Shown: piece by piece, positions 1-64,000 of the stretch
Layout of the letters: each line of letters opens with the position of its first letter
Position numbering within the stretch: position 1 is the first letter of the stretch
NCBI RefSeq assembly: GCF_000024265.1
Contig: NC_013204.1
Location: 1,538,180 to 1,602,179, forward strand
Reading direction: 5' to 3'
Length of the DNA stretch: 64,000 bases
Source: Eggerthella lenta DSM 2243
Lineage (GTDB): Bacteria; Actinomycetota; Coriobacteriia; Coriobacteriales; Eggerthellaceae
Notes under the pieces: generated by a model
Databases searched by the model: none
Seen by the model: only the letters and a program-made list of their open reading frames with translations
Told to the model about the DNA's origin: nothing
Translations under genes and position numbers: made by a program

Positions 1-1635
1 CCGGAATGGGGCACGAGACGAAGAAACCCTGGATGCTGTCGGCGCCGATGGCGCGCACGGCGTCGAGCTCGGTGGGTTCTTCCACCCCTTCGACCGTCAC
101 CTCGATGCCCACGCTATGGCACAGCTCGATGACCGCATCTATGAACGCGCGGTTGAACGCTTCCCGGTGGATGTCCTTGATGAACAGGCGGTCGATCTTC
201 ACGATGTCGGCGGGCGACTGGGCCAGTAGGCCAAGCGACGAGTAACCGGTGCCGAAATCGTCCATGGCGATGCGGATGCCGATGGAGCGCAGACGGTCGA
301 ACGTGGCGCGCAGCGCGTCCATGTCGGTGACGAAGTAGCTCTCGGTCATCTCCAGCACGATGGACGCCGGGTCGACCCCGGTGCGCTCGACGAGCTGCTC
401 CACGAACGGCACGAAGTCGGCGTCGAGCAGCTGCAGGTAGGAGATGTTCACGTCCATGATGAAGCCGGGATGCGTTTCCGACCAGCGCTTGCACTGTGTG
501 AACGACCGCTCCAGCACCCAGCGGCCCACCTGGCCGATGAGCCCGTACGACTCCAGCACGGGAATGAACTCCACCGGCGAGAGCTGGCCGTGCTCCTCGG
601 AATTCCAACGTAAAAGCGCTTCCGCTCCGGCGATGTCCATGGTTTCCGCGCATACGAGCGGCTGGTAGTACAGCTCGAAGTTCTTCATATCGTCGAGGAC
701 GGAAGACTGCATGTAGTCGCTGATCTCCAGGCGGCGAAGTTTCGTCGCGATCGTCGCGGACGAGAAGAACGTGGAAGTGTTCTTGCCGCGCTGTTTGCTC
801 TCTTCCAACGCGTTCTCCGCGTTGCGCAGCAGATCTTGGGCGCTCTGGGCGTCTTGGCCGATCATCGCGATGCCGGCCGACACCATGCAGAAGAAGCTCA
901 AGTCGTCGATGGTGTGTTGGCGGTTCGCAACCACGTGGATGGCGTGGTAGAGCTCTTCCATGGCGGCGCAGCCGGCGCCGTCCATCACGATAGCGAACAC
1001 GTCGCCATCGAGGCGGAACATGGACGCTCCTTCGGGGATGAGGCGTTGGGTGGACTGGGCGAACATTCTGAGCACGGTGTTTCCGAAAGCGTGGCCGTTC
1101 AGCAGGTTGATGCGAGAAAAGTCATCGAGCCCCAACAGCATGACGCCGCCCTGCGATTCGCAGGCGATGAGCCGATCGATGAGGTTCATGCATTCGTCGT
1201 GCGTGAACAGCCCGGTGACTGAGTCGATTTTACCCTTGCGCTCCAGACAGGTGACCACGCCGGCGAACATCGTCGGCTGGCCGTTCTCGTCGCGCTTCAG
1301 AAGTCCGCGGCACATCACCCAGATACTTTCTCCCAAGGCGTTCTTCACCTGGTATTCGAGATCGTGGCAGTCGGTTTCCCCTGAGAGCATGCTGTCGATC
1401 GAATCATCGAAGCGCTTCCGATCGCGTTCGACGATGAGTTCTCTCCAGAGAGGGATGAGGCCGGGAACGAGGCTGTCCGGCAGGTCGAAGTCGTCGCGCA
1501 TGTTGTCGGAGACGAGCGCGATATCGCGTTGCATGTCGATGATGTACAGGTAGTCGTCCGTGCTGAACGCTATAGCGTCGTAGAACAGTCGCGCGTCGAG
1601 CTCGAACGACTTCAGCGCTTCTTTCGTGTCCAAGA
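1..1635 (-). CDS. PAS-GGDEF-EAL cyclic-di-GMP phosphodiesterase (C-terminus outside the window)
   Basis: About 545 residues are visible. An N-terminal PAS-like segment (roughly residues 20-115) is followed by a GGDEF-like domain (about 130-290) and an EAL domain running off the window edge. The GGDEF signature reads RLDGDVF, so the first Gly and the active-site Glu are replaced and cyclase activity is unlikely. The EAL domain looks intact: EALLRW, VNIS, LEMTES, DDFGTGYSSL, VKIDRLF and VEGVEE carry the expected metal and catalytic residues. Expected reaction: hydrolysis of c-di-GMP to pGpG. No membrane segment is seen, so it is probably cytosolic. The frame is closed upstream by a TGA; the TTG at 1635 is the only start with a GGAG 8 nt upstream. 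Confidence 0.9.
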
Positions 1636-1877
1636 AGTGCGCTCCGTTTCAATGATCCGTTGAGCATGCCTTCTGTATTGTAAACGCAATCGGTGCGTTT
1701 TCGAGCGTAAATGCTTATCGAAGAGGGGGAGATTTTCATCGATGGGAAAATGTGCCGGATGGCGGCGCAATGACGAAGGCTTCTCGTTTTGTCCACAGTG
1801 CGCCGTTGCGACCGCGCACCGGCATAACTTGGGGTAACGTACCGGAGGAAACGATTGACGCGAAGGAGCATCCGCTC

Positions 1878-2300
1878 ATGCACATCCACACCATCAGCGC
1901 TTACGAGACTTCGGCAGAAGAGTTCTTCAAGCGCCTCGTCGACTGGAAGGTCGACCTCGTGGTGGACACGAGGCTGAAGAACACGAACCAGCTGGCCGGC
2001 TTCACGAAGCGCGACGACCTGGCCTATTTCGTCGAGGAGCTCGTCCATGCCCGTTATGTGCACGACAAGCTGTTCGCCCCGGCGCCCACCATGATGGAGC
2101 GCTATATCCACGGCAACATCGGGTGGGACGCCTACGCCGATGCCTACCGCGAGGATATGCGCGAGCGTGAGGCCGTGCCGCAGTTCTTCGACCGTTACGG
2201 GGACTGCGAGTCCGTGGCGCTGGTGGGAACCGCCACGCGCTCTCGCCGCTCCCATGTAGAAGTGCTTGCCGAGATGTTGGAGGAGTTCCAGAAGGAGTAG
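1878..2300 (+). CDS. DUF488 family protein
   Basis: 140-residue cytosolic protein of the DUF488 family. Seen: the early VVDTR motif, the YVHDKLFAP stretch and the GWDAYADAY helix typical of the family. The usual C-terminal Cys-x-Glu...Cys-His-Arg signature is not present; the matching place reads ALVGTATRSRRSH, so the presumed active-site cysteines are gone. The biochemical role of DUF488 is not settled and I do not assign one. The start at 1878 has AAGGAG 9 nt upstream; an in-frame ATG at 1752 lacks a ribosome site. It stands alone between a divergent EAL gene and a repeat-bearing spacer. Confidence 0.8.
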   Translation: MHIHTISAYETSAEEFFKRLVDWKVDLVVDTRLKNTNQLAGFTKRDDLAYFVEELVHARYVHDKLFAPAPTMMERYIHGNIGWDAYADAYREDMREREAVPQFFDRYGDCESVALVGTATRSRRSHVEVLAEMLEEFQKE

Positions 2301-2312
2301 GGAGGCAACTCC

Positions 2313-2512
2313 CCTGTCGTCCTGATCGAGCGCAAGCATTCGACAGTCCGGTGTACTGTCGAACTCCCGAGCACACGAAGCGAGCGCAGGGAGGCACCGC
2401 GAAGCGGGGACGCGAAGGATCCCGTGCGGCGTTAGCTGTTAGCGTTACGGCTGTCGCCACGCGGGATCCTTCGACTACGCGCCTGCGGCGCTCCGCTCAG
2501 GATGACAAAGGG
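2313..2512. repeat. Dispersed palindromic element, copy A (degenerate)
   Basis: The spacer between the DUF488 gene and tetR holds nested inverted repeats. Inner arms at 2413-2431 and 2455-2473 (core CGAAGGATCCCG / CGGGATCCTTCG) are nearly perfect. The right flank ends in CTCAGGATGAC near 2507, and a decayed left partner (TGTCGTCCTGA) lies near 2315. The same layout recurs as a cleaner copy at 17893-18028. It would fold as RNA and may act as a terminator or a non-autonomous repeat. No gene is seen in this ~290-bp spacer. Confidence 0.7.
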
Positions 2513-2527
2513 AATGAGCGACATCCC

Positions 2528-2575
2528 TTGAAAAACTAGCGATCGTTAGTTAATATACTAGCAGTCGCTAGTTTT
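2528..2575 (+). promoter_or_regulatory. tetR promoter with two tandem operators
   Basis: A promoter TTGAAA (2528-2533), 17-bp spacer, TAATAT (2551-2556) is covered by two 16-bp imperfect palindromes, ACTAGCGATCGTTAGT (2535-2550) and ACTAGCAGTCGCTAGT (2557-2572). Their centres are 22 bp apart, two helical turns, as when two TetR dimers bind side by side. This predicts autorepression of the downstream tetR-flavodoxin operon. Confidence 0.75.
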
Positions 2576-2589
2576 GTAGAGGAGAGACC

Positions 2590-3228
2590 ATGCGGGGGAA
2601 GGACACGAAGGAACGCATCGTCGAGGAGGCGTTCGCGCTGTTCGCATCGCGCGGCTTCCATGCGGTGTCGGTGCGCGACATCGCGGCTGCCGTCGGCATC
2701 AAGGACGCGTCGCTGTACAATCATTTTTCCGGCAAGCAGGCCATATTCGACGCCATCGTGCGCGATGCGCTGGAGCGGACGCGTCGGTTCTTCGGCGAGC
2801 GCAACATCCTGTTCGACGTCTCCGACGACGCGACGCCGTACGAGGAGATGAACGCCGAGCGCATGCACGAGATGGTGCTGCCGTCGTTTCGCTACTTCTT
2901 CGAGGATCCGTACATGGTGCGCCTGCGCCATTTGCTGGTGATCAGCCAGTTCGAGAGCGAGGAGGCGGGGCGCGTCTACCGCCTCGTGTTCGTCGAGCAG
3001 CCCATGGCGCTGCAGCGCACCATCTTCGAGCACCTCATGGCCACGGGCGAGTTCGTCCGCGACGACGCCGCGCAGATGGCCGTCGAACTGCAGGGCGTCC
3101 CGTTCATGCTCATGCATGCGGGTCTGACATGGGAGGAAGCCGAACCGCGGCTCGCCGCCCACGTCGAGCGGTTCGCGCGGGCGCATACGGCGGCGGGGCG
3201 GGGCATTCGAGGAGGGGAGCGGGCATGA
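2590..3228 (+). CDS. TetR/AcrR family transcriptional regulator
   Basis: 212-residue one-component regulator. The N-terminal TetR helix-turn-helix (residues about 10-55) is canonical: ALFASRGFHAVSVRDIAAAV, then the recognition helix ending DASLYNHFSGK. The C-terminal ligand domain is all-helical and gives no clue to the inducer. A GAGGAG lies just upstream of the ATG. Its stop overlaps the next start (ATGA at 3225-3228), so it is co-translated with a flavodoxin-like protein. The promoter carries two palindromes, implying autorepression; the likely output is this three-gene operon. Confidence 0.9.
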   Translation: MRGKDTKERIVEEAFALFASRGFHAVSVRDIAAAVGIKDASLYNHFSGKQAIFDAIVRDALERTRRFFGERNILFDVSDDATPYEEMNAERMHEMVLPSFRYFFEDPYMVRLRHLLVISQFESEEAGRVYRLVFVEQPMALQRTIFEHLMATGEFVRDDAAQMAVELQGVPFMLMHAGLTWEEAEPRLAAHVERFARAHTAAGRGIRGGERA

Positions 3229-3791
3229 GCACGGTGGTTGTGTATTCGTCGCAGACGGGGTTCACGAAGCGCTACGCGGAGTGGCTTGCGGAGGAGCTGG
3301 GGTGCCAGGTGGTGTCGCTCGGCGACGAGCCGCGGTTCGACGCAAGCGGTTTCGACGTGGTGGTGCTGGGCGGATGGCTTCATGCGGGAGGGCTCGCGGG
3401 CAAGAAGTGGCTTGCGCGCGCCCGTGAGAAGCATCTGCAGACGCGGTTCGTCGTGTTCGCAGTGGGCGCGACGCCCGTGGAATGGACCGACATGGTGGAA
3501 GAGGCGCTTGCCAAGGAGCTGCCGTCGCCGGAGTTCGATGACGTGGAGCGCTTCTACCTGCGCGGCGGGTTCGCCTACGAGCGCCTGGGCTTGCCGGACA
3601 AGCTGGCCATGAAGCTGTTCTTCAAGATGCAGGAGAAGAACGCCGCCGCCGACCCGCGCGCCGCCGAGATGCTCGAGGGCATGCGCGGCGGCTTTGACGG
3701 CACCGACCGCGCCGCCATCGCGCCGGTCGCGGCGCGCGTCCGCGCGCTTGACGCCGCCGCGGTGTCGGCGGGAAGCGCGGAGCGCGCATGA
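3225..3791 (+). CDS. Flavodoxin domain protein
   Basis: 188-residue soluble protein opening with a beta strand and the FMN-phosphate loop SSQTGFTKRYAEWLAEELG (residues 7-25), the hallmark of flavodoxin-like folds. GGWLHAGG around residue 50 and FAVGATP near residue 87 fit the FMN-ring loops. It resembles the flavodoxin/HemG-like group that carries electrons between redox partners; the substrate is not deducible. Start chosen at 3225 because it overlaps the tetR stop and gives the complete N-terminal strand; the frame is open further upstream without a domain match. Its stop overlaps the next gene by ATGA. Confidence 0.85.
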   Translation: MSTVVVYSSQTGFTKRYAEWLAEELGCQVVSLGDEPRFDASGFDVVVLGGWLHAGGLAGKKWLARAREKHLQTRFVVFAVGATPVEWTDMVEEALAKELPSPEFDDVERFYLRGGFAYERLGLPDKLAMKLFFKMQEKNAAADPRAAEMLEGMRGGFDGTDRAAIAPVAARVRALDAAAVSAGSAERA

Positions 3792-4216
3792 ACGCGGCGC
3801 GCCGCATCGTGCGTGTCATCTGCGTGTTCAACGGGGTGTGCGCGGTGGTGTGCGGCGGCTTCATGATGGCGGGCGCTGCGGGCATCCTGCCGCCCGCGTT
3901 CGGCGAGCTCTTCGGCTTCTTCGACCTCATGGTGCCCTTGATTCAGCGGATGCCGCTGCCTGCGTATATGACGGCCGATCTGTTCTGGCCGGGGCTTGCC
4001 CTTGCGCTCGTGAACGGGGTGGCAAACCTCGTGGCCGCTGTGCTGTTCGCGCGCAGCGATGGGCGCGCGCGTTCGTGGGCGCTGCTGGCCGGCGCGCTGC
4101 TCATCGTCTGGTGCGTGTTCGAGCTCGTGTACCTGCCGAATCCGGTCTCGGTGATCTACCTGGTGATCGGCCTCGTGCAGACGGCATGCGCGGTGGTGAT
4201 GCGTCCCGCGCGCTAG
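3788..4216 (+). CDS. Small integral membrane protein of the tetR operon
   Basis: 142-residue hydrophobic protein with about four predicted membrane segments (roughly residues 8-30, 40-52, 65-88 and 98-138). I do not recognise a family. It is the third gene of the tetR-flavodoxin operon, joined by an ATGA overlap, so it may anchor or partner the flavodoxin-like protein at the membrane; this is inference from position only. Its stop TAG at 4214-4216 overlaps the stop of the convergent gene within a shared CTAG. Confidence 0.75.
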   Translation: MNAARRIVRVICVFNGVCAVVCGGFMMAGAAGILPPAFGELFGFFDLMVPLIQRMPLPAYMTADLFWPGLALALVNGVANLVAAVLFARSDGRARSWALLAGALLIVWCVFELVYLPNPVSVIYLVIGLVQTACAVVMRPAR

Positions 4217-4806
4217 CGGCGCGCGGGTTCGTGCCGCATGAGGCCGTGGGCCGTGCAGTACGTGTAGAGCTTCGCGCCGGCGAGGCGGGGCAGGCGCGCT
4301 TCGGCGCCCTGCTCGGGGTAGAGTTTTTCGACGGCCATGCGGTCGAAGCCCACGACGGCGACGAAGCCGAGGTGGTGCTGCTTGTTCATCTCGTGGTCGA
4401 AGGTGACGTACCAGTCGTCCTCGATCGGCTCGACGTGCACGGCGTGCGCCTCGTCGGCTGGCAAGGCGACGAGCGGGGGCAGCTTCCTGCCGCAGCAGGA
4501 CACTTCGGCGTCGCCGGTGGTGACGATCACGTTGTCGCAGGCGGGGCAGACGCGGAATGCGGCGCGTTTCATGGTTCCTCCCGTTCGGACATCGACGGCC
4601 AGGCGGCCGTCGAGCAGCGTTTCCACGGGAGTTCCCAAGCGTTCGGACAGGCCGGGCAAAAGCTCGATGTCGGGACAGCCGCCTCCGCGCTCCCATTTGG
4701 ACACGGCCTTGTCGGTGACGCCGAGCGCGTCGGCGAGCTGGCGCTGGGTGAGCCCGCGCTCCTCGCGAAGCGCGCGGATGAGCGTGCCGGTGTTTCTGGC
4801 GTCCAT
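4213..4806 (-). CDS. XRE-type HTH fused to a desulfoferrodoxin (superoxide reductase)
   Basis: 197 residues. Residues 7-62 are a Cro/XRE helix-turn-helix (GLTQRQLADALGVTDKAVSK). Residues 84-110 match a desulforedoxin-type iron centre with CPAC (87-90) and CC (104-105). Residues 121-190 match superoxide reductase centre II: His124, His138 in DHEM, His144 six residues on, and Cys184-x-x-His187 in YCTAHG, the expected four-His-one-Cys iron site. The lysine beside the first His in desulfoferrodoxins is not present. It could be a superoxide- or redox-sensing regulator, or a detoxifying enzyme that also binds DNA. GGGAGG precedes the ATG. Confident in domains, less in role. Confidence 0.85.
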   Translation of the reverse strand: MDARNTGTLIRALREERGLTQRQLADALGVTDKAVSKWERGGGCPDIELLPGLSERLGTPVETLLDGRLAVDVRTGGTMKRAAFRVCPACDNVIVTTGDAEVSCCGRKLPPLVALPADEAHAVHVEPIEDDWYVTFDHEMNKQHHLGFVAVVGFDRMAVEKLYPEQGAEARLPRLAGAKLYTYCTAHGLMRHEPARR

Positions 4807-4923
4807 GGCGATCCTCCCTGGTTTTTTCGGACGGCGTCTACGATACGCGCGCGCCGCGGCCGGCGCAATGAACGCTCCGTAGAGTCGCGTCTCCCGGCGT
4901 AGCGGAGGCGGCGGACAAGCCCG

Positions 4924-5463
4924 TCAGCGCCGGAGCGCCTCGGCTCGCTTCACGCGTTCGACGAGCACGTCTTTCACGTTCTCGCGCGGAACGGCCAGCG
5001 ACACCGCAAGCTCGTCGCACAGCAGGCCTTCTGCCAGGTCGAAGTACTTCTTGTCCGTGGCGGTGATGCGGCGGCCCGAATCGACGCGCCGGACGGTGCG
5101 CTCGTGGACGGACTTCATGATGGGAACCAGATCCTCGGGCGCGAACGTTCTGAGGCGCTTGTCGTATTCTTCCTTCATGCGGCGCTCCAACAGGGTGGGC
5201 GTGGGCGCGTCGGGCTTGAGGGCATTCTCGTCGATGGTGTCGGCATCCACGATGGAATCGATCAGGGCGAGTGCCGCGCGCTTCGACATGATGGGACGCA
5301 GGTTGTCGGGCGTGGCCTCGTCGACGGCAACGAACAGCTTGAGCGAGTTCTCGAACAGCGCGCGCAGCTCGAGGTAGTCCTTTCCTTCGAAGTAGTTCTC
5401 GCGCAGGGCGGCAACTTCGCAGACATGATGACGGTAGACGACCGTATCTCCGCATGCGTACAT
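4924..5463 (-). CDS. CarD family transcriptional regulator
   Basis: 179 residues. The N-terminal 60 residues match the CarD/CdnL/TRCF RNA-polymerase interaction domain: it opens MYACGDTVVYRHHVCEVAAL, followed by the G-x-YLELRALFE strand pattern. The remainder is helical, like the C-terminal DNA-contacting domain of CarD. Such proteins bind the RNA polymerase beta subunit and tune open-complex stability. It is longer and more divergent than the essential CdnL of actinobacteria, so it may be an accessory paralogue. Single gene with its own promoter (-10 at 5541-5546). Confidence 0.85.
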   Translation of the reverse strand: MYACGDTVVYRHHVCEVAALRENYFEGKDYLELRALFENSLKLFVAVDEATPDNLRPIMSKRAALALIDSIVDADTIDENALKPDAPTPTLLERRMKEEYDKRLRTFAPEDLVPIMKSVHERTVRRVDSGRRITATDKKYFDLAEGLLCDELAVSLAVPRENVKDVLVERVKRAEALRR

Positions 5464-5540
5464 GGCAACCTCCGATGATGGGTGGGAGCGGTAGGTGCGG
5501 TTCAGTCGCGTCGCGGTGACGTCGCAGAATCAGCACTTCG

Positions 5541-5549
5541 ATTGTACCA
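5541..5549 (-). promoter_or_regulatory. carD-like gene extended -10 promoter
   Basis: On the minus strand TGG-TACAAT forms an extended -10 element about 80 nt before the start codon at 5463. No good -35 is seen. Confidence 0.5.
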
Positions 5550-5626
5550 CTTCGCGGGAAGCGTGCGCGCATCCCGCTTCGGCGAGCGGCGGAGCCTGAC
5601 TCCGTCCAGTTACGGGTAGCGGCTGA

Positions 5627-5687
5627 CGCGCTGTCGCTTGGAACAGACGATTCTGCGGGAAAAGCGTCCGCTTCGGGCGACAGCGCG
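5627..5687. repeat. Inverted repeat in the spacer upstream of the aldo/keto reductase stop
   Basis: A perfect 10-bp inverted repeat, CGCGCTGTCG (5627-5636) and CGACAGCGCG (5678-5687), encloses 41 bp. It lies 46 bp past the stop of the reductase gene on the minus strand and may end its transcript; no T-run follows. The rest of the 5464-5733 spacer shows no gene. Confidence 0.4.
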
Positions 5688-5733
5688 CTCCCGCGGGCCA
5701 CGGCCTCTGCAGGAGCGCGGCAAAGCCTGCGCG

Positions 5734-6876
5734 CTACGCGAACAGCTCGGCCGCCTTCTCCATGCGCTCGGCTATCGGCACGCCGAAGGGGCAGCGCGGC
5801 TCGCAGGCGGCGCAGGCCGTGCAGTCGTCGGCGGCCGCGTCGAGCGCGCGGTAGTGCTCGCGGATCGAGGCGGGCACCTCGCTTTGCATGACAGCCAGGT
5901 CGTAGAACTTGTTGACGGCGGCGATATCGATGCCGGCCGTGCAGGGCGCGCAGTGGCCGCAGTAGGTGCACTGGCCGAAGTAGGCGTGTTTCGGCGCTCC
6001 CGCCAACACGCTCGCGTAGTCCTTCTGCGCTTCGGTCGCCGTTTCGTAGGCCACGGCGTCGTCGACGTGCGCCGGCTCGTCGAAGCCCGCCAGGATGCTA
6101 GCCGCGGCGGGGCGGGTGAGCGCGTAATGGATGCACTGCACGGGCGTCATCGCCGCGCCGAACGGAGACGCCTCGGCGCTGAACAGACGCCCGCCGGCAT
6201 ACCCCTTCATCACCGTAAGGCCCACGCCCTCGCGTTCGCACAGCGCGTACAGCTCGGCGCGGGTGGGATCCATGCCTTCGAGCGCGTCGTCGTAGGCGAA
6301 GGTGAATGCGTCGTCGAGGCTGGCCGTGGCCGGCAGGAGGTCGAAGGCGGGGTTCACGCTGAACATGACGGCTTCGATCTCGCCGGACAGCGCGGCTCGC
6401 TTCGCCACCTCGGGCGCGTGGGTGGACAGCCCGATGTGCCCGATGACGTCGGCGGCTTTGAGCGCGCGCACGTATTCGATGAACTCCCCGGCCATGATGC
6501 CCTCGTACTCGTTGATGTCGTCGACGTAGTGGATCATGCCCAGCTCCACGTGGTCGGTGCCGAGGCGCGCGAGCAGGTCCTCGAACGCGGGACGCACGAG
6601 ATTCATGTCGCGCGTGCGCACGTACTGGCCGTCTTGCCAGGTGGAGCCGATGTGGCCCTGGATGATCCAGCGGTCGCGCGTGCCGGCCAACGCAGCTCCG
6701 AGGTTGCTGCGCACCTCGGGTCCCGCCATCCAGCAGTCGAGGATGTTGATGCCCGCTTCCTCGCAGCGCTCGACCACGGCGCGCACCTCGGCGGCCGATT
6801 TCTTCTCCATCCATTCAGCTCCGAAGCCGATCTCGCTGATTTCGAGCCCCGTCCTGCCCAGTTCGCGGTAGCGCAT
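5734..6876 (-). CDS. Aldo/keto reductase-fold protein with C-terminal 4Fe-4S domain
   Basis: 380 residues. Residues 1-280 form an aldo/keto reductase-type TIM barrel (opens MRYRELGRTGLEISEIGFG; IGHIGLSTHAPE later). Residues 295-375 carry two iron-sulfur motifs: CTYCGHCAPC followed by TAGIDI, and CTACAACEPRCPFG. The barrel looks catalytically altered: the Asp is kept (NILDCWM) and a His is present (MIHYVDD), but the Tyr of the usual D...Y tetrad and the Lys of the next strand (IIQGHIG) are not seen. It may therefore use its clusters for electron transfer to another substrate. Start 6876 follows GAGAGGGG; a TTG/ATG region further upstream lacks support. Confidence 0.85.
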   Translation of the reverse strand: MRYRELGRTGLEISEIGFGAEWMEKKSAAEVRAVVERCEEAGINILDCWMAGPEVRSNLGAALAGTRDRWIIQGHIGSTWQDGQYVRTRDMNLVRPAFEDLLARLGTDHVELGMIHYVDDINEYEGIMAGEFIEYVRALKAADVIGHIGLSTHAPEVAKRAALSGEIEAVMFSVNPAFDLLPATASLDDAFTFAYDDALEGMDPTRAELYALCEREGVGLTVMKGYAGGRLFSAEASPFGAAMTPVQCIHYALTRPAAASILAGFDEPAHVDDAVAYETATEAQKDYASVLAGAPKHAYFGQCTYCGHCAPCTAGIDIAAVNKFYDLAVMQSEVPASIREHYRALDAAADDCTACAACEPRCPFGVPIAERMEKAAELFA

Positions 6877-6967
6877 ACAAACCCCTCTCGCGATAGTCCT
6901 TCGCGTTCGCATGCAGCACGCTTCCGTACTGCTTCTTGGAGCGAACTCTAATCCAAGTTTTTTCTTC

Positions 6968-7630
6968 TTACGCCTTTCCGCAGCTGGGGCAGAGGTCGCA
7001 CAGGAAGCACGTCGCGCACTTCGGGTTGCGGGCGATGCACGTTTCGCGGCCGAACAGCACCCATTGATGGTTGATGGGACCCCAGTATTCGCGCGGGTAC
7101 AGCTTGAGCAGGGCGGCCTCGGTCTTCGCTGGCGTGTCGGCCGAGGGGCCGGCGAACTTCAACCGATGCGCGATGCGGAACACGTGCGTGTCCACCGCGA
7201 TGCCCTCCACGATGCCGAACGCCTCGTTGAGCACGACGTTCGCCGTCTTGCGCCCCACGCCCGGCAGCTTCTGCAGCTCGTCTATGTCGCGCGGGATCTC
7301 GCCGCCGTAGTCGGCCACTACCATCTGAGCGCACTTGATGACGTTCGCCGCCTTCGTATGGAAGAAGCCGATGGTGCGGATGATGCCTTCAACGTCGCGG
7401 ACATCGGCCGCTGCGAGGTCCGCGGGCGTGGGGTAGCGCTCCCACAGCGCGGGCGTGACCTTGTTCACGCCTTTGTCGGTGGTTTGGGCGCTCAGCAGTA
7501 CGGCGATGGTCAAGCGGAACGGATCGTCCCAGTAGTGCAGCGCGCACTCGGCGGCGGGGTAATGCTCGTTCATGCGCTCCGCCACCGCAAGGGCGCGCTG
7601 GCGTTTGGCGGTCATGGTCTCGCGTGGCAT
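6968..7630 (-). CDS. nth: Endonuclease III (DNA glycosylase/AP lyase)
   Basis: 220 residues, normal length. Base-excision repair enzyme removing oxidised pyrimidines and cutting abasic sites. The helix-hairpin-helix LPGVGRKTANVVL contains the catalytic Lys, VDTHV the catalytic Asp, and the C-terminus the [4Fe-4S] loop Cys-x6-Cys-x2-Cys-x5-Cys (CIARNPKCATCFLCDLC, with one extra Cys). GAGGAG precedes ATG 7630; the long open frame upstream belongs to the antisense of the neighbour. The gene has its own promoter (TATACT at 7670-7675). Confidence 0.95.
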   Translation of the reverse strand: MPRETMTAKRQRALAVAERMNEHYPAAECALHYWDDPFRLTIAVLLSAQTTDKGVNKVTPALWERYPTPADLAAADVRDVEGIIRTIGFFHTKAANVIKCAQMVVADYGGEIPRDIDELQKLPGVGRKTANVVLNEAFGIVEGIAVDTHVFRIAHRLKFAGPSADTPAKTEAALLKLYPREYWGPINHQWVLFGRETCIARNPKCATCFLCDLCPSCGKA

Positions 7631-7669
7631 AGGATCTCCTCGGGATGCGGTTTTAGCGAAACTCCTCCC

Positions 7670-7698
7670 AGTATAATGAAGTTCTTCGTCCGTGTCCC
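7670..7698 (-). promoter_or_regulatory. nth promoter
   Basis: Minus-strand -10 TATACT (7670-7675) with GGGACA (7693-7698) 17 bp upstream; transcription would begin about 35-40 nt before the nth start. Confidence 0.5.
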
Positions 7699-7788
7699 GC
7701 TTTCGAGGACGGCGAACGGCGGATGCGCGCCGCGATTGCCGTTCGCCGTCCGATTGCTGGTACCGCTCTTGCCGTCGGTGTCGTGGGG

Positions 7789-9600
7789 CTAGCCCTCGTG
7801 CACGATGCGGCCGTCGGAGATCGTGTAGCGCACGGTGCTGTCGGAGATCTTCTTCGGGTCGCAGGTCAGGATGTTCTGGTCGAGCACCGCGAGGTCGGCC
7901 TTCTTCCCGACCTCGATGGTTCCCACGAGGTCCTCCATGAAGTTCTCGAACGCGACGTTCTTCGTGTAGGCTTCCAGGGCCTGGTACGGCGTGATGGCCT
8001 GCTCGGGCCAGCGATGCATATCGGTGTCCTCTTCGCCGGGATAGGGGCTGTTGCGCGTGACGGCGACCTCGATCTCCTCCAGGGGCGCGAACGGGGTGAC
8101 CGGGCCGTCGCTGGCACCGCTCACGATGCAGCCGGCTTCCAGCATGTTCTTGACCGGGTACATGGCCATCGCGCGCTCTTCTCCGATGTAGGCGATCTCG
8201 AGCTCGCACAGCGGGTCGCGGTACATCCACAGGAACTGCAGCGCGCTGATGACCTCGAGGTCGGCGATCCTCTTGATGTCCTCGTCGGCTACGGCGCACA
8301 CATGGGTCATGGTGTAGCGGCGGTCGGCGCGCTCGCCGTTCTCCTTGATCGCGTTCTCGAAGGCGTTCAGCGTGTTGCGGACGGCACCGTCGCCGATGGC
8401 GTGGACGTGCACCTGCACGCCCGCCTTGTCGAGGGCGGCCACCATGGCGTCGAACTCCTGCTGATCCCATTCGGATTCGCCGTACCAGTCCGACCCCTTG
8501 CCGGCGGCTTCGTTGTACGGTTCCAGCATGACGGCGCTGCCGCCTTCGGTGACGCCGTCGGAGAACATCTTCGCGGTGCCGGTGGATATCATCTCGCTGT
8601 CGTAGCGTGCCAGTCCCTTGACTGTTTTGACCGCTTCGCTCGGATCGGTGCCGGGGATGATGGTGGGCAGGATCCTCATGCGCAGGTTGAGCTCGCCGGC
8701 CTTTTCCAGTTCGGAGAAGAAGCGCGCGTCCACGGCGGAGAGGTTCGTGATGCCGGTCAGGCCGAAGCGCGACGCGTCCTCCTGGTACTTTGCGATGGCC
8801 TGCTCGTACTCTTCGTCGGTGTGCTCGGACACGACGAGGGCGGACACTTCGGTGGCGGCGCCGTCGATGAGATATCCGGTGGGCTCGCCGTCCTCGTCCC
8901 TCGTGATGATGCCGCCGAGCGGGTCGGGCGTGTCGCGCGTGATGTTCGCCATCTCGAGCGCCTTGCTGTTGACCCAGGCGGAGTGATGCGAGACGTCCAA
9001 AAGCAGGATGGGCTTGTCGGGGCAGATCTCGTCGAGCAGCTTCTTGTTCGGCCCGGGGTTGCTGCCGTCCTCCAGCTGGAACGCGTTCACCATGAACGGG
9101 TTGCCCGTGTACGCCTCGCGCTCGGGATGCGCCGCGACGAAGTCGGAGATGATCTTCACGTACTCGTCGACGGTGGTCGCGTCGCCGAGGTATATGTCGT
9201 AGAGCTTGGTGACCCAGTCTCCCGGGGCGTGGATGTGACCGTCCATGAAGCCGGGTACCACCATGCCGCCCTCGAGGTCGATCACCTTCGTGCCGCTTCC
9301 CACGAAGGCTTCGAGCCCCGCTTCGTCGCCGACGTAGACGATCTCGTTGCCGTCGACGGCCAAGGCTTCGGCGACGTCGTTCTCGGACGTCATGGTTTGG
9401 ATCGTGCCGCCGCGAAACGCGAGGGTGGCCGTTTTCTGCTGGGCGCCGGCGCCTCCCTCCGCCTCGTCCGTTTGCGCTTCGCCGTTTTCGCTTCCGCAGC
9501 CCGAAAGCGCCGGCAAGATGAAGAGCGTGGCCGCTCCTGTCGCGCCGATTTTGACGAACTTCCTACGGGACAACGTGTTCGATGGTTGGTTCGTATCCAT
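7789..9600 (-). CDS. TAT-exported amidohydrolase (YtcJ/amidohydrolase 3 type)
   Basis: 603 residues. The N-terminus has a twin-arginine motif (SRRKFVK), a hydrophobic stretch and a lipobox-like LPALSGC, so it is probably exported folded and tethered as a lipoprotein. The mature part is a metal-dependent amidohydrolase: VVPGFMDGHIHAPG (metal HxH), a Lys in the strand near TAKMFSDG, QVHVHAIGDGA (metal His), a TMTHVC His and SGASDGPVTPF with the last Asp. Architecture matches the amidohydrolase 3 group acting on N-formyl or amide bonds; the substrate is unknown. It is divergent from a membrane LuxR regulator, the expected local controller. Confidence 0.9.
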   Translation of the reverse strand: MDTNQPSNTLSRRKFVKIGATGAATLFILPALSGCGSENGEAQTDEAEGGAGAQQKTATLAFRGGTIQTMTSENDVAEALAVDGNEIVYVGDEAGLEAFVGSGTKVIDLEGGMVVPGFMDGHIHAPGDWVTKLYDIYLGDATTVDEYVKIISDFVAAHPEREAYTGNPFMVNAFQLEDGSNPGPNKKLLDEICPDKPILLLDVSHHSAWVNSKALEMANITRDTPDPLGGIITRDEDGEPTGYLIDGAATEVSALVVSEHTDEEYEQAIAKYQEDASRFGLTGITNLSAVDARFFSELEKAGELNLRMRILPTIIPGTDPSEAVKTVKGLARYDSEMISTGTAKMFSDGVTEGGSAVMLEPYNEAAGKGSDWYGESEWDQQEFDAMVAALDKAGVQVHVHAIGDGAVRNTLNAFENAIKENGERADRRYTMTHVCAVADEDIKRIADLEVISALQFLWMYRDPLCELEIAYIGEERAMAMYPVKNMLEAGCIVSGASDGPVTPFAPLEEIEVAVTRNSPYPGEEDTDMHRWPEQAITPYQALEAYTKNVAFENFMEDLVGTIEVGKKADLAVLDQNILTCDPKKISDSTVRYTISDGRIVHEG

Positions 9601-9838
9601 GGCGTGCTGCTCCCTTCCTCGTGCGGCGGGTCGTGTCGACCGCGTTCCAGCCGCTTCCTGATGCAGGTATACAGGCGGATTCGCCCTGTCCGGAAGTCCT
9701 ATTTGCGTTTATACGAGGCGAACGGCTCCTATACCCGAAATAACCCCGGGTTGGTATTGCGCTTCGAGCGGCGGAGCCGTACCCTGGCGAGGAGCTTAGG
9801 GGAGTCTTCGCCAGCGCGAATGACGGAGGGTGGTTCCG

Positions 9839-10741
9839 ATGACGTATCCGGTATTCCTGTACAACATGCTCCTTGCGGCGACGTACGTCGTTCTCGCGGT
9901 CGTGTTCTTCTGGCTGCACCGTTCGCGGTCCAGCCGTCTGGCGTGGTGGCTCATGATCCTGTTCGCCTGCTCGTTCGTGGACAACGGAACCTATTTCATG
10001 AAAGAAGTGTTCACGGCGCTAGGCCATCCCGATCCTCTGTTCGCGACGTTCTACCAGGCTGCGGAAGCCCTGTTCATAGCCTGCTACCCCTTCATCATCC
10101 GCATGATCAGCGGTTGCTTTTACGATGATATGCCGTCGAAGCGATCGATGGTCGTGCTCGGCGCGGCTTGCGCCGTCGCGACGGCGCTCGGCGTCGCCGC
10201 GCCCGTCGTGCCTTACTCGGTGTTCGGCACGGTGTACCCCCTTCTGTACGCGTGGGTGTTCCTGCGGCTGATTCCCAAGATGGACGGCGTTTGGCCGAAG
10301 GCGGTGGTCGTCTCGCTGGTGGTGCTGCACGTGATCGACGCGACGTGCCGTGTGCTGGGGGTGGAGGCCGTCCTGTTCTGGGAGAACCGCGACCTTCTGG
10401 TGGAAACGTGCTGGGCGATCTACGTCGGATGCGCCGTCTATATCGCGTGGACGCTGCTGCACACGGTGGAGCAGCCGTACCTGCCGAACGTCGACATGTC
10501 GTTCCGGCGTTTCCTCGACGCTTACGGTCTGAGCGGCCGCGAGGGAGAGATCGTGAAGCTGCTCATGGAGGGCGAGACGAACCAGGGCATCTGCAACAAG
10601 CTGTACATCGCGGCGGGCACGGTGAAGGCGCACAACCACAGCATTTACAAGAAGCTGGGGATAGAGAACCGCTCGCAGGTTTTGCTCAAGTACACCGATT
10701 ATCTGGAGCGTAGCGCCCAGGAAGCGCGATTGTTCTGCTGA
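9839..10741 (+). CDS. Membrane-anchored LuxR family regulator
   Basis: 300 residues. The first ~215 form about seven hydrophobic helices; the last ~65 are a LuxR/NarL helix-turn-helix (YGLSGREGEIVKLL, then NKLYIAAGTVKAHNHSIYKK). There is no phosphoacceptor receiver, so the membrane part is presumably the sensor. Start 9839 has GGAGGG 8 nt upstream; a GTG 9 nt earlier overlaps that ribosome site and is rejected. The 238-bp divergent spacer to the exported amidohydrolase gene suggests it senses a substrate or product of that enzyme; inference. Confidence 0.9.
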   Translation: MTYPVFLYNMLLAATYVVLAVVFFWLHRSRSSRLAWWLMILFACSFVDNGTYFMKEVFTALGHPDPLFATFYQAAEALFIACYPFIIRMISGCFYDDMPSKRSMVVLGAACAVATALGVAAPVVPYSVFGTVYPLLYAWVFLRLIPKMDGVWPKAVVVSLVVLHVIDATCRVLGVEAVLFWENRDLLVETCWAIYVGCAVYIAWTLLHTVEQPYLPNVDMSFRRFLDAYGLSGREGEIVKLLMEGETNQGICNKLYIAAGTVKAHNHSIYKKLGIENRSQVLLKYTDYLERSAQEARLFC

Positions 10742-10817
10742 GCGCTGGCGGTTCCCCGTCCCCTTGTGGTTTCTCCTTCATGGTGCGCTGTCGGGCGTCG
10801 CGCGAGAGCTTATCGGA

Positions 10818-10826
10818 TGGTAGAAT
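10818..10826 (+). promoter_or_regulatory. mfd extended -10 promoter
   Basis: TGG-TAGAAT about 105 nt before the mfd start. The leader between contains a short GC-rich hairpin (GCCGCCGATCGCGGC near 10880). Confidence 0.45.
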
Positions 10827-10929
10827 CGGCAGCGCCGTCCGCGCGTGCGCGCAGACGGCGACCAGAAACCTTGCATGAAGCCGCCGATCGCGGCTTTTCG
10901 TGCTGTTCGCATACGGAAGAGGACGCGCC

Positions 10930-14411
<3,482 letters not shown>

Positions 14412-14415
<4 letters not shown>

Positions 14416-15407
14416 GGGAAGGGATCGCTGAGGGCGCGGCGGTGTTTCGGCGGCGGCATCTGCGGGGCGTGCTGTGCGCGCTCACGGGCGCGGGGCTGTG
14501 GGGGTTCTCGGGCGCGTGCGCCCAGTTCCTGCTGGCGAACTACGACATAACGCCCTCGTTCATCACGGCCGTGCGCATGCTGGGCGCCGGGGCGGTGTTC
14601 CTCCTGGTGCTGCTCGTGCGCAACCGCGCGCAGCTTGCGGCTATGCTGGGCGACCGGCGCACGCTCGGTCAGCTGGCCGTGTTCGGCGGCGTGGGGCTGT
14701 TCCTGTGCCAGATCACGTACACCATCGTGATCGGCTACACGAACGCGGGCACCGCAACCGTGCTGCAAACCACCGGCATCGCCTTCGTCATGCTGTTCAC
14801 CTGCGTGCTCACTCGACGGATGCCGCGGGGGCGCGAGGTGACTGGGCTTGCGGCCGCCGTCATCGCCACCTGGCTCATCGCCACGCAGGGTGACCCCAGC
14901 GCGCTGTACCTGCCGCTCATGGGCCTGGCGTGGGGTATCGCGAACGGGCTGTCGGTGGCGTTCTACATCATGTACCCGAAGAAGCTGTTCGCCCGTTGGG
15001 GAAGCTTCGCGGTCACGGGCATCGGCATGTTCATCGGCGGTATCGTGGCCGCAGCGGTGTACTTCAGCGGCGTGGCGCTTGGCGAGCCGCTCGCGCTGCC
15101 GGCGCTCGATGCTGCAGGCGCGGCCGTGTTCGCAGCGTTCGTGCTAGTGGGCACGTTCGCGGCGTTCGCGCTGTACCTACACGGCGTGTCGGTGGTGGGG
15201 TCGGTGCAGGGAAGCCTGCTGGGCGCTGTCGAGCCGGTCAGCGCCACGCTGTTCGCCACGCTGTGGCTAGGCACCGCGTTCACCGGCGCCGACCTGGCGG
15301 GGTGCGCCCTCATGATCGCGATGATTTTCCTGGTGACAGGGGAGAAGCCGAACGTCCGGCAAGACGGCGCGCAGGCGGTTGAAGAGAGTCACTCGGCGAA
15401 GTCGTAG
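14412..15407 (+). CDS. EamA/DMT-superfamily transporter
   Basis: 331 residues with ten predicted membrane helices arranged as two EamA repeats (about residues 15-145 and 165-310). Typical motifs are GLWGFSGACAQFLL near the start and a C-terminal LLGAVEPVSATLFATLWLG, the family's signature for the second repeat. It probably exports an amino acid, metabolite or drug; the substrate cannot be read. It overlaps the mfd stop by ATGA, so is coupled to mfd, and its 3' end overlaps the convergent sdpI-like gene by 19 bp. Confidence 0.88.
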
Positions 15408-16045
15408 TGCTTTCGGTAGTACACGTACGAGGCGACGATGCTCGCGCCGGCTGCCGCCAAGAGGATGGCCACCATGGCGGGCATGACCAAGTTCATGGGC
15501 AGTGCGAGCCCGGCTACGACGGTCAGCACGCCCGAGGCGATCATCGCGTACCCGCCGAAACGCTGCGATTTGCGCCACACCTCGTCGTTGCTCAGGCTCC
15601 AGGGCGTGCGAAGGCCGAAGGCTTCGTTTCGATCGGATTTCGGCATGATGTTGCCGCAGATGACGAAGGCGATGCCCGCGACGAGGGCGGCGCCTCTTCC
15701 CACGTTGAGGTCGAGTGCTGCGAACGGCGAGCCGCTGCTGGAGAGCCCGTCCGCGAACACGAACAGCGAGAACACCGCCATCAGGGCCAAGAGCACGACA
15801 TCGGCCTTCAAGAGCTTGTCGCCGTCGTGCGCGTCGCTTCGTTTCGCGATGAACGGAAGCCCCAGGCCGAACGCGAGCGCCAGCGCGGGAAACCATAGAT
15901 GCTCGTACTTGCTTCCGATGCGGTCCGCCTCGCCGCTCGCGCCGAAATGCACGGCGACCTGGTCGGGCGCGAGCACGAGAAACGCCGCGTCCACGACGAG
16001 GTTGAGGACGATCAGAGCGTAGATAACCTTACGGATGTTCTTCAT
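15389..16045 (-). CDS. SdpI family membrane protein
   Basis: 218 residues, about six membrane helices. The N-terminal DUF1648-like part (AVHFGASGEADRIGSK) and the C-terminal SdpI part with RTPWSLSNDEVWRKSQRFGGY match the Bacillus SdpI family. In Bacillus SdpI gives immunity to the toxin SdpC and sequesters the ArsR-type repressor SdpR; here too the gene sits directly after an ArsR gene with an ATGA overlap (16042-16045). No toxin gene is seen nearby, so a general envelope-stress role is as likely. Confidence 0.88.
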   Translation of the reverse strand: MKNIRKVIYALIVLNLVVDAAFLVLAPDQVAVHFGASGEADRIGSKYEHLWFPALALAFGLGLPFIAKRSDAHDGDKLLKADVVLLALMAVFSLFVFADGLSSSGSPFAALDLNVGRGAALVAGIAFVICGNIMPKSDRNEAFGLRTPWSLSNDEVWRKSQRFGGYAMIASGVLTVVAGLALPMNLVMPAMVAILLAAAGASIVASYVYYRKHYDFAE

Positions 16046-16311
16046 TCTGCCTGCTCCTTCAAATTCGCGATCCAAAGCAGCGTCTCTTCCAGCACGGACG
16101 CCTTCAACTCGTAGAAGATGTACTTGCCCTCGCGGTAGTCGCGCACGAGGCCGGCGTTCTTGAGCACCGAGAGGTGCCGGGACACGGCGGGTGCGGAGAT
16201 GTCGAACAGGTCGGCGATGTCGCCGGCCGGCATGCGTCCGTGCTTGAGGTGCTCGAGGATATCCCTCCTCACCGGGTCGGACAGCGCTTTCAACGTCTCC
16301 TGGATGCCCAT
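16042..16311 (-). CDS. ArsR/SdpR-type transcriptional repressor
   Basis: 89-residue winged-helix protein: LKALSDPVRRDILEHLKHG, then the recognition helix SAPAVSRHLSVLKNAGLV and the wing REGKYIFYEL. No metal-binding cysteines are seen, fitting the SdpR/YceB-like branch rather than metal sensors. Start 16311 is preferred over an in-frame TTG 15 nt upstream, which would begin inside the promoter. It is followed with overlap by sdpI and preceded by a 24-bp palindromic operator, so autoregulation is expected, perhaps relieved by SdpI at the membrane. Confidence 0.9.
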   Translation of the reverse strand: MGIQETLKALSDPVRRDILEHLKHGRMPAGDIADLFDISAPAVSRHLSVLKNAGLVRDYREGKYIFYELKASVLEETLLWIANLKEQAE

Positions 16312-16325
16312 CGTCCTTCTCCGCA

Positions 16326-16349
16326 ATATTTAACAATATGGTTAAATAT
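16326..16349 (-). promoter_or_regulatory. arsR-sdpI operator
   Basis: A perfect 9-bp inverted repeat, ATATTTAAC then six bases then GTTAAATAT, lies 15 bp upstream of arsR in otherwise GC-rich DNA. Its AT-rich dyad is what ArsR-family dimers bind. Confidence 0.8.
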
Positions 16350-16400
16350 AACGCTTTGCAGCTGGAAGGGCAAGCGGGGAGCGGGGCGTGTCGGTTGCTG

Positions 16401-16550
16401 GGCTCAAAACGGCGCCCATGACAGTTTCGAAGCGCATCTCCTTGGCGTTGCGTCATCTGGTATGAGCAAAGCCCCAGATGGCGAAAAACCAGCGTACCTC
16501 TTCTTCGGTCAAACCGGCCCTCGTAGTGTCATGGGAGTCGATTTGCGTCC
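16401..16550. repeat. Inverted-repeat element, family I copy 1
   Basis: The 480-bp gap between arsR and the dipeptidase gene has no convincing gene. It contains related inverted arms near 16401-16430 and 16521-16550 (shared core CCCATGACA / TGTCATGGG next to AAxCGxC). The same terminal sequence bounds a second element at 30041-30226. The interior has a conserved TATGAG. It looks like a short non-autonomous repeat. Confidence 0.55.
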
Positions 16551-16708
16551 AAACCTCGAGATGCTCTCGGTAGCCGACGCACGCTTTCCAATCGGATTTC
16601 ACATCGGCGCAATGGCTCGCGGCACGCCGGCGAAGGGCGCCACGCGTTTCGCGACCGTCTTCGTTTTGTGCGCGTTCGCCTGGACGACATTTTCTCGGAC
16701 GCCGTCTT

Positions 16709-16717
16709 TGCTACGAT
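16709..16717 (+). promoter_or_regulatory. Dipeptidase extended -10 promoter
   Basis: TGC-TACGAT lies about 90 nt before the dipeptidase start, the best promoter candidate in the gap. Confidence 0.4.
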
Positions 16718-16807
16718 GATCGGGATCGATCGGGCCGGATTCGATGCTGCGCGAATTTGCGCCGCTTTTGCTCTATCGGCCCGGGATACGACGAGGAAGG
16801 ATGCGCG

Positions 16808-17887
16808 ATGGGTTTGTTCATGACGCTTGAGGGGCTGACGGAGGAGGACGCCGTGCGGCTCGCGAGCGAAGAGGCCGTGCCGGCGGATCGCCTGCGGGTG
16901 TTCGACCTGCACTGCGACACGCTCGACCGGCTGGCGTTCCACGGCGACGCGTCGGTGCCGGGCGGCTTCGCCGCGCACGACGCGCGCATTCCCGCGCACC
17001 GCATGGCCACGCTCGCCGACAACGATGCCCATGTCTCGCTTGCGCGCACGGGAGGGTTCGCCTGGTGCCAGTGCTTTGCGGCGTTCATCCCCGACGAGGT
17101 GCGCGGCGACGAGGCCTGGACGCTGTTCCGGCGCGTGCAGTCCGTGCTGGAGCGCGAGCTGGAACGCTGCGGCGATAAGCTGGCGCAAGCGCGCACGATA
17201 GCCGAAGCCGACGCCGCTCTCGCCGCGGGCAAAACTGCAGCCGTGTTCACCGTGGAAGGCGCATCGTTTCTGGAGGACGACGGCGCAGCCGAGGGTCGCC
17301 TTGACGCGCTGGCCGACGCGGGCGTGCGCATGGTGACGCTCACCTGGAACGGACCGAACGCGCTGGGCAGCGGCAACGACACGAGCCACGGGCTGACCGG
17401 CTTCGGCCGCTCATGCGTGGGCGAGCTGGAGCGCCGCGGCATCATCGTTGACGTATCCCATCTCAACGACGCGGGGTTCAAGGATGTGTGCGCAACGGCG
17501 AGGCGCCCTTTCGCCGCCTCGCACTCGAACGCGCGCGCCGTGTGCGGGCATCCGCGCAACCTGGCCGACTGGCAGCTGCGCGAGCTGGCCGATTGCGGCG
17601 GCATCGCGGGGCTCAACTTCTGCACGCAGTTCCTGACCGATCGCCTGGCCGATCCGACGCGCGACGACGTGTTGCGTCACGTCGACCATGTGTTGGAGAC
17701 GGCGGGCGAGGACGTGCTGGCGTTGGGCAGCGACTACGATGGCTGCGACGTGCCCAGCTGGCTGGAACCGTGCGACCGCATCGGCGCGCTGCACGAGCTG
17801 CTGGCTTGCGAGTTCGGCCGCGACATCGCCGACAAGGTGTTCTTCCGGAACGCGCGCGATTTCTTCGAGCGGGTCGAGTCCGTATAG
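16808..17887 (+). CDS. Membrane-dipeptidase family (peptidase M19)
   Basis: 359 residues, no signal peptide, so probably cytosolic. Renal-dipeptidase-like zinc enzyme cleaving dipeptides, including D-amino acid or beta-lactam types in some members. Zinc ligands are visible: FDLHCDT (HxD), FTVEGASFLE (bridging Glu), VDVSHL and AASHSNA (two His), and the late GSDYDG Asp. GAGGAAGG lies 8 nt before the ATG. It is a single gene flanked by repeat-bearing spacers; its stop is followed at once by palindromic element copy B. Confidence 0.92.
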   Translation: MGLFMTLEGLTEEDAVRLASEEAVPADRLRVFDLHCDTLDRLAFHGDASVPGGFAAHDARIPAHRMATLADNDAHVSLARTGGFAWCQCFAAFIPDEVRGDEAWTLFRRVQSVLERELERCGDKLAQARTIAEADAALAAGKTAAVFTVEGASFLEDDGAAEGRLDALADAGVRMVTLTWNGPNALGSGNDTSHGLTGFGRSCVGELERRGIIVDVSHLNDAGFKDVCATARRPFAASHSNARAVCGHPRNLADWQLRELADCGGIAGLNFCTQFLTDRLADPTRDDVLRHVDHVLETAGEDVLALGSDYDGCDVPSWLEPCDRIGALHELLACEFGRDIADKVFFRNARDFFERVESV

Positions 17888-17892
17888 CGGCC

Positions 17893-18028
17893 CCTGTCAT
17901 CCTGAGCGTAGGCGCGCAGCGCCGAAGTCGAAGGATCCCGTGCGGCGATAGCTGGAAGTCTCACGGTTGGCGCCGCGCGCGATCCTTCGACTGCGCTCCC
18001 TGCGGTCGCTCCGCTCAGGATGACAGGC
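17893..18028. repeat. Dispersed palindromic element, copy B
   Basis: A 136-bp palindrome-like element starts CTGTCATCCTGAGC and ends GCTCAGGATGACAG, with inner arms GTCGAAGGATC (from 17928) and GATCCTTCGAC (to 17992). It matches copy A at 2313-2512 in both arms and inner sequence. It lies 5 bp after the dipeptidase stop and upstream of marR. Confidence 0.8.
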
Positions 18029-18102
18029 CGTTGCGCTTCGCTCGCCTAGAAAAGCCGGCAGCCTACGACTGCGAGCGCATGATGGTTTCGTGAACCCTCT
18101 TT

Positions 18103-18152
18103 ACGAGTCTGATATCGTACTTATACTTTCTCGAGTACGAAATCAGACTCGT
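18103..18152 (+). promoter_or_regulatory. marR promoter inside a long palindrome
   Basis: Arms ACGAGTCTGATATCGTAC (18103-18120) and GTACGAAATCAGACTCGT (18135-18152) differ at one or two positions and enclose the -10 TATACT (18122-18127), with TTTACG (18100-18105) as a weak -35. MarR binding here would block its own promoter and the MATE gene. Confidence 0.8.
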
Positions 18153-18170
18153 TAAGGAGCGAAGCGAGAC

Positions 18171-18626
18171 ATGGATACGCGCAACGACCGTGCGAATCGG
18201 AAATACAACAACCTGTTCAGGCTCGAGAACGAGCTGTACCACGACATAGCCGTGAAGATGGGACTGTCCGACAGCGCTTTCGGTATCCTGTACTGGCTCG
18301 ACGATTTGGGCGACGGCTGTCTGCAGCGGGACGTGTGCGTGGCGTCGGGCCTGACCAAGCAGACGGTGAACTCGTCGGTGCATAAGCTCGAGCGCACGGG
18401 CTTCGTGGAGCTTCGGGTGGAGCAGGGGCGCGGCACGCACCTGCACCTTACCGAGGCTGGTCGCGCGTTGGTGGAGGAGCGCGTCCGGCCGGTGGCGGAA
18501 GCCGAGACGGCCGCGTTCGTTGCGATGGGCTCGCGAGACAGCGAAGAGCTGCTGCGGCTGACCCATCTGCATCTTGAGCTCCTGCGCGAGCAGGTGGAAG
18601 CTCTGCCGTACCCGGACGGACGGTGA
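18171..18626 (+). CDS. MarR family transcriptional regulator
   Basis: 151 residues with the MarR winged helix in the middle: LSDSAFGILYWL, then CLQRDVCVASGLTKQTVNSS (recognition helix) and the wing VEQGRGTHLHLTEAG. MarR proteins are dimers released from DNA by small phenolics, drugs or oxidation. AAGGAG lies 11 nt before ATG. The stop overlaps the MATE start (GTGA at 18623-18626). Operator and operon structure argue that it represses itself and the efflux gene. Confidence 0.92.
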   Translation: MDTRNDRANRKYNNLFRLENELYHDIAVKMGLSDSAFGILYWLDDLGDGCLQRDVCVASGLTKQTVNSSVHKLERTGFVELRVEQGRGTHLHLTEAGRALVEERVRPVAEAETAAFVAMGSRDSEELLRLTHLHLELLREQVEALPYPDGR

Positions 18627-19963
18627 TCGTCGTGGCCATCAAGCTATCCGACCATTTCACCTACGGGCGCCTCGTGCGCTTCGCACTGCCCTCCATCGCC
18701 ATGATGATATTCACGTCCATCTACAGCGTGGTGGACGGCCTGTTCGTGTCGAATTTCGCCGGCAAGGAGGCGCTGGCGGCCGTGAACCTCGTGTTCCCGC
18801 TGGCCATGGCGCTGGGCTCCATCGGATTCATGCTGGGCACGGGCGGCGCCGCCCTGGTGGCGAAGACGATGGGCGAAGGCGATGCCGAGCGGGCGAACCG
18901 CCTGTTCTCGTTCATAACGATCGCGGCGGCGGTGGCGGGCGCCGTCTTGATCGCGGTAGGCGCCGCAGCGCTCGAGCCGGTGCTGCTCCTTTTGGGCGCT
19001 CAAGGCAGTCTTTTAGAGCAAGGCCTTCTGTACGGGCGCATCCTGCTGGTGGCGTTGCCCCTGTTCATCGTGCAGAACGTGTTCCTGAGCTTCTTCATCG
19101 CGGCGGAGAAGCCGCAGGTGGGCTTCGCGGTGACGGTCGCAGCGGGTGTGACGAACATCGTGCTGGACTACCTGTTCATCGCCGTTTTGGGCTGGGGGAT
19201 AGCGGGCGCCGCGGTTGCGACCGCGGCGGGCCAGGCGCTTGCCGCAGCGGTATCGGTCGCGTTCTTCGCGCGCAGCAAGACGAGCCGCCTTCGCTTCATG
19301 CGCCCGGCGGTGGACTTCCGCGCGCTGGGGACGGCCTGCGTCAACGGTTCGTCGGAGCTGATGACCGAGGTGGCCGCGTCGGTGGTGAGCATGCTGTACA
19401 ACTACCAGCTCATGATGCTGGCCGGCGCCGACGGCGTGGCGGCGTACGGCGTGATCATGTACGTGAACTTCATCTTCACGGCGGTGTTCTTCGGCTTCTC
19501 CATGGGAACAGGGCCGGTGGTGAGCTATCACTACGGCGCGCAGAACCGGACCGAGCTCAAAGGGCTGTTCCGCAAGAGCTTCATACTGGTGGGAACCACA
19601 GGCGCCGCGATGTTCGCCGCCTCGCAGCTGCTGGCGGCGCCGCTGGTGAGCGTGTTCGTGGGCTACGATCCGGAGCTCGCCGCCATGACGCTGCACGGGT
19701 TCCGCATCTACGCGGTGGCGTTCCTCGTGTGTGGGTTCAACATATACGGCTCGGCGTTCTTCACGGCGCTCAACAACGGCAAGGTATCGGCGCTCATCAG
19801 CTTCATGCGCACGCTCGTGTTCGAAACGTCCACGGTCATGCTGCTGCCCATCGTGTGGGGCATCGACGGGGTGTGGAGCGCCATCATCGTGGCGGAGGCG
19901 TGCGCGCTCGTGCTGACGATGTTCTTCCTGGTGTACCTGCGCAAACCCTACGGCTACGCGTAG
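18623..19963 (+). CDS. MATE family efflux transporter
   Basis: 446 residues, twelve membrane helices in two six-helix halves, the MATE fold. Typical features: ALPSIAMMIFTSIYSVVDGLFVS in helix 1-2 and the matching ASVVSMLYNYQLMM / GTGPVVSYHYGAQ region in the second half. It exports cationic drugs or metabolites by Na+ or H+ antiport; substrate unknown. GTG 18623 overlaps the marR stop; another GTG at 18632 is possible. The last codons lie within a 12-bp hairpin (19941-19970). Confidence 0.92.
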   Translation: MIVVAIKLSDHFTYGRLVRFALPSIAMMIFTSIYSVVDGLFVSNFAGKEALAAVNLVFPLAMALGSIGFMLGTGGAALVAKTMGEGDAERANRLFSFITIAAAVAGAVLIAVGAAALEPVLLLLGAQGSLLEQGLLYGRILLVALPLFIVQNVFLSFFIAAEKPQVGFAVTVAAGVTNIVLDYLFIAVLGWGIAGAAVATAAGQALAAAVSVAFFARSKTSRLRFMRPAVDFRALGTACVNGSSELMTEVAASVVSMLYNYQLMMLAGADGVAAYGVIMYVNFIFTAVFFGFSMGTGPVVSYHYGAQNRTELKGLFRKSFILVGTTGAAMFAASQLLAAPLVSVFVGYDPELAAMTLHGFRIYAVAFLVCGFNIYGSAFFTALNNGKVSALISFMRTLVFETSTVMLLPIVWGIDGVWSAIIVAEACALVLTMFFLVYLRKPYGYA

Positions 19964-19970
19964 GGTTTGC
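19941..19970 (+). terminator. Hairpin overlapping the MATE stop codon
   Basis: Perfect 12-bp arms GCAAACCCTACG (19941-19952) and CGTAGGGTTTGC (19959-19970) with a 6-nt loop span the stop codon TAG. No long T-run follows, so termination may be partial; it could also protect the 3' end. Confidence 0.6.
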
Positions 19971-20011
19971 CTGTCCGTCCCCCTATCTCGCGGAAGCGCG
20001 AGGAGCCGCGG

Positions 20012-20413
20012 CTAGCGATAGCAGGTGGCGGTCATCTTCGCGATCTGCTTGCCGAGGTCGTCCTCGACCGTGACGGTGTAGAATCCCAGATGGCGGCCCG
20101 GCTTGTCGCAGACGGCCGTGGCGGTGAGCGCCGCGCCCTGCGTGGAGCGGAAGAAGCTGATGGAAGAGTCCACCGACACGGTGGGCTCTTCGCCGATGTT
20201 GCAGCATATCGCCAGCGCGAAGTCGGCCAGCGTGAAGATGGCCCCGCCCATGACGTTGCCCATCGCGTTGCGGTGCACGTCGGCCAGCTCCATCGAGCAT
20301 ACGGCGCGCCCGCGCTCGCCCGACACGACGCGGCAGCCCGCCGCCTCGGTGGCGAAGCGATCGTTCGCGAACACGGCCTCGATCTCCTCGAGCGTGGGAT
20401 CGTCGGAAAGCAT
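20012..20413 (-). CDS. PaaI-type hotdog-fold thioesterase
   Basis: 133-residue hotdog-fold protein of the PaaI/YbgC-like acyl-CoA thioesterase group. The central helix motif HRNAMGNVMGGAIFTLADFA contains the family's Asn, the GG pair and the catalytic acidic residue. The substrate is not deducible. It ends close to the MATE gene (convergent, 48 bp apart) and starts 10 bp after the stop of the Pro-rich protein, so it is likely in the same transcript as the genes upstream. Confidence 0.88.
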   Translation of the reverse strand: MLSDDPTLEEIEAVFANDRFATEAAGCRVVSGERGRAVCSMELADVHRNAMGNVMGGAIFTLADFALAICCNIGEEPTVSVDSSISFFRSTQGAALTATAVCDKPGRHLGFYTVTVEDDLGKQIAKMTATCYR

Positions 20414-20423
20414 CGCGCGCCTC

Positions 20424-21455
20424 CTATTCCGCCGGCGTGGCGACGGCGGCGAACAGCTCCAGCCATTCGCCGTCCTTCACCGTGACCGTCTGGGTGCCGC
20501 CTTTCAGGACGTACTTCGTGTCGATGATGGTATCGCCGTCGAAGTTGAGGCTGTTCATGACGTAGGCCGCACTGTCCTGGTCGGCAACGGCCGCCGCCTC
20601 GTCCTGCACCGTGATGGCGTAGGCGCCCGCCGGGATGTCGGTGCCCACATGGTACAGCCCGCTCTTGTAAGGCGCTTCGGGTTTGAAGTTGGCCTGGTCG
20701 GCCGGGTACATGCGGTCGTCGCCCGCGCCCATGAACACGACAAGGTCGCCTTCCTCGAGGTCTGCGAAATAGTTGCCGAAATACGTGAAAACCGATTTCA
20801 CGTCGTAGCCGCCCGACGAACCGTTGCTCGCGAACACGGTGAAGTAGCCTTCCTCGTCCATGCTGCCCTCGAAGAAGTAGCGGCCCGCTTCGATGTCCTG
20901 GCCTGCGCCCACGCGGTACACGCCCGAGGAGCACTTACCGTCCGCGATTTCGCTCGGCAGGTCGCCGGCGGCTTCCTTGATGGCCTCGTAGGTGTGGTAC
21001 CCCGAGCCGTTCGAGTTGCCGCCGGAGCTGCCGTCGAAACCGTCGAAGGGGAAGCTGTAGCCGTAATCATCGAAGAGGTAGGAACCTCCGTATTCGTACG
21101 GGCTGCCGTAGCGGTCGTCCAGCATGACGGCGCACGATACGCAGCCCACGCAGCCGCCGATGCCCAGCAGGAGCACGAGCAGGCAGCCCGAGAGCACCCA
21201 TGGCCACGCCCGCCTCTTCGGCTGCGCGGGCTCGGCGGGGTACGGCGGCTGCGCGGGCTGGCCATACGGAGGATGGGGCATGCCGTAGGGGGGCTGTTGA
21301 GGTTGCGGCTGCTGAGGAGCGTACGCATTCCCCGGCAGCGGAGGGGGCACGGGAGCGCCGCCCGTCGGGGCAGCGGGCGGGTTCTGCCGGCCGTCGAGGC
21401 CGCCGGGCTCGTTCCGGTCGTCGCGTTCGTCGGCGGGTTGCTCGGGTGCGGTCAT
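20424..21455 (-). CDS. Pro-rich, single-pass membrane protein with two GxYxVGxDI repeats
   Basis: 343 residues. Residues 1-80 are rich in Pro, Gln, Gly and Tyr (cytosolic tail); residues about 84-108 are a membrane helix containing several cysteines (GCVGCVSC); a Gly/Ser/Tyr linker follows; residues about 165-340 hold two related modules opening SGVYRVGAGQDIEAGRYFF and SGLYHVGTDIPAGAYAI, each ending in an ELF/LVVF strand. The layout suggests a surface-exposed domain pair on the outer face with a disordered inner tail. Function unknown; similar module pairs occur in Gram-positive surface proteins. It lies 22 bp after the polyferredoxin gene, so may be co-transcribed. Confidence 0.75.
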   Translation of the reverse strand: MTAPEQPADERDDRNEPGGLDGRQNPPAAPTGGAPVPPPLPGNAYAPQQPQPQQPPYGMPHPPYGQPAQPPYPAEPAQPKRRAWPWVLSGCLLVLLLGIGGCVGCVSCAVMLDDRYGSPYEYGGSYLFDDYGYSFPFDGFDGSSGGNSNGSGYHTYEAIKEAAGDLPSEIADGKCSSGVYRVGAGQDIEAGRYFFEGSMDEEGYFTVFASNGSSGGYDVKSVFTYFGNYFADLEEGDLVVFMGAGDDRMYPADQANFKPEAPYKSGLYHVGTDIPAGAYAITVQDEAAAVADQDSAAYVMNSLNFDGDTIIDTKYVLKGGTQTVTVKDGEWLELFAAVATPAE

Positions 21456-21477
21456 GCGATGCTCCTTGCCTCGAGGG

Positions 21478-22605
21478 CTAATCGGTCGGGGGTTCCGGGT
21501 TCTCGTCTTCGTCGGGGAGGAATACGGCCGCGGTGGCTTCGACGAGCTCGATCGCCTGCTGCGGGCACGCGTCCACGCACAGGCCGCATCCGATGCAGTA
21601 GCGCGCGTCGAAGGACAGCTTGCCGTTCTCGGGGCTGGGGAAGCGCGCGCCCGTGGGGCACGCGGCGACGCAGTCCAGCGAGTTCGTGCAGCGGCTGCGA
21701 TCCGTTTCGGACAGCACCACGGGCACGCGCGCCGCGATATCCGGGTTGCGGTCGATGGCCTCGAGCAGCAGCTGGCGCTTCGGCCACATGACGTGCTTCG
21801 TGCGGCCCTGCGGAACGAAGTCGTTGAATTGCACGCCGTCCACGAGGTTGAGGCGCGCCCGGGCTCGTGCGCGCTCCTTGCGCTCGTAGAACTGCTGCAG
21901 CACGTCGGAGTTGCGCAGGCGGCGCTTGCCCGACGCGATGTCTCCCACGTCGCTCACGAGGTTCGTGAACGCGCTGCGGCGGTCGACGCCCTCGGGGTTC
22001 GCCAGGTCGCGGACCAGGTTCTCCTTCTCGGGGATCTCGTCGAGGTAGCCTACCTTCGCGCCGCTCCACTCCTCGGCTGTCTCCACGGCGTGGGCGTACA
22101 GCATCTCGCCCATCTCGCCCGCCCGCTCGCAGTCGGCGCAGTAGGCGAGGTCGGCCGCGATGCGCACGGGGATGTTCTCCGTCAGCACGAGCGTCCAGAA
22201 CTCGGGCGACAGGCATGCCAGGCACGGCAGCACCACCACGTTGGCGGCGGGCTCCAGACCGGGAAAGACGTTTTCCTTGCAGGTGAGCACCACGTCCTCG
22301 CCGCGCAGCGCGATGCGGCGGATGCGCGCGTGCACGTCGATCATCGTGACGCGCGAGGACGAGAACGCGTCGCAGATGCCTAAGCAGATGCCGCAGCGCG
22401 TGCAGACGTCCGCGTCGATGGTCGGGCGGCCGTCCTCAGCGAAGCCGATCGCGTCGTGCGGGCAGGCCAGCGCGCAGCGGCTGCAGTCGGCGCCGCGCAC
22501 GCGGGTGCAGTAGTCGCGCAGCACGACGATCTGGTTGGGACGGCCCTCCGTATCGGCGGAGGGGCCGTCGGCCTGCTCGGGCATGTTGTCAGGGGCGTCA
22601 GCCAC
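21478..22605 (-). CDS. Polyferredoxin with MvhD-like central domain
   Basis: 375 residues. The N-terminal ferredoxin pair has CSRCALACP with an upstream Cys in DYC, and CTRCGICLGIC. A central region (about 105-180) with TCKEN, LPCLACL and YCADCERAG resembles the cysteine-bearing small domain of hydrogenase/heterodisulfide reductase delta subunits. The C-terminal pair reads CTNSLDCVAACP and CIGCGLCVDACP; the first lacks the second of its four cysteines (Ser instead), so it may hold a three-iron or different cluster. An intracellular electron carrier is likely; partners are unknown. Its start overlaps the gltX stop by 8 bp. Confidence 0.85.
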   Translation of the reverse strand: MADAPDNMPEQADGPSADTEGRPNQIVVLRDYCTRVRGADCSRCALACPHDAIGFAEDGRPTIDADVCTRCGICLGICDAFSSSRVTMIDVHARIRRIALRGEDVVLTCKENVFPGLEPAANVVVLPCLACLSPEFWTLVLTENIPVRIAADLAYCADCERAGEMGEMLYAHAVETAEEWSGAKVGYLDEIPEKENLVRDLANPEGVDRRSAFTNLVSDVGDIASGKRRLRNSDVLQQFYERKERARARARLNLVDGVQFNDFVPQGRTKHVMWPKRQLLLEAIDRNPDIAARVPVVLSETDRSRCTNSLDCVAACPTGARFPSPENGKLSFDARYCIGCGLCVDACPQQAIELVEATAAVFLPDEDENPEPPTD

Positions 22606-24205
22606 CGAACACCTCTTTCGTCACGTAGTCGATGCGGGCCAGCACGTCTTCGCGGGACAGCAGCTCGATGCTCTCGAACAAAGGCGGCGACACCATGTTG
22701 CCGCACACCGCCACGCGCAACGGCTGGAACAGCAGCTTCGGCTTGAGCTCCAAGCGCTCGCCCTCGGCGCGGCACGCTTCCTGCAGCGCTTCGGCCTCCC
22801 AGGCCACGTTCTCGTCGGCCAGCACGCCGCGGCAGGCGCGCAAGGCCTCGTCGGCGCGCGCGCCCTCCTTCTTCAGCACCTTGTTGACGCTCTTCTCGTC
22901 GAGCTCGCGCACCTCGGGGCCCCAGAACATATAAGGCAGTTTTTCGGCGGCATCGGTTAGGCGCGTCTCGCGTTCGGCAAGCAGGGGATAGAGCCTTGCG
23001 TACCATTCGGTTCGAACGTCGATGTCGGCCAAAGCCGCCCGATGAACCGAATCGTCGGGAAGTGCAAGAGGAGAGTAGACGGGTTCGCCGCGAAGCGTTT
23101 CGCTGACTTCCGCGGACGGTTCGGCCCGCTCTCCCGTCTTGCCGACAACCCGAGCCTCGGCAAGCCATATTTTCGATGCCTGCACCCAGGCGTTCGCTCC
23201 CATCTCCTTGATGTACTGGCCGTTCATCCAATCGAGCTTCGTCTCGTCGAACACGGCGTCCTTTTTCGTGACGCGGTCGAGGCTGAAGCGCTCGCATAGG
23301 GTTTTGCGGTCGATGAGCGTCGTTTCGCCGTCCAGCGACCAGCCCAGGAGCGCCAGGAAGTTCACCATGGCGTCGGGCAGGTAGCCGCGCTCGCAGAACT
23401 CCTCCACGCTGGCCGCGCCGTGGCGCTTCGACAGCTTCTTGCCGTCGGGGCCCAGGATCATGGACAGGTGGGCGAAGGTGGGCACGTCGAACCCGAGCGC
23501 CTCGTAGATGAGGATCTGGCGCGGGGTGTTGGACAGGTGGTCGTCGCCGCGGATGACGTGCGTGACGCCCATGTTCGCGTCGTCGCACACCACGGCGAAG
23601 TTGTAGGTGGGGGAGCCGTCGGTGCGCACGACGATCATGTCGTCCATCACCTCGGCCGGGAAGCTGACGTGGCCGTACACGGCGTCGTCGAACTCGATGG
23701 CCCCGCGCTCGGCGGGCACGCGCAGGCGCCACACGTGCGGCTCGCCGGCCTCGATGCGCCTGGCCGCCTCGGCCGGGTCGAGGTCGCGGCAGGTGCGGTC
23801 GTAGCCCGCGTAGCCGCCCTCGTTCGCCTCGGCTGCGGCGCGCTTGGCGTCCAGCTCCTCCTTCGTGCAGAAGCAGGGGTACACGCTGCCGCGCTGCTTC
23901 ATCTGCTCGAGCGCCGCGGCGTAGGTGTCCGTGCGTTGCGTTTGGAAGTAGGGTCCGGCGGCTCCCCCCACCTCGGGGCCTTCGTCCCAATCGAGCCCCA
24001 GCCACTTCATTGCGTTGAGGATGACCTGCACGTTCTCCTCGGTGGAACGCTCGGGGTCGGTGTCTTCGATGCGCAGGATGAAGTCGCCGCCCATGGCGCG
24101 CGCGAACACCCAGTTGTAGATGGCCGTTCGTGCGCCGCCCACATGCAGGCGGCCGGTGGGGGAAGGTGCGAAGCGCACGCGGACTTTCTTGTTCTCGTCA
24201 GTCAT
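22598..24205 (-). CDS. gltX: Glutamyl-tRNA synthetase
   Basis: 535 residues, class I. Charges tRNA-Glu (and in many such bacteria tRNA-Gln, for later amidation). HIGH-type PSPTGRLHVGG at residues 10-20 and KMSKS-type KKLSKRHG are present. The protein is ~40 residues longer than usual owing to an insertion after AWVQASKIWLAEAR (about 310-360) of less biased codon use. Start 24205 has GGAGGA upstream; the frame is open further up without a match. Overlaps the downstream polyferredoxin gene by 8 bp. Confidence 0.95.
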   Translation of the reverse strand: MTDENKKVRVRFAPSPTGRLHVGGARTAIYNWVFARAMGGDFILRIEDTDPERSTEENVQVILNAMKWLGLDWDEGPEVGGAAGPYFQTQRTDTYAAALEQMKQRGSVYPCFCTKEELDAKRAAAEANEGGYAGYDRTCRDLDPAEAARRIEAGEPHVWRLRVPAERGAIEFDDAVYGHVSFPAEVMDDMIVVRTDGSPTYNFAVVCDDANMGVTHVIRGDDHLSNTPRQILIYEALGFDVPTFAHLSMILGPDGKKLSKRHGAASVEEFCERGYLPDAMVNFLALLGWSLDGETTLIDRKTLCERFSLDRVTKKDAVFDETKLDWMNGQYIKEMGANAWVQASKIWLAEARVVGKTGERAEPSAEVSETLRGEPVYSPLALPDDSVHRAALADIDVRTEWYARLYPLLAERETRLTDAAEKLPYMFWGPEVRELDEKSVNKVLKKEGARADEALRACRGVLADENVAWEAEALQEACRAEGERLELKPKLLFQPLRVAVCGNMVSPPLFESIELLSREDVLARIDYVTKEVFGG

Positions 24206-24278
24206 GGTTGCGGTGATCCTCCAGATTGGATGATTTCTCGTTTCAAGTCCTCGAAACAGGGTTTCGGGGGCGAATGCC

Positions 24279-24284
24279 AGTATA
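24279..24284 (-). promoter_or_regulatory. gltX -10 element
   Basis: Minus-strand TATACT about 75 nt before the gltX start; a weak TTTGCG sits 17 bp upstream. Confidence 0.45.
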
Positions 24285-24479
24285 GACAACCTGGCTCAAG
24301 CCGCAAACCGCGCGCGCCGCATCCTCATCAAAATGCTCGACCGCCGCGCTCGCGGCGCATTGGCGCGCGCTTCAATGCGGGCGCGTCGGGCCTCGGTCGT
24401 GTCGGGCCGGAATCCCGCATTCCGGGTGGCGGAGGAGCCGCCCGATTGGCCCCCTGCCGCGAAAAACCGCGTTTTCTCC

Positions 24480-24634
24480 CATGTGCCGGACTTATGTGCA
24501 CCTCTGCTTTGGGAAAACGCCCCTTGTAGGAGGTGGTGCGACCCTCTGTTTGAGAAAACCGCAGGTCAGAAATTAACCAAGTCATACTTTTTCCTTTTCG
24601 GTGCCCTGAGAGGTGCGCATAAGTCGGGCACATG
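24480..24634. repeat. Inverted-repeat element with 26-bp arms
   Basis: The 560-bp gap between gltX and the nuclease gene shows no gene. Arms at 24480-24505 and 24609-24634 match at 24 of 26 positions (core GACTTATG flanked by CATGTGCC and GCACCTCT). A second hairpin, GCGTTTTCTCCC (24469-24480) with GGGAAAACGC (24511-24520), overlaps the left arm. The interior is locally AT-richer than its surroundings. Compact, MITE-like, no coding capacity. Confidence 0.75.
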
Positions 24635-24767
24635 GTGTTTTTCGGCCCTTTTCGATGACGCGAGCGCGCACAACTCAAGGACTTGTCCCCGTTTCGGTTT
24701 CCGTGCGCTGCGCAAGGGGTGCTGGGGAGAGGGGCGGGGCGGTCGCCTTTCATAGCGCTCGCTTCGC

Positions 24768-25727
24768 CTATCGCTGCACCAGCAAGCGGTGGAGCTCGAT
24801 GCGACGGTTTGCCCATGCGTCCCAGCCCGGTCCGAACTTCTTGCCCAGGGCGCTGGCCACCAGCAGCGCGACGCGTTCGAATTCGTAGTAGTTTCGAGCT
24901 TGCCCCCAAGTGAGGGTCACGACTCGTGTGCCCAGGTGCTCGATGCCGTTGCGCCGGATGGCGTCCTCGGAGGCCTTTCGGTCGCCTCGATGGTGCTTGT
25001 CGCTGTCGTATTCCACGGAGATGTTCGCGCGGGGCCAAAACAGATCGGGAAGGTACGCCGATTGCGGCAGCGCACGGCGGTTTTTCCTCGTCACTTCGAA
25101 ACGCGGGTTCAGCTGCGGTTTCTCCAGGCCGAAGCCTCCCATGCGCGGATCGAATACCATGGTTTCCGCGATGTCGGTCTCCATCGGCGACAGCGAGTTG
25201 TCGCACGCGTAGCGCAAGGCCCGCTTCACGTCGGCGGCTCCGCGCACTCCTCGAGCCTTGTCGGCGAAGCGCTCGATGCCGGCGACGGTCGTTGCGGGTG
25301 GCAACTCGGTGGCGTCGCCTCCTCGGCCGTCGGGCAGGCGGTATCGTCCGCAGAGCTCGTACAGGAATTCGACGAGCAAGGGGAACGGCGTCGACGGCGC
25401 GATCGACAGGCAGGTGAGCTCGGGCGAGGCGACCATCACGTGGCGCGACAGCTTGACGAAGGATCGCTCCGGTAATCGATGCGAGCACACGTGGAGCTTC
25501 GTTCTCTTGCATCGACGGCGCGACGACGCATCGGGCGCGAGGAGGTGGATTGGCTCGGAGAGCCATCCGACCCCCGCCTCCTCGAGGGCTGCGAGGTCCG
25601 AGGCGCTGAACGGAGGCGTCTCGCGATCCTGTCCGAACGGCGTGGCCGCCCTCGCACGGGTCTTCGCGCTCGGATCGGCTCTCCTCCAGTATTCGACGGC
25701 CGGCGCATCGGCAAGGTACAAGGTCAT
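24768..25727 (-). CDS. Protein with C-terminal Vsr/DUF559-like nuclease fold
   Basis: 319 residues. The N-terminal two thirds are unrecognised. Residues about 225-275 carry a PD-(D/E)XK-type core: YLPDLFWPRANISVEYDSDKHH, then a basic GDRKASEDAIRRN helix and a GTRVVTLTWGQ strand, as in very-short-patch and DUF559 endonuclease-like proteins. It could be a nuclease of a defence or repair system, but no partner genes are adjacent. Start 25727 follows GGAAGGAG (4-nt spacing); an ATG 42 nt upstream has no ribosome site. The flanking gap holds an inverted-repeat element. Confidence 0.75.
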   Translation of the reverse strand: MTLYLADAPAVEYWRRADPSAKTRARAATPFGQDRETPPFSASDLAALEEAGVGWLSEPIHLLAPDASSRRRCKRTKLHVCSHRLPERSFVKLSRHVMVASPELTCLSIAPSTPFPLLVEFLYELCGRYRLPDGRGGDATELPPATTVAGIERFADKARGVRGAADVKRALRYACDNSLSPMETDIAETMVFDPRMGGFGLEKPQLNPRFEVTRKNRRALPQSAYLPDLFWPRANISVEYDSDKHHRGDRKASEDAIRRNGIEHLGTRVVTLTWGQARNYYEFERVALLVASALGKKFGPGWDAWANRRIELHRLLVQR

Positions 25728-25899
25728 GTCGCTCCTTCCCGGTGGGGCCGACTGCGAAACGAATGACATCTTACCAGTTCAAATACTAAAAATATACCGA
25801 TTTGAGCGCTGGAAACGCGCTGGGTTTTGGCTAGATCCGCGTAGCATTTCCGCTAGATCCGCGTCGGTTCTGCGCGGCTTCGCAGGTGGGAGGGGCGCC

Positions 25900-26637
25900 C
25901 TACGCCCGTTTGCGGCGCAGCAAGGCGCCGACGACGACGGATGCGATGGACAGCAGACCCGTCGCAGCGAGCCACACCGCCCCCATCCCTATCCAGAACT
26001 CGGGCGGGTACATGGTGATGAGCAGCGAGTCGTAGGAGAACGTCCACGTGCCGTTCGCGAAGAACAGCGAGTGGAAGGCGGCGAAGAAGCCGTTGAAGTC
26101 CGCGACCACCCATGCGGCCAGAAGCGCGAACACCGCGATGACCGCGATGCCCGCCGCCATGAGCACGCCGCCGAGCGCACGGCGCCCCACGCGGACGGCC
26201 ATGTGCGCGCAGGCTGCTACGGCCACGAGCGCGACGACGATGAGCCCGATGCGCGCGCCCGCCACGACGTGGTACACGTCGTCGAGGTGCGACAGGGCGT
26301 CGGCGGGCAGCGTGTACTCCTCGGGCGCGGCGGCCAGCTCGTCAGGGGCGGCGTCGGCGTAGGGGGTGCCCGCGCTCTCGTTGATGGCGTGCAGCATGGA
26401 GAACACGGCCTCGCGGTCGTTCGACCCTACGGTGTAGTCGCGCGTGGCGACGGCCGCCTGCACCAGCTCGTCGTGCGAGAACGGCGTGCCCGGGTTGCCG
26501 TTGCCGGAGAACGCTTCGGCCAGCATCTCGGTGGTCTGCGGAAACGCCGCGCATGCGGCGAACCCGGCCGCTACGAGCGTGATCGCCAGCGACGCGGCGG
26601 CCACCACGGCGGCGAGCTTGTTCATCAGATCGGTCAT
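25900..26637 (-). CDS. DUF1461 integral membrane protein
   Basis: 245 residues of the DUF1461 (TIGR01906) family. One N-terminal membrane helix, an extracellular region of ~100 residues with the family's HLDDV motif (LSHLDDVYHVVAGAR), then three to four helices; FHSLFFANGTWTFSYDSLLI, with its FHxxFF...W pattern, is the family signature. Function unknown. It starts 80 bp after the ATP-grasp gene on the same strand, so a shared transcript is plausible. Confidence 0.88.
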   Translation of the reverse strand: MTDLMNKLAAVVAAASLAITLVAAGFAACAAFPQTTEMLAEAFSGNGNPGTPFSHDELVQAAVATRDYTVGSNDREAVFSMLHAINESAGTPYADAAPDELAAAPEEYTLPADALSHLDDVYHVVAGARIGLIVVALVAVAACAHMAVRVGRRALGGVLMAAGIAVIAVFALLAAWVVADFNGFFAAFHSLFFANGTWTFSYDSLLITMYPPEFWIGMGAVWLAATGLLSIASVVVGALLRRKRA

Positions 26638-26717
26638 CTCTCGTCTCTCTCTTCTCGCGACGTTCCCGCGGCATGCTGCGCCGGCAGGGCGCCCCCGCCC
26701 CGCCGGCGCCGAAGTTC

Positions 26718-28082
26718 CTAGTCCACCCAGATCGTGGCGGCGGTCATGCCCTGCATGTCCTTCGAGATCGTGGGCAGCGGCCCCAGGCGGCTGAACACGC
26801 CCTGGAACACGCCGTCGTACAGGTACAATCCGTTCAGGTTGTTGTACAGCTTCGGGGCGTCGGACACCTCGTCGTCGGTCAGCTGGTCGATGCCCGTGTC
26901 CGGCGGCAGCGTCTCGGTTTTGAAGGGGCGGATGTAGCGCTGCACGATGAACGGGGAGCCCGCGCGACCGTTCGCGAACTTGTCGATGAGACCCTCCCAT
27001 TCCTCTTGCGACACGTAGCAGCCGGCGTACACGTCGTCGGCGCCGTAGTGGTCGGTGGGCTTGATGATCCACTCGTCCTTGTTCGCGCGGATCTGCGGCA
27101 CGTTGATGTAGTCGTCGTCCAGAAAGGCCGTCATCGGCACGGTCTCCTCGATGAACGAGATCTCGTCGCCGTCCAGGAACTCCAGGGTCCGCTCGTCGAA
27201 CAGCACCTTGAATATCTGCTTGTCGTGTACGATGTGCCCGGCGAAGCTGCCGATGAGCGCCACCTTCTCGGCGCGCACCGCGTTGAGAAGCTCCTGGGAG
27301 TCGTCCCAGTGGTCGATGACGTCGTTGGTCACGCAGCGCCGCCAGATGGCGTCGATGCGCTGGCCGTCCTTGTCGTGCAGCGCCTCGCCGTCGAAGGAAA
27401 GCTCGCGCACGTCGGCCACCACGCACTCGACGCCGCGCTGGCGGAACAGGTCGGCGTAGATGTGGAACTCGTCCACCACGCCGTTCTCCAGGTAGTCGCA
27501 GATGGCGATGCGCGGGTTCTCCACGCGGCGGGCGTAGGTGGCGTAGATGTCCAAGAACGCCTGCACCCACGACTCGAACAGCTCGCATCCCTCCACCTGG
27601 TGGCGGCTCGCGAACTCCTTGAACGTTTCTGACTGCGCCACCGACGTGGTGATCTCGCGGTTCTCATTCATGCCCGACGAGCCGTCGGCGTTGAACTCGC
27701 AGAACTTCACCCGGTAGTCGTCCTCGTCCAGGAACGTGTCCACGCGGGCGAACGGCAGAACCGAGTCGTAGCCGCGCGGCAGCAGGATGAGCTCTTCCAG
27801 ACGCGGGTCGAAGTCGAAGGCGCGCCGGTACTCGGGGTCGGCCAGGTACCGCTCGATGACCTTGACGAGGATGCGGTGCGCGGTTTCCGCCGTCTCTTTC
27901 ATCGTGTCGTAGGTTTTTCTATTGAACAGGCGGGGGATGAACGAGCACGCTACCACGCGGTGGTGCACGATGGCCGTGGAGCTCTGCATGTAGTCGTAGG
28001 CGGCGCGACGTCCGGCGACGTCGCCGCCGAGCGCGTCCATGATCTGGAAGTACTCGCGCGTGTAGTCGGCGTTGGTTGGCAT
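26718..28082 (-). CDS. Circularly permuted ATP-grasp family protein
   Basis: 454 residues resembling glutathionylspermidine-synthase-like, circularly permuted ATP-grasp proteins that join a carboxylate to an amine at ATP cost. Seen: VKFCEFNADGSSGMNENRE (family NADGSSGMNE motif), IWRRCVTNDVID, the ATP-binding DEWIIKPTDHYGADDVYAG (Lys and acidic residues) and FIVQRYIRPF. The product is not deducible; polyamine-like or peptide-tagging roles are possible. Start 28082 follows GAAAGGA. Its own promoter is at 28155-28163. Confidence 0.85.
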   Translation of the reverse strand: MPTNADYTREYFQIMDALGGDVAGRRAAYDYMQSSTAIVHHRVVACSFIPRLFNRKTYDTMKETAETAHRILVKVIERYLADPEYRRAFDFDPRLEELILLPRGYDSVLPFARVDTFLDEDDYRVKFCEFNADGSSGMNENREITTSVAQSETFKEFASRHQVEGCELFESWVQAFLDIYATYARRVENPRIAICDYLENGVVDEFHIYADLFRQRGVECVVADVRELSFDGEALHDKDGQRIDAIWRRCVTNDVIDHWDDSQELLNAVRAEKVALIGSFAGHIVHDKQIFKVLFDERTLEFLDGDEISFIEETVPMTAFLDDDYINVPQIRANKDEWIIKPTDHYGADDVYAGCYVSQEEWEGLIDKFANGRAGSPFIVQRYIRPFKTETLPPDTGIDQLTDDEVSDAPKLYNNLNGLYLYDGVFQGVFSRLGPLPTISKDMQGMTAATIWVD

Positions 28083-28154
28083 GGCGATCCTTTCGGGACG
28101 CCGCTCCCGAAGCGGCGGGACGTGCTCGGGGCGGAGGCTGGATTTCAACCAAAA

Positions 28155-28163
28155 AGTCTACCA
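28155..28163 (-). promoter_or_regulatory. ATP-grasp gene extended -10 promoter
   Basis: Minus-strand TGG-TAGACT, about 75 nt before the start at 28082. Confidence 0.5.
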
Positions 28164-28362
28164 CGAGCCGCGCGCCGCGATCGGGGAAGTTGCCGTATCG
28201 CCACATGAACGGCAACGTCACGGAATCTTTCCGGGCTCGGTCGAGGGGCGGGCGAGCGCAGCCGACGGGGCGTTGCCGTCGTGCGGAGCGCGCTTCGCCG
28301 GGGCGCGCGCCGCATGCGAACGGCGCGGTCGTGGGGGTTGCGCGCATGCGGGGTTTTCTCTA

Positions 28363-28391
28363 TTGCGCGGACGGTTCTTTCGGGGTACCAT
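28363..28391 (+). promoter_or_regulatory. metK promoter
   Basis: TTGCGC (28363-28368), 17-bp spacer, TACCAT (28386-28391). Transcription would start near 28398, about 35 nt before the riboswitch core. The rest of the 28083-28362 spacer shows only a CCGCATGCG/CGCATGCGG hairpin (28310-28351). Confidence 0.6.
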
Positions 28392-28429
28392 CGGCAAGGT
28401 TTCACGGGGATTCCGGCTTTTCGCACGGT

Positions 28430-28530
28430 TCTCTGTTTTATCAAGAGTCGGGGGAGAGAGTTGGCTCTGTGATCCCGACACCAACCTGGCGGATACGCCA
28501 AGGTGGTCCGGCCTACAGCGATGAAGGAGG
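28430..28530 (+). ncRNA. SAM riboswitch (SAM-I clan) upstream of metK
   Basis: The leader shows the SAM-I core in order: TTTTATCAAGAG, a GTCGGG/CCCGAC stem around GGAGAGAGTTGGCTCTGTGA, CACCAACC, a TGGCG-GATA-CGCCA hairpin, AAGGTGGTCC and a closing GATGA. TTGG in the first loop can pair with CCAA for the pseudoknot. The P1 3' strand GATGAAGGAG contains part of the metK Shine-Dalgarno (AAGGAGG, 28524-28530), so SAM binding would hide it: translational repression of SAM synthesis by its product. Subclass (I or I/IV) not resolved. Confidence 0.85.
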
Positions 28531-28535
28531 AACGT

Positions 28536-29801
<1,266 letters not shown>

Positions 29802-29826
29802 GCGACAACCGTAGAAGCTTGTGGCG

Positions 29827-29862
29827 AACCGCCCGTTGCGATCGCGCAGCGGGCGGTTTCGC
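29827..29862 (+). terminator. metK terminator
   Basis: Arms AACCGCCCG (29827-29835) and CGGGCGGTT (29850-29858) close a hairpin followed by TCGCGTTT, a weak T-tract. Confidence 0.7.
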
Positions 29863-30040
29863 GTTTGCGGCGCGCGGGACGGTGCCCTGAGGGGGGATCG
29901 GCGCTTCGCGTGAAGCGTGAGCGTTCGGCTAGGCGCTTGGCAGGTCTGGAAGGGTTTCTGTCCCGCGTTCTCTCCCGCGTGCCGTTTCGTGCTGCCAGCC
30001 GGGCTCTTCGCTGTTGAACCAGGGTTAGCAGGGAAAGCGG

Positions 30041-30226
30041 GGATCGTGGGCGCGAATCGACGTCCGTGACAATTTCGGGGGTCGTTTCGAGCCGTTTCGA
30101 GCCGTTCGCGCCGGGTTTCCGGGAAGGCGCTCGACATATGCCCAGGTCGCTGAAACTCGGAACCGTCGCAATATGAGTTCGCCGAAGGCAACATTGTCAT
30201 GGTGGTCGATTCGTGCCCACGGATCC
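30041..30226. repeat. Inverted-repeat element, family I copy 2
   Basis: Arms at 30041-30073 and 30193-30226 match at about 30 of 34 positions (core GTGGGC-CGAATCGAC--CC-TGACAAT). The core AATCGAC..CCATGACA is shared with the element at 16401-16550. Confidence 0.7.
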
Positions 30227-30336
30227 CGTCGCCCGCCGCCCGGCCGGGAGCGGCGCCGCCCGGCCGGGCCCCCTCCGATCCCGGCTCGACGGCGAAGGAT
30301 CGATGACAACTCAGGTTTGACGGCGAACCGGGCTCG

Positions 30337-30501
30337 AAATGGCGAAAAGTCGGCGAATTCGGAAGAGATCGTGCGTTTCGGTCGAGCTCGTTGCGCGATA
30401 TCGAAAGTGATCTTTCCGGTGACCTGTCCTTATTCGACAGGAGCTTTCTCTGTGCGCTTGAGGTTCGCTTAAGAACTTCCGAATCCGATGGTTTTTCGTC
30501 A
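30337..30501. repeat. Inverted-repeat element, family II copy 1
   Basis: Arms near 30337-30365 (TGGCGAAAAGTCGGCGAATT then CGGAAG) and 30476-30501 (its inverted form) agree at about 20 of 26 positions. The same arms bound the element at 41145-41311. Confidence 0.6.
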
Positions 30502-30514
30502 ACGGTAGCGTGTT

Positions 30515-30686
30515 CCGCGGTTAAACCAAGATTGACATAGCCCAGGTCGGCTCGTCCCTCGAAAACTCGCCGGCGGTTCGGAAGCCCTCTTCGGCCATCG
30601 ACCAGGCGCTCGTCTCGCCCGATCGCCAGCCGCCCGATAGGGGAAGCGGCGTGCGGCGGTGCATGTCGATCCTGGTTTAACAACGG
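30515..30686. repeat. Inverted-repeat element, family III
   Basis: Arms CCGCGGTTAAACCAAGATTG.. (30515-30540) and ..CCTGGTTTAACAACGG (30661-30686) agree at about 20 of 26 positions. A related half-site (GTTGAACCAGGGTTAGCA) occurs at about 30013-30030. Confidence 0.55.
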
Positions 30687-30775
30687 ATAGCGTGTTCGGC
30701 TGCAGGGGCGAACGGGATGCCAAGGGATTTCCTGCGGTGGAGCGGTAGGGTTCCTGCGGCAGCTCGGGGTTGGGA

Positions 30776-30781
30776 TATACT
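30776..30781 (+). promoter_or_regulatory. priA -10, leaderless start
   Basis: TATACT ends 6 nt before the priA ATG at 30788, so transcription would begin at or next to the start codon. No Shine-Dalgarno precedes it at normal spacing. Confidence 0.5.
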
Positions 30782-30787
30782 GGGGGC

Positions 30788-33130
30788 ATGAAACTCGCAT
30801 CCGTCATCTTGGACATACCCACGCAGGCGCTCGACGCGCCGTACACCTACGCCGTCCCTGAAGAAGCGGGCGACCAGCCGATCGAGGTCGGCTGCGCCGT
30901 GCTCGTGCCGTTCGGGCCGCGGCAGGCCGTCGGCTTCATCATCGGCATCGAGGAGCGCGCCGAAGGCGATTGGCCCGCAGGTCTCGACCCTGCCAAGCTC
31001 AAGGGCATCGTGCGCGCGGTGAGCCGCCCGTACTTCGACGAGGAGGGGGCTGCGTGCGCGCAGTGGCTCTCGGAACGCTACATCGCGCCGTTGTCGTCGT
31101 GCGTGCGCCTGTTCACGCCGCCCGGCGGCGTGCCGCGCATGGTGCGCGCGCAGGGAGGCTACTGGCGTCTTGAAGAGCCGACGGTGGGGGAGGTCGACGA
31201 CCGCTGGGTGGTGCCGGGGCCTGCGCTCGCGGACTTCGAGCCGCGCAAGAACGCCGTGAAGCAGGCGTCCATCGCGGCCGCGCTCGAGCGCGGCGAGCTG
31301 CGCGTGGCCGAGTTGACGGCCGAGTTCGGCGCGGTGTCGTCGCCCCTCAAGGCACTGGAGAAGCAGGGCGTCGTGCGCATCGAGCACCGCCGCCGCATGC
31401 GGGGGATGGCGGAGGGCTCCGCAGGTTCGGCGCCGTCGGCCGACTCGGCCGCCGTGCCGTCGTTCACCCCCTCGCCCAAGCCGCCGCTGACGCGGGGGCA
31501 GGCTGATGCGCTCGCGGCCATCGACGCGGCGCGCTCGCGCGGCGCGGGCGAGGTGGTGCTCGTGGACGGCGTCACCGGCTCGGGCAAGACCGAGGTGTAC
31601 CTGCAGGCCATCGAGGAGACGCTGGCCGCCGGGCGCACGGCGTGCGTGCTCGTGCCCGAGATATCGCTGACGCCGCAGACCGTGGCGCGCTTCCGTGGCC
31701 GCTTCGGCGACCTGGTGGCCGTCATGCACTCGCGCATGAGCCAGGGCGAGCGCTACGACCAGTGGGATTTCATCCGCTCGGGTGCGGCGCGCGTGGTCGT
31801 GGGCGCCCGCAGCGCGCTGTTCACGCCGCTTTCGAACCTCGGTCTCATCGTCATCGACGAGGAGCACGAAGGTTCCTACAAGCAGGACAGCGCGCCGCGC
31901 TACCATGCGCGCGACGTGGCTGTGTGGATGGCGCGGCGCGCCGGGGCCGCCGTGGTGCTGGGAAGCGCCACGCCCTCCATTGAGGCGCTGCACGCCTGCG
32001 CGAAAAACCCCTCATGGCATCAGGTGAGCCTGCCCGAGCGCGCGAACGGCAAACCGTTGCCCGAGGTGCAGGTGGTGGACATGGCGAAGGAGTTCAGCGG
32101 CGGGTCGCGTTCGATGTTCGCGCTGCCGCTGGCCCGCGCGCTCGAGGAGGAGCTGGCCGCCGGCCGCAAGGCGGTGCTGCTGCTCAACCAGCGCGGCTTC
32201 GCGAAATTCTTGCTGTGCCGGGAATGCGGTTTCGTGCCCGAGTGCCCCTCGTGCTCCACGTCGCTCACGTACCACGAACGCGGCAACTTCCTGATCTGCC
32301 ATCACTGCGGCTATCGGATACCCACGCCGCCCGTGTGCCCGGAATGCGGCAGCCCCTACCTCAAGAAGTTCGGCGCGGGCACGCAGCGGGTCGAGGCCGA
32401 GCTGCGCGTGCTGCTCGACGAGATGCCCGGCGTGGACCCGGGGGTGCCCATCGTGCGCATGGACGCCGACACCACGAGCGGCAAGGGCGCGCACCAGCGT
32501 CTGCTCGAGGAGTTCGCCGCCGCCGACGCCGCCGTGCTGCTGGGCACGCAGATGATCGCGAAGGGCCTCGACTTCGAGGACGTCACGCTCGTGGGCGTCA
32601 TCAACGCCGACACCATGCTGAAGCTGCCCGACTACCGCGCCTCCGAGCGCACGTTCGACCTTGTGGAGCAGGTGGCGGGCCGCGCGGGCCGCGCCGAGCT
32701 GCCGGGCCGCGTGCTGGTGCAGACCTACGAGGCCGACGCTCCCGCCATCCGCGCGGCCGCCGCCTACGACCGCGCCCTGTTCCTGCGCGACGAGCTGCCG
32801 AAGCGCCGCCTGCTGGGCTACCCGCCCTACGTGCGCATGGCGAACGTGCTGGTGTGGAGCAAGGACGAGCCGGCCGTGCGCCGCGTGGCGGCCGAGCTGC
32901 AGGCGGCGCTGGAGGAGGCGGTGCGCGACTTCGGCGGCGACGGTTGGAGCGTGCTGCCCGCCACGCCGTGCGTGCTGGCGAAGCTGCGCGGCACGTACCG
33001 CTGGCATATTGTGGTGAAGTGCCCGGCTGACGCCGACCTGTCCGATGCGCTGCTGCCCCTCTTCCGCCGTCGCAAGCCCGACAGGGATGCGAACGTGGCC
33101 GTGGACGTCGATCCCGACGATCTGCTGTAG
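30788..33130 (+). CDS. priA: Primosomal protein N' (replication restart helicase)
   Basis: 780 residues. 3'-5' helicase that reloads the replisome at stalled forks. N-terminal 3'-DNA-binding domain (PYTYAVPEEAG, VPFGPRQAVGFI), a winged helix, helicase Walker A DGVTGSGKTEVYL, DEEH, and eight zinc cysteines in four pairs (CRECG, CPSC, CHHCG, CPECG). A low-complexity Ala/Ser/Pro linker near residues 205-230 separates the winged helix from the motor. The start at 30788 begins the conserved first strand; the transcript looks leaderless. Convergent with the carboxypeptidase gene. Confidence 0.96.
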   Translation: MKLASVILDIPTQALDAPYTYAVPEEAGDQPIEVGCAVLVPFGPRQAVGFIIGIEERAEGDWPAGLDPAKLKGIVRAVSRPYFDEEGAACAQWLSERYIAPLSSCVRLFTPPGGVPRMVRAQGGYWRLEEPTVGEVDDRWVVPGPALADFEPRKNAVKQASIAAALERGELRVAELTAEFGAVSSPLKALEKQGVVRIEHRRRMRGMAEGSAGSAPSADSAAVPSFTPSPKPPLTRGQADALAAIDAARSRGAGEVVLVDGVTGSGKTEVYLQAIEETLAAGRTACVLVPEISLTPQTVARFRGRFGDLVAVMHSRMSQGERYDQWDFIRSGAARVVVGARSALFTPLSNLGLIVIDEEHEGSYKQDSAPRYHARDVAVWMARRAGAAVVLGSATPSIEALHACAKNPSWHQVSLPERANGKPLPEVQVVDMAKEFSGGSRSMFALPLARALEEELAAGRKAVLLLNQRGFAKFLLCRECGFVPECPSCSTSLTYHERGNFLICHHCGYRIPTPPVCPECGSPYLKKFGAGTQRVEAELRVLLDEMPGVDPGVPIVRMDADTTSGKGAHQRLLEEFAAADAAVLLGTQMIAKGLDFEDVTLVGVINADTMLKLPDYRASERTFDLVEQVAGRAGRAELPGRVLVQTYEADAPAIRAAAAYDRALFLRDELPKRRLLGYPPYVRMANVLVWSKDEPAVRRVAAELQAALEEAVRDFGGDGWSVLPATPCVLAKLRGTYRWHIVVKCPADADLSDALLPLFRRRKPDRDANVAVDVDPDDLL

Positions 33131-33162
33131 CGCGCTCGCGCCGCGGCTTGCTGACGTTCGGC

Positions 33163-34212
33163 CTACCAGCCCTCCATGAACCAGGCGACCGTGAACGCCA
33201 CGCGCTCGCCCCAGGCCAGACCCGCGATGTCCTCGTCCGCAATGGGCGCGCGCAGCGAGGATCGGTTCGCGTACGCCCAGTCGTACAGCGCTGCGGAATC
33301 GACGAATCGCTGCGGCTTCGAGGACGACCCCAGCACCACGGCGTAGTACTTGTGCCCGTCTCCGCGGTTCACGGCCGACGCCGCGCAGGGCCCGGCGGCC
33401 AACGTGTAGCCGGTCTTGGCCGCGCACGCGCCCGGGTAGCTGCCCAGCAGGGCGTCGGTGTTCTCCAGCGCCAGCGTCACGGGCGCCCCGTCGCGCTGGA
33501 CCGTGATGTCTGCCTGCGAGAACCCGATGTTCGCTCGGACGAGGTCGATCTGCATGGCCGCGCGCAGCATCGTCGCCACGTCGGCCGCGCAGCTGTACTG
33601 CCCCTGGGCGAACGCGTCGAAGTCCAGGCCGTGCGGGTTCGCGAAGAACGAGTTCTCCAGCCCCAGCTCGGCCGCCTTCGCGTTCATGGCCTCGACGAAC
33701 GCCGCCTCGCAGGCGTACGCGTCGCCGCCCGACCCCTCCTGCGCCAGCATCCGCGCTCCGGCCGCTTGGGCGATGGCCGACGCCGCGTCGTTGCCCGAAG
33801 CCGTGAGCAGCGCCTTCAGCGCGTCGTCGAAGGTCATAGAGTCGCCTTGCGCGAGCCCGGCGCTCGATTCGCCGACGCTGGCGGCTTCGGGCGTGACCTC
33901 GATCATCGTCGATGCGTCCAGCCAGTCCGCCGCCACGATCGCGGTCATGATCTTCGTCAGCGAGGCGATCTGCGCGGCGTCATCGGCGTTGCGGCCGAAC
34001 CACAGCGTGCCGTCCTCGTCCATGAGCGCGGCACAGGATGCGTCGAAGTCGGGAAGCCGGTCGGGCGGCAAGGCGCGCTCGGCGGCGCTGAGACGGAGCA
34101 CCATGTCGTCCTCGTTCACGGAACCGAAGGCGGCCGCGAGCGGCAGGCACGCCAGGAGGCCGACCAGGGTCAGGCAGGCGGCTGCGCGGAGATGGCGGCG
34201 TCGGGCGTTCAT
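33163..34212 (-). CDS. D-alanyl-D-alanine carboxypeptidase (penicillin-binding protein)
   Basis: 349 residues, SxxK serine peptidase of the DacA/S11 group that trims the terminal D-Ala of peptidoglycan. Signal peptide at residues 1-28. Catalytic motifs in order: SLTK (in IASLTKIMTA), SGN (TASGNDAAS) and KTG (CAAKTGYTLAAG). No membrane anchor is clear at the C-terminus, though an amphipathic end (VAFTVAWFMEGW) may associate with the membrane as in PBP5. The gene has GAGGAGC before the ATG; -10 candidate TAAACT at 34255-34260. Confidence 0.93.
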   Translation of the reverse strand: MNARRRHLRAAACLTLVGLLACLPLAAAFGSVNEDDMVLRLSAAERALPPDRLPDFDASCAALMDEDGTLWFGRNADDAAQIASLTKIMTAIVAADWLDASTMIEVTPEAASVGESSAGLAQGDSMTFDDALKALLTASGNDAASAIAQAAGARMLAQEGSGGDAYACEAAFVEAMNAKAAELGLENSFFANPHGLDFDAFAQGQYSCAADVATMLRAAMQIDLVRANIGFSQADITVQRDGAPVTLALENTDALLGSYPGACAAKTGYTLAAGPCAASAVNRGDGHKYYAVVLGSSSKPQRFVDSAALYDWAYANRSSLRAPIADEDIAGLAWGERVAFTVAWFMEGW

Positions 34213-34357
34213 CGGCTGCTCCTCGGGTGCGTGCGGAGGGTTCGTCTGCGTAACAGTTTACGCGCTGGAGAGCGTCGCATGGGAAGCGGCTTAAAACGGT
34301 TTTATCGGTTCTTGCGGGCCTCCGTTCATGTCGGATCGTAGGTTTTCGGCAAGACCG

Positions 34358-34366
34358 TGGTATCCT
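34358..34366 (+). promoter_or_regulatory. Histidine-kinase gene extended -10 promoter
   Basis: TGG-TATCCT about 45 nt before the kinase start. Confidence 0.45.
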
Positions 34367-34412
34367 AGCTGATCGTGAGACGTTCTCGCGGGTGTCGAAG
34401 GAGGGATGGGCT

Positions 34413-37196
34413 GTGGGAAAGAGAGCGGCGCGTTGCGTCTGCTCGGCGATGGCCGCATTGCTGATGGCAACAACCGTCTTCGTCGTTCCCGCGGCGGCCG
34501 ATGTCGGCGGTTCGCGGGATGCATCCGAGGACGTTCGAGTGGTGCGCGTGGCGTTCCCCGAGGTCGAAGGCATCAGCGAGACCGATGCCGACGGCGTGCG
34601 CTCCGGCATCCTCTACGATTGGCTCGCGGAGGTTTCCAAGTACACCGGATGGACCTATGAGTTTGTGGACGGCGATGTCCAAAGTCTCATGAAACGGACG
34701 TCTGCGGGAGAGATCGACCTCATGGGCGGCATGTACTATCGGGAGCAGCTCGTCGATTCGTTCCAGTATTCGAACTTCGCCATCGGTGCGAACCACGCCC
34801 TGCTCATCAGCCTCGAAGAGAACGACGATGTCGTCGTCTTCGACTCTCGCACGCTCAACGGCAAGACCATCGGCGTGTTCGAGAACGCTACCGAGAAGAT
34901 TCGCCGTCTCGAAAACTACCTCGATTTCAACGATATCCACTGCATCGTCCTGCCGCTCGACTACGATGCCTACTCGAAATGCCTGGACGACGGCACCGCC
35001 GACGTGGTGCTGGGCGGTGACGTGGACGTCACCGAAGGCCGCAGGGTCGCCGCCGAGTTCGACGGCGAACCGTACTACATAGCCATGCCGTTCGGAAGCG
35101 ATCTGAAGGACGATCTGGATGCAGCGATGACGTCGATCTACACGGCGAATGCCGAGTTCGCGAACGAGCTCGATGCAAAGCACCTGCCGTCCCGCCGCCA
35201 ATGCGCCATCAAGTTCTCCGAAGCCGACCGTGCGTTCATCGACAACGCAGGCGAGATCAGCGTGGCCGTCATGCAGGGCCGCTACCCGCTGTACTACGAG
35301 CGCGACGGACTGTACCAGGGCATCGAGAAGGATGTGCTCGACCTGGTCACCGAGCGCACGGGGCTCGCGTTTCGCCTCGTGCATGCCAGTACGTACCAAG
35401 ATGCCGTCGACCTGGTTAAATCGGGGGAAGTGGACATGATGGGCGGCTTCTTGGACGACGGCTACGCGGCGGACGGCCAACAGCTCGCCATCACCGAGAG
35501 CTTCGCGTCGCTCAACGAGGTGGTGTTCCGCAACAAGCTGGCTTCCTCCGGGGAAACGGTCTTCGCCCAGATCGAAGGGCGTGATGGCACCGACGGCGTG
35601 GAGGCTTCCGAGGTCGTGCACTACCGTACCTACGAAGACTGCCTCGAAGCGGTGAACTCCGGACGCGCCGACGCCACCAGCATGCCCGTCGCGTTCGCGG
35701 AAGGCCTGTTCATCGACCACTCGTTCAGCAACATCACGCCGGCAACCTCCGAGCATCATGAGGCGGGCCTTTCGTTCGCCCTCGCCAAGCCCGTGGACAC
35801 GGAGCTGTACTCGATCATGAGCAAGGCGGTGAACAGCTTCTCGCAGGACGAGCTGGACACCATCGCGTCGCACAATAGCATGCCCTCGTTCGGCAAGCAG
35901 CGCACCATTCAAGCGCTCGTCTCCGAGAACCCCTTGCTCGTCGTGGCGTTGAGCCTCGTGCTGTGCCTGTTCGTGGGCGCTATAGTCATCGTGGTGTCGG
36001 TGGCGAAGGTGCGCAACCGCATGATGGAGATGAAGCTGGAGAAGGTGGAGGAGATGGGCCGAGCGAAGACCGACTTCCTCTCGCGCATGTCCCATGAGAT
36101 CCGAACGCCGATGAACGCCATCATCGGGCTTTCGAGCGTGGCGTCGCTGTCGGGGGAAGCCACGCCGTCCATTCGCTCGAGTCTCGAGAAGATCAACATG
36201 TCGGCCCAGTTCCTGCTGTCGCTCGTGAACGACATCCTCGATATGTCGAAGATCGAGAACGACAAGATGCGCATAGAGACGGCGCCGCTCCGCCTGCGCT
36301 CGTTGGCCGAGCGTCTGCAGAGCATGTTCTTTCTCCAGGCCGAGGACAAGGGAGTCCTGTTCGAGACCCGCTGCGATGCCGACGACGTCGTGGTGGGCGA
36401 CGACGTGCGGCTGCAGCAGGTGCTGGCGAACCTCTTGTCCAACGCGCTCAAGTTCACCGATCCGGGGGACGCCATCCGGCTGAGCGTGGTCGTGCTCATG
36501 CGCGACGAGGGAAGCGCGCGCGTGCGCTTCAGCGTGGAAGATACCGGCGCGGGCATCCGCGAGGAGGATCTCGAGCGCATTTTCGTGTCGTTCGAGCAGG
36601 CGTCCGAGAATCGCCGCAACGCGCAGGGGACGGGTCTCGGCCTGGCTATCAGCAGCAACCTCGTACGACTCATGGGCGGAAGGCTGGACGTGCAGAGTCG
36701 CGTCGGCGAGGGTTCGGAGTTCTTCTTCGTGCTGGAGCTGCCGACGGCCGACGAGGAGGCTTTGGGGGACGAGGAGACCCCTGCGGAAACGGCCGACCGG
36801 TCGCTTGCGGGCTCGCGCGTGCTGCTTGCCGAAGACAACGATCTGAACGCCGAGATTGCCGTGGCGCTGCTCGACATGCAGGGCGTCGAGGCGCGGCGTG
36901 CGGCGAACGGGCGCGAAGCCGTGGACATGTTCGAAGCTTCGGAGCCGGGAGCGTTCGATTTCGTGTTGATGGACGTGAAGATGCCGTTGCTCGACGGCCT
37001 CGAGGCGGCGATCGAGATCCGCGCGCTCGATCGGGAAGACGCTCGCACGGTGCCCATCATCGCGCTCACGGCCAACACGTTCCAGGAGGACCGCGAGGAC
37101 GCGGCCGCTGCCGGGATGGACGGCTTCATCCCCAAGCCCTTCGATGCCCAGCAGCTCTACGAGACGCTGCGCAGCTACCTGCCGCGCAAGGGGTAG
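34413..37196 (+). CDS. Hybrid sensor histidine kinase with two periplasmic-binding sensor domains
   Basis: 927 residues. Signal/anchor at 1-30; two tandem solute-binding-protein family 3 domains (about 40-265 and 275-510) outside the membrane; a helix at about 515-540 ([20 protein letters not shown]); HisKA with the phosphoacceptor His near 561 ([13 protein letters not shown]); HATPase with [15 protein letters not shown] and GTGLGLAIS; and a C-terminal receiver ([16 protein letters not shown] with Asp near 853, ALTANTF, KPF). It resembles BvgS/EvgS-type sensors but lacks a PAS domain and a final Hpt domain, so a separate phosphotransfer partner or direct output is needed. GTG 34413 has AAGGAGGG 7 nt upstream. 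Confidence 0.93.
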
Positions 37197-37277
37197 GCCC
37201 ACGGTTGCGGCGCAAGTTCGCGAGCCTCGCAAAACCTGCGCAAGCGTCATATTCGTCAGCAAGATGACGGAAAAGTG

Positions 37278-37286
37278 TGGTATATT
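37278..37286 (+). promoter_or_regulatory. rpoD extended -10 promoter
   Basis: TGG-TATATT about 75 nt before the GTG start of rpoD. Confidence 0.5.
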
Positions 37287-37362
37287 ATTTGGCTGTATCT
37301 TTGCGCCTGGTGCGTATGTATACTCATGCCCTGCGCGCAGTCCGGTCGGAAAGGAAGATCAC

Positions 37363-38592
<1,230 letters not shown>

Positions 38593-38593
38593 G

Positions 38594-38620
38594 GTTCCGG
38601 CGGCCTGACGGCCGTCGGAA
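38594..38620 (+). terminator. Hairpin just after rpoD
   Basis: GTTCCGGCGGCC / CGGCCGTCGGAAC with a short TGA loop begins one base after the rpoD stop. It has no T-run, so it may terminate weakly or protect the 3' end. Confidence 0.5.
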
Positions 38621-38634
38621 CGGGCCGACGCTGC

Positions 38635-38736
38635 GAAGGACCCTGGCGCCCCGCCTTGGCGCGATGGCGAAGACTCGCGTACGCAACGTACGCTTCGCCT
38701 TCTCCATCCCGCCAATTCGGAACGCCAGGGTCCTTC
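38635..38736. repeat. ~100-nt structured palindrome between rpoD and the rlmKL-like gene
   Basis: Perfect 14-bp outer arms GAAGGACCCTGGCG (38635-38648) and CGCCAGGGTCCTTC (38723-38736) enclose a second hairpin, GCGAAG...CTTCGC, capped by CGTACG-CAA-CGTACG. A cruciform or long RNA stem-loop results. The rlmKL-like gene starts ~50 bp later. Confidence 0.75.
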
Positions 38737-38788
38737 TCGCTGACTTACTACGCCAACCTGCGGCATGCGAAGATTGGATCTGCGCTGT

Positions 38789-41095
38789 ATGGATAACGAA
38801 AACCTCGAACTGTTCGCTAGCTGCCTGTCCGGTTTGGAGGCGCCGCTCGCCGAAGAGCTGAAGCGTCTGGGCATCAAGCGCGTGCGCCCCCTCGGCGGGG
38901 GCGTCGCCTTTTTCTGCGACGTGCGCCATGCGTTGTCGGCGTGCCTGTGGTCGCGGCTGGCTTCGCGCATCCTCGTGGTGGTGGGGCGCGTGAACGCAGG
39001 CGATGCGAACCTGCTGTACGAGGGCGTGCGGCGCATCGCCTGGGAGGGCGTCATCGTTCCGGGCGCGAGCATGTCCGTGCAGGCGCACGGCATGAACGAC
39101 GAGCTGCGCAACACCCGGTTCACGGCGCTCAAGGTGAAGGATGCCGTATGCGACCGTTTGCGTGAGATGCGCGGCGAACGTCCCGACGTCGACGCCGATC
39201 ATGCCGACGTTTCGGTGGATGTGCGCGTGCGGGAGGGGCGCGCCACGATCTCGCTCGACCTGTCGGGCGAATCGTTGTACCACCGTTCCTATCTCACGCC
39301 CGACGACGGTCCTGACGCCCCGCTGTCGTGCGCGCTCGCGGCCGGACTTCTGGCGCTGGCAGGTTGGCGCACCCGCGGAAGCCGCGGCGAGGCACTGGTC
39401 GATCCGGCGTGCGGCGACGGCTTCCTGGTGGTGGAGGCGGCATCTGCCGCGTGCGACCTGGCTCCGGGCCTTACGCGCGAGCGCTGGGGTTTCTTCGGCT
39501 GGGTGCCTTCGGATCCTGACGTCTGGAACGAGCTCATCGACGAGGCGGACGAGCGGTTCGAACGCGGCCTCGCGTCGGCCACGGCGCCGGGCGCGCTCGA
39601 CGGCCCCGCGTCGGCACCGCCCGATCCGGCGCATGTGCGCTTCGCGGGCGCGTCCACGTCGTCTCCGGCCATAGCGCGGGCGCGCGTTCATGCCAAGCGC
39701 GCGGGCTTGCGCCAGGCCGTCAGCATCGAGCTTGCGGACGCGCAGAGCGTCGATGAGCTGGTGTCGCGCGTGTGCGCCGCTGCCGGCAGGGAGCGCGGCG
39801 GAGAGGCGGCCTCGTGCACGGTCGCCAGCGTGCTGCCCACGGGCGAGCGGGCCCAGTCCGACGCGCGCTCGCAGGCTGACGCGGCCGCGTTCGTGCGCGC
39901 GGCTTCGGTCGCTCCGGCGGGCTCGACGTTCGCCGTGGCCGGCGGCGAGATTGTGGAGGCGCGCTTTGGCGTCGCGCCCGCGGTGCGCGCCGTGCTCGGC
40001 CGCGACCGCGTGGAGACCGAGGCGCTCGTGTTCGACAAGCCTCCCATGGAGGCCGTGAAGGTGGTCGTGCCCGATCCCGCGGGCGGCGCCGAGCATGTGG
40101 TGGAGGTGCTGGAGCCGACGTCCGAGCAGTTCGCCGCACGGCTGCGCAAAACGGCCAAGGAGCGCCGCAAGTGGGCGCGCCGTGAAGGCGTGTCGTGCTA
40201 CCGCGTGTACGATGCCGACCTGCCCGACTACGCCGTGGCCATCGACGTGTATCCGGGCGCGGGCGATGCCGAGGGCAACCTGTACCTGCACATCGCCGAG
40301 TACGCGGCGCCCTCGACCATCGATCCCGGCAAGGCGCAGCGCCGCTACGACGACGTGCTGGCGCTCGCGCCCGTGGTGCTGGGCGTGCGCCCCGACCACG
40401 TGTTCTCGAAGGTGCGCCGCCGCGACAAGGGCGGCAGCCAGTATCGCGACTCGGGCCGGCGCTCGTACGTCACCCAGGTGCGCGAGGACGGCTATCTGTT
40501 CGAGGTCGATCTGGCCGGTTACCTGGATACAGGCCTGTTCCTCGACCATCGTCTCACGCGCGAGCTGGTGGGGAAGAAGGCCGAGGGGAAGCGTTTCCTC
40601 AACCTGTTCGCCTACACGGGTTCGGCGAGCGTGCATGCAGCCGGTGGCGGCGCCAAGAGCACTGCGACGGTGGACTTGTCGCAGACCTACCTCGACTGGG
40701 CCGCGCGCAATATGGCAGCCAACGGCTTCGAGGGGGAGCAGCATACCTTCGAACGCGGCGATACGATGGCGTGGGTCACCGAAGCGCGCCGCACCGGCCG
40801 CCGCTTCGACCTCGTGTTCGTCGATCCGCCCACGTTCTCCAACTCCAAGGCCATGGGCAAGCGCACGTGGGACGTGCAGCGCGACCATGTGGAGCTGCTC
40901 ATCGGCGTGTCGCGCCTGCTGTCGGAAGAGGGCGAGGCCGTGTTCTCGTGCAACCTCCGTTCGTTCAAGCCCGACGAGGAGGCGCTGGCCAAGTACGGCG
41001 TCACGCTCGAGGACATCACGGCGCAGACCATTCCCCACGACTTCGAACGCAACCCCCGTATCCATAAATGCTACCTGGTTAAAAGAACCCAGTAA
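38789..41095 (+). CDS. rlmL: RlmKL-type 23S rRNA methyltransferase (N-terminal domain degenerate)
   Basis: 768 residues, colinear with bifunctional RlmKL, which methylates 23S rRNA G2445 (N-terminal domain) and G2069 (C-terminal domain). THUMP-containing region at 1-170 (WSRLASRILVVVGR, NDELRNTRFTALKVKDA). The first methyltransferase has VDPACGDGFLVVEAA, but its NPPYGERL catalytic motif reads VLPTGERAQ (about 345-355), so the amino-group-binding residues are lost. The C-terminal domain is intact: LDTGLFLDHR, LNLFAYTGSASV, VDPPTFSNSK. Expect K activity, doubtful L activity. Start 38789 matches the family N-terminus; an ATG 24 nt earlier is possible. Confidence 0.88.
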   Translation: MDNENLELFASCLSGLEAPLAEELKRLGIKRVRPLGGGVAFFCDVRHALSACLWSRLASRILVVVGRVNAGDANLLYEGVRRIAWEGVIVPGASMSVQAHGMNDELRNTRFTALKVKDAVCDRLREMRGERPDVDADHADVSVDVRVREGRATISLDLSGESLYHRSYLTPDDGPDAPLSCALAAGLLALAGWRTRGSRGEALVDPACGDGFLVVEAASAACDLAPGLTRERWGFFGWVPSDPDVWNELIDEADERFERGLASATAPGALDGPASAPPDPAHVRFAGASTSSPAIARARVHAKRAGLRQAVSIELADAQSVDELVSRVCAAAGRERGGEAASCTVASVLPTGERAQSDARSQADAAAFVRAASVAPAGSTFAVAGGEIVEARFGVAPAVRAVLGRDRVETEALVFDKPPMEAVKVVVPDPAGGAEHVVEVLEPTSEQFAARLRKTAKERRKWARREGVSCYRVYDADLPDYAVAIDVYPGAGDAEGNLYLHIAEYAAPSTIDPGKAQRRYDDVLALAPVVLGVRPDHVFSKVRRRDKGGSQYRDSGRRSYVTQVREDGYLFEVDLAGYLDTGLFLDHRLTRELVGKKAEGKRFLNLFAYTGSASVHAAGGGAKSTATVDLSQTYLDWAARNMAANGFEGEQHTFERGDTMAWVTEARRTGRRFDLVFVDPPTFSNSKAMGKRTWDVQRDHVELLIGVSRLLSEEGEAVFSCNLRSFKPDEEALAKYGVTLEDITAQTIPHDFERNPRIHKCYLVKRTQ

Positions 41096-41144
41096 CCCGT
41101 CTTCCTGTTCCTCGACGCGGCGTACGGGCTGCCGACGGTGCCGG

Positions 41145-41311
41145 TGATGGCGAAAAAGCATCGAATTCGGAAATCTCGCACCGGTTTTCGCGGGTGCCGG
41201 TCGGCTTCCTTTTGCGAAACGCCTGGTCGCGCAGTGGCCTTTCCTGCATACATTGTGCCGAGTGTGTCCGAAAGGACGCGGCGGTTTCCAAATTCGACGT
41301 CTTTTCGTCAT
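41145..41311. repeat. Inverted-repeat element, family II copy 2
   Basis: The 328-bp gap after the rlmKL-like gene has no gene. Arms at 41145-41173 (ATGGCGAAAAAGCATCGAAT..) and 41285-41311 agree at 22 of 27 positions inverted, and match the arms of the element at 30337-30501. The interior holds a CCGGTTTTCGCGGGTGCCGG-type hairpin. Confidence 0.65.
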
Positions 41312-41360
41312 TTTCAGCCCGATGCGCTGCAGCGTCGGGCTTTTGCTCGGTCTTCTCGTA

Positions 41361-41389
41361 TTGCAAGATATTCGCAGATCAGAAATATT
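41361..41389 (+). promoter_or_regulatory. padR promoter
   Basis: TTGCAA (41361-41366), 17 bp, AATATT (41384-41389), within an AT-rich stretch (AAATATTTAGTATT) that may also be the PadR operator. Confidence 0.45.
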
Positions 41390-41423
41390 TAGTATTGCTA
41401 GGTGATAGAGAGAAGGGTTCGGA

Positions 41424-41765
41424 ATGCAGCTCCGGTTCGCGCAGCAGATGAAGAAGGGCGCGCTCGACATGCTCGTCTTGAAGCTGCTGCAGCACGAGGA
41501 GAAATACGGCTATCAGCTGATCAGCGAGCTTCGCGACCGCTCGAACGGCGCGCTCGCGCTCAAGGAGGGCACGCTGTACCCCATCCTCTACCGGCTTGAG
41601 GACGGCGGCCTCGTGACCAGCCGCATGAGCGCGCACGTTGCGAAGGAGCCCGCGCGCAAGTACTACGCGATCACCGAGGCGGGGCGCGACGCGTTGCGCG
41701 AGATGTACGAGATCTGGAACGAATTCGACGGACATGTGCGGTCGATCATGGAGGAGGAGCAATGA
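41424..41765 (+). CDS. PadR family transcriptional regulator
   Basis: 113 residues. PadR winged helix: QMKKGALDMLVLKLLQ, KYGYQLISELRDRS, LKEGTLYPILYRLEDGGLV and the wing ARKYYAITEAG. A short single C-terminal helix makes it a PadR-s2/LmrR-like dimer that usually senses drugs or envelope stress. The stop overlaps the next start (ATGA, 41762-41765), so it is co-translated with a membrane protein, a common pairing in Gram-positive bacteria. Confidence 0.93.
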   Translation: MQLRFAQQMKKGALDMLVLKLLQHEEKYGYQLISELRDRSNGALALKEGTLYPILYRLEDGGLVTSRMSAHVAKEPARKYYAITEAGRDALREMYEIWNEFDGHVRSIMEEEQ

Positions 41766-42421
41766 ACAAGGAATCCTATGTGAAGGCGGTTGCGAAGCGT
41801 CTGACCTGCTCGAAAGCGCGCCAAGCCGAGTTCGTGCGCGACCTCGAATCCGACATCGCCGCTGCTCTGTCAGCAGGCGAGACCTGGGAGCAGGTGGAAT
41901 CCCGCATGGGCGACCCGCGTCAGGTGGCGCAAGAGTTCAACGAGGATCTCTCCGAAGCGGAGCGAGCCGCCGGCAAGAAACGCAAGCGCACCAAGACGAT
42001 AGCTATCGTGGCGACCGTCGCGGTGGCAATCGTCGCGATCGTAGGCGCGGCCGCATGGTGGGCTGCGCCGAAATTGTCTCCCGCAGGACAAAGCTCGAAT
42101 CTCGGCGAGCAGCAGGTGATCGAACAGGCTCAGAAAGTGGCTGAGGTTGTGGGGGAGGGCGACTACGACAAGTTGCGTCCGATGCTCGACGATGCCGCTG
42201 CCGAGGCGCTCACCGAGCCGGTCATGAACGATGCCCATGCATTGTTCGGCGACGATTGGGGTGCTCTCAAGTCGTTCGGAAACACGTATGCAACGGGAGT
42301 CTCGCAGATGGGGATGACGGGCAACGCCGTCAATCTGGTTGCAATATACGAGAATACTACGGTGACGTTCGATATAGGTTTTAACGAAGATTTGAAGATC
42401 ATCGGATTGAATATGAGGTAG
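41762..42421 (+). CDS. Membrane protein with HAAS-like N-terminus and DUF3887-like C-terminus
   Basis: 219 residues. Residues 1-70 are helical with the DUF1700/HAAS pattern (KRLTCSKARQAEFVRDLESD, MGDPRQVAQEFNE), one membrane helix at about 77-100 (IAIVATVAVAIVAIVGAAAWW), then an exported domain (about 115-219) resembling DUF3887: a helix around VVGEGDYDKLRPML and late strands with NAVNLVAIYEN. HAAS domains are known to bind PadR regulators, so this protein may relay an envelope signal to the adjacent PadR; inference. Confidence 0.8.
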   Translation: MNKESYVKAVAKRLTCSKARQAEFVRDLESDIAAALSAGETWEQVESRMGDPRQVAQEFNEDLSEAERAAGKKRKRTKTIAIVATVAVAIVAIVGAAAWWAAPKLSPAGQSSNLGEQQVIEQAQKVAEVVGEGDYDKLRPMLDDAAAEALTEPVMNDAHALFGDDWGALKSFGNTYATGVSQMGMTGNAVNLVAIYENTTVTFDIGFNEDLKIIGLNMR

Positions 42422-42547
42422 GAGTCCTATGGGGTTCGCCCTCGCACGCGTCGTCAGCGCAGTCGGCATGGTTTACGGGTCGTTTCCGCTCGCTGGCGAC
42501 GGTCGTCTCTCAGATCAAGCAGTATGCCGACGTATTGAAGGAGCATC

Positions 42548-43015
42548 ATGGGTGAGCCGATGAGGTTCGCGGGGAAAGTGGACGGGTGGTATTACGCGTT
42601 GACGGTGGGCGTCAACGTCATGCTGGCGTGGCCGCTCGCGTCGTTCTTCGCCGATCCTGCGAAAGAAGGAGCGCTTATAGGCCTTGTCGTCGGGTTGCTG
42701 TGCCTCGTCCTCTGCGACATCTTCATCATCCCTACGCTTCTTCGCAACTACGTCGAGTTCGACGGGAAGGGCAACCTGCTCATCGTGTTCGGCTTCCAGA
42801 AGGCGACGTATCCCGTCTCGAAGATCCGCCGGTTGCGCGAGACGTCCAACTCGTTGGCTTCCCTGGCGGCGTCGTTCGACCGCATCGAGCTGCGCATCGG
42901 CTACGAGGAGCTGATGATCGCCGTCAAGGACAAGGAAGAATTCTTCGCCGAGATCGAGCGGCGGTGCCCCCAGGTCGAGATCGTGCGAAGGGCCTCCGTT
43001 TCCAAGTCCAGGTGA
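42548..43015 (+). CDS. PH-like (bPH_4) domain membrane protein
   Basis: 155 residues. Two membrane helices in the first 60 residues (YYALTVGVNVMLAWPLASFF and ALIGLVVGLLCLVLCDIFII), then a YyaB/bPH_4-type PH-like domain: LLIVFGFQKATYPVSKIRRL, SLASFDRI-type strand and a C-terminal helix after AVKDKEEFFAEIE. Role unknown. GAAGGAG lies upstream of ATG. The 126-bp spacer from the previous gene includes a short start-stop frame I do not trust. Ends at a hairpin shared with tRNA-Met. Confidence 0.78.
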   Translation: MGEPMRFAGKVDGWYYALTVGVNVMLAWPLASFFADPAKEGALIGLVVGLLCLVLCDIFIIPTLLRNYVEFDGKGNLLIVFGFQKATYPVSKIRRLRETSNSLASLAASFDRIELRIGYEELMIAVKDKEEFFAEIERRCPQVEIVRRASVSKSR

Positions 43016-43048
43016 GCTCCGGGCGACCCGGCGACCGCCGCATAAAAA

Positions 43049-43080
43049 ACCGGTTGCGCGAGTCGTAGCGCAACCGGTTT
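43049..43080. terminator. Bidirectional terminator between the PH-like gene and tRNA-Met
   Basis: Arms AACCGGTTGCGC and GCGCAACCGGTT with an 8-nt loop, preceded by AAAAA and followed by TCGATTTT, can end transcripts from both sides. Confidence 0.8.
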
Positions 43081-43089
43081 CGATTTTCC

Positions 43090-43164
43090 TGGTGGGCCCA
43101 GCAGGGCTCGAACCTGCAACCAAGGGATTATGAGTCCCCTGCTCCACCATTGAGCTATAGGCCC
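43090..43164 (-). tRNA. tRNA-Met (CAT), CCA encoded
   Basis: 75 nt. Acceptor GGGCCTA pairs with TGGGCCC; D arm AGCTCAATGGTGGAGC; anticodon loop CTCATAA (anticodon CAT); T arm TGCAGGTTCGAGCCCTGCT; CCA encoded. It lacks initiator features, so elongator Met; a TilS-modified Ile reading AUA cannot be excluded. Confidence 0.92.
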
Positions 43165-43179
43165 GTAAAGCGTCCCGCT

Positions 43180-43209
43180 ATTCTATCCCAAAACGGGCGC
43201 CGATGCCAA
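43180..43209 (-). promoter_or_regulatory. tRNA-Met promoter
   Basis: Minus-strand TTGGCA (43204-43209), 18-bp spacer, TAGAAT (43180-43185), about 15 nt before the tRNA. Confidence 0.6.
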
Positions 43210-43264
43210 GGGGATATCCGCAAGCCGATGCAAATCCTCTTCGAGAAATTTTCGAAAAAGGGGC

Positions 43265-43293
43265 TTGCGCGTATTCGAAACTACCGGTAAAAT
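43265..43293 (+). promoter_or_regulatory. tRNA-Val promoter
   Basis: TTGCGC (43265-43270), 17 bp, TAAAAT (43288-43293), 31 nt before the tRNA. Confidence 0.65.
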
Positions 43294-43324
43294 ACTCAAA
43301 CGTTGCGAACGACGCAACCGAAAC

Positions 43325-43399
43325 GGTCGCTTGGCTCAGCGGGAGAGCATCGCCTTCACACGGCGGGGGTCACAGGTTCAAATCCTGTAGCGACCACCA
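43325..43399 (+). tRNA. tRNA-Val (CAC), CCA encoded
   Basis: 75 nt. Acceptor GGTCGCT/AGCGACC, D arm GGCTCAGCGGGAGAGC, anticodon loop TTCACAC (CAC, reads GTG), T arm ACAGGTTCAAATCCTGT, encoded CCA. Confidence 0.93.
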
Positions 43400-43406
43400 T
43401 GAATTC

Positions 43407-43434
43407 AAAAGCCTTCCTTTCGGAAGGCTTTTTC
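43407..43434 (+). terminator. tRNA-Val terminator
   Basis: AAAAGCCTTCC-TTTC-GGAAGGCTTTTT: a perfect stem ending in a T-run; it also faces the convergent DUF6125 gene. Confidence 0.9.
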
Positions 43435-43440
43435 ATATCC

Positions 43441-43953
43441 TCACGCTTTCAGCGTGAACTTCCAAGCGCAATTGCAGGAGTCGTCCGTCATATCGGGGAA
43501 ACAGCTCAGGCATTCGCAGGAGATGCGGTCGTCGATGCTCTCGGCGAACACCCCGTACTCCACCACGCCCACGCTGCGGCAGGGATGGAACCCCATGCCT
43601 TTGCGCTTGCGCGCGTTCTGCACGCGGCAGTCGACGATGCGGTAGGTCAGCTCGTCGCCTTCCACGAGGATCTCGTCGACGTTCGCGGCCGACTGGCAGC
43701 GCAGCGCGAGCGCGCGGGCCAGACCCTCGATGCCGGGGCGCTCGTCCAGCCCGAGGAACTTCTTGATGCGTCGCGCCTCCGACACGCTGAAGCGCCGCCA
43801 CGCCTCGATGTCATGGCGCACGGCCGTATCCATGCCCTCTTCTCGTTCGAGGGACTGAAACCAGGTGCCGTCGAGGGCGATGAGGTTCTTCGCGTATATC
43901 TCCAGAAGCTCGACGAGCTCGTCTTTCCCAAGGTTGCGCAAGGTGTCGTTCAT
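43441..43953 (-). CDS. DUF6125-like / L-2-amino-thiazoline-4-carboxylate hydrolase-like protein
   Basis: 170 residues. Helical N-terminus (LGKDELVELLEIYAKNLIALDG) and a cysteine-rich end: RVQNARKRKG, HPCRSVG, ISCECLSCFPD and DSCNCAWKF. This pattern resembles the DUF6125 and ATC-hydrolase-like families of anaerobes; function is unproven. The five or six late cysteines may bind metal. Start 43953 has TGGAGC 8 nt upstream; a longer frame lacks a ribosome site. Promoter TATAAT at 44006-44011. Confidence 0.75.
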   Translation of the reverse strand: MNDTLRNLGKDELVELLEIYAKNLIALDGTWFQSLEREEGMDTAVRHDIEAWRRFSVSEARRIKKFLGLDERPGIEGLARALALRCQSAANVDEILVEGDELTYRIVDCRVQNARKRKGMGFHPCRSVGVVEYGVFAESIDDRISCECLSCFPDMTDDSCNCAWKFTLKA

Positions 43954-44005
43954 GTGGGTGCTCCATCTTCTCGCTTTGGCTGGCGCGTATATCGCGTACG
44001 TAGGA

Positions 44006-44011
44006 ATTATA
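44006..44011 (-). promoter_or_regulatory. DUF6125 gene -10 element
   Basis: A consensus TATAAT on the minus strand, about 55 nt before the start; no recognisable -35. Confidence 0.5.
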
Positions 44012-44155
44012 CTGCGCGCGAACGGCTCCGGTTTTCCTCCCGCGTTCCTCAAATGGGCGGATCTATGGGTCTCGCCCTTCAGGTCGAGCGCAGGGCGGGC
44101 GTTCGGACGGGCTGCCGGAGCTTCGGCGATTGCTGTACCGAACGGCGAAAACCGT

Positions 44156-44161
44156 TATACT
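44156..44161 (+). promoter_or_regulatory. trpS -10 element
   Basis: TATACT about 50 nt before the trpS start; no good -35. Confidence 0.45.
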
Positions 44162-44213
44162 GAATCGTTGCAACCATCCAACGAAGAGCTTCGATCAACG
44201 GAGAACCGACACT

Positions 44214-45260
44214 ATGAGCATCGATAGTTTTGAAGCGAGCCGCAAGCGCTCCGACGAGATCCGCGCCGATCTTCCCATCCACCCCGAGAAGTACACCATG
44301 CTCACGGGCGACCGTCCCACGGGCCGTTTGCACATGGGCCACTACTTCGGCACCATCCGCGAACGCGTCGCGCTGCAGGACATGGGCATAACCACGCGCA
44401 TCATCATCGCCGACTACCAGGTGATCACCGATCGCGATACCACCGAGCACATCCAGGACAATGTGTACAACATGGTGGTGGACTACCTGGCCTGCGGCAT
44501 CGACCCCGAGAAGACCATCATCTTCACGCATTCGGCCGTTCCGGCGCTGAACCAGCTCATGCTTCCTTTCCTATCGCTTGTCACCGAGGCCGAGCTTCTT
44601 CGCAACCCGACCGTGAAATCAGAGATGGACGCGTCGGGCCACGCGCTCACGGGGCTTCTGCTCACGTATCCGGTGCATCAGGCGTGCGACATCCTGTTCT
44701 GCAAGGGCAACATCGTGCCGGTGGGGAAGGACCAGCTGCCGCACATCGAGCAGACCCGTCAGGTTGCGCGCCGCTTCAACGAGCGCTACGGCCACGTGTT
44801 CCCCGAGCCCGAGGGCGTGCTGAACGACGCGGTGGAGATCCCCGGCCTCGACGGGCGCAAGATGTCGAAGAGCTACGGAAACGCCATCAGCCTGTCGCTG
44901 ACCGCGGAGGAAACCGCCAAGCTCATCAAGAAGTCGAAGACCGACGCCGACCGCATGATCACCTACGACAAGGAGAACCGTCCCGGCGTGTCGGCGCTCC
45001 TCACCACCGCCGCGCTGTGCACGGGCCGCACCGAGGTCGACATCGCCGAAGAGATCGGCGACGGCGGGTCGGGCACGCTCAAGAAGTACGTCACCGAGAG
45101 CGTGAACGAGTTCCTGGCGCCTATTCGCGAGCGTCGCGTGCAGCTGGCCGGTGACATGGACTACATCAAGGATGTGCTGCACGAGGGCAACCGCCGTGCC
45201 AACGAGATCGCGAACGCCACGCTCGATGAGGTAAGAGAAGCCATGAACATGGTTTATTAG
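44214..45260 (+). CDS. trpS: Tryptophanyl-tRNA synthetase
   Basis: 348 residues, class I synthetase that charges tRNA-Trp. HIGH-type PTGRLHMGHY (about residues 29-38) and KMSKS in GRKMSKSYGN are intact; the ACDILFCKGNIVPVGKDQLPHIE segment forms the Trp and ATP pocket. Start 44214 has GGAG 10 nt upstream; an upstream in-frame extension lacks a match. Monocistronic; followed by tRNA-Asn on the same strand with its own promoter. Confidence 0.96.
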   Translation: MSIDSFEASRKRSDEIRADLPIHPEKYTMLTGDRPTGRLHMGHYFGTIRERVALQDMGITTRIIIADYQVITDRDTTEHIQDNVYNMVVDYLACGIDPEKTIIFTHSAVPALNQLMLPFLSLVTEAELLRNPTVKSEMDASGHALTGLLLTYPVHQACDILFCKGNIVPVGKDQLPHIEQTRQVARRFNERYGHVFPEPEGVLNDAVEIPGLDGRKMSKSYGNAISLSLTAEETAKLIKKSKTDADRMITYDKENRPGVSALLTTAALCTGRTEVDIAEEIGDGGSGTLKKYVTESVNEFLAPIRERRVQLAGDMDYIKDVLHEGNRRANEIANATLDEVREAMNMVY

Positions 45261-45329
45261 ACTTTTTGGCTTATGACCTGGCCTTATCATTGGAAATCTT
45301 GCAAGTGCCCAATTTTTGAAAATTCGGTA

Positions 45330-45357
45330 TTGCGAAATGATGAGGTTCCGGTATAAT
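45330..45357 (+). promoter_or_regulatory. tRNA-Asn promoter
   Basis: TTGCGA (45330-45335), 16 bp, TATAAT (45352-45357), 28 nt before the tRNA. Confidence 0.7.
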
Positions 45358-45385
45358 CTTCACTTGCGCGATCAAGGGCGCACAT

Positions 45386-45460
45386 TCCTCGGTAGCTCAA
45401 CGGCAGAGCATCCGGCTGTTAACCGGAGGGTTGTAGGTTCGAATCCTACCCGGGGAGCCA
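45386..45460 (+). tRNA. tRNA-Asn (GTT), CCA encoded
   Basis: 75 nt. Acceptor TCCTCGG/CCGGGGA, D arm AGCTCAACGGCAGAGC, anticodon loop CTGTTAA (GTT), T arm TGTAGGTTCGAATCCTACC, encoded CCA. Confidence 0.95.
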
Positions 45461-45473
45461 GAATTTAACGGCA

Positions 45474-45502
45474 GGCCAGACGAACAGTCTGGTCTGTTTT
45501 TT
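45474..45502 (+). terminator. tRNA-Asn terminator
   Basis: Stem CCAGAC-GAACA-GTCTGG followed by TCTGTTTTTTTA, a classic intrinsic terminator. Confidence 0.85.
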
Positions 45503-45608
45503 TATTCCGTCGCATCCGGCACCTTTCGCCTCGCGCACTTCGAAAAGTGCTGATCTTGTGTGCGAGCAAGTATCGGGCTCTGCTCCTCGGATTCTCCGTT
45601 GCAGGGCT

Positions 45609-45614
45609 TATACT
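45609..45614 (+). promoter_or_regulatory. Cold-shock gene -10 element
   Basis: TATACT leaves a ~90-nt leader before the start codon, as is usual for cspA-type genes whose leader is a cold sensor. Confidence 0.45.
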
Positions 45615-45710
45615 GAGGTAGGCGACAACACGTCGCTTATGATCGCAACGCTGACAACACGGTTGCATGCGTCGCAGTATGAGCCCTTCGGGGTGGAAAG
45701 CTAGGTTTGT

Positions 45711-45914
45711 ATGTCTCAAGGTACGGTTAAGTGGTTCAGCTCTGAAAAAGGTTACGGCTTCATCTCCCAGGAGAACGGCGAAGACCTGTTCGTCCATTTC
45801 AGCGAGATTCAGGGCGACGGCTACAAGAGCCTCGACGAAAACGCCAAGGTGGAATTCGTGATCGCGTCCGGTTCCAACGGCAAGAGCCAGGCCACGCAGG
45901 TGTGCGTGCTCTAA
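45711..45914 (+). CDS. Cold-shock domain RNA chaperone
   Basis: 67 residues, the classic CspA size. RNP1 KGYGFI and RNP2 LFVHFS motifs are present, with the opening [14 protein letters not shown]. Binds single-stranded RNA and melts structure at low temperature or during stress. The ~90-nt leader and a strong terminator make it a stand-alone unit. Confidence 0.96.
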
Positions 45915-45936
45915 AGCTTTGAACGCATGAACGAGC

Positions 45937-45968
45937 AAAAGCGGCCCTTAGGGGCCGCTTTTTTTGCA
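45937..45968. terminator. Terminator after the cold-shock gene, shared with merR
   Basis: AAAAGCGGCCC-TTA-GGGGCCGCTTTTTTTG: stem with A-run on one side and T-run on the other, so it works for both convergent genes. Confidence 0.9.
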
Positions 45969-45989
45969 TGCAAGGCCGGGCTCTGCGGA

Positions 45990-46373
45990 TCACGCTTCGC
46001 CGCGCAGCTTCTTCTCGCAGTCACGGATGGTCTTGTCGTAGTTGTCGATCTTGAAGTTCAGGCGATCGAGGCCGGCCTGCATCTCGGCGATGCGCTGCTC
46101 CACGAGCGCACGTTGCTCCTCGAGCAGTGTTTTGCGCGCTTCGAGGGTCGAGTCGCCCTGGTCGTACAGCGCCATGTACTCGATGAGCGCCTCGATGGAC
46201 ACGCTGGCGGCCCGCATGCACTTCACGAACTGCACGCGCGCGCAATCTTGCTCGCTGTAGTCGCGGATGCCGCTTGCCGTGCGGGTGACGTTCGGCAGCA
46301 GGCCGATGCGCTCGTAATAGCGCAGCGTGTCGGCGGACAAGCCGTATTCCTTGCTCACTTCGGCGATCTTCAT
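45990..46373 (-). CDS. MerR family regulator (AdhR-like)
   Basis: 127 residues. MerR winged helix at the N-terminus (MKIAEVSKEYGLSADTLRYY, ERIGLLPNVTRTASGIRDYS), then a long dimerisation coiled coil (about 80-122). There is one Cys in CARVQFVKCMRAA and one near the C-terminus, as in AdhR-type sensors of reactive electrophiles. Start 46373 has AAGGAG upstream. It is divergent from the iron-sulfur flavoprotein/cupin pair; both promoters carry a MerR-type dyad. Confidence 0.93.
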   Translation of the reverse strand: MKIAEVSKEYGLSADTLRYYERIGLLPNVTRTASGIRDYSEQDCARVQFVKCMRAASVSIEALIEYMALYDQGDSTLEARKTLLEEQRALVEQRIAEMQAGLDRLNFKIDNYDKTIRDCEKKLRGEA

Positions 46374-46410
46374 GGGAAGCTCCTTACCTCGTAGGTGCAT
46401 TGATGAACCA

Positions 46411-46433
46411 CATGGAACCCACTCCAAGTCAAG
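46411..46433 (-). promoter_or_regulatory. MerR-type operator of the merR gene
   Basis: On the minus strand CTTGACTTGGAGTGGGTTCC.. has the same left half (CTTGACTTGGAG) as the operator facing the other way at 46669-46691, with TTGACT as -35. About 40 nt before merR. Confidence 0.7.
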
Positions 46434-46668
46434 CGATGGCGGGCGAATCTGCCCGGATTCCCGTAGCATGGCCCTTCCTTTCGCATGCGATGACGGATGG
46501 CAGCAGCGTGCGATCCAGGCGGCTTTCCGCCGTCGCGCCGACATCGGCGCGCGCCGGCTTATGGCAGCGTGGAGCCCGGCGGCCTGAGGACGTGCCGGTT
46601 GCCATCTAGCGGCAAAGGCCGATTTGGAAACAATGCGCGTTGCATGAACGGTCGGTTTGCATTTTCCT
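46434..46668. other. Central part of the merR/flavoprotein divergent spacer
   Basis: The 364-bp divergent spacer has an operator at each end. Its middle shows no gene; short frames there lack ribosome sites and protein-like composition. Confidence 0.6.
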
Positions 46669-46700
46669 CTTGACTTGGAGCCGGCTCGAAGGAATAGGAT
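46669..46700 (+). promoter_or_regulatory. MerR-controlled promoter of the flavoprotein-cupin operon
   Basis: Dyad CTTGACTTGGAG / CCGGCTCGAAG (46669-46691) lies between -35 TTGACT (46670-46675) and -10 TAGGAT (46695-46700). The 19-bp spacer is the overlong spacing that MerR activators correct by DNA distortion. Confidence 0.85.
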
Positions 46701-46737
46701 CGGTTCGTCAGACAGTCGAGACGAGAGGAAAGGCACA

Positions 46738-47277
46738 ATGGCGAAACGCATTCTGGTGGTGGCGGCGAGCCCGCGCAAGGACGGCAACTCTGATCTTCTG
46801 TGCGAGCGGTTCATCGAAGGGGCGCTCGAGGCGGGCAACATCGTGGAGGAGGTGTTCCTGCGCGAGCAGGTCATCGGCTTCTGCCGCGCGTGCGATTACT
46901 GCCGCGACCGCGACGGGGCGTGCGCGCTGCGCGACGACGCCGCATCCGTGCTGGACAAGATGGCCGAGGCCGACGTCGTCGTGCTGGCCACGCCCGTGTA
47001 CTTCTACACGATGGACGCCCAGATGAAGGTGCTCATCGATCGCACTGTGGCGCGCTATGCGACGCTTGCGAACAAGGAGTTCTACTTCATTGCGACGATG
47101 GCCGACGGCGACAAGGCGCTCATGGAGCGCACGTTCGAGGGCCTGCGCGGATTCACCGACTGCCTGCCAGGCGCCGTCGAGCGCGGCGTCGTGTGCGGGG
47201 CGGGCGCGTGGGCGAAGGGCGACATCGAGGGGAGTCCCGCCATGGACGAGGCGTACGAGATGGGCCTGCGCGCGTAA
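46738..47277 (+). CDS. Iron-sulfur flavoprotein / NAD(P)H-dependent oxidoreductase
   Basis: 179 residues, flavodoxin-like fold: LVVAASPRKDGNSDLLCE (FMN phosphate loop), then the compact cysteine motif C-x2-C-x2-C-x6-C (CRACDYCRDRDGAC, about 57-70) of the Isf family, and LATPVYFYTMDAQMKVLIDRT. Isf-type proteins reduce O2, H2O2 or quinones in anaerobes. AGAGGAAAGG precedes ATG. First gene of an operon with a cupin, under a MerR operator, pointing to electrophile or oxidative stress. Confidence 0.92.
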   Translation: MAKRILVVAASPRKDGNSDLLCERFIEGALEAGNIVEEVFLREQVIGFCRACDYCRDRDGACALRDDAASVLDKMAEADVVVLATPVYFYTMDAQMKVLIDRTVARYATLANKEFYFIATMADGDKALMERTFEGLRGFTDCLPGAVERGVVCGAGAWAKGDIEGSPAMDEAYEMGLRA

Positions 47278-47305
47278 GCGCATGCCGCGAACGAAAGGAA
47301 ACCCA

Positions 47306-47725
47306 ATGGACATGAAGGAGAGCCTGGGCCCTGCAGCGGTGTTCCCGCTGGGCGAGGAGAACGAGGCGTACGCGCAGTACTTCGTCGGCAAAAGCTATCT
47401 GGCGCCGCTGACCGGGGCGGACGCGGGCGTGGGGGTGAGCAACGTGACGTTCGAGCCGGGATGCCGCAACCATTGGCACGTGCACCATGCGGGAGGCCAG
47501 ATACTGCTGGTCACGGGCGGGCGCGGCTACTACCAGGAATGGGGTCGGCCTGCGCGAGAGCTCGAGCCGGGCGACGTGGTGAGCATCCCGCCCGAGACGA
47601 AGCATTGGCACGGGGCGGCGCCGGACAGCTGGTTTTCGCACGTGGCCATCGCCGTGCCGGCCGAAGGCGCGTCGAACGAGTGGCTGGAGCCCGTCTCGGA
47701 CGAGGACTACGCCGCGCTGGCGTAG
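47306..47725 (+). CDS. Cupin domain protein
   Basis: 139 residues, one beta-barrel cupin. Metal motif 1: HWHVHHAGGQILLVTGG (usual Glu replaced by Gln); motif 2: PPETKHWHGA. Such proteins often accompany carboxymuconolactone-decarboxylase-like or redox proteins in MerR/AdhR-controlled stress operons. The reaction is unknown. It lies 28 bp after the flavoprotein gene with GAAAGGA before ATG. Confidence 0.9.
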   Translation: MDMKESLGPAAVFPLGEENEAYAQYFVGKSYLAPLTGADAGVGVSNVTFEPGCRNHWHVHHAGGQILLVTGGRGYYQEWGRPARELEPGDVVSIPPETKHWHGAAPDSWFSHVAIAVPAEGASNEWLEPVSDEDYAALA

Positions 47726-47866
47726 GAGGGGATCGCGGCTTGCTGCTCCGGCCGCGTCGGCCCGGCCCGTCCGTTTCGCGCAACGGTGCGGAGGGGGAGG
47801 AGGCTAGCCGATATAGGAGCTTTCTGCGATTGAAGAACCCGTTTCACCGCAAGCGGCTTCTTCCGG

Positions 47867-47872
47867 TATCAT
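47867..47872 (+). promoter_or_regulatory. ABC-F gene -10 element
   Basis: TATCAT about 65 nt before the start, with TTCACC (47843-47848) 18 bp upstream. Confidence 0.4.
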
Positions 47873-47935
47873 AGACAAGTTGCGCCTGCGGGCGCAGCAC
47901 CGCACCGAACTGCAAGCAGAAAGCGCGCACGCACC

Positions 47936-50004
<2,069 letters not shown>

Positions 50005-50008
<4 letters not shown>

Positions 50009-50475
50009 CGCGGCCTTTGAACATCGTGCTGGTGGAGCCGGAGATCCCGCAGAACACCGGCAATATCGCGCGTACGTGCGCCTGCACGGGAGCGCGGCTG
50101 CACCTCGTAGAGCCCATGGGATTTCGCCTGACGCAGAAGAACCTCGCGCGTGCGGGCTGCGACTACTGGGACGAGGTGGATATCGTGCGCTGGCCGTGCG
50201 CCGAGGCGTTCTTCGAGGCTCATGCGGCCGACGAGCTGCACCTGTTCACCGGGCAGGCCTGTCGCGGGTTCGGCGACGTGGCGTACGGGGAGGGATCCTT
50301 CCTCGTGTTCGGCCGCGAGAGCCGGGGCCTGCCCCTCGGCCTCATCGAGGCGCACGCGAACCGCTGCGTGCGCATACCCATGCGCGAGGGCCTGCGCAGC
50401 CTCAACCTGTCCAACGCCGTGGCGGTGGCCGCCTACGAGGCCCTGCGTCAGCAAGGTTGGCCGGGGCTGGGGTAG
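50005..50475 (+). CDS. trmL: tRNA (cytidine/uridine-34 2'-O) methyltransferase
   Basis: 156 residues, SPOUT fold with the trefoil knot. [18 protein letters not shown] opens the domain, FGRESRGLP and [22 protein letters not shown] form the SAM-binding knot. TrmL methylates the wobble ribose of tRNA-Leu isoacceptors. GTG 50005 overlaps the ABC-F stop, so the two are co-translated; both act on the translation apparatus. Confidence 0.93.
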
Positions 50476-50557
50476 GAGCTGCAGGTTGACCCAGCCGTCC
50501 AAGCGGGCATTTTCGCGCTTTAGCAAGATAAAGCGCGCGGAGGACGTGGAACGCGTG

Positions 50558-50563
50558 TATACT
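50558..50563 (+). promoter_or_regulatory. serC -10 element
   Basis: TATACT about 40 nt before the serC ATG; no clear -35. Confidence 0.45.
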
Positions 50564-50604
50564 TGACCGCATTGTCTGCGTCACGTATCAAGGAGGTCGT
50601 TCCC

Positions 50605-51684
50605 ATGGCTCGAGTGTACAACTTCTCCGCCGGTCCCGCCGTTCTGCCCGAGGAGGTGCTGCGCGAAGCCGCTGACGAGATGCTCGACTACCGCGGTTGC
50701 GGCATGTCCGTCATGGAGATGAGCCATCGCTCCAAGCCCTTCGCCGCCATCATGGAGGCCGCCGAGCAGGACATCCGCGACCTCATGGACATTCCCGACA
50801 ACTACCGCGTGCTGTTCCTACAGGGCGGCGCGTCCACGCAGTTCGCGATGATCCCCATGAACCTCATGAAGAACAAGGTGGCCGACTACATCGTCAGCGG
50901 CTCGTGGTCGAAGAAGGCGTTCAAGGAAGCGAAGATCTTCGGCGATGCCCGCTGCGTCGCCTCCTCCGAGGACGAGAACTTCAGCTACGTGCCCGACGTG
51001 CGCGCCCTCCAGCTGTCCGACGACGCCGACTACGTCTACATCTGCCAGAACGAGACCATCTACGGCACCGTGTACCACGAGCTGCCCAACACGAACGGAA
51101 AACCGCTGGTGGCCGACGTGTCGTCGTGCTTCCTGTCCGAGCCCATGGACGTGTCGAAGTACGGCCTCATCTACGGCGGCGTTCAGAAGAACGTGGGCCC
51201 GGCCGGCGTGACTATCGTCATCATCCGCGACGACCTCGTGTCCGAGCCTTTGCCCGGCACGCCCACCATGCTGCGCTACGACACGCATGTCGACGCGAAG
51301 AGCCTGTACAACACCCCGCCCGCGTACGGCATCTACATGTGCGGCAAGGTGTTCCAGTGGCTGAAGGCCCAGGGCGGCCTCGAGGCCATGAAAGAGCGCA
51401 ACGTTGAGAAGGCGCAGCTTCTGTATGACTTCCTTGACCAGAGCGCGCTGTTCAAGGGCACCGCGCGCAAAGAGGACCGCTCCATCATGAACGTGCCGTT
51501 CGTCACCGGAAGCGACGAGCTGGACGCGAAGTTCGTCGCCGAAGCGAAGAAGGTCGGCATCGAGAGCATCAAGGGCCACCGCAGCGTGGGCGGCATGCGC
51601 GCCAGCATCTACAACGCCATGCCCCGCGAAGGCGTCGAGGCCCTCGTGAGGTTCATGGGAGAGTTCGAGCGCGAGAACGCGTAG
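50605..51684 (+). CDS. serC: Phosphoserine aminotransferase
   Basis: 359 residues, PLP aminotransferase (class V fold). Converts 3-phosphohydroxypyruvate and glutamate to phosphoserine in serine (and pyridoxal) synthesis. Motifs: NFSAGPAVLPEEVL, MEMSHRSK, LQGGASTQF, and the PLP Lys in YGGVQKNVGPAG. AGGAGG precedes ATG. Monocistronic, ending at a strong terminator. Confidence 0.97.
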   Translation: MARVYNFSAGPAVLPEEVLREAADEMLDYRGCGMSVMEMSHRSKPFAAIMEAAEQDIRDLMDIPDNYRVLFLQGGASTQFAMIPMNLMKNKVADYIVSGSWSKKAFKEAKIFGDARCVASSEDENFSYVPDVRALQLSDDADYVYICQNETIYGTVYHELPNTNGKPLVADVSSCFLSEPMDVSKYGLIYGGVQKNVGPAGVTIVIIRDDLVSEPLPGTPTMLRYDTHVDAKSLYNTPPAYGIYMCGKVFQWLKAQGGLEAMKERNVEKAQLLYDFLDQSALFKGTARKEDRSIMNVPFVTGSDELDAKFVAEAKKVGIESIKGHRSVGGMRASIYNAMPREGVEALVRFMGEFERENA

Positions 51685-51707
51685 GCGACGGGAAACGCCT
51701 GCGATCG

Positions 51708-51741
51708 ACGAAGCGCCCGGCCGACGGCCGGGCGCTTCTCA
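51708..51741 (+). terminator. serC terminator
   Basis: GAAGCGCCCGGCC-GAC-GGCCGGGCGCTTC: perfect 13-bp stem followed by TCATT. Confidence 0.85.
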
Positions 51742-51766
51742 TTGGGGCGATGGTGGACCGGGGCTC

Positions 51767-52549
51767 CTAGTACGCGCTCCAGCCGCCGTCGATGGTGAGG
51801 GTCTCGCCGTTGATGAAGCCGGCCTGGTCGGAGGCCAGGAACGCCGCGGCGGCGGAGATCTCCTCGGGGGTGCCGGAGCGGGTGGCGCCGGCGTAGCCCG
51901 TCGTTGCCTTCGCCATGCCGCGCTCGCTAGGCTGGCGCATCCCGACGCCGATGTTGGTCTGCGTGTTGCCGGGGCAGATAGCGTTGCAGCGGATGCCGGT
52001 GTCGGCGTACATGAACGCCACGTTCTTCGTCAGGCCCACAACGGCGAATTTCGAGGCCGTGTAGGCGCAGCCTCCTCGTCCGGCGCACAGGCCCGACAGC
52101 GACGCGGTGTTGATGATGACGCCGCCTTCGCCGCGCTCCATGAAGTAGCGGACGGCTTTGCGCGTGCCGTACATGACGCTGTTCAGGTTCACCTTCATGA
52201 GACGCTCCCATACGTCGTCATCCATCTCAGCGATGGGAAGCAGGTTGTCCATGATGCCGGCGTTGTTCACGATGATGTCCATCTGCCCGAACGTCTGGAC
52301 GGCGCGGTCGACCATGCCCTCCACGTCGTCTCGGTTCGACACGTCCACCTTGACGACGTCCAGCTTGTCTCCGTACTCGGCCAGCTCCTGCTTGAGCGCG
52401 GCGAGAGCCTCCTCGTTGAGGTCGGCGGCCAGACAGCTTGCGCCCGCCTCCAGGAAGCGTTGGACGATGCTCTTGCCGATGCCGGAAGCGCCTCCGGTGA
52501 TGACGGCGGTCTGACCTGCGAGAACGGGGTTGTGGCGTGCTTCTGACAT
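51767..52549 (-). CDS. Short-chain dehydrogenase/reductase
   Basis: 260 residues, classical SDR. Nucleotide loop TGGASGIGKS (preferring NAD by the Asp at the end of strand 2, AADLN), NNAG, catalytic Ser in NTASLSG and Y-x3-K (YTASK), then PGNTQTNIG. It resembles 3-oxoacyl-ACP or hydroxysteroid dehydrogenase-like SDRs; gut relatives act on bile acids, but the substrate cannot be told. Start 52549 has AAGGAG upstream. Convergent with serC. Confidence 0.92.
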   Translation of the reverse strand: MSEARHNPVLAGQTAVITGGASGIGKSIVQRFLEAGASCLAADLNEEALAALKQELAEYGDKLDVVKVDVSNRDDVEGMVDRAVQTFGQMDIIVNNAGIMDNLLPIAEMDDDVWERLMKVNLNSVMYGTRKAVRYFMERGEGGVIINTASLSGLCAGRGGCAYTASKFAVVGLTKNVAFMYADTGIRCNAICPGNTQTNIGVGMRQPSERGMAKATTGYAGATRSGTPEEISAAAAFLASDQAGFINGETLTIDGGWSAY

Positions 52550-52711
52550 GGCGATGGCTCCTTTTCGCGATCGGGAAATCATGCACGAAGCGTACCATGC
52601 GCGCCGGGTCGCGCTGAACCGGTTCCGCGGCGAAAGGCCTGTTCGGCGCTGAACGCGGGGCTCGCGCGACACGAGCGGCGCGAAAACGTTTTCCAGCGGC
52701 GCTGGCGCCGG

Positions 52712-52770
52712 GCATCTTCGCTCCAAAAACACGCCTCAGCGACTGAGGCGTGTTTTTGGAGCGAAGATGC
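52712..52770. repeat. Perfect 59-bp palindrome
   Basis: Two 28-bp arms (52712-52739 and 52743-52770) are identical in inverted orientation with a 3-nt loop. The stem centre reads ACGCCTCAG-CGA-CTGAGGCGT. It lies in the 320-bp divergent gap between the SDR and M50 genes, which has no gene. A-run and T-run lie inside the arms, so it does not look like a plain terminator. Confidence 0.9.
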
Positions 52771-52854
52771 GTTTCCGCATGCCGAGTCCGGCTTCGCGGC
52801 GTTCGCTCCTTGTGAAGTTTCCCTCCCGGCGCATGTCGCCCTCTGCGGTTGCGG

Positions 52855-52860
52855 TAGACT
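52855..52860 (+). promoter_or_regulatory. M50-protease operon -10, short leader
   Basis: TAGACT ends 9 nt before the ATG at 52870, so the leader would be only a few nt and no Shine-Dalgarno is seen. Confidence 0.4.
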
Positions 52861-52869
52861 GATCGCACT

Positions 52870-53547
52870 ATGATTTCGATACCCTACCTCATATGCTCCA
52901 TTCTGAGCTTCGTGCCCGCCATCGTGTGCCACGAGGCGTGCCACGGCTTCGCCGCCTACAAGCTGGGCGATCCCACGGCCAAGCGCGCGGGACGGCTGTC
53001 GTTCAACCCGCTCAAGCACATCGACCCCTTCGGCACGGTCATCATGCCGCTTCTGCTCATGGCCATGAACATGCCGGTGTTCGGCTACGCGAAGCCGGTG
53101 CCGTACAACCCAGCCTACTTCAAGGACCCGCGCAAGGGCGACCTCATCGTGGGCCTCGCCGGGCCTGCGGCCAACCTCGTGCTGGCCGTCCTGGGCGCAG
53201 TCGTGTACACGCTCGTCATGCTCGTGCTGCCGGTGAGCGCGCTGGCGCAGAACGACGTCTTCTACTACTTCCTCACGTTGTTCCTTCCCATGTTTTCGCT
53301 CATCAACCTGTACCTCATGTTCTTCAACCTGCTGCCCATCCCGCCGCTGGACGGCTCGTCCATCTTCGCGTTCTTCCTGCCGCAGAAGTATCTGCCGCAG
53401 TATTACAAAGTGCAGCGCTACGCGATGCCGGTGTTCCTCATCGTGGTGCTCCTCGTGCCGTACGTGCTGCATTTCAATCCTATCGGCATCTATCTGGACG
53501 CGACGGCCGGCAACGTGTTCGACCTGCTGTTCTCCTTTGGCAGGTAG
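52870..53547 (+). CDS. Site-2 protease-like zinc metalloprotease (M50)
   Basis: 225 residues, about five membrane helices. HEACHG (HExxH form, about residues 21-26) and NLLPIPPLDGS (third zinc ligand Asp) are intact, so it is likely active. This small, PDZ-free group (like YwhC-type M50B) has few characterised substrates. The transcript looks near-leaderless. It is 12 bp upstream of scpA and may head the long operon, as in other actinobacteria and firmicutes. Confidence 0.9.
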   Translation: MISIPYLICSILSFVPAIVCHEACHGFAAYKLGDPTAKRAGRLSFNPLKHIDPFGTVIMPLLLMAMNMPVFGYAKPVPYNPAYFKDPRKGDLIVGLAGPAANLVLAVLGAVVYTLVMLVLPVSALAQNDVFYYFLTLFLPMFSLINLYLMFFNLLPIPPLDGSSIFAFFLPQKYLPQYYKVQRYAMPVFLIVVLLVPYVLHFNPIGIYLDATAGNVFDLLFSFGR

Positions 53548-53559
53548 CAGGGCGGCTCC

Positions 53560-54351
53560 ATGTCGTACAAGGTTCGCATAGACAGCTTCGAGGGGCCGTT
53601 CGACCTTTTGCTGTACCTGGTCAGCCGGCAGAAGGTGGATATCGGCGCTATCTCCATCACGCAGATCGCCGATCAGTACCTTGCCGAGGTGTCGCGCATG
53701 GACAACCTCGATCTCGACGTGGCAAGCGACTTTCTGTTGGTGGCTTCCACGCTGCTGGAGATCAAGGCCGAAAGCCTGCTGCCGCGCGAGCGCGACGCGG
53801 TGGCCGAAGAGTTCGAGGAGCTGGCGCCCAGCGAGGCGCGCGACATCCTCGTTGAGCGTCTGCTGGCCTACAAGCAGTACAAGAACGCTGCCAGCGCGCT
53901 GCACATGCGCTTCGTGTCCGAGGGACGCATGCATCCGCGCCCGTTCGGGCCCGACGCGTGCTTCCTGAACCTCATGCCCGACTACCTGAAGGACGTCACG
54001 ATGGACGGCCTGGCGCTGCTGGCCGCCCGCGCCTTCGCGCGCCGCGACGTGTTCCTGCTGGAATCGGAGCACATCGCCGCGAAGCCCATTCCCGTGGAGG
54101 TGCACGTGCGCGCCATCCACCAGCGCATCCAGAACAAGAAGACGCTGCGCTTCTCGGAACTGGTGGACGAGCGCACGCCGGTGCCGGTGGTGGTGGTGAC
54201 GTTCCTGGCTGTGCTCGAGCTGTACAAGCGCGCCATGGTGAAGATCGAGCAGGCCGAGCTGTTCGGCGATATCGACATACGCTACATCGAAGGGTCGGGC
54301 GAGCTCGTGCTCACGGGCGATGACTCGCTGACCTCGGTGGAGGAGGGGTAG
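53560..54351 (+). CDS. scpA: Segregation and condensation protein A
   Basis: 263 residues, kleisin subunit of the SMC-ScpAB condensin. N-terminal FEGPFDLLLYLVSRQKVDI binds the SMC neck; the C-terminal winged helix (VVVVTFLAVLELYKRAMVKIEQ) binds the SMC head; the middle binds ScpB. Directly followed by scpB after 5 bp. Confidence 0.96.
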   Translation: MSYKVRIDSFEGPFDLLLYLVSRQKVDIGAISITQIADQYLAEVSRMDNLDLDVASDFLLVASTLLEIKAESLLPRERDAVAEEFEELAPSEARDILVERLLAYKQYKNAASALHMRFVSEGRMHPRPFGPDACFLNLMPDYLKDVTMDGLALLAARAFARRDVFLLESEHIAAKPIPVEVHVRAIHQRIQNKKTLRFSELVDERTPVPVVVVTFLAVLELYKRAMVKIEQAELFGDIDIRYIEGSGELVLTGDDSLTSVEEG

Positions 54352-54356
54352 GATCC

Positions 54357-55166
54357 ATGTTCCAAGGCTTGCAGGACAACCAGCTGAAGGGCGCGATCGA
54401 AGCCATGCTGTTCGTCACGGACGAGCCGGTGGGCACCATCGCGTTGGCCGACATGCTGGAGGTGGAGCCTGGCCAGGCGGAACGCGCGCTCGTGGAGCTG
54501 CGGGATCAGCTGGAAGGCGAGAACCGCGGCATCCAGTTGCGCGAGGTGGCCGGCGGCTGGCGGCTGTACACGCACCCCGCCTACCACGAGCTCATTGAGC
54601 GCTACGTGCTGTCGTGGGACACGCGCAAGCTGTCGCAGGCGGCCATGGAGACGCTCGCCATCGTTGCGTACCTGCAGCCGGTGACGCGCTCGGGCGTGGC
54701 CTCGGTGCGCGGCGTGAACTCCGACAGCTCCATCAACTCGCTCGTTGAGAAGGGGCTCGTGCGCGAGGCGGGCGTAGCCGACGCGCCCGGCAACCCCACG
54801 CTTTACGCTACCACGCGCGCGTTCTTGGAGAAGTTCGGCCTGCGCTCCACGGCCGACCTGCCCGATCTCGACCAGTTCGCGCCCGACGATGACACGCGCG
54901 CGTTCATCCGCGAGCGCTTGAGCGCCACGCGCGAGGACGCGTTTGTCGCCGATGACGCGCGCCTGGACGGCGATGAGGCCGATCCTCTGGACGGCGTGCG
55001 CTTCGAGCTGGACGACGAAGGACCGGGGAGCATCGCGGAAAGTCCGCGCGAGGAAGCGGCCTCCGACGCGGCTCAGCAGATGCTCGCCGAGGCTATGGCC
55101 AGCGGGTTCGGCCTCGTGGAGAAGATCGACTTCGACAACCTGACGTTCGAGACGGACGATGAGTAG
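54357..55166 (+). CDS. scpB: Segregation and condensation protein B
   Basis: 269 residues. Two winged-helix domains (IEAMLFVTDEPVG, LSQAAMETLAIVAYLQPVTR, VNSDSSINSLVEKGLV), as in the ScpB dimer that binds the kleisin. A ~75-residue acidic C-terminal tail (from about residue 190) is longer than usual. Start 54357 lies 5 bp after scpA, with GGAGGGG overlapping the end of scpA. Confidence 0.96.
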   Translation: MFQGLQDNQLKGAIEAMLFVTDEPVGTIALADMLEVEPGQAERALVELRDQLEGENRGIQLREVAGGWRLYTHPAYHELIERYVLSWDTRKLSQAAMETLAIVAYLQPVTRSGVASVRGVNSDSSINSLVEKGLVREAGVADAPGNPTLYATTRAFLEKFGLRSTADLPDLDQFAPDDDTRAFIRERLSATREDAFVADDARLDGDEADPLDGVRFELDDEGPGSIAESPREEAASDAAQQMLAEAMASGFGLVEKIDFDNLTFETDDE

Positions 55167-55174
55167 GCCTTCCG

Positions 55175-55271
55175 CGCTCGGCGCCGGCGGCGGCAATGCC
55201 CAGTCGCTCGGACAGTCCTCGCTTCGCTGCGGAACTCGCTTGGTGGGCACCGCCGCCGCCGGCGCCGAGCG
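55175..55271. repeat. Inverted repeat between scpB and the pseudouridine synthase gene
   Basis: Arms at 55175-55202 and 55244-55271 match at 26 of 28 positions (core GGCGCCGGCGGCGGC). The loop is about 41 nt. No T-run follows, so full termination inside the operon is doubtful; an attenuating or processing structure is possible. Confidence 0.7.
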
Positions 55272-55337
55272 CCGTGCGTCTTGCGTCGTCGTCTCGAACG
55301 ACGGGTTTCCGAAGATCGGAGGCAGGAGGTGAGCGAC

Positions 55338-56186
55338 ATGGGGGAATGTGGGGATCGTGTCGTTCCCATGCGGTTGCAGAAGTTCCTTGCTCGGGCGGGG
55401 GCGGCTAGCCGGCGGGGGTCGGAGAACCTTATGACGGCGGGGCGCGTGACCGTGAACGGCAAGGTGGTGACCGAGCTGGGAAGCAAGGTGGATCCGCTCG
55501 TGGACGAGGTAGCGGTGGACGGCGCGGTCGTGCGCCTGGCCGACGGGCCCGTCACCATCATGCTGCACAAGCCGGCCGGGTTCGTCACCACCATGTCCGA
55601 TCCGCAGGGACGGCGTACCGTGGCCGAGCTCGTGCCGACCGAACGCTATCCGGGGCTGTTCCCCATCGGGCGGCTGGACTTCGACACCACGGGCCTGCTG
55701 CTGTTCTCCACCGACGGCGAGCTGGGCAACGGCCTGCTGCATCCGAAGCATCATGTGACGAAGCGCTACCTGGCCTGCGTCGAGGGTCGTCCGACCGAGC
55801 GCGATCTGGCGCTTCTGCGGCGCGGCATCGAGCTGGACGACGGCCCGACGCAGCCAGCCGACGTGCGCGTGGTGGAGGGCGGGGCGGCTCGCCATGCCGA
55901 GCGTCTGCTGGAGATCCCCGCCGCCGTGCCGCCGCGCTCCTCGAAGGAGTATGCGGCCGTGTGCGAAGGGCGCGCGACGCGACGCTCCATCGTGCGCTTG
56001 GGCATCCGCGAGGGCCGTAAGCGCCAGGTGAAGCGCATGCTGGCCGCCGTCGGCCATCCGGTGCTGGCGCTTCATCGCGATTCGTTCGGCCCGCTCGAGC
56101 TGGGCGATCTGCCGCGCGGGGCGTGGCGCGCGCTCGATGCCGAAGAAGTGGCGGCGCTCCACCAGGCCATCGGACGTGCCGAATAA
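55338..56186 (+). CDS. rluB: rRNA large-subunit pseudouridine synthase (RluB/RsuA family)
   Basis: 282 residues. N-terminal S4 RNA-binding domain (LQKFLARAGAASRRGSE) and the catalytic GRLDFDTTGLLLFSTDG with the nucleophilic Asp. RluB modifies 23S U2605; RsuA-type activity on 16S cannot be excluded. Start 55338 has GGAGG 8 nt upstream; the next ATG at 55368 fits the domain start but has no ribosome site. The gene follows scpB as in many Gram-positive genomes. Confidence 0.92.
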   Translation: MGECGDRVVPMRLQKFLARAGAASRRGSENLMTAGRVTVNGKVVTELGSKVDPLVDEVAVDGAVVRLADGPVTIMLHKPAGFVTTMSDPQGRRTVAELVPTERYPGLFPIGRLDFDTTGLLLFSTDGELGNGLLHPKHHVTKRYLACVEGRPTERDLALLRRGIELDDGPTQPADVRVVEGGAARHAERLLEIPAAVPPRSSKEYAAVCEGRATRRSIVRLGIREGRKRQVKRMLAAVGHPVLALHRDSFGPLELGDLPRGAWRALDAEEVAALHQAIGRAE

Positions 56187-56249
56187 TGCTAGAATGAAAC
56201 CCGCAGGAGACCGCGCAGCGGGAGCCTGCGGAACACGGAATGAACCCCT
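56187..56249 (+). promoter_or_regulatory. tyrA promoter and structured leader
   Basis: Extended -10 TGC-TAGAAT (56187-56195); the transcript would start near 56202, at a hairpin CCGCAGG (56201-56207)/CCTGCGG (56225-56231) with an inner CCGC-GCA-GCGG stem. CGGGAGC (56219-56225) can also pair with GCTCCCG (56263-56269) near the alternative start at 56274, so two exclusive folds exist. Confidence 0.5.
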
Positions 56250-57446
56250 ATGCTAGAAAGGCGCTCCCGTTTCATGGCACACCAGCATACAACGCAACCT
56301 GATCAGGCGTTTCGCCGTATAGCGGTGGTAGGTTTCGGACTGGTGGGCGCCTCGTTCGCCGCCGCTGTGCGCGCGGCGTATCCCGACACGCGGGTGCTGG
56401 CTGTCGACATCGACGAACGCACGCTGGCCGAAGCCGTCGAGCGCGGCTGGGCCACGGACGGCGCGCTGCCCGACGACCCTGCGTTCGAACGCTTCGTCGG
56501 CGACGGCTGCGACCTCGTGGTGCTCGCTACGCCCGTCGGCGCGGCGGAGCGCTACTTCGAAGACCTCGCGCGGTGGGGCTATCGCGGCATCGTCACCGAC
56601 ACCGCCTCCACGAAAGCGCGCATCACGGCTTTGGCCGAGCGCGTCCTGCCGCATCCCGAGAACTTCGTGCCCGGGCATCCCATGGCCGGCTCGGAGGTGA
56701 ACGGCATCGAAGGCGCGCGACCCGACCTGTTCAAGGGCGCGCACTGGATCCTCTGTCCCGACGCCGACACGCCCGCCGAGCACTTCCCGCGCCTGCACGA
56801 GCTGGTCACCTCCATCGGCGCGCGCGTCATCGCGCTGCCGCGCGAGGACCACGACGAGGCGGTGGCCGTGGTCAGCCACGTGCCGCATATTATGGCGTCC
56901 TCGCTCGTGCAGCTGGCCAGCCGCCACGCCGACGACCAGCAGGCGCTCATGCGCCTGGCCGCCGGAGGCTTCAAGGACTCCACGCGCATCGCGGCCGGTT
57001 CGCCCGAGCTGTGGTGCGGCATCGCCTTCGACAACAAGGACGCGCTGTCCGACGGGCTCGACGAGATCCAGGGCATCATCGGCGCGTTCGCCGACGCGCT
57101 GGCATCCGACGACCGCGCGTCGCTCACTGCGCTTTTGGCCGACGCGGCGGCCGCGCGCCGCGCGCTGCCGGCCGCCTGGGTGCCCTCGACGGAGCGTCTG
57201 CTGGAAGTGCGCATCCCCATGGAGGACCGTCCGGGCGTCGTGGCCGAGGTGACCACCGTCACCAGCTCGGTGGGGTGCAACATCCAATCCATCGAGATCG
57301 ACCACGTCACGGAGGACAGCGCCGTGCTCAGCCTCGTGCTCACCGACGAGGGCGATATCGGCCAGCTGTCCGCCCAGCTCATCAACGCAGGATTCTCAGT
57401 ATCGTTCAGTCCCTTGACGGCAAAGGAGCATACCCATGTCGCATGA
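56250..57446 (+). CDS. tyrA: Prephenate dehydrogenase
   Basis: 398 residues. Oxidises prephenate to 4-hydroxyphenylpyruvate for tyrosine. NAD site VVGFGLVGAS, then DTASTKARI, PGHPMAGSEVNGIEGA and HDEAVAVVSHVPHIMAS (substrate site). A C-terminal ACT domain (LEVRIPMEDRPGVVAEVTTV) suggests allosteric control by an aromatic amino acid. Start 56250 versus ATG 56274 cannot be settled; neither has a strong ribosome site. It overlaps aroA by 11 bp. Confidence 0.94.
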   Translation: MLERRSRFMAHQHTTQPDQAFRRIAVVGFGLVGASFAAAVRAAYPDTRVLAVDIDERTLAEAVERGWATDGALPDDPAFERFVGDGCDLVVLATPVGAAERYFEDLARWGYRGIVTDTASTKARITALAERVLPHPENFVPGHPMAGSEVNGIEGARPDLFKGAHWILCPDADTPAEHFPRLHELVTSIGARVIALPREDHDEAVAVVSHVPHIMASSLVQLASRHADDQQALMRLAAGGFKDSTRIAAGSPELWCGIAFDNKDALSDGLDEIQGIIGAFADALASDDRASLTALLADAAAARRALPAAWVPSTERLLEVRIPMEDRPGVVAEVTTVTSSVGCNIQSIEIDHVTEDSAVLSLVLTDEGDIGQLSAQLINAGFSVSFSPLTAKEHTHVA

Positions 57447-58764
57447 AGCAAACGCCACCGTCGTCAACCCGCTGCCGGCGCCCCTGCGCGGCTCGGCCTC
57501 GGTCCCGGGCGACAAGTCCATATCGCACCGCGCCGTGCTGTTCGCCGCCATGGCCGAGGGCACCTCGCGGCTTTCGGGCGTGCTCGACTCCGAGGACGTG
57601 CGCTCGTCCATCAGGGCCGTAGGCCAGCTGGGCGCGCAGGTGTCGCTCGAGAAGCAGCCCGACGGCAGCTTGGCGGGAGGCGTCACGGGGTGGGGCGCCG
57701 CCGGCCCCTCGCAGCCCGAGGCTCCCATCGACTGCGGCAACTCCGGCACCACGGTGCGCCTGCTCATGGGCGTGCTGGCGCCGTGGAACGTGCGCGTGGA
57801 GCTGACGGGCGACGACTCGCTGCAGCGCCGTCCCATGCGCCGCATCACCGCGCCGCTCATGAAGATGGGCGCGCGCTTCGAGCCCGAAGGGCGCGAGACG
57901 CTGCCGCTCACGGTGTGCGGCTCCGAGGGCCTGCGCGCGATAACCTACGACGCCCCCATGGCGTCGGCCCAGCTCAAAACCGCGGTGCTGCTGGCCGGCG
58001 TGTATGCGCGGGGCACGACGACGCTCAACGAGCCCTCGCCCTCGCGCAACCATACCGAGCTCATGCTGCCCGAATTCGGCGTGACCACCACAGCGGCCGA
58101 CCGCACGGCCAGCGTGACGGGTCCCGCTGCGCTTCGGGCCTGCGAGGTGCAGGTGCCGGGCGATCCGTCTTCGGCGGCGTTCCTCGTCTGCGCTGCCGTG
58201 TTGAAGCCCGACAGCTCCATCCAGGTGGAGAACGTCAGCTTGAACACCGCGCGCATCGGGTTTACGCGCACGCTCGAGCGCATGGGCGCCGATATCAGCG
58301 TGCGTCACACGGGAGCGGCGGGCAAGGAGCCCTACGGCATCGTTTCGGCGTGCTACACGCCGAACCTGCATGGGTGCGAGGTGCCGGCCGACAAGATCGC
58401 CACCATCGTCGACGAAGTGCCGGTGTTGGCGGTCGTGGCGGCTCACGCGCGCGGCGTCACCGTGTTCCGCGAGGTCAGCGAGTTGCGCGTGAAAGAGACC
58501 GACCGCCTGGCCGCCATCGTGGAGGGGCTTGAGACTCTCGGTGTGGACGCGTGGATCGACGGCAACGACCTGTTCGTGGAAGGCCAGCCGGGCTTGCAAG
58601 TGCCCGTCGGCGCCGCATTCGACTCGAAGAACGACCACCGTCTGGCCATGACCTGGGCGCTCGCCGGCCTGTGCGGCAACGCTCCCGTCGAAGTGGAGAA
58701 CTTCGACTCCGTGAAAATCAGCTATCCGCAGTTCCTCACCGATATCGAAAGGTTGGCACGATGA
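57436..58764 (+). CDS. aroA: 3-phosphoshikimate 1-carboxyvinyltransferase (EPSP synthase)
   Basis: 442 residues. Joins shikimate-3-phosphate and PEP in the chorismate pathway. Signatures: PGDKSISHRAVLFAAM, DCGNSGTTVRLLMG, SSAAFL and SELRVKETDRLAAIVEGL. The PGDKSISHR and GNSGTT segments look standard. ATG overlaps the tyrA end; the stop overlaps cmk by ATGA. Confidence 0.97.
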   Translation: MSHEANATVVNPLPAPLRGSASVPGDKSISHRAVLFAAMAEGTSRLSGVLDSEDVRSSIRAVGQLGAQVSLEKQPDGSLAGGVTGWGAAGPSQPEAPIDCGNSGTTVRLLMGVLAPWNVRVELTGDDSLQRRPMRRITAPLMKMGARFEPEGRETLPLTVCGSEGLRAITYDAPMASAQLKTAVLLAGVYARGTTTLNEPSPSRNHTELMLPEFGVTTTAADRTASVTGPAALRACEVQVPGDPSSAAFLVCAAVLKPDSSIQVENVSLNTARIGFTRTLERMGADISVRHTGAAGKEPYGIVSACYTPNLHGCEVPADKIATIVDEVPVLAVVAAHARGVTVFREVSELRVKETDRLAAIVEGLETLGVDAWIDGNDLFVEGQPGLQVPVGAAFDSKNDHRLAMTWALAGLCGNAPVEVENFDSVKISYPQFLTDIERLAR

Positions 58765-59519
58765 TCATTGCCATCGATGGCCCCAGCGGGGCCGGCAAGT
58801 CCACGGTCGCGAAGGCCGTCGCCCGCGAGCTGGGCTTCTCCTGCCTCGACACGGGCGCGATGTACCGCGCCGTCGCCTGGCGGGCGTTGCAGGACGGGGT
58901 TCCCTTCGACGACGACGAAGCGCTCGGCCGCCTCGCGCGCGCCCACGACATCGCCTTCGCGCACGAGGAGGGCGAGCCGGTTCCTCGCCGCGTTTCCATC
59001 GGCGGCATCGACGTGACCGATGCCATCCGCACGGCCGAGATCGACCGCGCCGTGAGCCCCGTGTCGGCCGCGCCCTCCGTGCGCGCGGCGCTCGTTGAGC
59101 AGCAGCAGCGCATCGGCCGCGCGGGCGACTACGTGGTGGAGGGCCGCGACATCGGCACCACCGTGTTCCCCGAGGCTCCGGTGAAGGTGTTCCTCACCGC
59201 ATCGGCTGAGGAGCGCGCGCATCGCCGCGTGCGCCAGAACGTCGACCGCGGCGTGGGCTCCGTCGACTACGACGAGGTGCTCACCGACATCCGCCGTCGC
59301 GACGATCAGGACTCCTCGCGCGCCACCTCGCCTTTGCGCCCGGCCGACGATGCCGTGCGCCTGGATTCCACCGGCCGCTACATCGAAGAGGTCATCGAGG
59401 ACATTTGCTCCCTTGCTCTACGAGCAAGGGAAAGAGCCGATGCTGCGGCTTCCACCAGCACCCGATCCGCGGAAACCCTCGCTGACCTTATGAACGACCA
59501 GGAGGGTTCCTGTCGATGA
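58761..59519 (+). CDS. cmk: Cytidylate kinase
   Basis: 252 residues, slightly longer than usual. Phosphorylates CMP/dCMP. P-loop DGPSGAGKST, CLDTGAMYRAVAW, VEGRDIGTTVFP and the lid RRDDQDSSRATSPL. A C-terminal tail of about 25 residues (Ala/Ser/Thr rich) has no family match. ATGA overlaps on both sides with aroA and plsC, a gene order common in actinobacteria and firmicutes. Confidence 0.96.
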   Translation: MIIAIDGPSGAGKSTVAKAVARELGFSCLDTGAMYRAVAWRALQDGVPFDDDEALGRLARAHDIAFAHEEGEPVPRRVSIGGIDVTDAIRTAEIDRAVSPVSAAPSVRAALVEQQQRIGRAGDYVVEGRDIGTTVFPEAPVKVFLTASAEERAHRRVRQNVDRGVGSVDYDEVLTDIRRRDDQDSSRATSPLRPADDAVRLDSTGRYIEEVIEDICSLALRARERADAAASTSTRSAETLADLMNDQEGSCR

Positions 59520-60391
59520 GCCTGTTCCTCCCGTACGAGAAGATGTGGGATATGCCGCTGGGCGGCACGTCCGACGAGAAGCAGGTGCCGCACTGGGCCG
59601 GCAACCTCATCTGGGGCTTCTTGGCTTTCGTGTTCAAGATCTGCTTCCGCTACCGGGTCGACCACCGCGAGAGTTTGCGCGGTTTCAAGGACAAGACCGG
59701 GGTGGTGGTCGTCGGCAACCATACGTCGTTCCTCGACGTGGCGTTTATGTACCTGGCCGGACGGCCCTCGCAGTGGGTGCGCTTCCTCGGGCGCGAGAAC
59801 CTGTTCGGCAACGCGCACGGCCTGGTGGGCCAGGTGCTGTCGCGCGTGGGCGCGTTTCCCATCAAGCGCGACGCGGCCGACCGCACCGCCATCAAGCGCG
59901 CCACGCGCATGCTGAAGAGCAACGAGATCGTGGGGATCATGCCCGAGGGAACCCGTCGCGGCAAAAGCGATCGCACGCCCGAGCTGCACTCGGGAGCCGC
60001 GTTCATCGCGAAGATGGGGCACGCGCCCATCCTTCCCATGACCGTGCGCAACGCCGAGCACGTGAAGCACAAGGGCGAGCGCTTCCGTTTCCCGAAGATC
60101 ACCATCGAGTACGGCGACCCCGTCCTCGTCGAAGACTTCGACTTCCTGCCGAAGGAAGACCGCTTGGACGGCTGCTCGTGGTACGCCATGCGCGAGTGCT
60201 TCGCGCTGTCGCTGAATGTGCCGCGCGAGCAGGTGGACATGCCGGCGCTGTTCCCCGGCGGCAAGGACTTCACGGCCGTGTTCGCCGAGCACCCCGTCCC
60301 GCATCATACGACGGCCGAGGTCGTCGCCGGCATCGAGGCCAAGGCGGCCGCGAAGGCCGCGAAGGCGGCGAAGGTTCAGGAGGTCGCATGA
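59516..60391 (+). CDS. plsC: 1-acyl-sn-glycerol-3-phosphate acyltransferase
   Basis: 291 residues. Transfers an acyl chain to lysophosphatidate at the membrane. NHTSFLD (HX4D catalytic motif), VRFLGRENLF, and PEGTRRGKSD. One hydrophobic segment near residues 30-45 probably anchors it. An Ala/Lys-rich tail ends the protein. ATGA overlaps with cmk and ispH. Confidence 0.94.
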   Translation: MSLFLPYEKMWDMPLGGTSDEKQVPHWAGNLIWGFLAFVFKICFRYRVDHRESLRGFKDKTGVVVVGNHTSFLDVAFMYLAGRPSQWVRFLGRENLFGNAHGLVGQVLSRVGAFPIKRDAADRTAIKRATRMLKSNEIVGIMPEGTRRGKSDRTPELHSGAAFIAKMGHAPILPMTVRNAEHVKHKGERFRFPKITIEYGDPVLVEDFDFLPKEDRLDGCSWYAMRECFALSLNVPREQVDMPALFPGGKDFTAVFAEHPVPHHTTAEVVAGIEAKAAAKAAKAAKVQEVA

Positions 60392-61224
60392 GAGTGGTGA
60401 AGGCAAGCTACGCCGGGGCGTGCTACGGCGTGCAGCGCGCGCTCGACATGGCCGTCGAGGCCAGCGCCAGCGGCGAGGGCGCATCCACGTTGGGCCCGCT
60501 CATCCACAATCCGCAGGTGGTGGCCGAACTGGCGGCGCGCGGCATCCGCGCGGTCGACGGCCCCGAGAACGTCGAGCGCGGCTCGGTGATCATCCGCAGT
60601 CACGGCGTGACCCCCGCGGTGCGCCGCGCGGTTGAAGAACGCGAGCTGCCCCTCATCGACGCCACGTGCCCGCACGTCGCCCGCGCACAGAAGGCCGCCG
60701 CCGATCTCGCACGCCGCTGCGGCTGCGTCGTGGTGGTGGGGGAGGAGGGCCATCCCGAGGTGGAAGGCCTTGTGGCCTACGCGCGCGAAGCGGGGGGCGA
60801 GGTGTTCGTGGTCGCCGCCCCGGGCGACCTGTCTGCGAGCATCGAGGCGCCGGTGGGCATCGTCGTGCAGACGACGCAAACCCGCGAGGCGCTGGACGCG
60901 GTGGTCGAGGCGCTCGCCGCGCGCGGCATCCGGCCCGAGGTGAAGAACACCATCTGCTTCGCTACGCGCCAGCGCCAGGAATCGGCCGCGGCGCTCGCTG
61001 ACGAGGTGGACGCCATCGTGGTCATCGGCGGCCGCAACTCGTCGAACACCACGCGCCTGGCCGACATCTGCGCCGCCGCGTGCCCGCGCACCCACCACGT
61101 GGAGGCGCCCGAGGAGCTGGATCCCTCCTGGTTCGTCGGCTGCGAGAGCGTCGGCGTCACCGCCGGAGCCTCCACTCCCGAAGACCAGATAGCCGCCATC
61201 GTGGAGCGTCTGGAGGCGCTGTGA
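60388..61224 (+). CDS. ispH: 4-hydroxy-3-methylbut-2-enyl diphosphate reductase
   Basis: 278 residues. Last step of the non-mevalonate isoprenoid pathway. Three cluster cysteines: GACYGV, DATCPHV and NTICFAT; substrate residues RSHG and EEGHPEVEG (His, Glu), QTTQT. Overlaps plsC and the radical-SAM gene by ATGA/GTGA. Confidence 0.96.
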   Translation: MRVVKASYAGACYGVQRALDMAVEASASGEGASTLGPLIHNPQVVAELAARGIRAVDGPENVERGSVIIRSHGVTPAVRRAVEERELPLIDATCPHVARAQKAAADLARRCGCVVVVGEEGHPEVEGLVAYAREAGGEVFVVAAPGDLSASIEAPVGIVVQTTQTREALDAVVEALAARGIRPEVKNTICFATRQRQESAAALADEVDAIVVIGGRNSSNTTRLADICAAACPRTHHVEAPEELDPSWFVGCESVGVTAGASTPEDQIAAIVERLEAL

Positions 61225-62681
61225 GCGCGGATGCCGGAGCGCGTCCGATGCCGCCGGTGTACCCGTCGGGCGATATCGATCGCGAGGCGGCGGCCAGGCA
61301 GCGCGGCGGCTGCGGCGCGCTGCGCGAGGCGCCGCGGGCTCTCGTGATCGCCGTCGCGCCCGACAGCCCGGCCGACGATGCGGGGTTCGAGCCTGGATGC
61401 TACGTGACCACGGTGGACGGCAGGCCCGTGCGCGACCTCATCGACTGGCGCTGGCTTGCGGCCGACGACGTCATGGATCTGGGCTACGTCGATCTCGACG
61501 GCGACGAGGGCGTCGTGGAACTGGAGCGCGAGGAGGGCGAGGACTGGGGCTTCGAGTTCGAAGGCGTCGTGTTCGACGGCGTGAGGCAATGCCGCAACGC
61601 CTGCACGTTCTGCTTCATGCGCCAGCTGCCCGACGATATGCGCTCCTCGCTCACCTTACGCGACGACGATTTTCGCCTGAGCTTTCTCGCGGGCACCTTC
61701 GTCACGTTCACCAACCTGAAGCCCGAAGACGAACGGCGCATCGTCGAGCAGCGCATATCGCCTCTGCGCCTGTCGCTGCACGTGGCGGATCCGGAGGTGC
61801 GCCGACGCATGATCGGCAAGCACGCGCAGCACGGCATCGACGTGCTGGAGCGGCTGCTGGAAGCGGGCATCGAGTTCCACGCCCAGATCGTGCTCGTGCC
61901 CGACCAGAACGACGGCGCCGTGCTGGAAGACACGCTTGCCTGGGCGTACGCGCGCCCCGGCATTCTCGACGTGTGCATCGTGCCGCTGGGATTCACGAAG
62001 CACCAGAGCGTCTTCGACCGCAGCTTCAACGACCCCGTGTCGTCGCGCGCGGTGATGGACCTCGTCATTGCGTTCCAACGGCGCGCTCTGGCCGAGCGCG
62101 GCAGCATGTGGGCCTTCCCGGCCGACGAGTTCTACCATAACGCCTACGGCCCCGAGCTGTTGCGGAACCTGCCGCCGTCGGAGCACTACGGTGACTTCGG
62201 CATGTTCGAGGACGGCGTGGGCATCATCCGCTCGTTCGTTGACGACTGGAAAAGGGCAGAGCGCGCGGGGCTCGTCGAGCGTTGCGCCGCGGCTCTGCGC
62301 GCCGCCGACGCGCGCGTCCACTACGTGGCCGGCTGCGCGACGCGCCACTTCCTGGGCCCGCTCATCGATGCGAGCCCGCTCAAGGGGCTGCTGATCCCGC
62401 TGTTCGTGAAGAACGAGTTCTTCGGCGGCAACGTGGACGTGACGGGGCTTCTATGCGGCTGCGACATGGCCGATGCCGTGCGTGCCGAGCGCGAGCGCGG
62501 CTTGCAGCTGGCGCTCATCCCGCGCGTCGTGTTCAACGACGACGCGGTAACGCTCGATGACATGAGTTTGGAGGATATGGAAAAGCGGGCGGGCGCGCGC
62601 ATGTCCGTGGTATCCTGTAACGCATCGGATTATCTCCTCGAGATCATCCACCTGGTCGGACGAACCGATCCGACCTCCTGA
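61221..62681 (+). CDS. DUF512 radical-SAM-like iron-sulfur protein with PDZ-like N-terminus
   Basis: 486 residues. Residues about 35-110 form a PDZ-like domain (IAVAPDSPADDAGFEPGCYV). The central domain has a cluster motif C-x3-C-x2-C (CRNACTFCFMRQL), followed by LRLSLHVADPEVRRRMIGK, matching the DUF512 family of radical-SAM-related proteins (YtlR/TIGR03279 type). C-terminal cysteines (LLCGCDMADA) end it. Function unknown. GTG 61221 overlaps the ispH stop, and der follows after 34 bp; conserved linkage to der suggests a role in ribosome assembly or modification, inference only. Confidence 0.9.
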   Translation: MSADAGARPMPPVYPSGDIDREAAARQRGGCGALREAPRALVIAVAPDSPADDAGFEPGCYVTTVDGRPVRDLIDWRWLAADDVMDLGYVDLDGDEGVVELEREEGEDWGFEFEGVVFDGVRQCRNACTFCFMRQLPDDMRSSLTLRDDDFRLSFLAGTFVTFTNLKPEDERRIVEQRISPLRLSLHVADPEVRRRMIGKHAQHGIDVLERLLEAGIEFHAQIVLVPDQNDGAVLEDTLAWAYARPGILDVCIVPLGFTKHQSVFDRSFNDPVSSRAVMDLVIAFQRRALAERGSMWAFPADEFYHNAYGPELLRNLPPSEHYGDFGMFEDGVGIIRSFVDDWKRAERAGLVERCAAALRAADARVHYVAGCATRHFLGPLIDASPLKGLLIPLFVKNEFFGGNVDVTGLLCGCDMADAVRAERERGLQLALIPRVVFNDDAVTLDDMSLEDMEKRAGARMSVVSCNASDYLLEIIHLVGRTDPTS

Positions 62682-62715
62682 CCGCACCAATCGAAGCAAT
62701 CTGCGAGGTAGCAAT

Positions 62716-64000
62716 ATGCCTTTACCCATCGTCGCGGTGGTCGGACGGCCGAACGTCGGCAAGTCCACCTTCGTCAACCGCATAGCCCAGGCCGACGAGG
62801 CCATCGTCCACGAGATGCGCGGCGTCACGCGCGACCGCTCCTACCATGAGGCCGACTGGAACGGCGTCGACTTCAAGCTCATCGACACCGGCGGCATCGA
62901 GATGGGCGACGACGACGCCTTCCAGGGCTCCATCCGCAATCAAGCGCTGGCCGGCGCGAACGAGGCGGACGTCATCCTGTTCCTCGTGGACGGCAAGACC
63001 GGGGTCAACGCCGACGACGAGGCCGTTGCGCGCATCCTGCGCAAGACGTCCAAGCCCGTGTTCCTCGTGGTGAACAAGCTGGACACCCCGAACCGTATGG
63101 ACGAGGTGTGGGAGTTCTACCAGCTAGGCCTGGGCGATCCGTGGCCGGTCTCGGCCATGCACGGCCACGGGACGGGCGACCTCTTGGACGAGGTCGTGAA
63201 CGAGCTGAAGAAGGTGGACCTGCCCGCCGACGCCGACGAGGAAGACGGCATCAACGTGGCCATCATCGGCCGCCCGAACGCCGGCAAGTCGTCGCTCACG
63301 AACAAGCTCACCGCCAACGACCGCTCCATCGTCTCCGACGTGGCGGGCACCACGCGCGACGCCATCGACACCCATATCGTCCACGACGGCCAGCGCTACA
63401 CCATCGTGGATACCGCGGGCCTGCGCCGCAAGAGCCAGATCGACGAGGACGTGGAGTACTACGGCTTCGTGCGCGCCATGCGAGCCATCGACCGCGCCAA
63501 CGTTGCGCTGCTGGTCATAGACTCCACGCTGGGCCTCACCGATCAGGATCAACGCGTCGCCGGTTTCGCGGCCGAGCGCGGCTGCGCCATGGTCATCGTG
63601 CTGAACAAATGGGATCTCATCGAGGGGCCTGAGGCGAAGGCCGAGATCCGCGAGCGCATCGCCGACCGTCTCACGTTCGTAGGCTATGCTCCGGTCATCG
63701 CCATCTCGGCGCTCACGGGCAAGAAGGTCGATCGCATCTGGGACGCCGTGAACGCGGCCTATGAGAACTACAGTCAGACCATCCCCACGAACCGCCTGAA
63801 CACGTGGCTTGCAGGCATCCGAGAGTTCGGACACACGGTGAGCAAGGGCAAGGCGGTGCTGCGCATGAAGTACGTCACGCAGACGGCTACGTGTCCGCCG
63901 CAGTTCACGTTCTTCGCGAACCGCCCGGACCTCGTGGACGACAACTTCGAGCGCTACCTCGAGAACCGCTTGCGCGAGAACTTCGAGCTCGTGGGCACGC
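62716..64000 (+). CDS. der: Ribosome-associated GTPase Der/EngA (3' end outside the window)
   Basis: 428 residues visible of ~440. Two G domains: VVGRPNVGKSTFVN, DTGG, NKLD; then IIGRPNAGKSSLTN, DTAG, NKWD; and the start of the KH-like domain. Needed for 50S subunit maturation. Last gene visible in the long operon; an unremarkable GAGGT precedes the ATG. Confidence 0.97.
   Translation, partial: MPLPIVAVVGRPNVGKSTFVNRIAQADEAIVHEMRGVTRDRSYHEADWNGVDFKLIDTGGIEMGDDDAFQGSIRNQALAGANEADVILFLVDGKTGVNADDEAVARILRKTSKPVFLVVNKLDTPNRMDEVWEFYQLGLGDPWPVSAMHGHGTGDLLDEVVNELKKVDLPADADEEDGINVAIIGRPNAGKSSLTNKLTANDRSIVSDVAGTTRDAIDTHIVHDGQRYTIVDTAGLRRKSQIDEDVEYYGFVRAMRAIDRANVALLVIDSTLGLTDQDQRVAGFAAERGCAMVIVLNKWDLIEGPEAKAEIRERIADRLTFVGYAPVIAISALTGKKVDRIWDAVNAAYENYSQTIPTNRLNTWLAGIREFGHTVSKGKAVLRMKYVTQTATCPPQFTFFANRPDLVDDNFERYLENRLRENFELVGT

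Follow-up and report, generated by a model that had tools for sequence, protein, structure and literature searches.

A gene of Eggerthella lenta encodes a 197-residue protein in which an XRE-type helix-turn-helix (HTH) domain is fused to a desulforedoxin-superoxide reductase (Dx-SOR) module. On balance, we favour a reading in which this protein is a redox or iron sensor-regulator, its own promoter is the most likely target, and its gene is read twice, from ATG1 and from ATG79. The gene lies in a stretch of 64,000 nucleotides, hereafter referred to as the window, from a genome that consists of one contig of 3,632,260 bases. The fusion is not a new architecture, since SORGOdb had set up an HTH-Dx-SOR class in 2011, with 19 of 325 SORs (PMC3116461). 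As excerpts of that paper describe it, the class also has the HTH N-terminal to the Dx-SOR module and is defined by the order of its domains; these excerpts mention neither a missing Lys nor an optional centre II or an internal start, which are described here. In the literature searched, the class name was met in a single paper, and no functional study of the class was found. The same searches returned nothing on an Eggerthella lenta superoxide reductase, or on superoxide reductase with internal translation, with neelaredoxin and a conserved lysine, or with a DNA-binding domain and desulforedoxin. Two proteins were considered and set aside, TrtA as a relative and Xtr as a precedent. TrtA of Treponema denticola is a 104-residue, oxygen-related XRE protein for which its authors, in the portion of the paper available, see no functional similarity past residue 81 (PMC12724145). 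For Xtr of C. difficile, the term 'desulfo' is absent from the available part of the text (PMC13260099).

Architecture, fold and genomic setting

The earlier note on this DNA had proposed one 197-residue fusion of an XRE HTH and a Dx-SOR. The open reading frame, the Pfam match, the family profile and the predicted model all agree with this proposal, and the gene is on the minus strand (Table 1). The HTH matches PF01381 (HTH_3) with an E-value of 6.2e-16 and 58.6 bits, against a Pfam cut-off of 23 bits. The C-terminal domain, residues 86-192, matches the desulfoferrodoxin model TIGR00320 with an E-value of 1e-7, at 32.2 bits, which is far short of the equivalog cut-off of 146.9, and the Pfam scan of the protein gave no match to PF01880. 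A family profile made from 58 members, compared with solved structures, aligned to SOR 2ji2 at residues 81-192 (E 6.7e-15) and to the P22 c2 repressor at residues 1-72. The predicted model has a mean pLDDT of 93.1 and a pTM of 0.64, a value at which the relative placing of the HTH and Dx-SOR domains is unreliable. It resembles the SOR of T. pallidum, 1y07, with a Z-score of 14.4 (114 residues, 2.2 Å), and an SOR fold is indicated by Z-scores of 13.1-14.4 to five SOR entries; the P22 c2 repressor is matched with a Z-score of 12.0 over 65 residues. The C-terminal domain is a remote SOR as judged by single-sequence models, and a certain one as judged by profile and predicted structure. Eight relatives (L002-L009) are 47-88% identical across 185-197 residues, the closest named one found being that of Eggerthella sinensis (88%). 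These relatives, together with a model that matches both SOR and P22 c2, show that the open reading frame is not a product of chance.

Table 1 Features of the HTH-Dx-SOR locus in the window.
Feature	Position	Strand	Basis
TetR-type regulator upstream of flavodoxin	2590..3228	+	PF00440 E 2e-16; 9/9 other clade loci
Convergent flavodoxin gene	3219..3791	+	PF12724 E 9.3e-18; 9/9 other clade loci
Small predicted membrane protein, convergent; stop overlaps HTH-Dx-SOR stop	3788..4216	+	2/9 other clade loci
HTH-Dx-SOR gene, 197 residues, ATG at 4806	4213..4806	-	single ORF and domain matches
Predicted short product, free Dx-SOR domain, 119 residues	4213..4572	-	deduced from internal start
SOR-type centre II, H121-H138-H144-C184-H187, Ala120 replaces Lys	4246..4446	-	alignment
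Desulforedoxin-type centre I, C87-C90-C104-C105	4492..4548	-	alignment
Candidate internal start ATG (Met79), then AAA	4570..4572	-	sequence signature
Candidate internal Shine-Dalgarno GGGAGGA, codes part of Thr-Gly-Gly (residues 75-77)	4576..4582	-	sequence signature only
XRE helix-turn-helix domain, residues 10-63	4618..4779	-	PF01381; P22 c2 repressor structure match
Possible promoter TTGCGC-N17-TATCGT	4840..4868	-	-10 part TATCGT kept in nine orthologues
21-bp block, candidate operator or activator site	4865..4885	-	upstream alignment; identical in nine orthologues
Weakly CarD-like gene upstream	4924..5463	-	PF02559 E 0.0098, below cut-off; 8/9 other clade loci

Hydroxypropylphosphonic acid epoxidase (HppE) and its kin, in which a single polypeptide combines an XRE-type HTH and a mononuclear iron domain, were also found among the structure hits. 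Their alignment to the model is confined to the HTH (about residues 1-75). HppE is an enzyme, and its iron domain has another fold.

Furthermore, the survey of HTH-desulfoferrodoxin fusions and their neighbours that the earlier note had suggested yielded 124 HTH-type proteins, and in 9 of 9 other loci of the window's clade, flavodoxin and TetR-type genes face the HTH-Dx-SOR gene. Between the CarD-like and the HTH-Dx-SOR genes, seven of the nine other clade loci (L002, L003, L004, L005, L024, L026 and L028) have an Fpg-type DNA glycosylase gene (PF01149), which the window lacks at this position (4806-4924). L005 and L024 gave equal identities and are probably one locus counted twice. The DNA-repair and redox neighbours are weakly consistent with an oxidative-stress setting. 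Upstream of the CarD-like gene, the window also contains a gene for an aldo/keto reductase whose C-terminal part is a 4Fe-4S dicluster region (5737-6912, minus strand). A family of proteins of about 117 residues is encoded near the HTH-Dx-SOR gene in 12 of the 124 loci, from several clades (L053, L065, L072, L077, L081, L104, L107, L113, L129, L130, L135 and L139); two members of this clostridial neighbour family were scanned and matched no family above cut-off. Elsewhere in the host genome, near G000:C1:1343250-1343633, there is a separate canonical SOR of the EK type.

When the upstream regions of nine orthologues are aligned, no identical stretch is longer than the 21-bp block, which lies next to the possible promoter. 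A single exact copy of its 17-bp core exists in the genome, and the core is found in 16 of 173 loci compared, all from the Eggerthella/Gordonibacter clade, with several repeats among them. A clear dyad is absent from the block, and a consensus promoter scan found no promoter. A genome search with the core, allowing up to 3 mismatches, gave 9 sites against 8 for the reversed control, and the second-best site falls within a long open reading frame. The conservation of the block and the single exact copy of its core suggest self-regulation. Autoregulation via this block would be the simplest reading, but another factor could bind there.

Metal ligands across the family

The family was collected by a C-domain profile search of 138 Eggerthellaceae genomes and of 392 genomes from the class of an Oscillibacter relative (completeness of at least 85), including that relative's own genome. 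Among the matches listed, at least about 45 of the 138 and at least 74 of the 392 genomes have an HTH-type match. From these, 145 distinct open reading frames were taken, composed of 124 HTH-type proteins and 21 stand-alone Dx-SORs, the latter being a chosen sample. The 124 include L106, in which the HTH is cut by the contig end, L039, in which it lies in another frame, and L115 and L133, in whose frames no HTH was found; these four were excluded from the start-site counts (120 rows). L006, which has masked letters, was excluded from the trees and from the count of strong Shine-Dalgarno (SD) sequences. In the tree, a branch with support of 100/99 splits the 124 HTH-type proteins from the 21 stand-alone Dx-SORs.

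In the E. lenta protein, the four Dx cysteines (C87, C90, C104, C105) and all five SOR ligands (H121, H138, H144, C184, H187) are present, so that the complete Dx centre and the four-His-one-Cys set noticed earlier are confirmed. The Lys that SOR enzymes carry beside the first His was also correctly described as missing; residue 120 is Ala. In the profile alignment, H121 is paired with the EKH-motif His of 2ji2. Single-sequence alignments pointed to H124 as the first ligand, and this candidate was rejected, as the family profile picks H121 and position 124 is His in only 12 of 124 members. The published 2Fe-SOR motif, in the part of the source available, is (E)(K)H(x)19-27H(x)5H(x)40-63C(x)2H, whereas centre II is spaced here as H-x16-H-x5-H-x39-C-x2-H. 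The Dx centre has its four Cys in order as CxxC-x13-CC, and the Dx motif quoted in excerpts of the SORGOdb paper is CXXCX15CC (PMC3116461). The protein was not filed as a 2Fe-SOR enzyme because the Lys and three spacings of these motifs differ. It has the same fold as canonical 2Fe-SORs (2ji2, 1dfx and the copy in its own genome) and the same order of the nine ligand residues, but it has no Lys, departs from the motif in three spacings, has an added HTH, and belongs to a separate branch of the tree.

The stand-alone Dx-SORs have E-K before the first His and five SOR ligands in 21/21 and the four Dx cysteines in 20/21. Among the HTH-type proteins, C87, C90 and C104 are each found in 124/124, while C105 is found in 109 (14 His, 1 Asn). 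The SOR ligands are more variable: H138 is present in 123, C184 in 104, H144 in 102, H121 in 86 and H187 in 82, and both centres are complete in 65/124. Lys is found at position 120 in 7/124 HTH-type proteins, compared with 21/21 stand-alone Dx-SORs, and most HTH-type rows have lost three residues from the loop before the first His, which bears this Lys. Loss of the axial Cys requires 5 changes on the tree, and starred branches force at least 4 of these. In the 20 rows that lack it, H121 (0/20), H144 (0/20) and H187 (1/20) are the most depleted other columns, followed by a non-ligand column at 0.15; tree-aware pair tests on ligand loss had 3-5 pairs, which puts significance out of reach. As H121, H144 and H187 vanish along with the axial Cys, centre II behaves as one metal site. 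On these alignments, three Dx cysteines are permanent, and the SOR centre is optional and goes as a unit when the axial Cys goes.

In the short form of the family, the distance from the start to the C-domain is 77-83 residues, mostly 78-80, and this near constancy suggests a rigid link. A long form, found in Eggerthellaceae, has about 154-163 residues ahead of the C-domain (L086, L089, L090, L091 and L093-L100). The axial Cys is gone in 10 of these 12, and in the two that were scanned, L089 and L097, the HTH is followed first by a Zn_ribbon_2 domain (PF12674) and then by the Dx-SOR. Another variant combines C105 to His with H187 to Asp in 13 of the 14 members that have His at position 105 (L040-L042, L048, L092, L126, L128, L131, L133, L137, L138, L140 and L141); these members cluster in the tree and may reflect one event. 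Genome G457, from the Clostridia class, has three relatives, the HTH-type L139 and the stand-alone Dx-SORs L163 and L164, and L163 occupies the end of an open frame of 530 residues. An unannotated 'Bacteriophage sp.' record from human faeces (MT835563.1:21715-22296) encodes a full-length relative, 43% identical over residues 1-191, and is the only one among 121 phage records with a match over 80% of the query. A 55-kb Monoglobus plasmid record (NZ_OY725727.1:48423-48761) has a relative that is 44% identical over the C-domain and is annotated only as a helix-turn-helix protein. Of 37 pattern matches in viral contigs, none was confirmed.

A candidate internal start at Met79

The linker between the two domains, Gly76-Gly77-x-Met79, is spelled GGAGG-N4-ATG. 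This internal start is probably in use, giving a free Dx-SOR of 119 residues. Met79 is the position where stand-alone Dx-SORs begin, so the internal start may descend from the start of an old dfx gene. The same position is what one would expect if the SD and ATG were a fossil of that start at the fusion point and the short product were not made, and 86 of 119 members have no strong SD. The use of codons in the linker makes the fossil unlikely. Codon 76 is GGA in 9/9 orthologues of the Eggerthella/Gordonibacter clade, against 9.8% of Gly codons (114/1158) in the 42 called genes of the window, and of the 69 codons for invariant residues (positions 2-118), no other has A as its last letter in 8/9 orthologues or more. 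In the 21 other members with Gly-Gly, from other lineages, GGA is found at codon 76 in 19 and at codon 77 in 15, against 45/119 at six other Gly columns. The first Gly codon of the family members with GGxM is GGA in 28/30 and GGT in 2/30, and GGA accounts for 7/28 in other genes (826 genes). Moreover, six members have a strong SD that is encoded through residues other than Gly-Gly, for example Gln-Glu-Val in L143. This constraint at the level of codons argues that the internal start is still used.

The strength of the site agrees with this reading. Codon 79 of members with Gly-Gly has a mean anti-SD energy of -10.1 (n=30; 28/30 at -8 or below). True starts average -9.1 (n=119), and the remaining ATGs that lie in frame in the same genes average -2.0 (10/465 at -8 or below). 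For the gene in the window, the energy is -10.3 for codon 79 and -11.1 for the true start. Against this reading, other internal ATGs also have such a sequence: GGAGG is found 3-9 nt upstream of in-frame internal ATGs in 3 of 357 cases in the window, the Met79 site included; elsewhere the counts are 22/775 in high-GC loci and 25/2623 in low-GC loci, both of which include family genes and seemingly misplaced starts. A strong SD is found in 33 of 119 members, all of which have ATG or GTG as codon 79; among the members that lack a start codon there, the count is 0/39 (Fisher p 1.4e-7, a value that ignores relatedness). Relatedness inflates these internal-start counts, and a tree-aware test of strong SD against start codon had 2 pairs on starred branches, too few to decide. 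The mRNA around codon 79 is open in members with the SD, with a mean z of +1.44 and values above 0 in 31/32, which again speaks against a fossil. True starts have +1.31 (107/114), and members without the SD are less open, +0.74 (63/83; p 0.0015); L044, L045, L047 and L074, in addition to L006, were excluded from this comparison. No link was found between a strong SD and a complete SOR ligand set (20/33 vs 43/86, p 0.31). Since the strong SD does not track a complete SOR site, the short product is probably more than an enzyme.

Sensor-regulator or enzyme

The most likely role of the full-length protein, as judged from sequence and predicted structure, is that of a transcription factor that senses superoxide or iron. 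The earlier note offered either a transcription factor sensing superoxide or an enzyme stored on DNA; we retain the former, with iron as a further candidate signal, and consider the latter less likely. We regard it as improbable that the protein is still mainly a superoxide reductase, working without the Lys and using its HTH as a structural or localising module in the manner of HppE-type proteins. The nine ligands, complete in the window's clade and in 65 of 124 members, and the XRE-HTH iron enzymes among the structure hits would suit such an enzyme. Some SORs without the Lys still work, and losing it slows superoxide reduction. However, both forms of the enzyme reading have to contend with the absence of Lys in 117/124, the shortened loop of most members, the roughly five losses of centre II, and the separate canonical SOR of the EK type that the host keeps. 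The separate SOR, the loss of Lys and the ligand pattern point to a regulator in which the SOR site has been put to use as a sensor, and not to a second detoxifying enzyme. It is likely that the protein is a regulator rather than an enzyme; L115 and L133, which seem to lack an HTH, and the XRE HTH of true iron enzymes, seen in the HppE hits, count against this.

The part played by each centre is less clear-cut. Sensing through centre II is possible, and we hold it with some doubt. It is unlikely that the sensor of a regulator is instead centre I, [Fe(Cys)4], or iron occupancy, with centre II as a decaying remnant that takes no part in sensing. Such a sensor would account for C87, C90 and C104 in 124/124 members, while centre II is complete in far fewer, and for a sub-family that has no centre II, two scanned members of which gained Zn_ribbon_2. 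It is less compatible with the way in which loss of the axial Cys brings loss of the other three variable ligands, and with the window's clade, which keeps all five SOR ligands as if the site were in use.

The analysis shows the domains, the ligands, the pattern across the family, the signature of the internal start and the conserved block; we infer that the sensor-regulator which we favour binds iron and DNA, controls its own gene, is also translated from the internal start, responds to the proposed signal and pairs as described below. In this protein, an XRE HTH of the repressor type is joined to a Dx-SOR that has lost the enzyme Lys and part of the lid loop, with both centres complete in the window's clade. 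Oxidation of the C-domain, its reaction with superoxide or its iron occupancy would alter the hold of the HTH on DNA, most likely at the gene's own promoter through the conserved upstream block. Translation from ATG1 would give the full regulator, and translation from ATG79, with its own SD, would give the free Dx-SOR domain, which may form pairs with the full protein or compete with it, and in this way adjust its action. A similar arrangement has been described for TipAL and TipAS of Streptomyces lividans, a full-length HTH regulator and a free C-terminal sensor domain made in-frame from one gene, and TipA regulates its own expression (excerpts of PMC6078987 and PMC2893106). TipA differs in that it has a MerR-type HTH and a thiopeptide-binding domain, which is unrelated to SOR, while the two products are only predicted here.

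For the family as a whole, we propose tentatively, as a reading that may well prove wrong, a class of oxidative-stress regulators that arose from the fusion of HTH and SOR genes and kept the old ribosome-binding site as a working second start. One gene would then give a DNA-bound iron sensor and a free sensor domain that tunes it, and the short product would outlive the enzyme site where centre II has decayed. The internal start suggests a way for a domain fusion to keep both proteins from one gene. If it takes place, sensing via the superoxide-reductase site would be an unusual chemistry in strict gut anaerobes.
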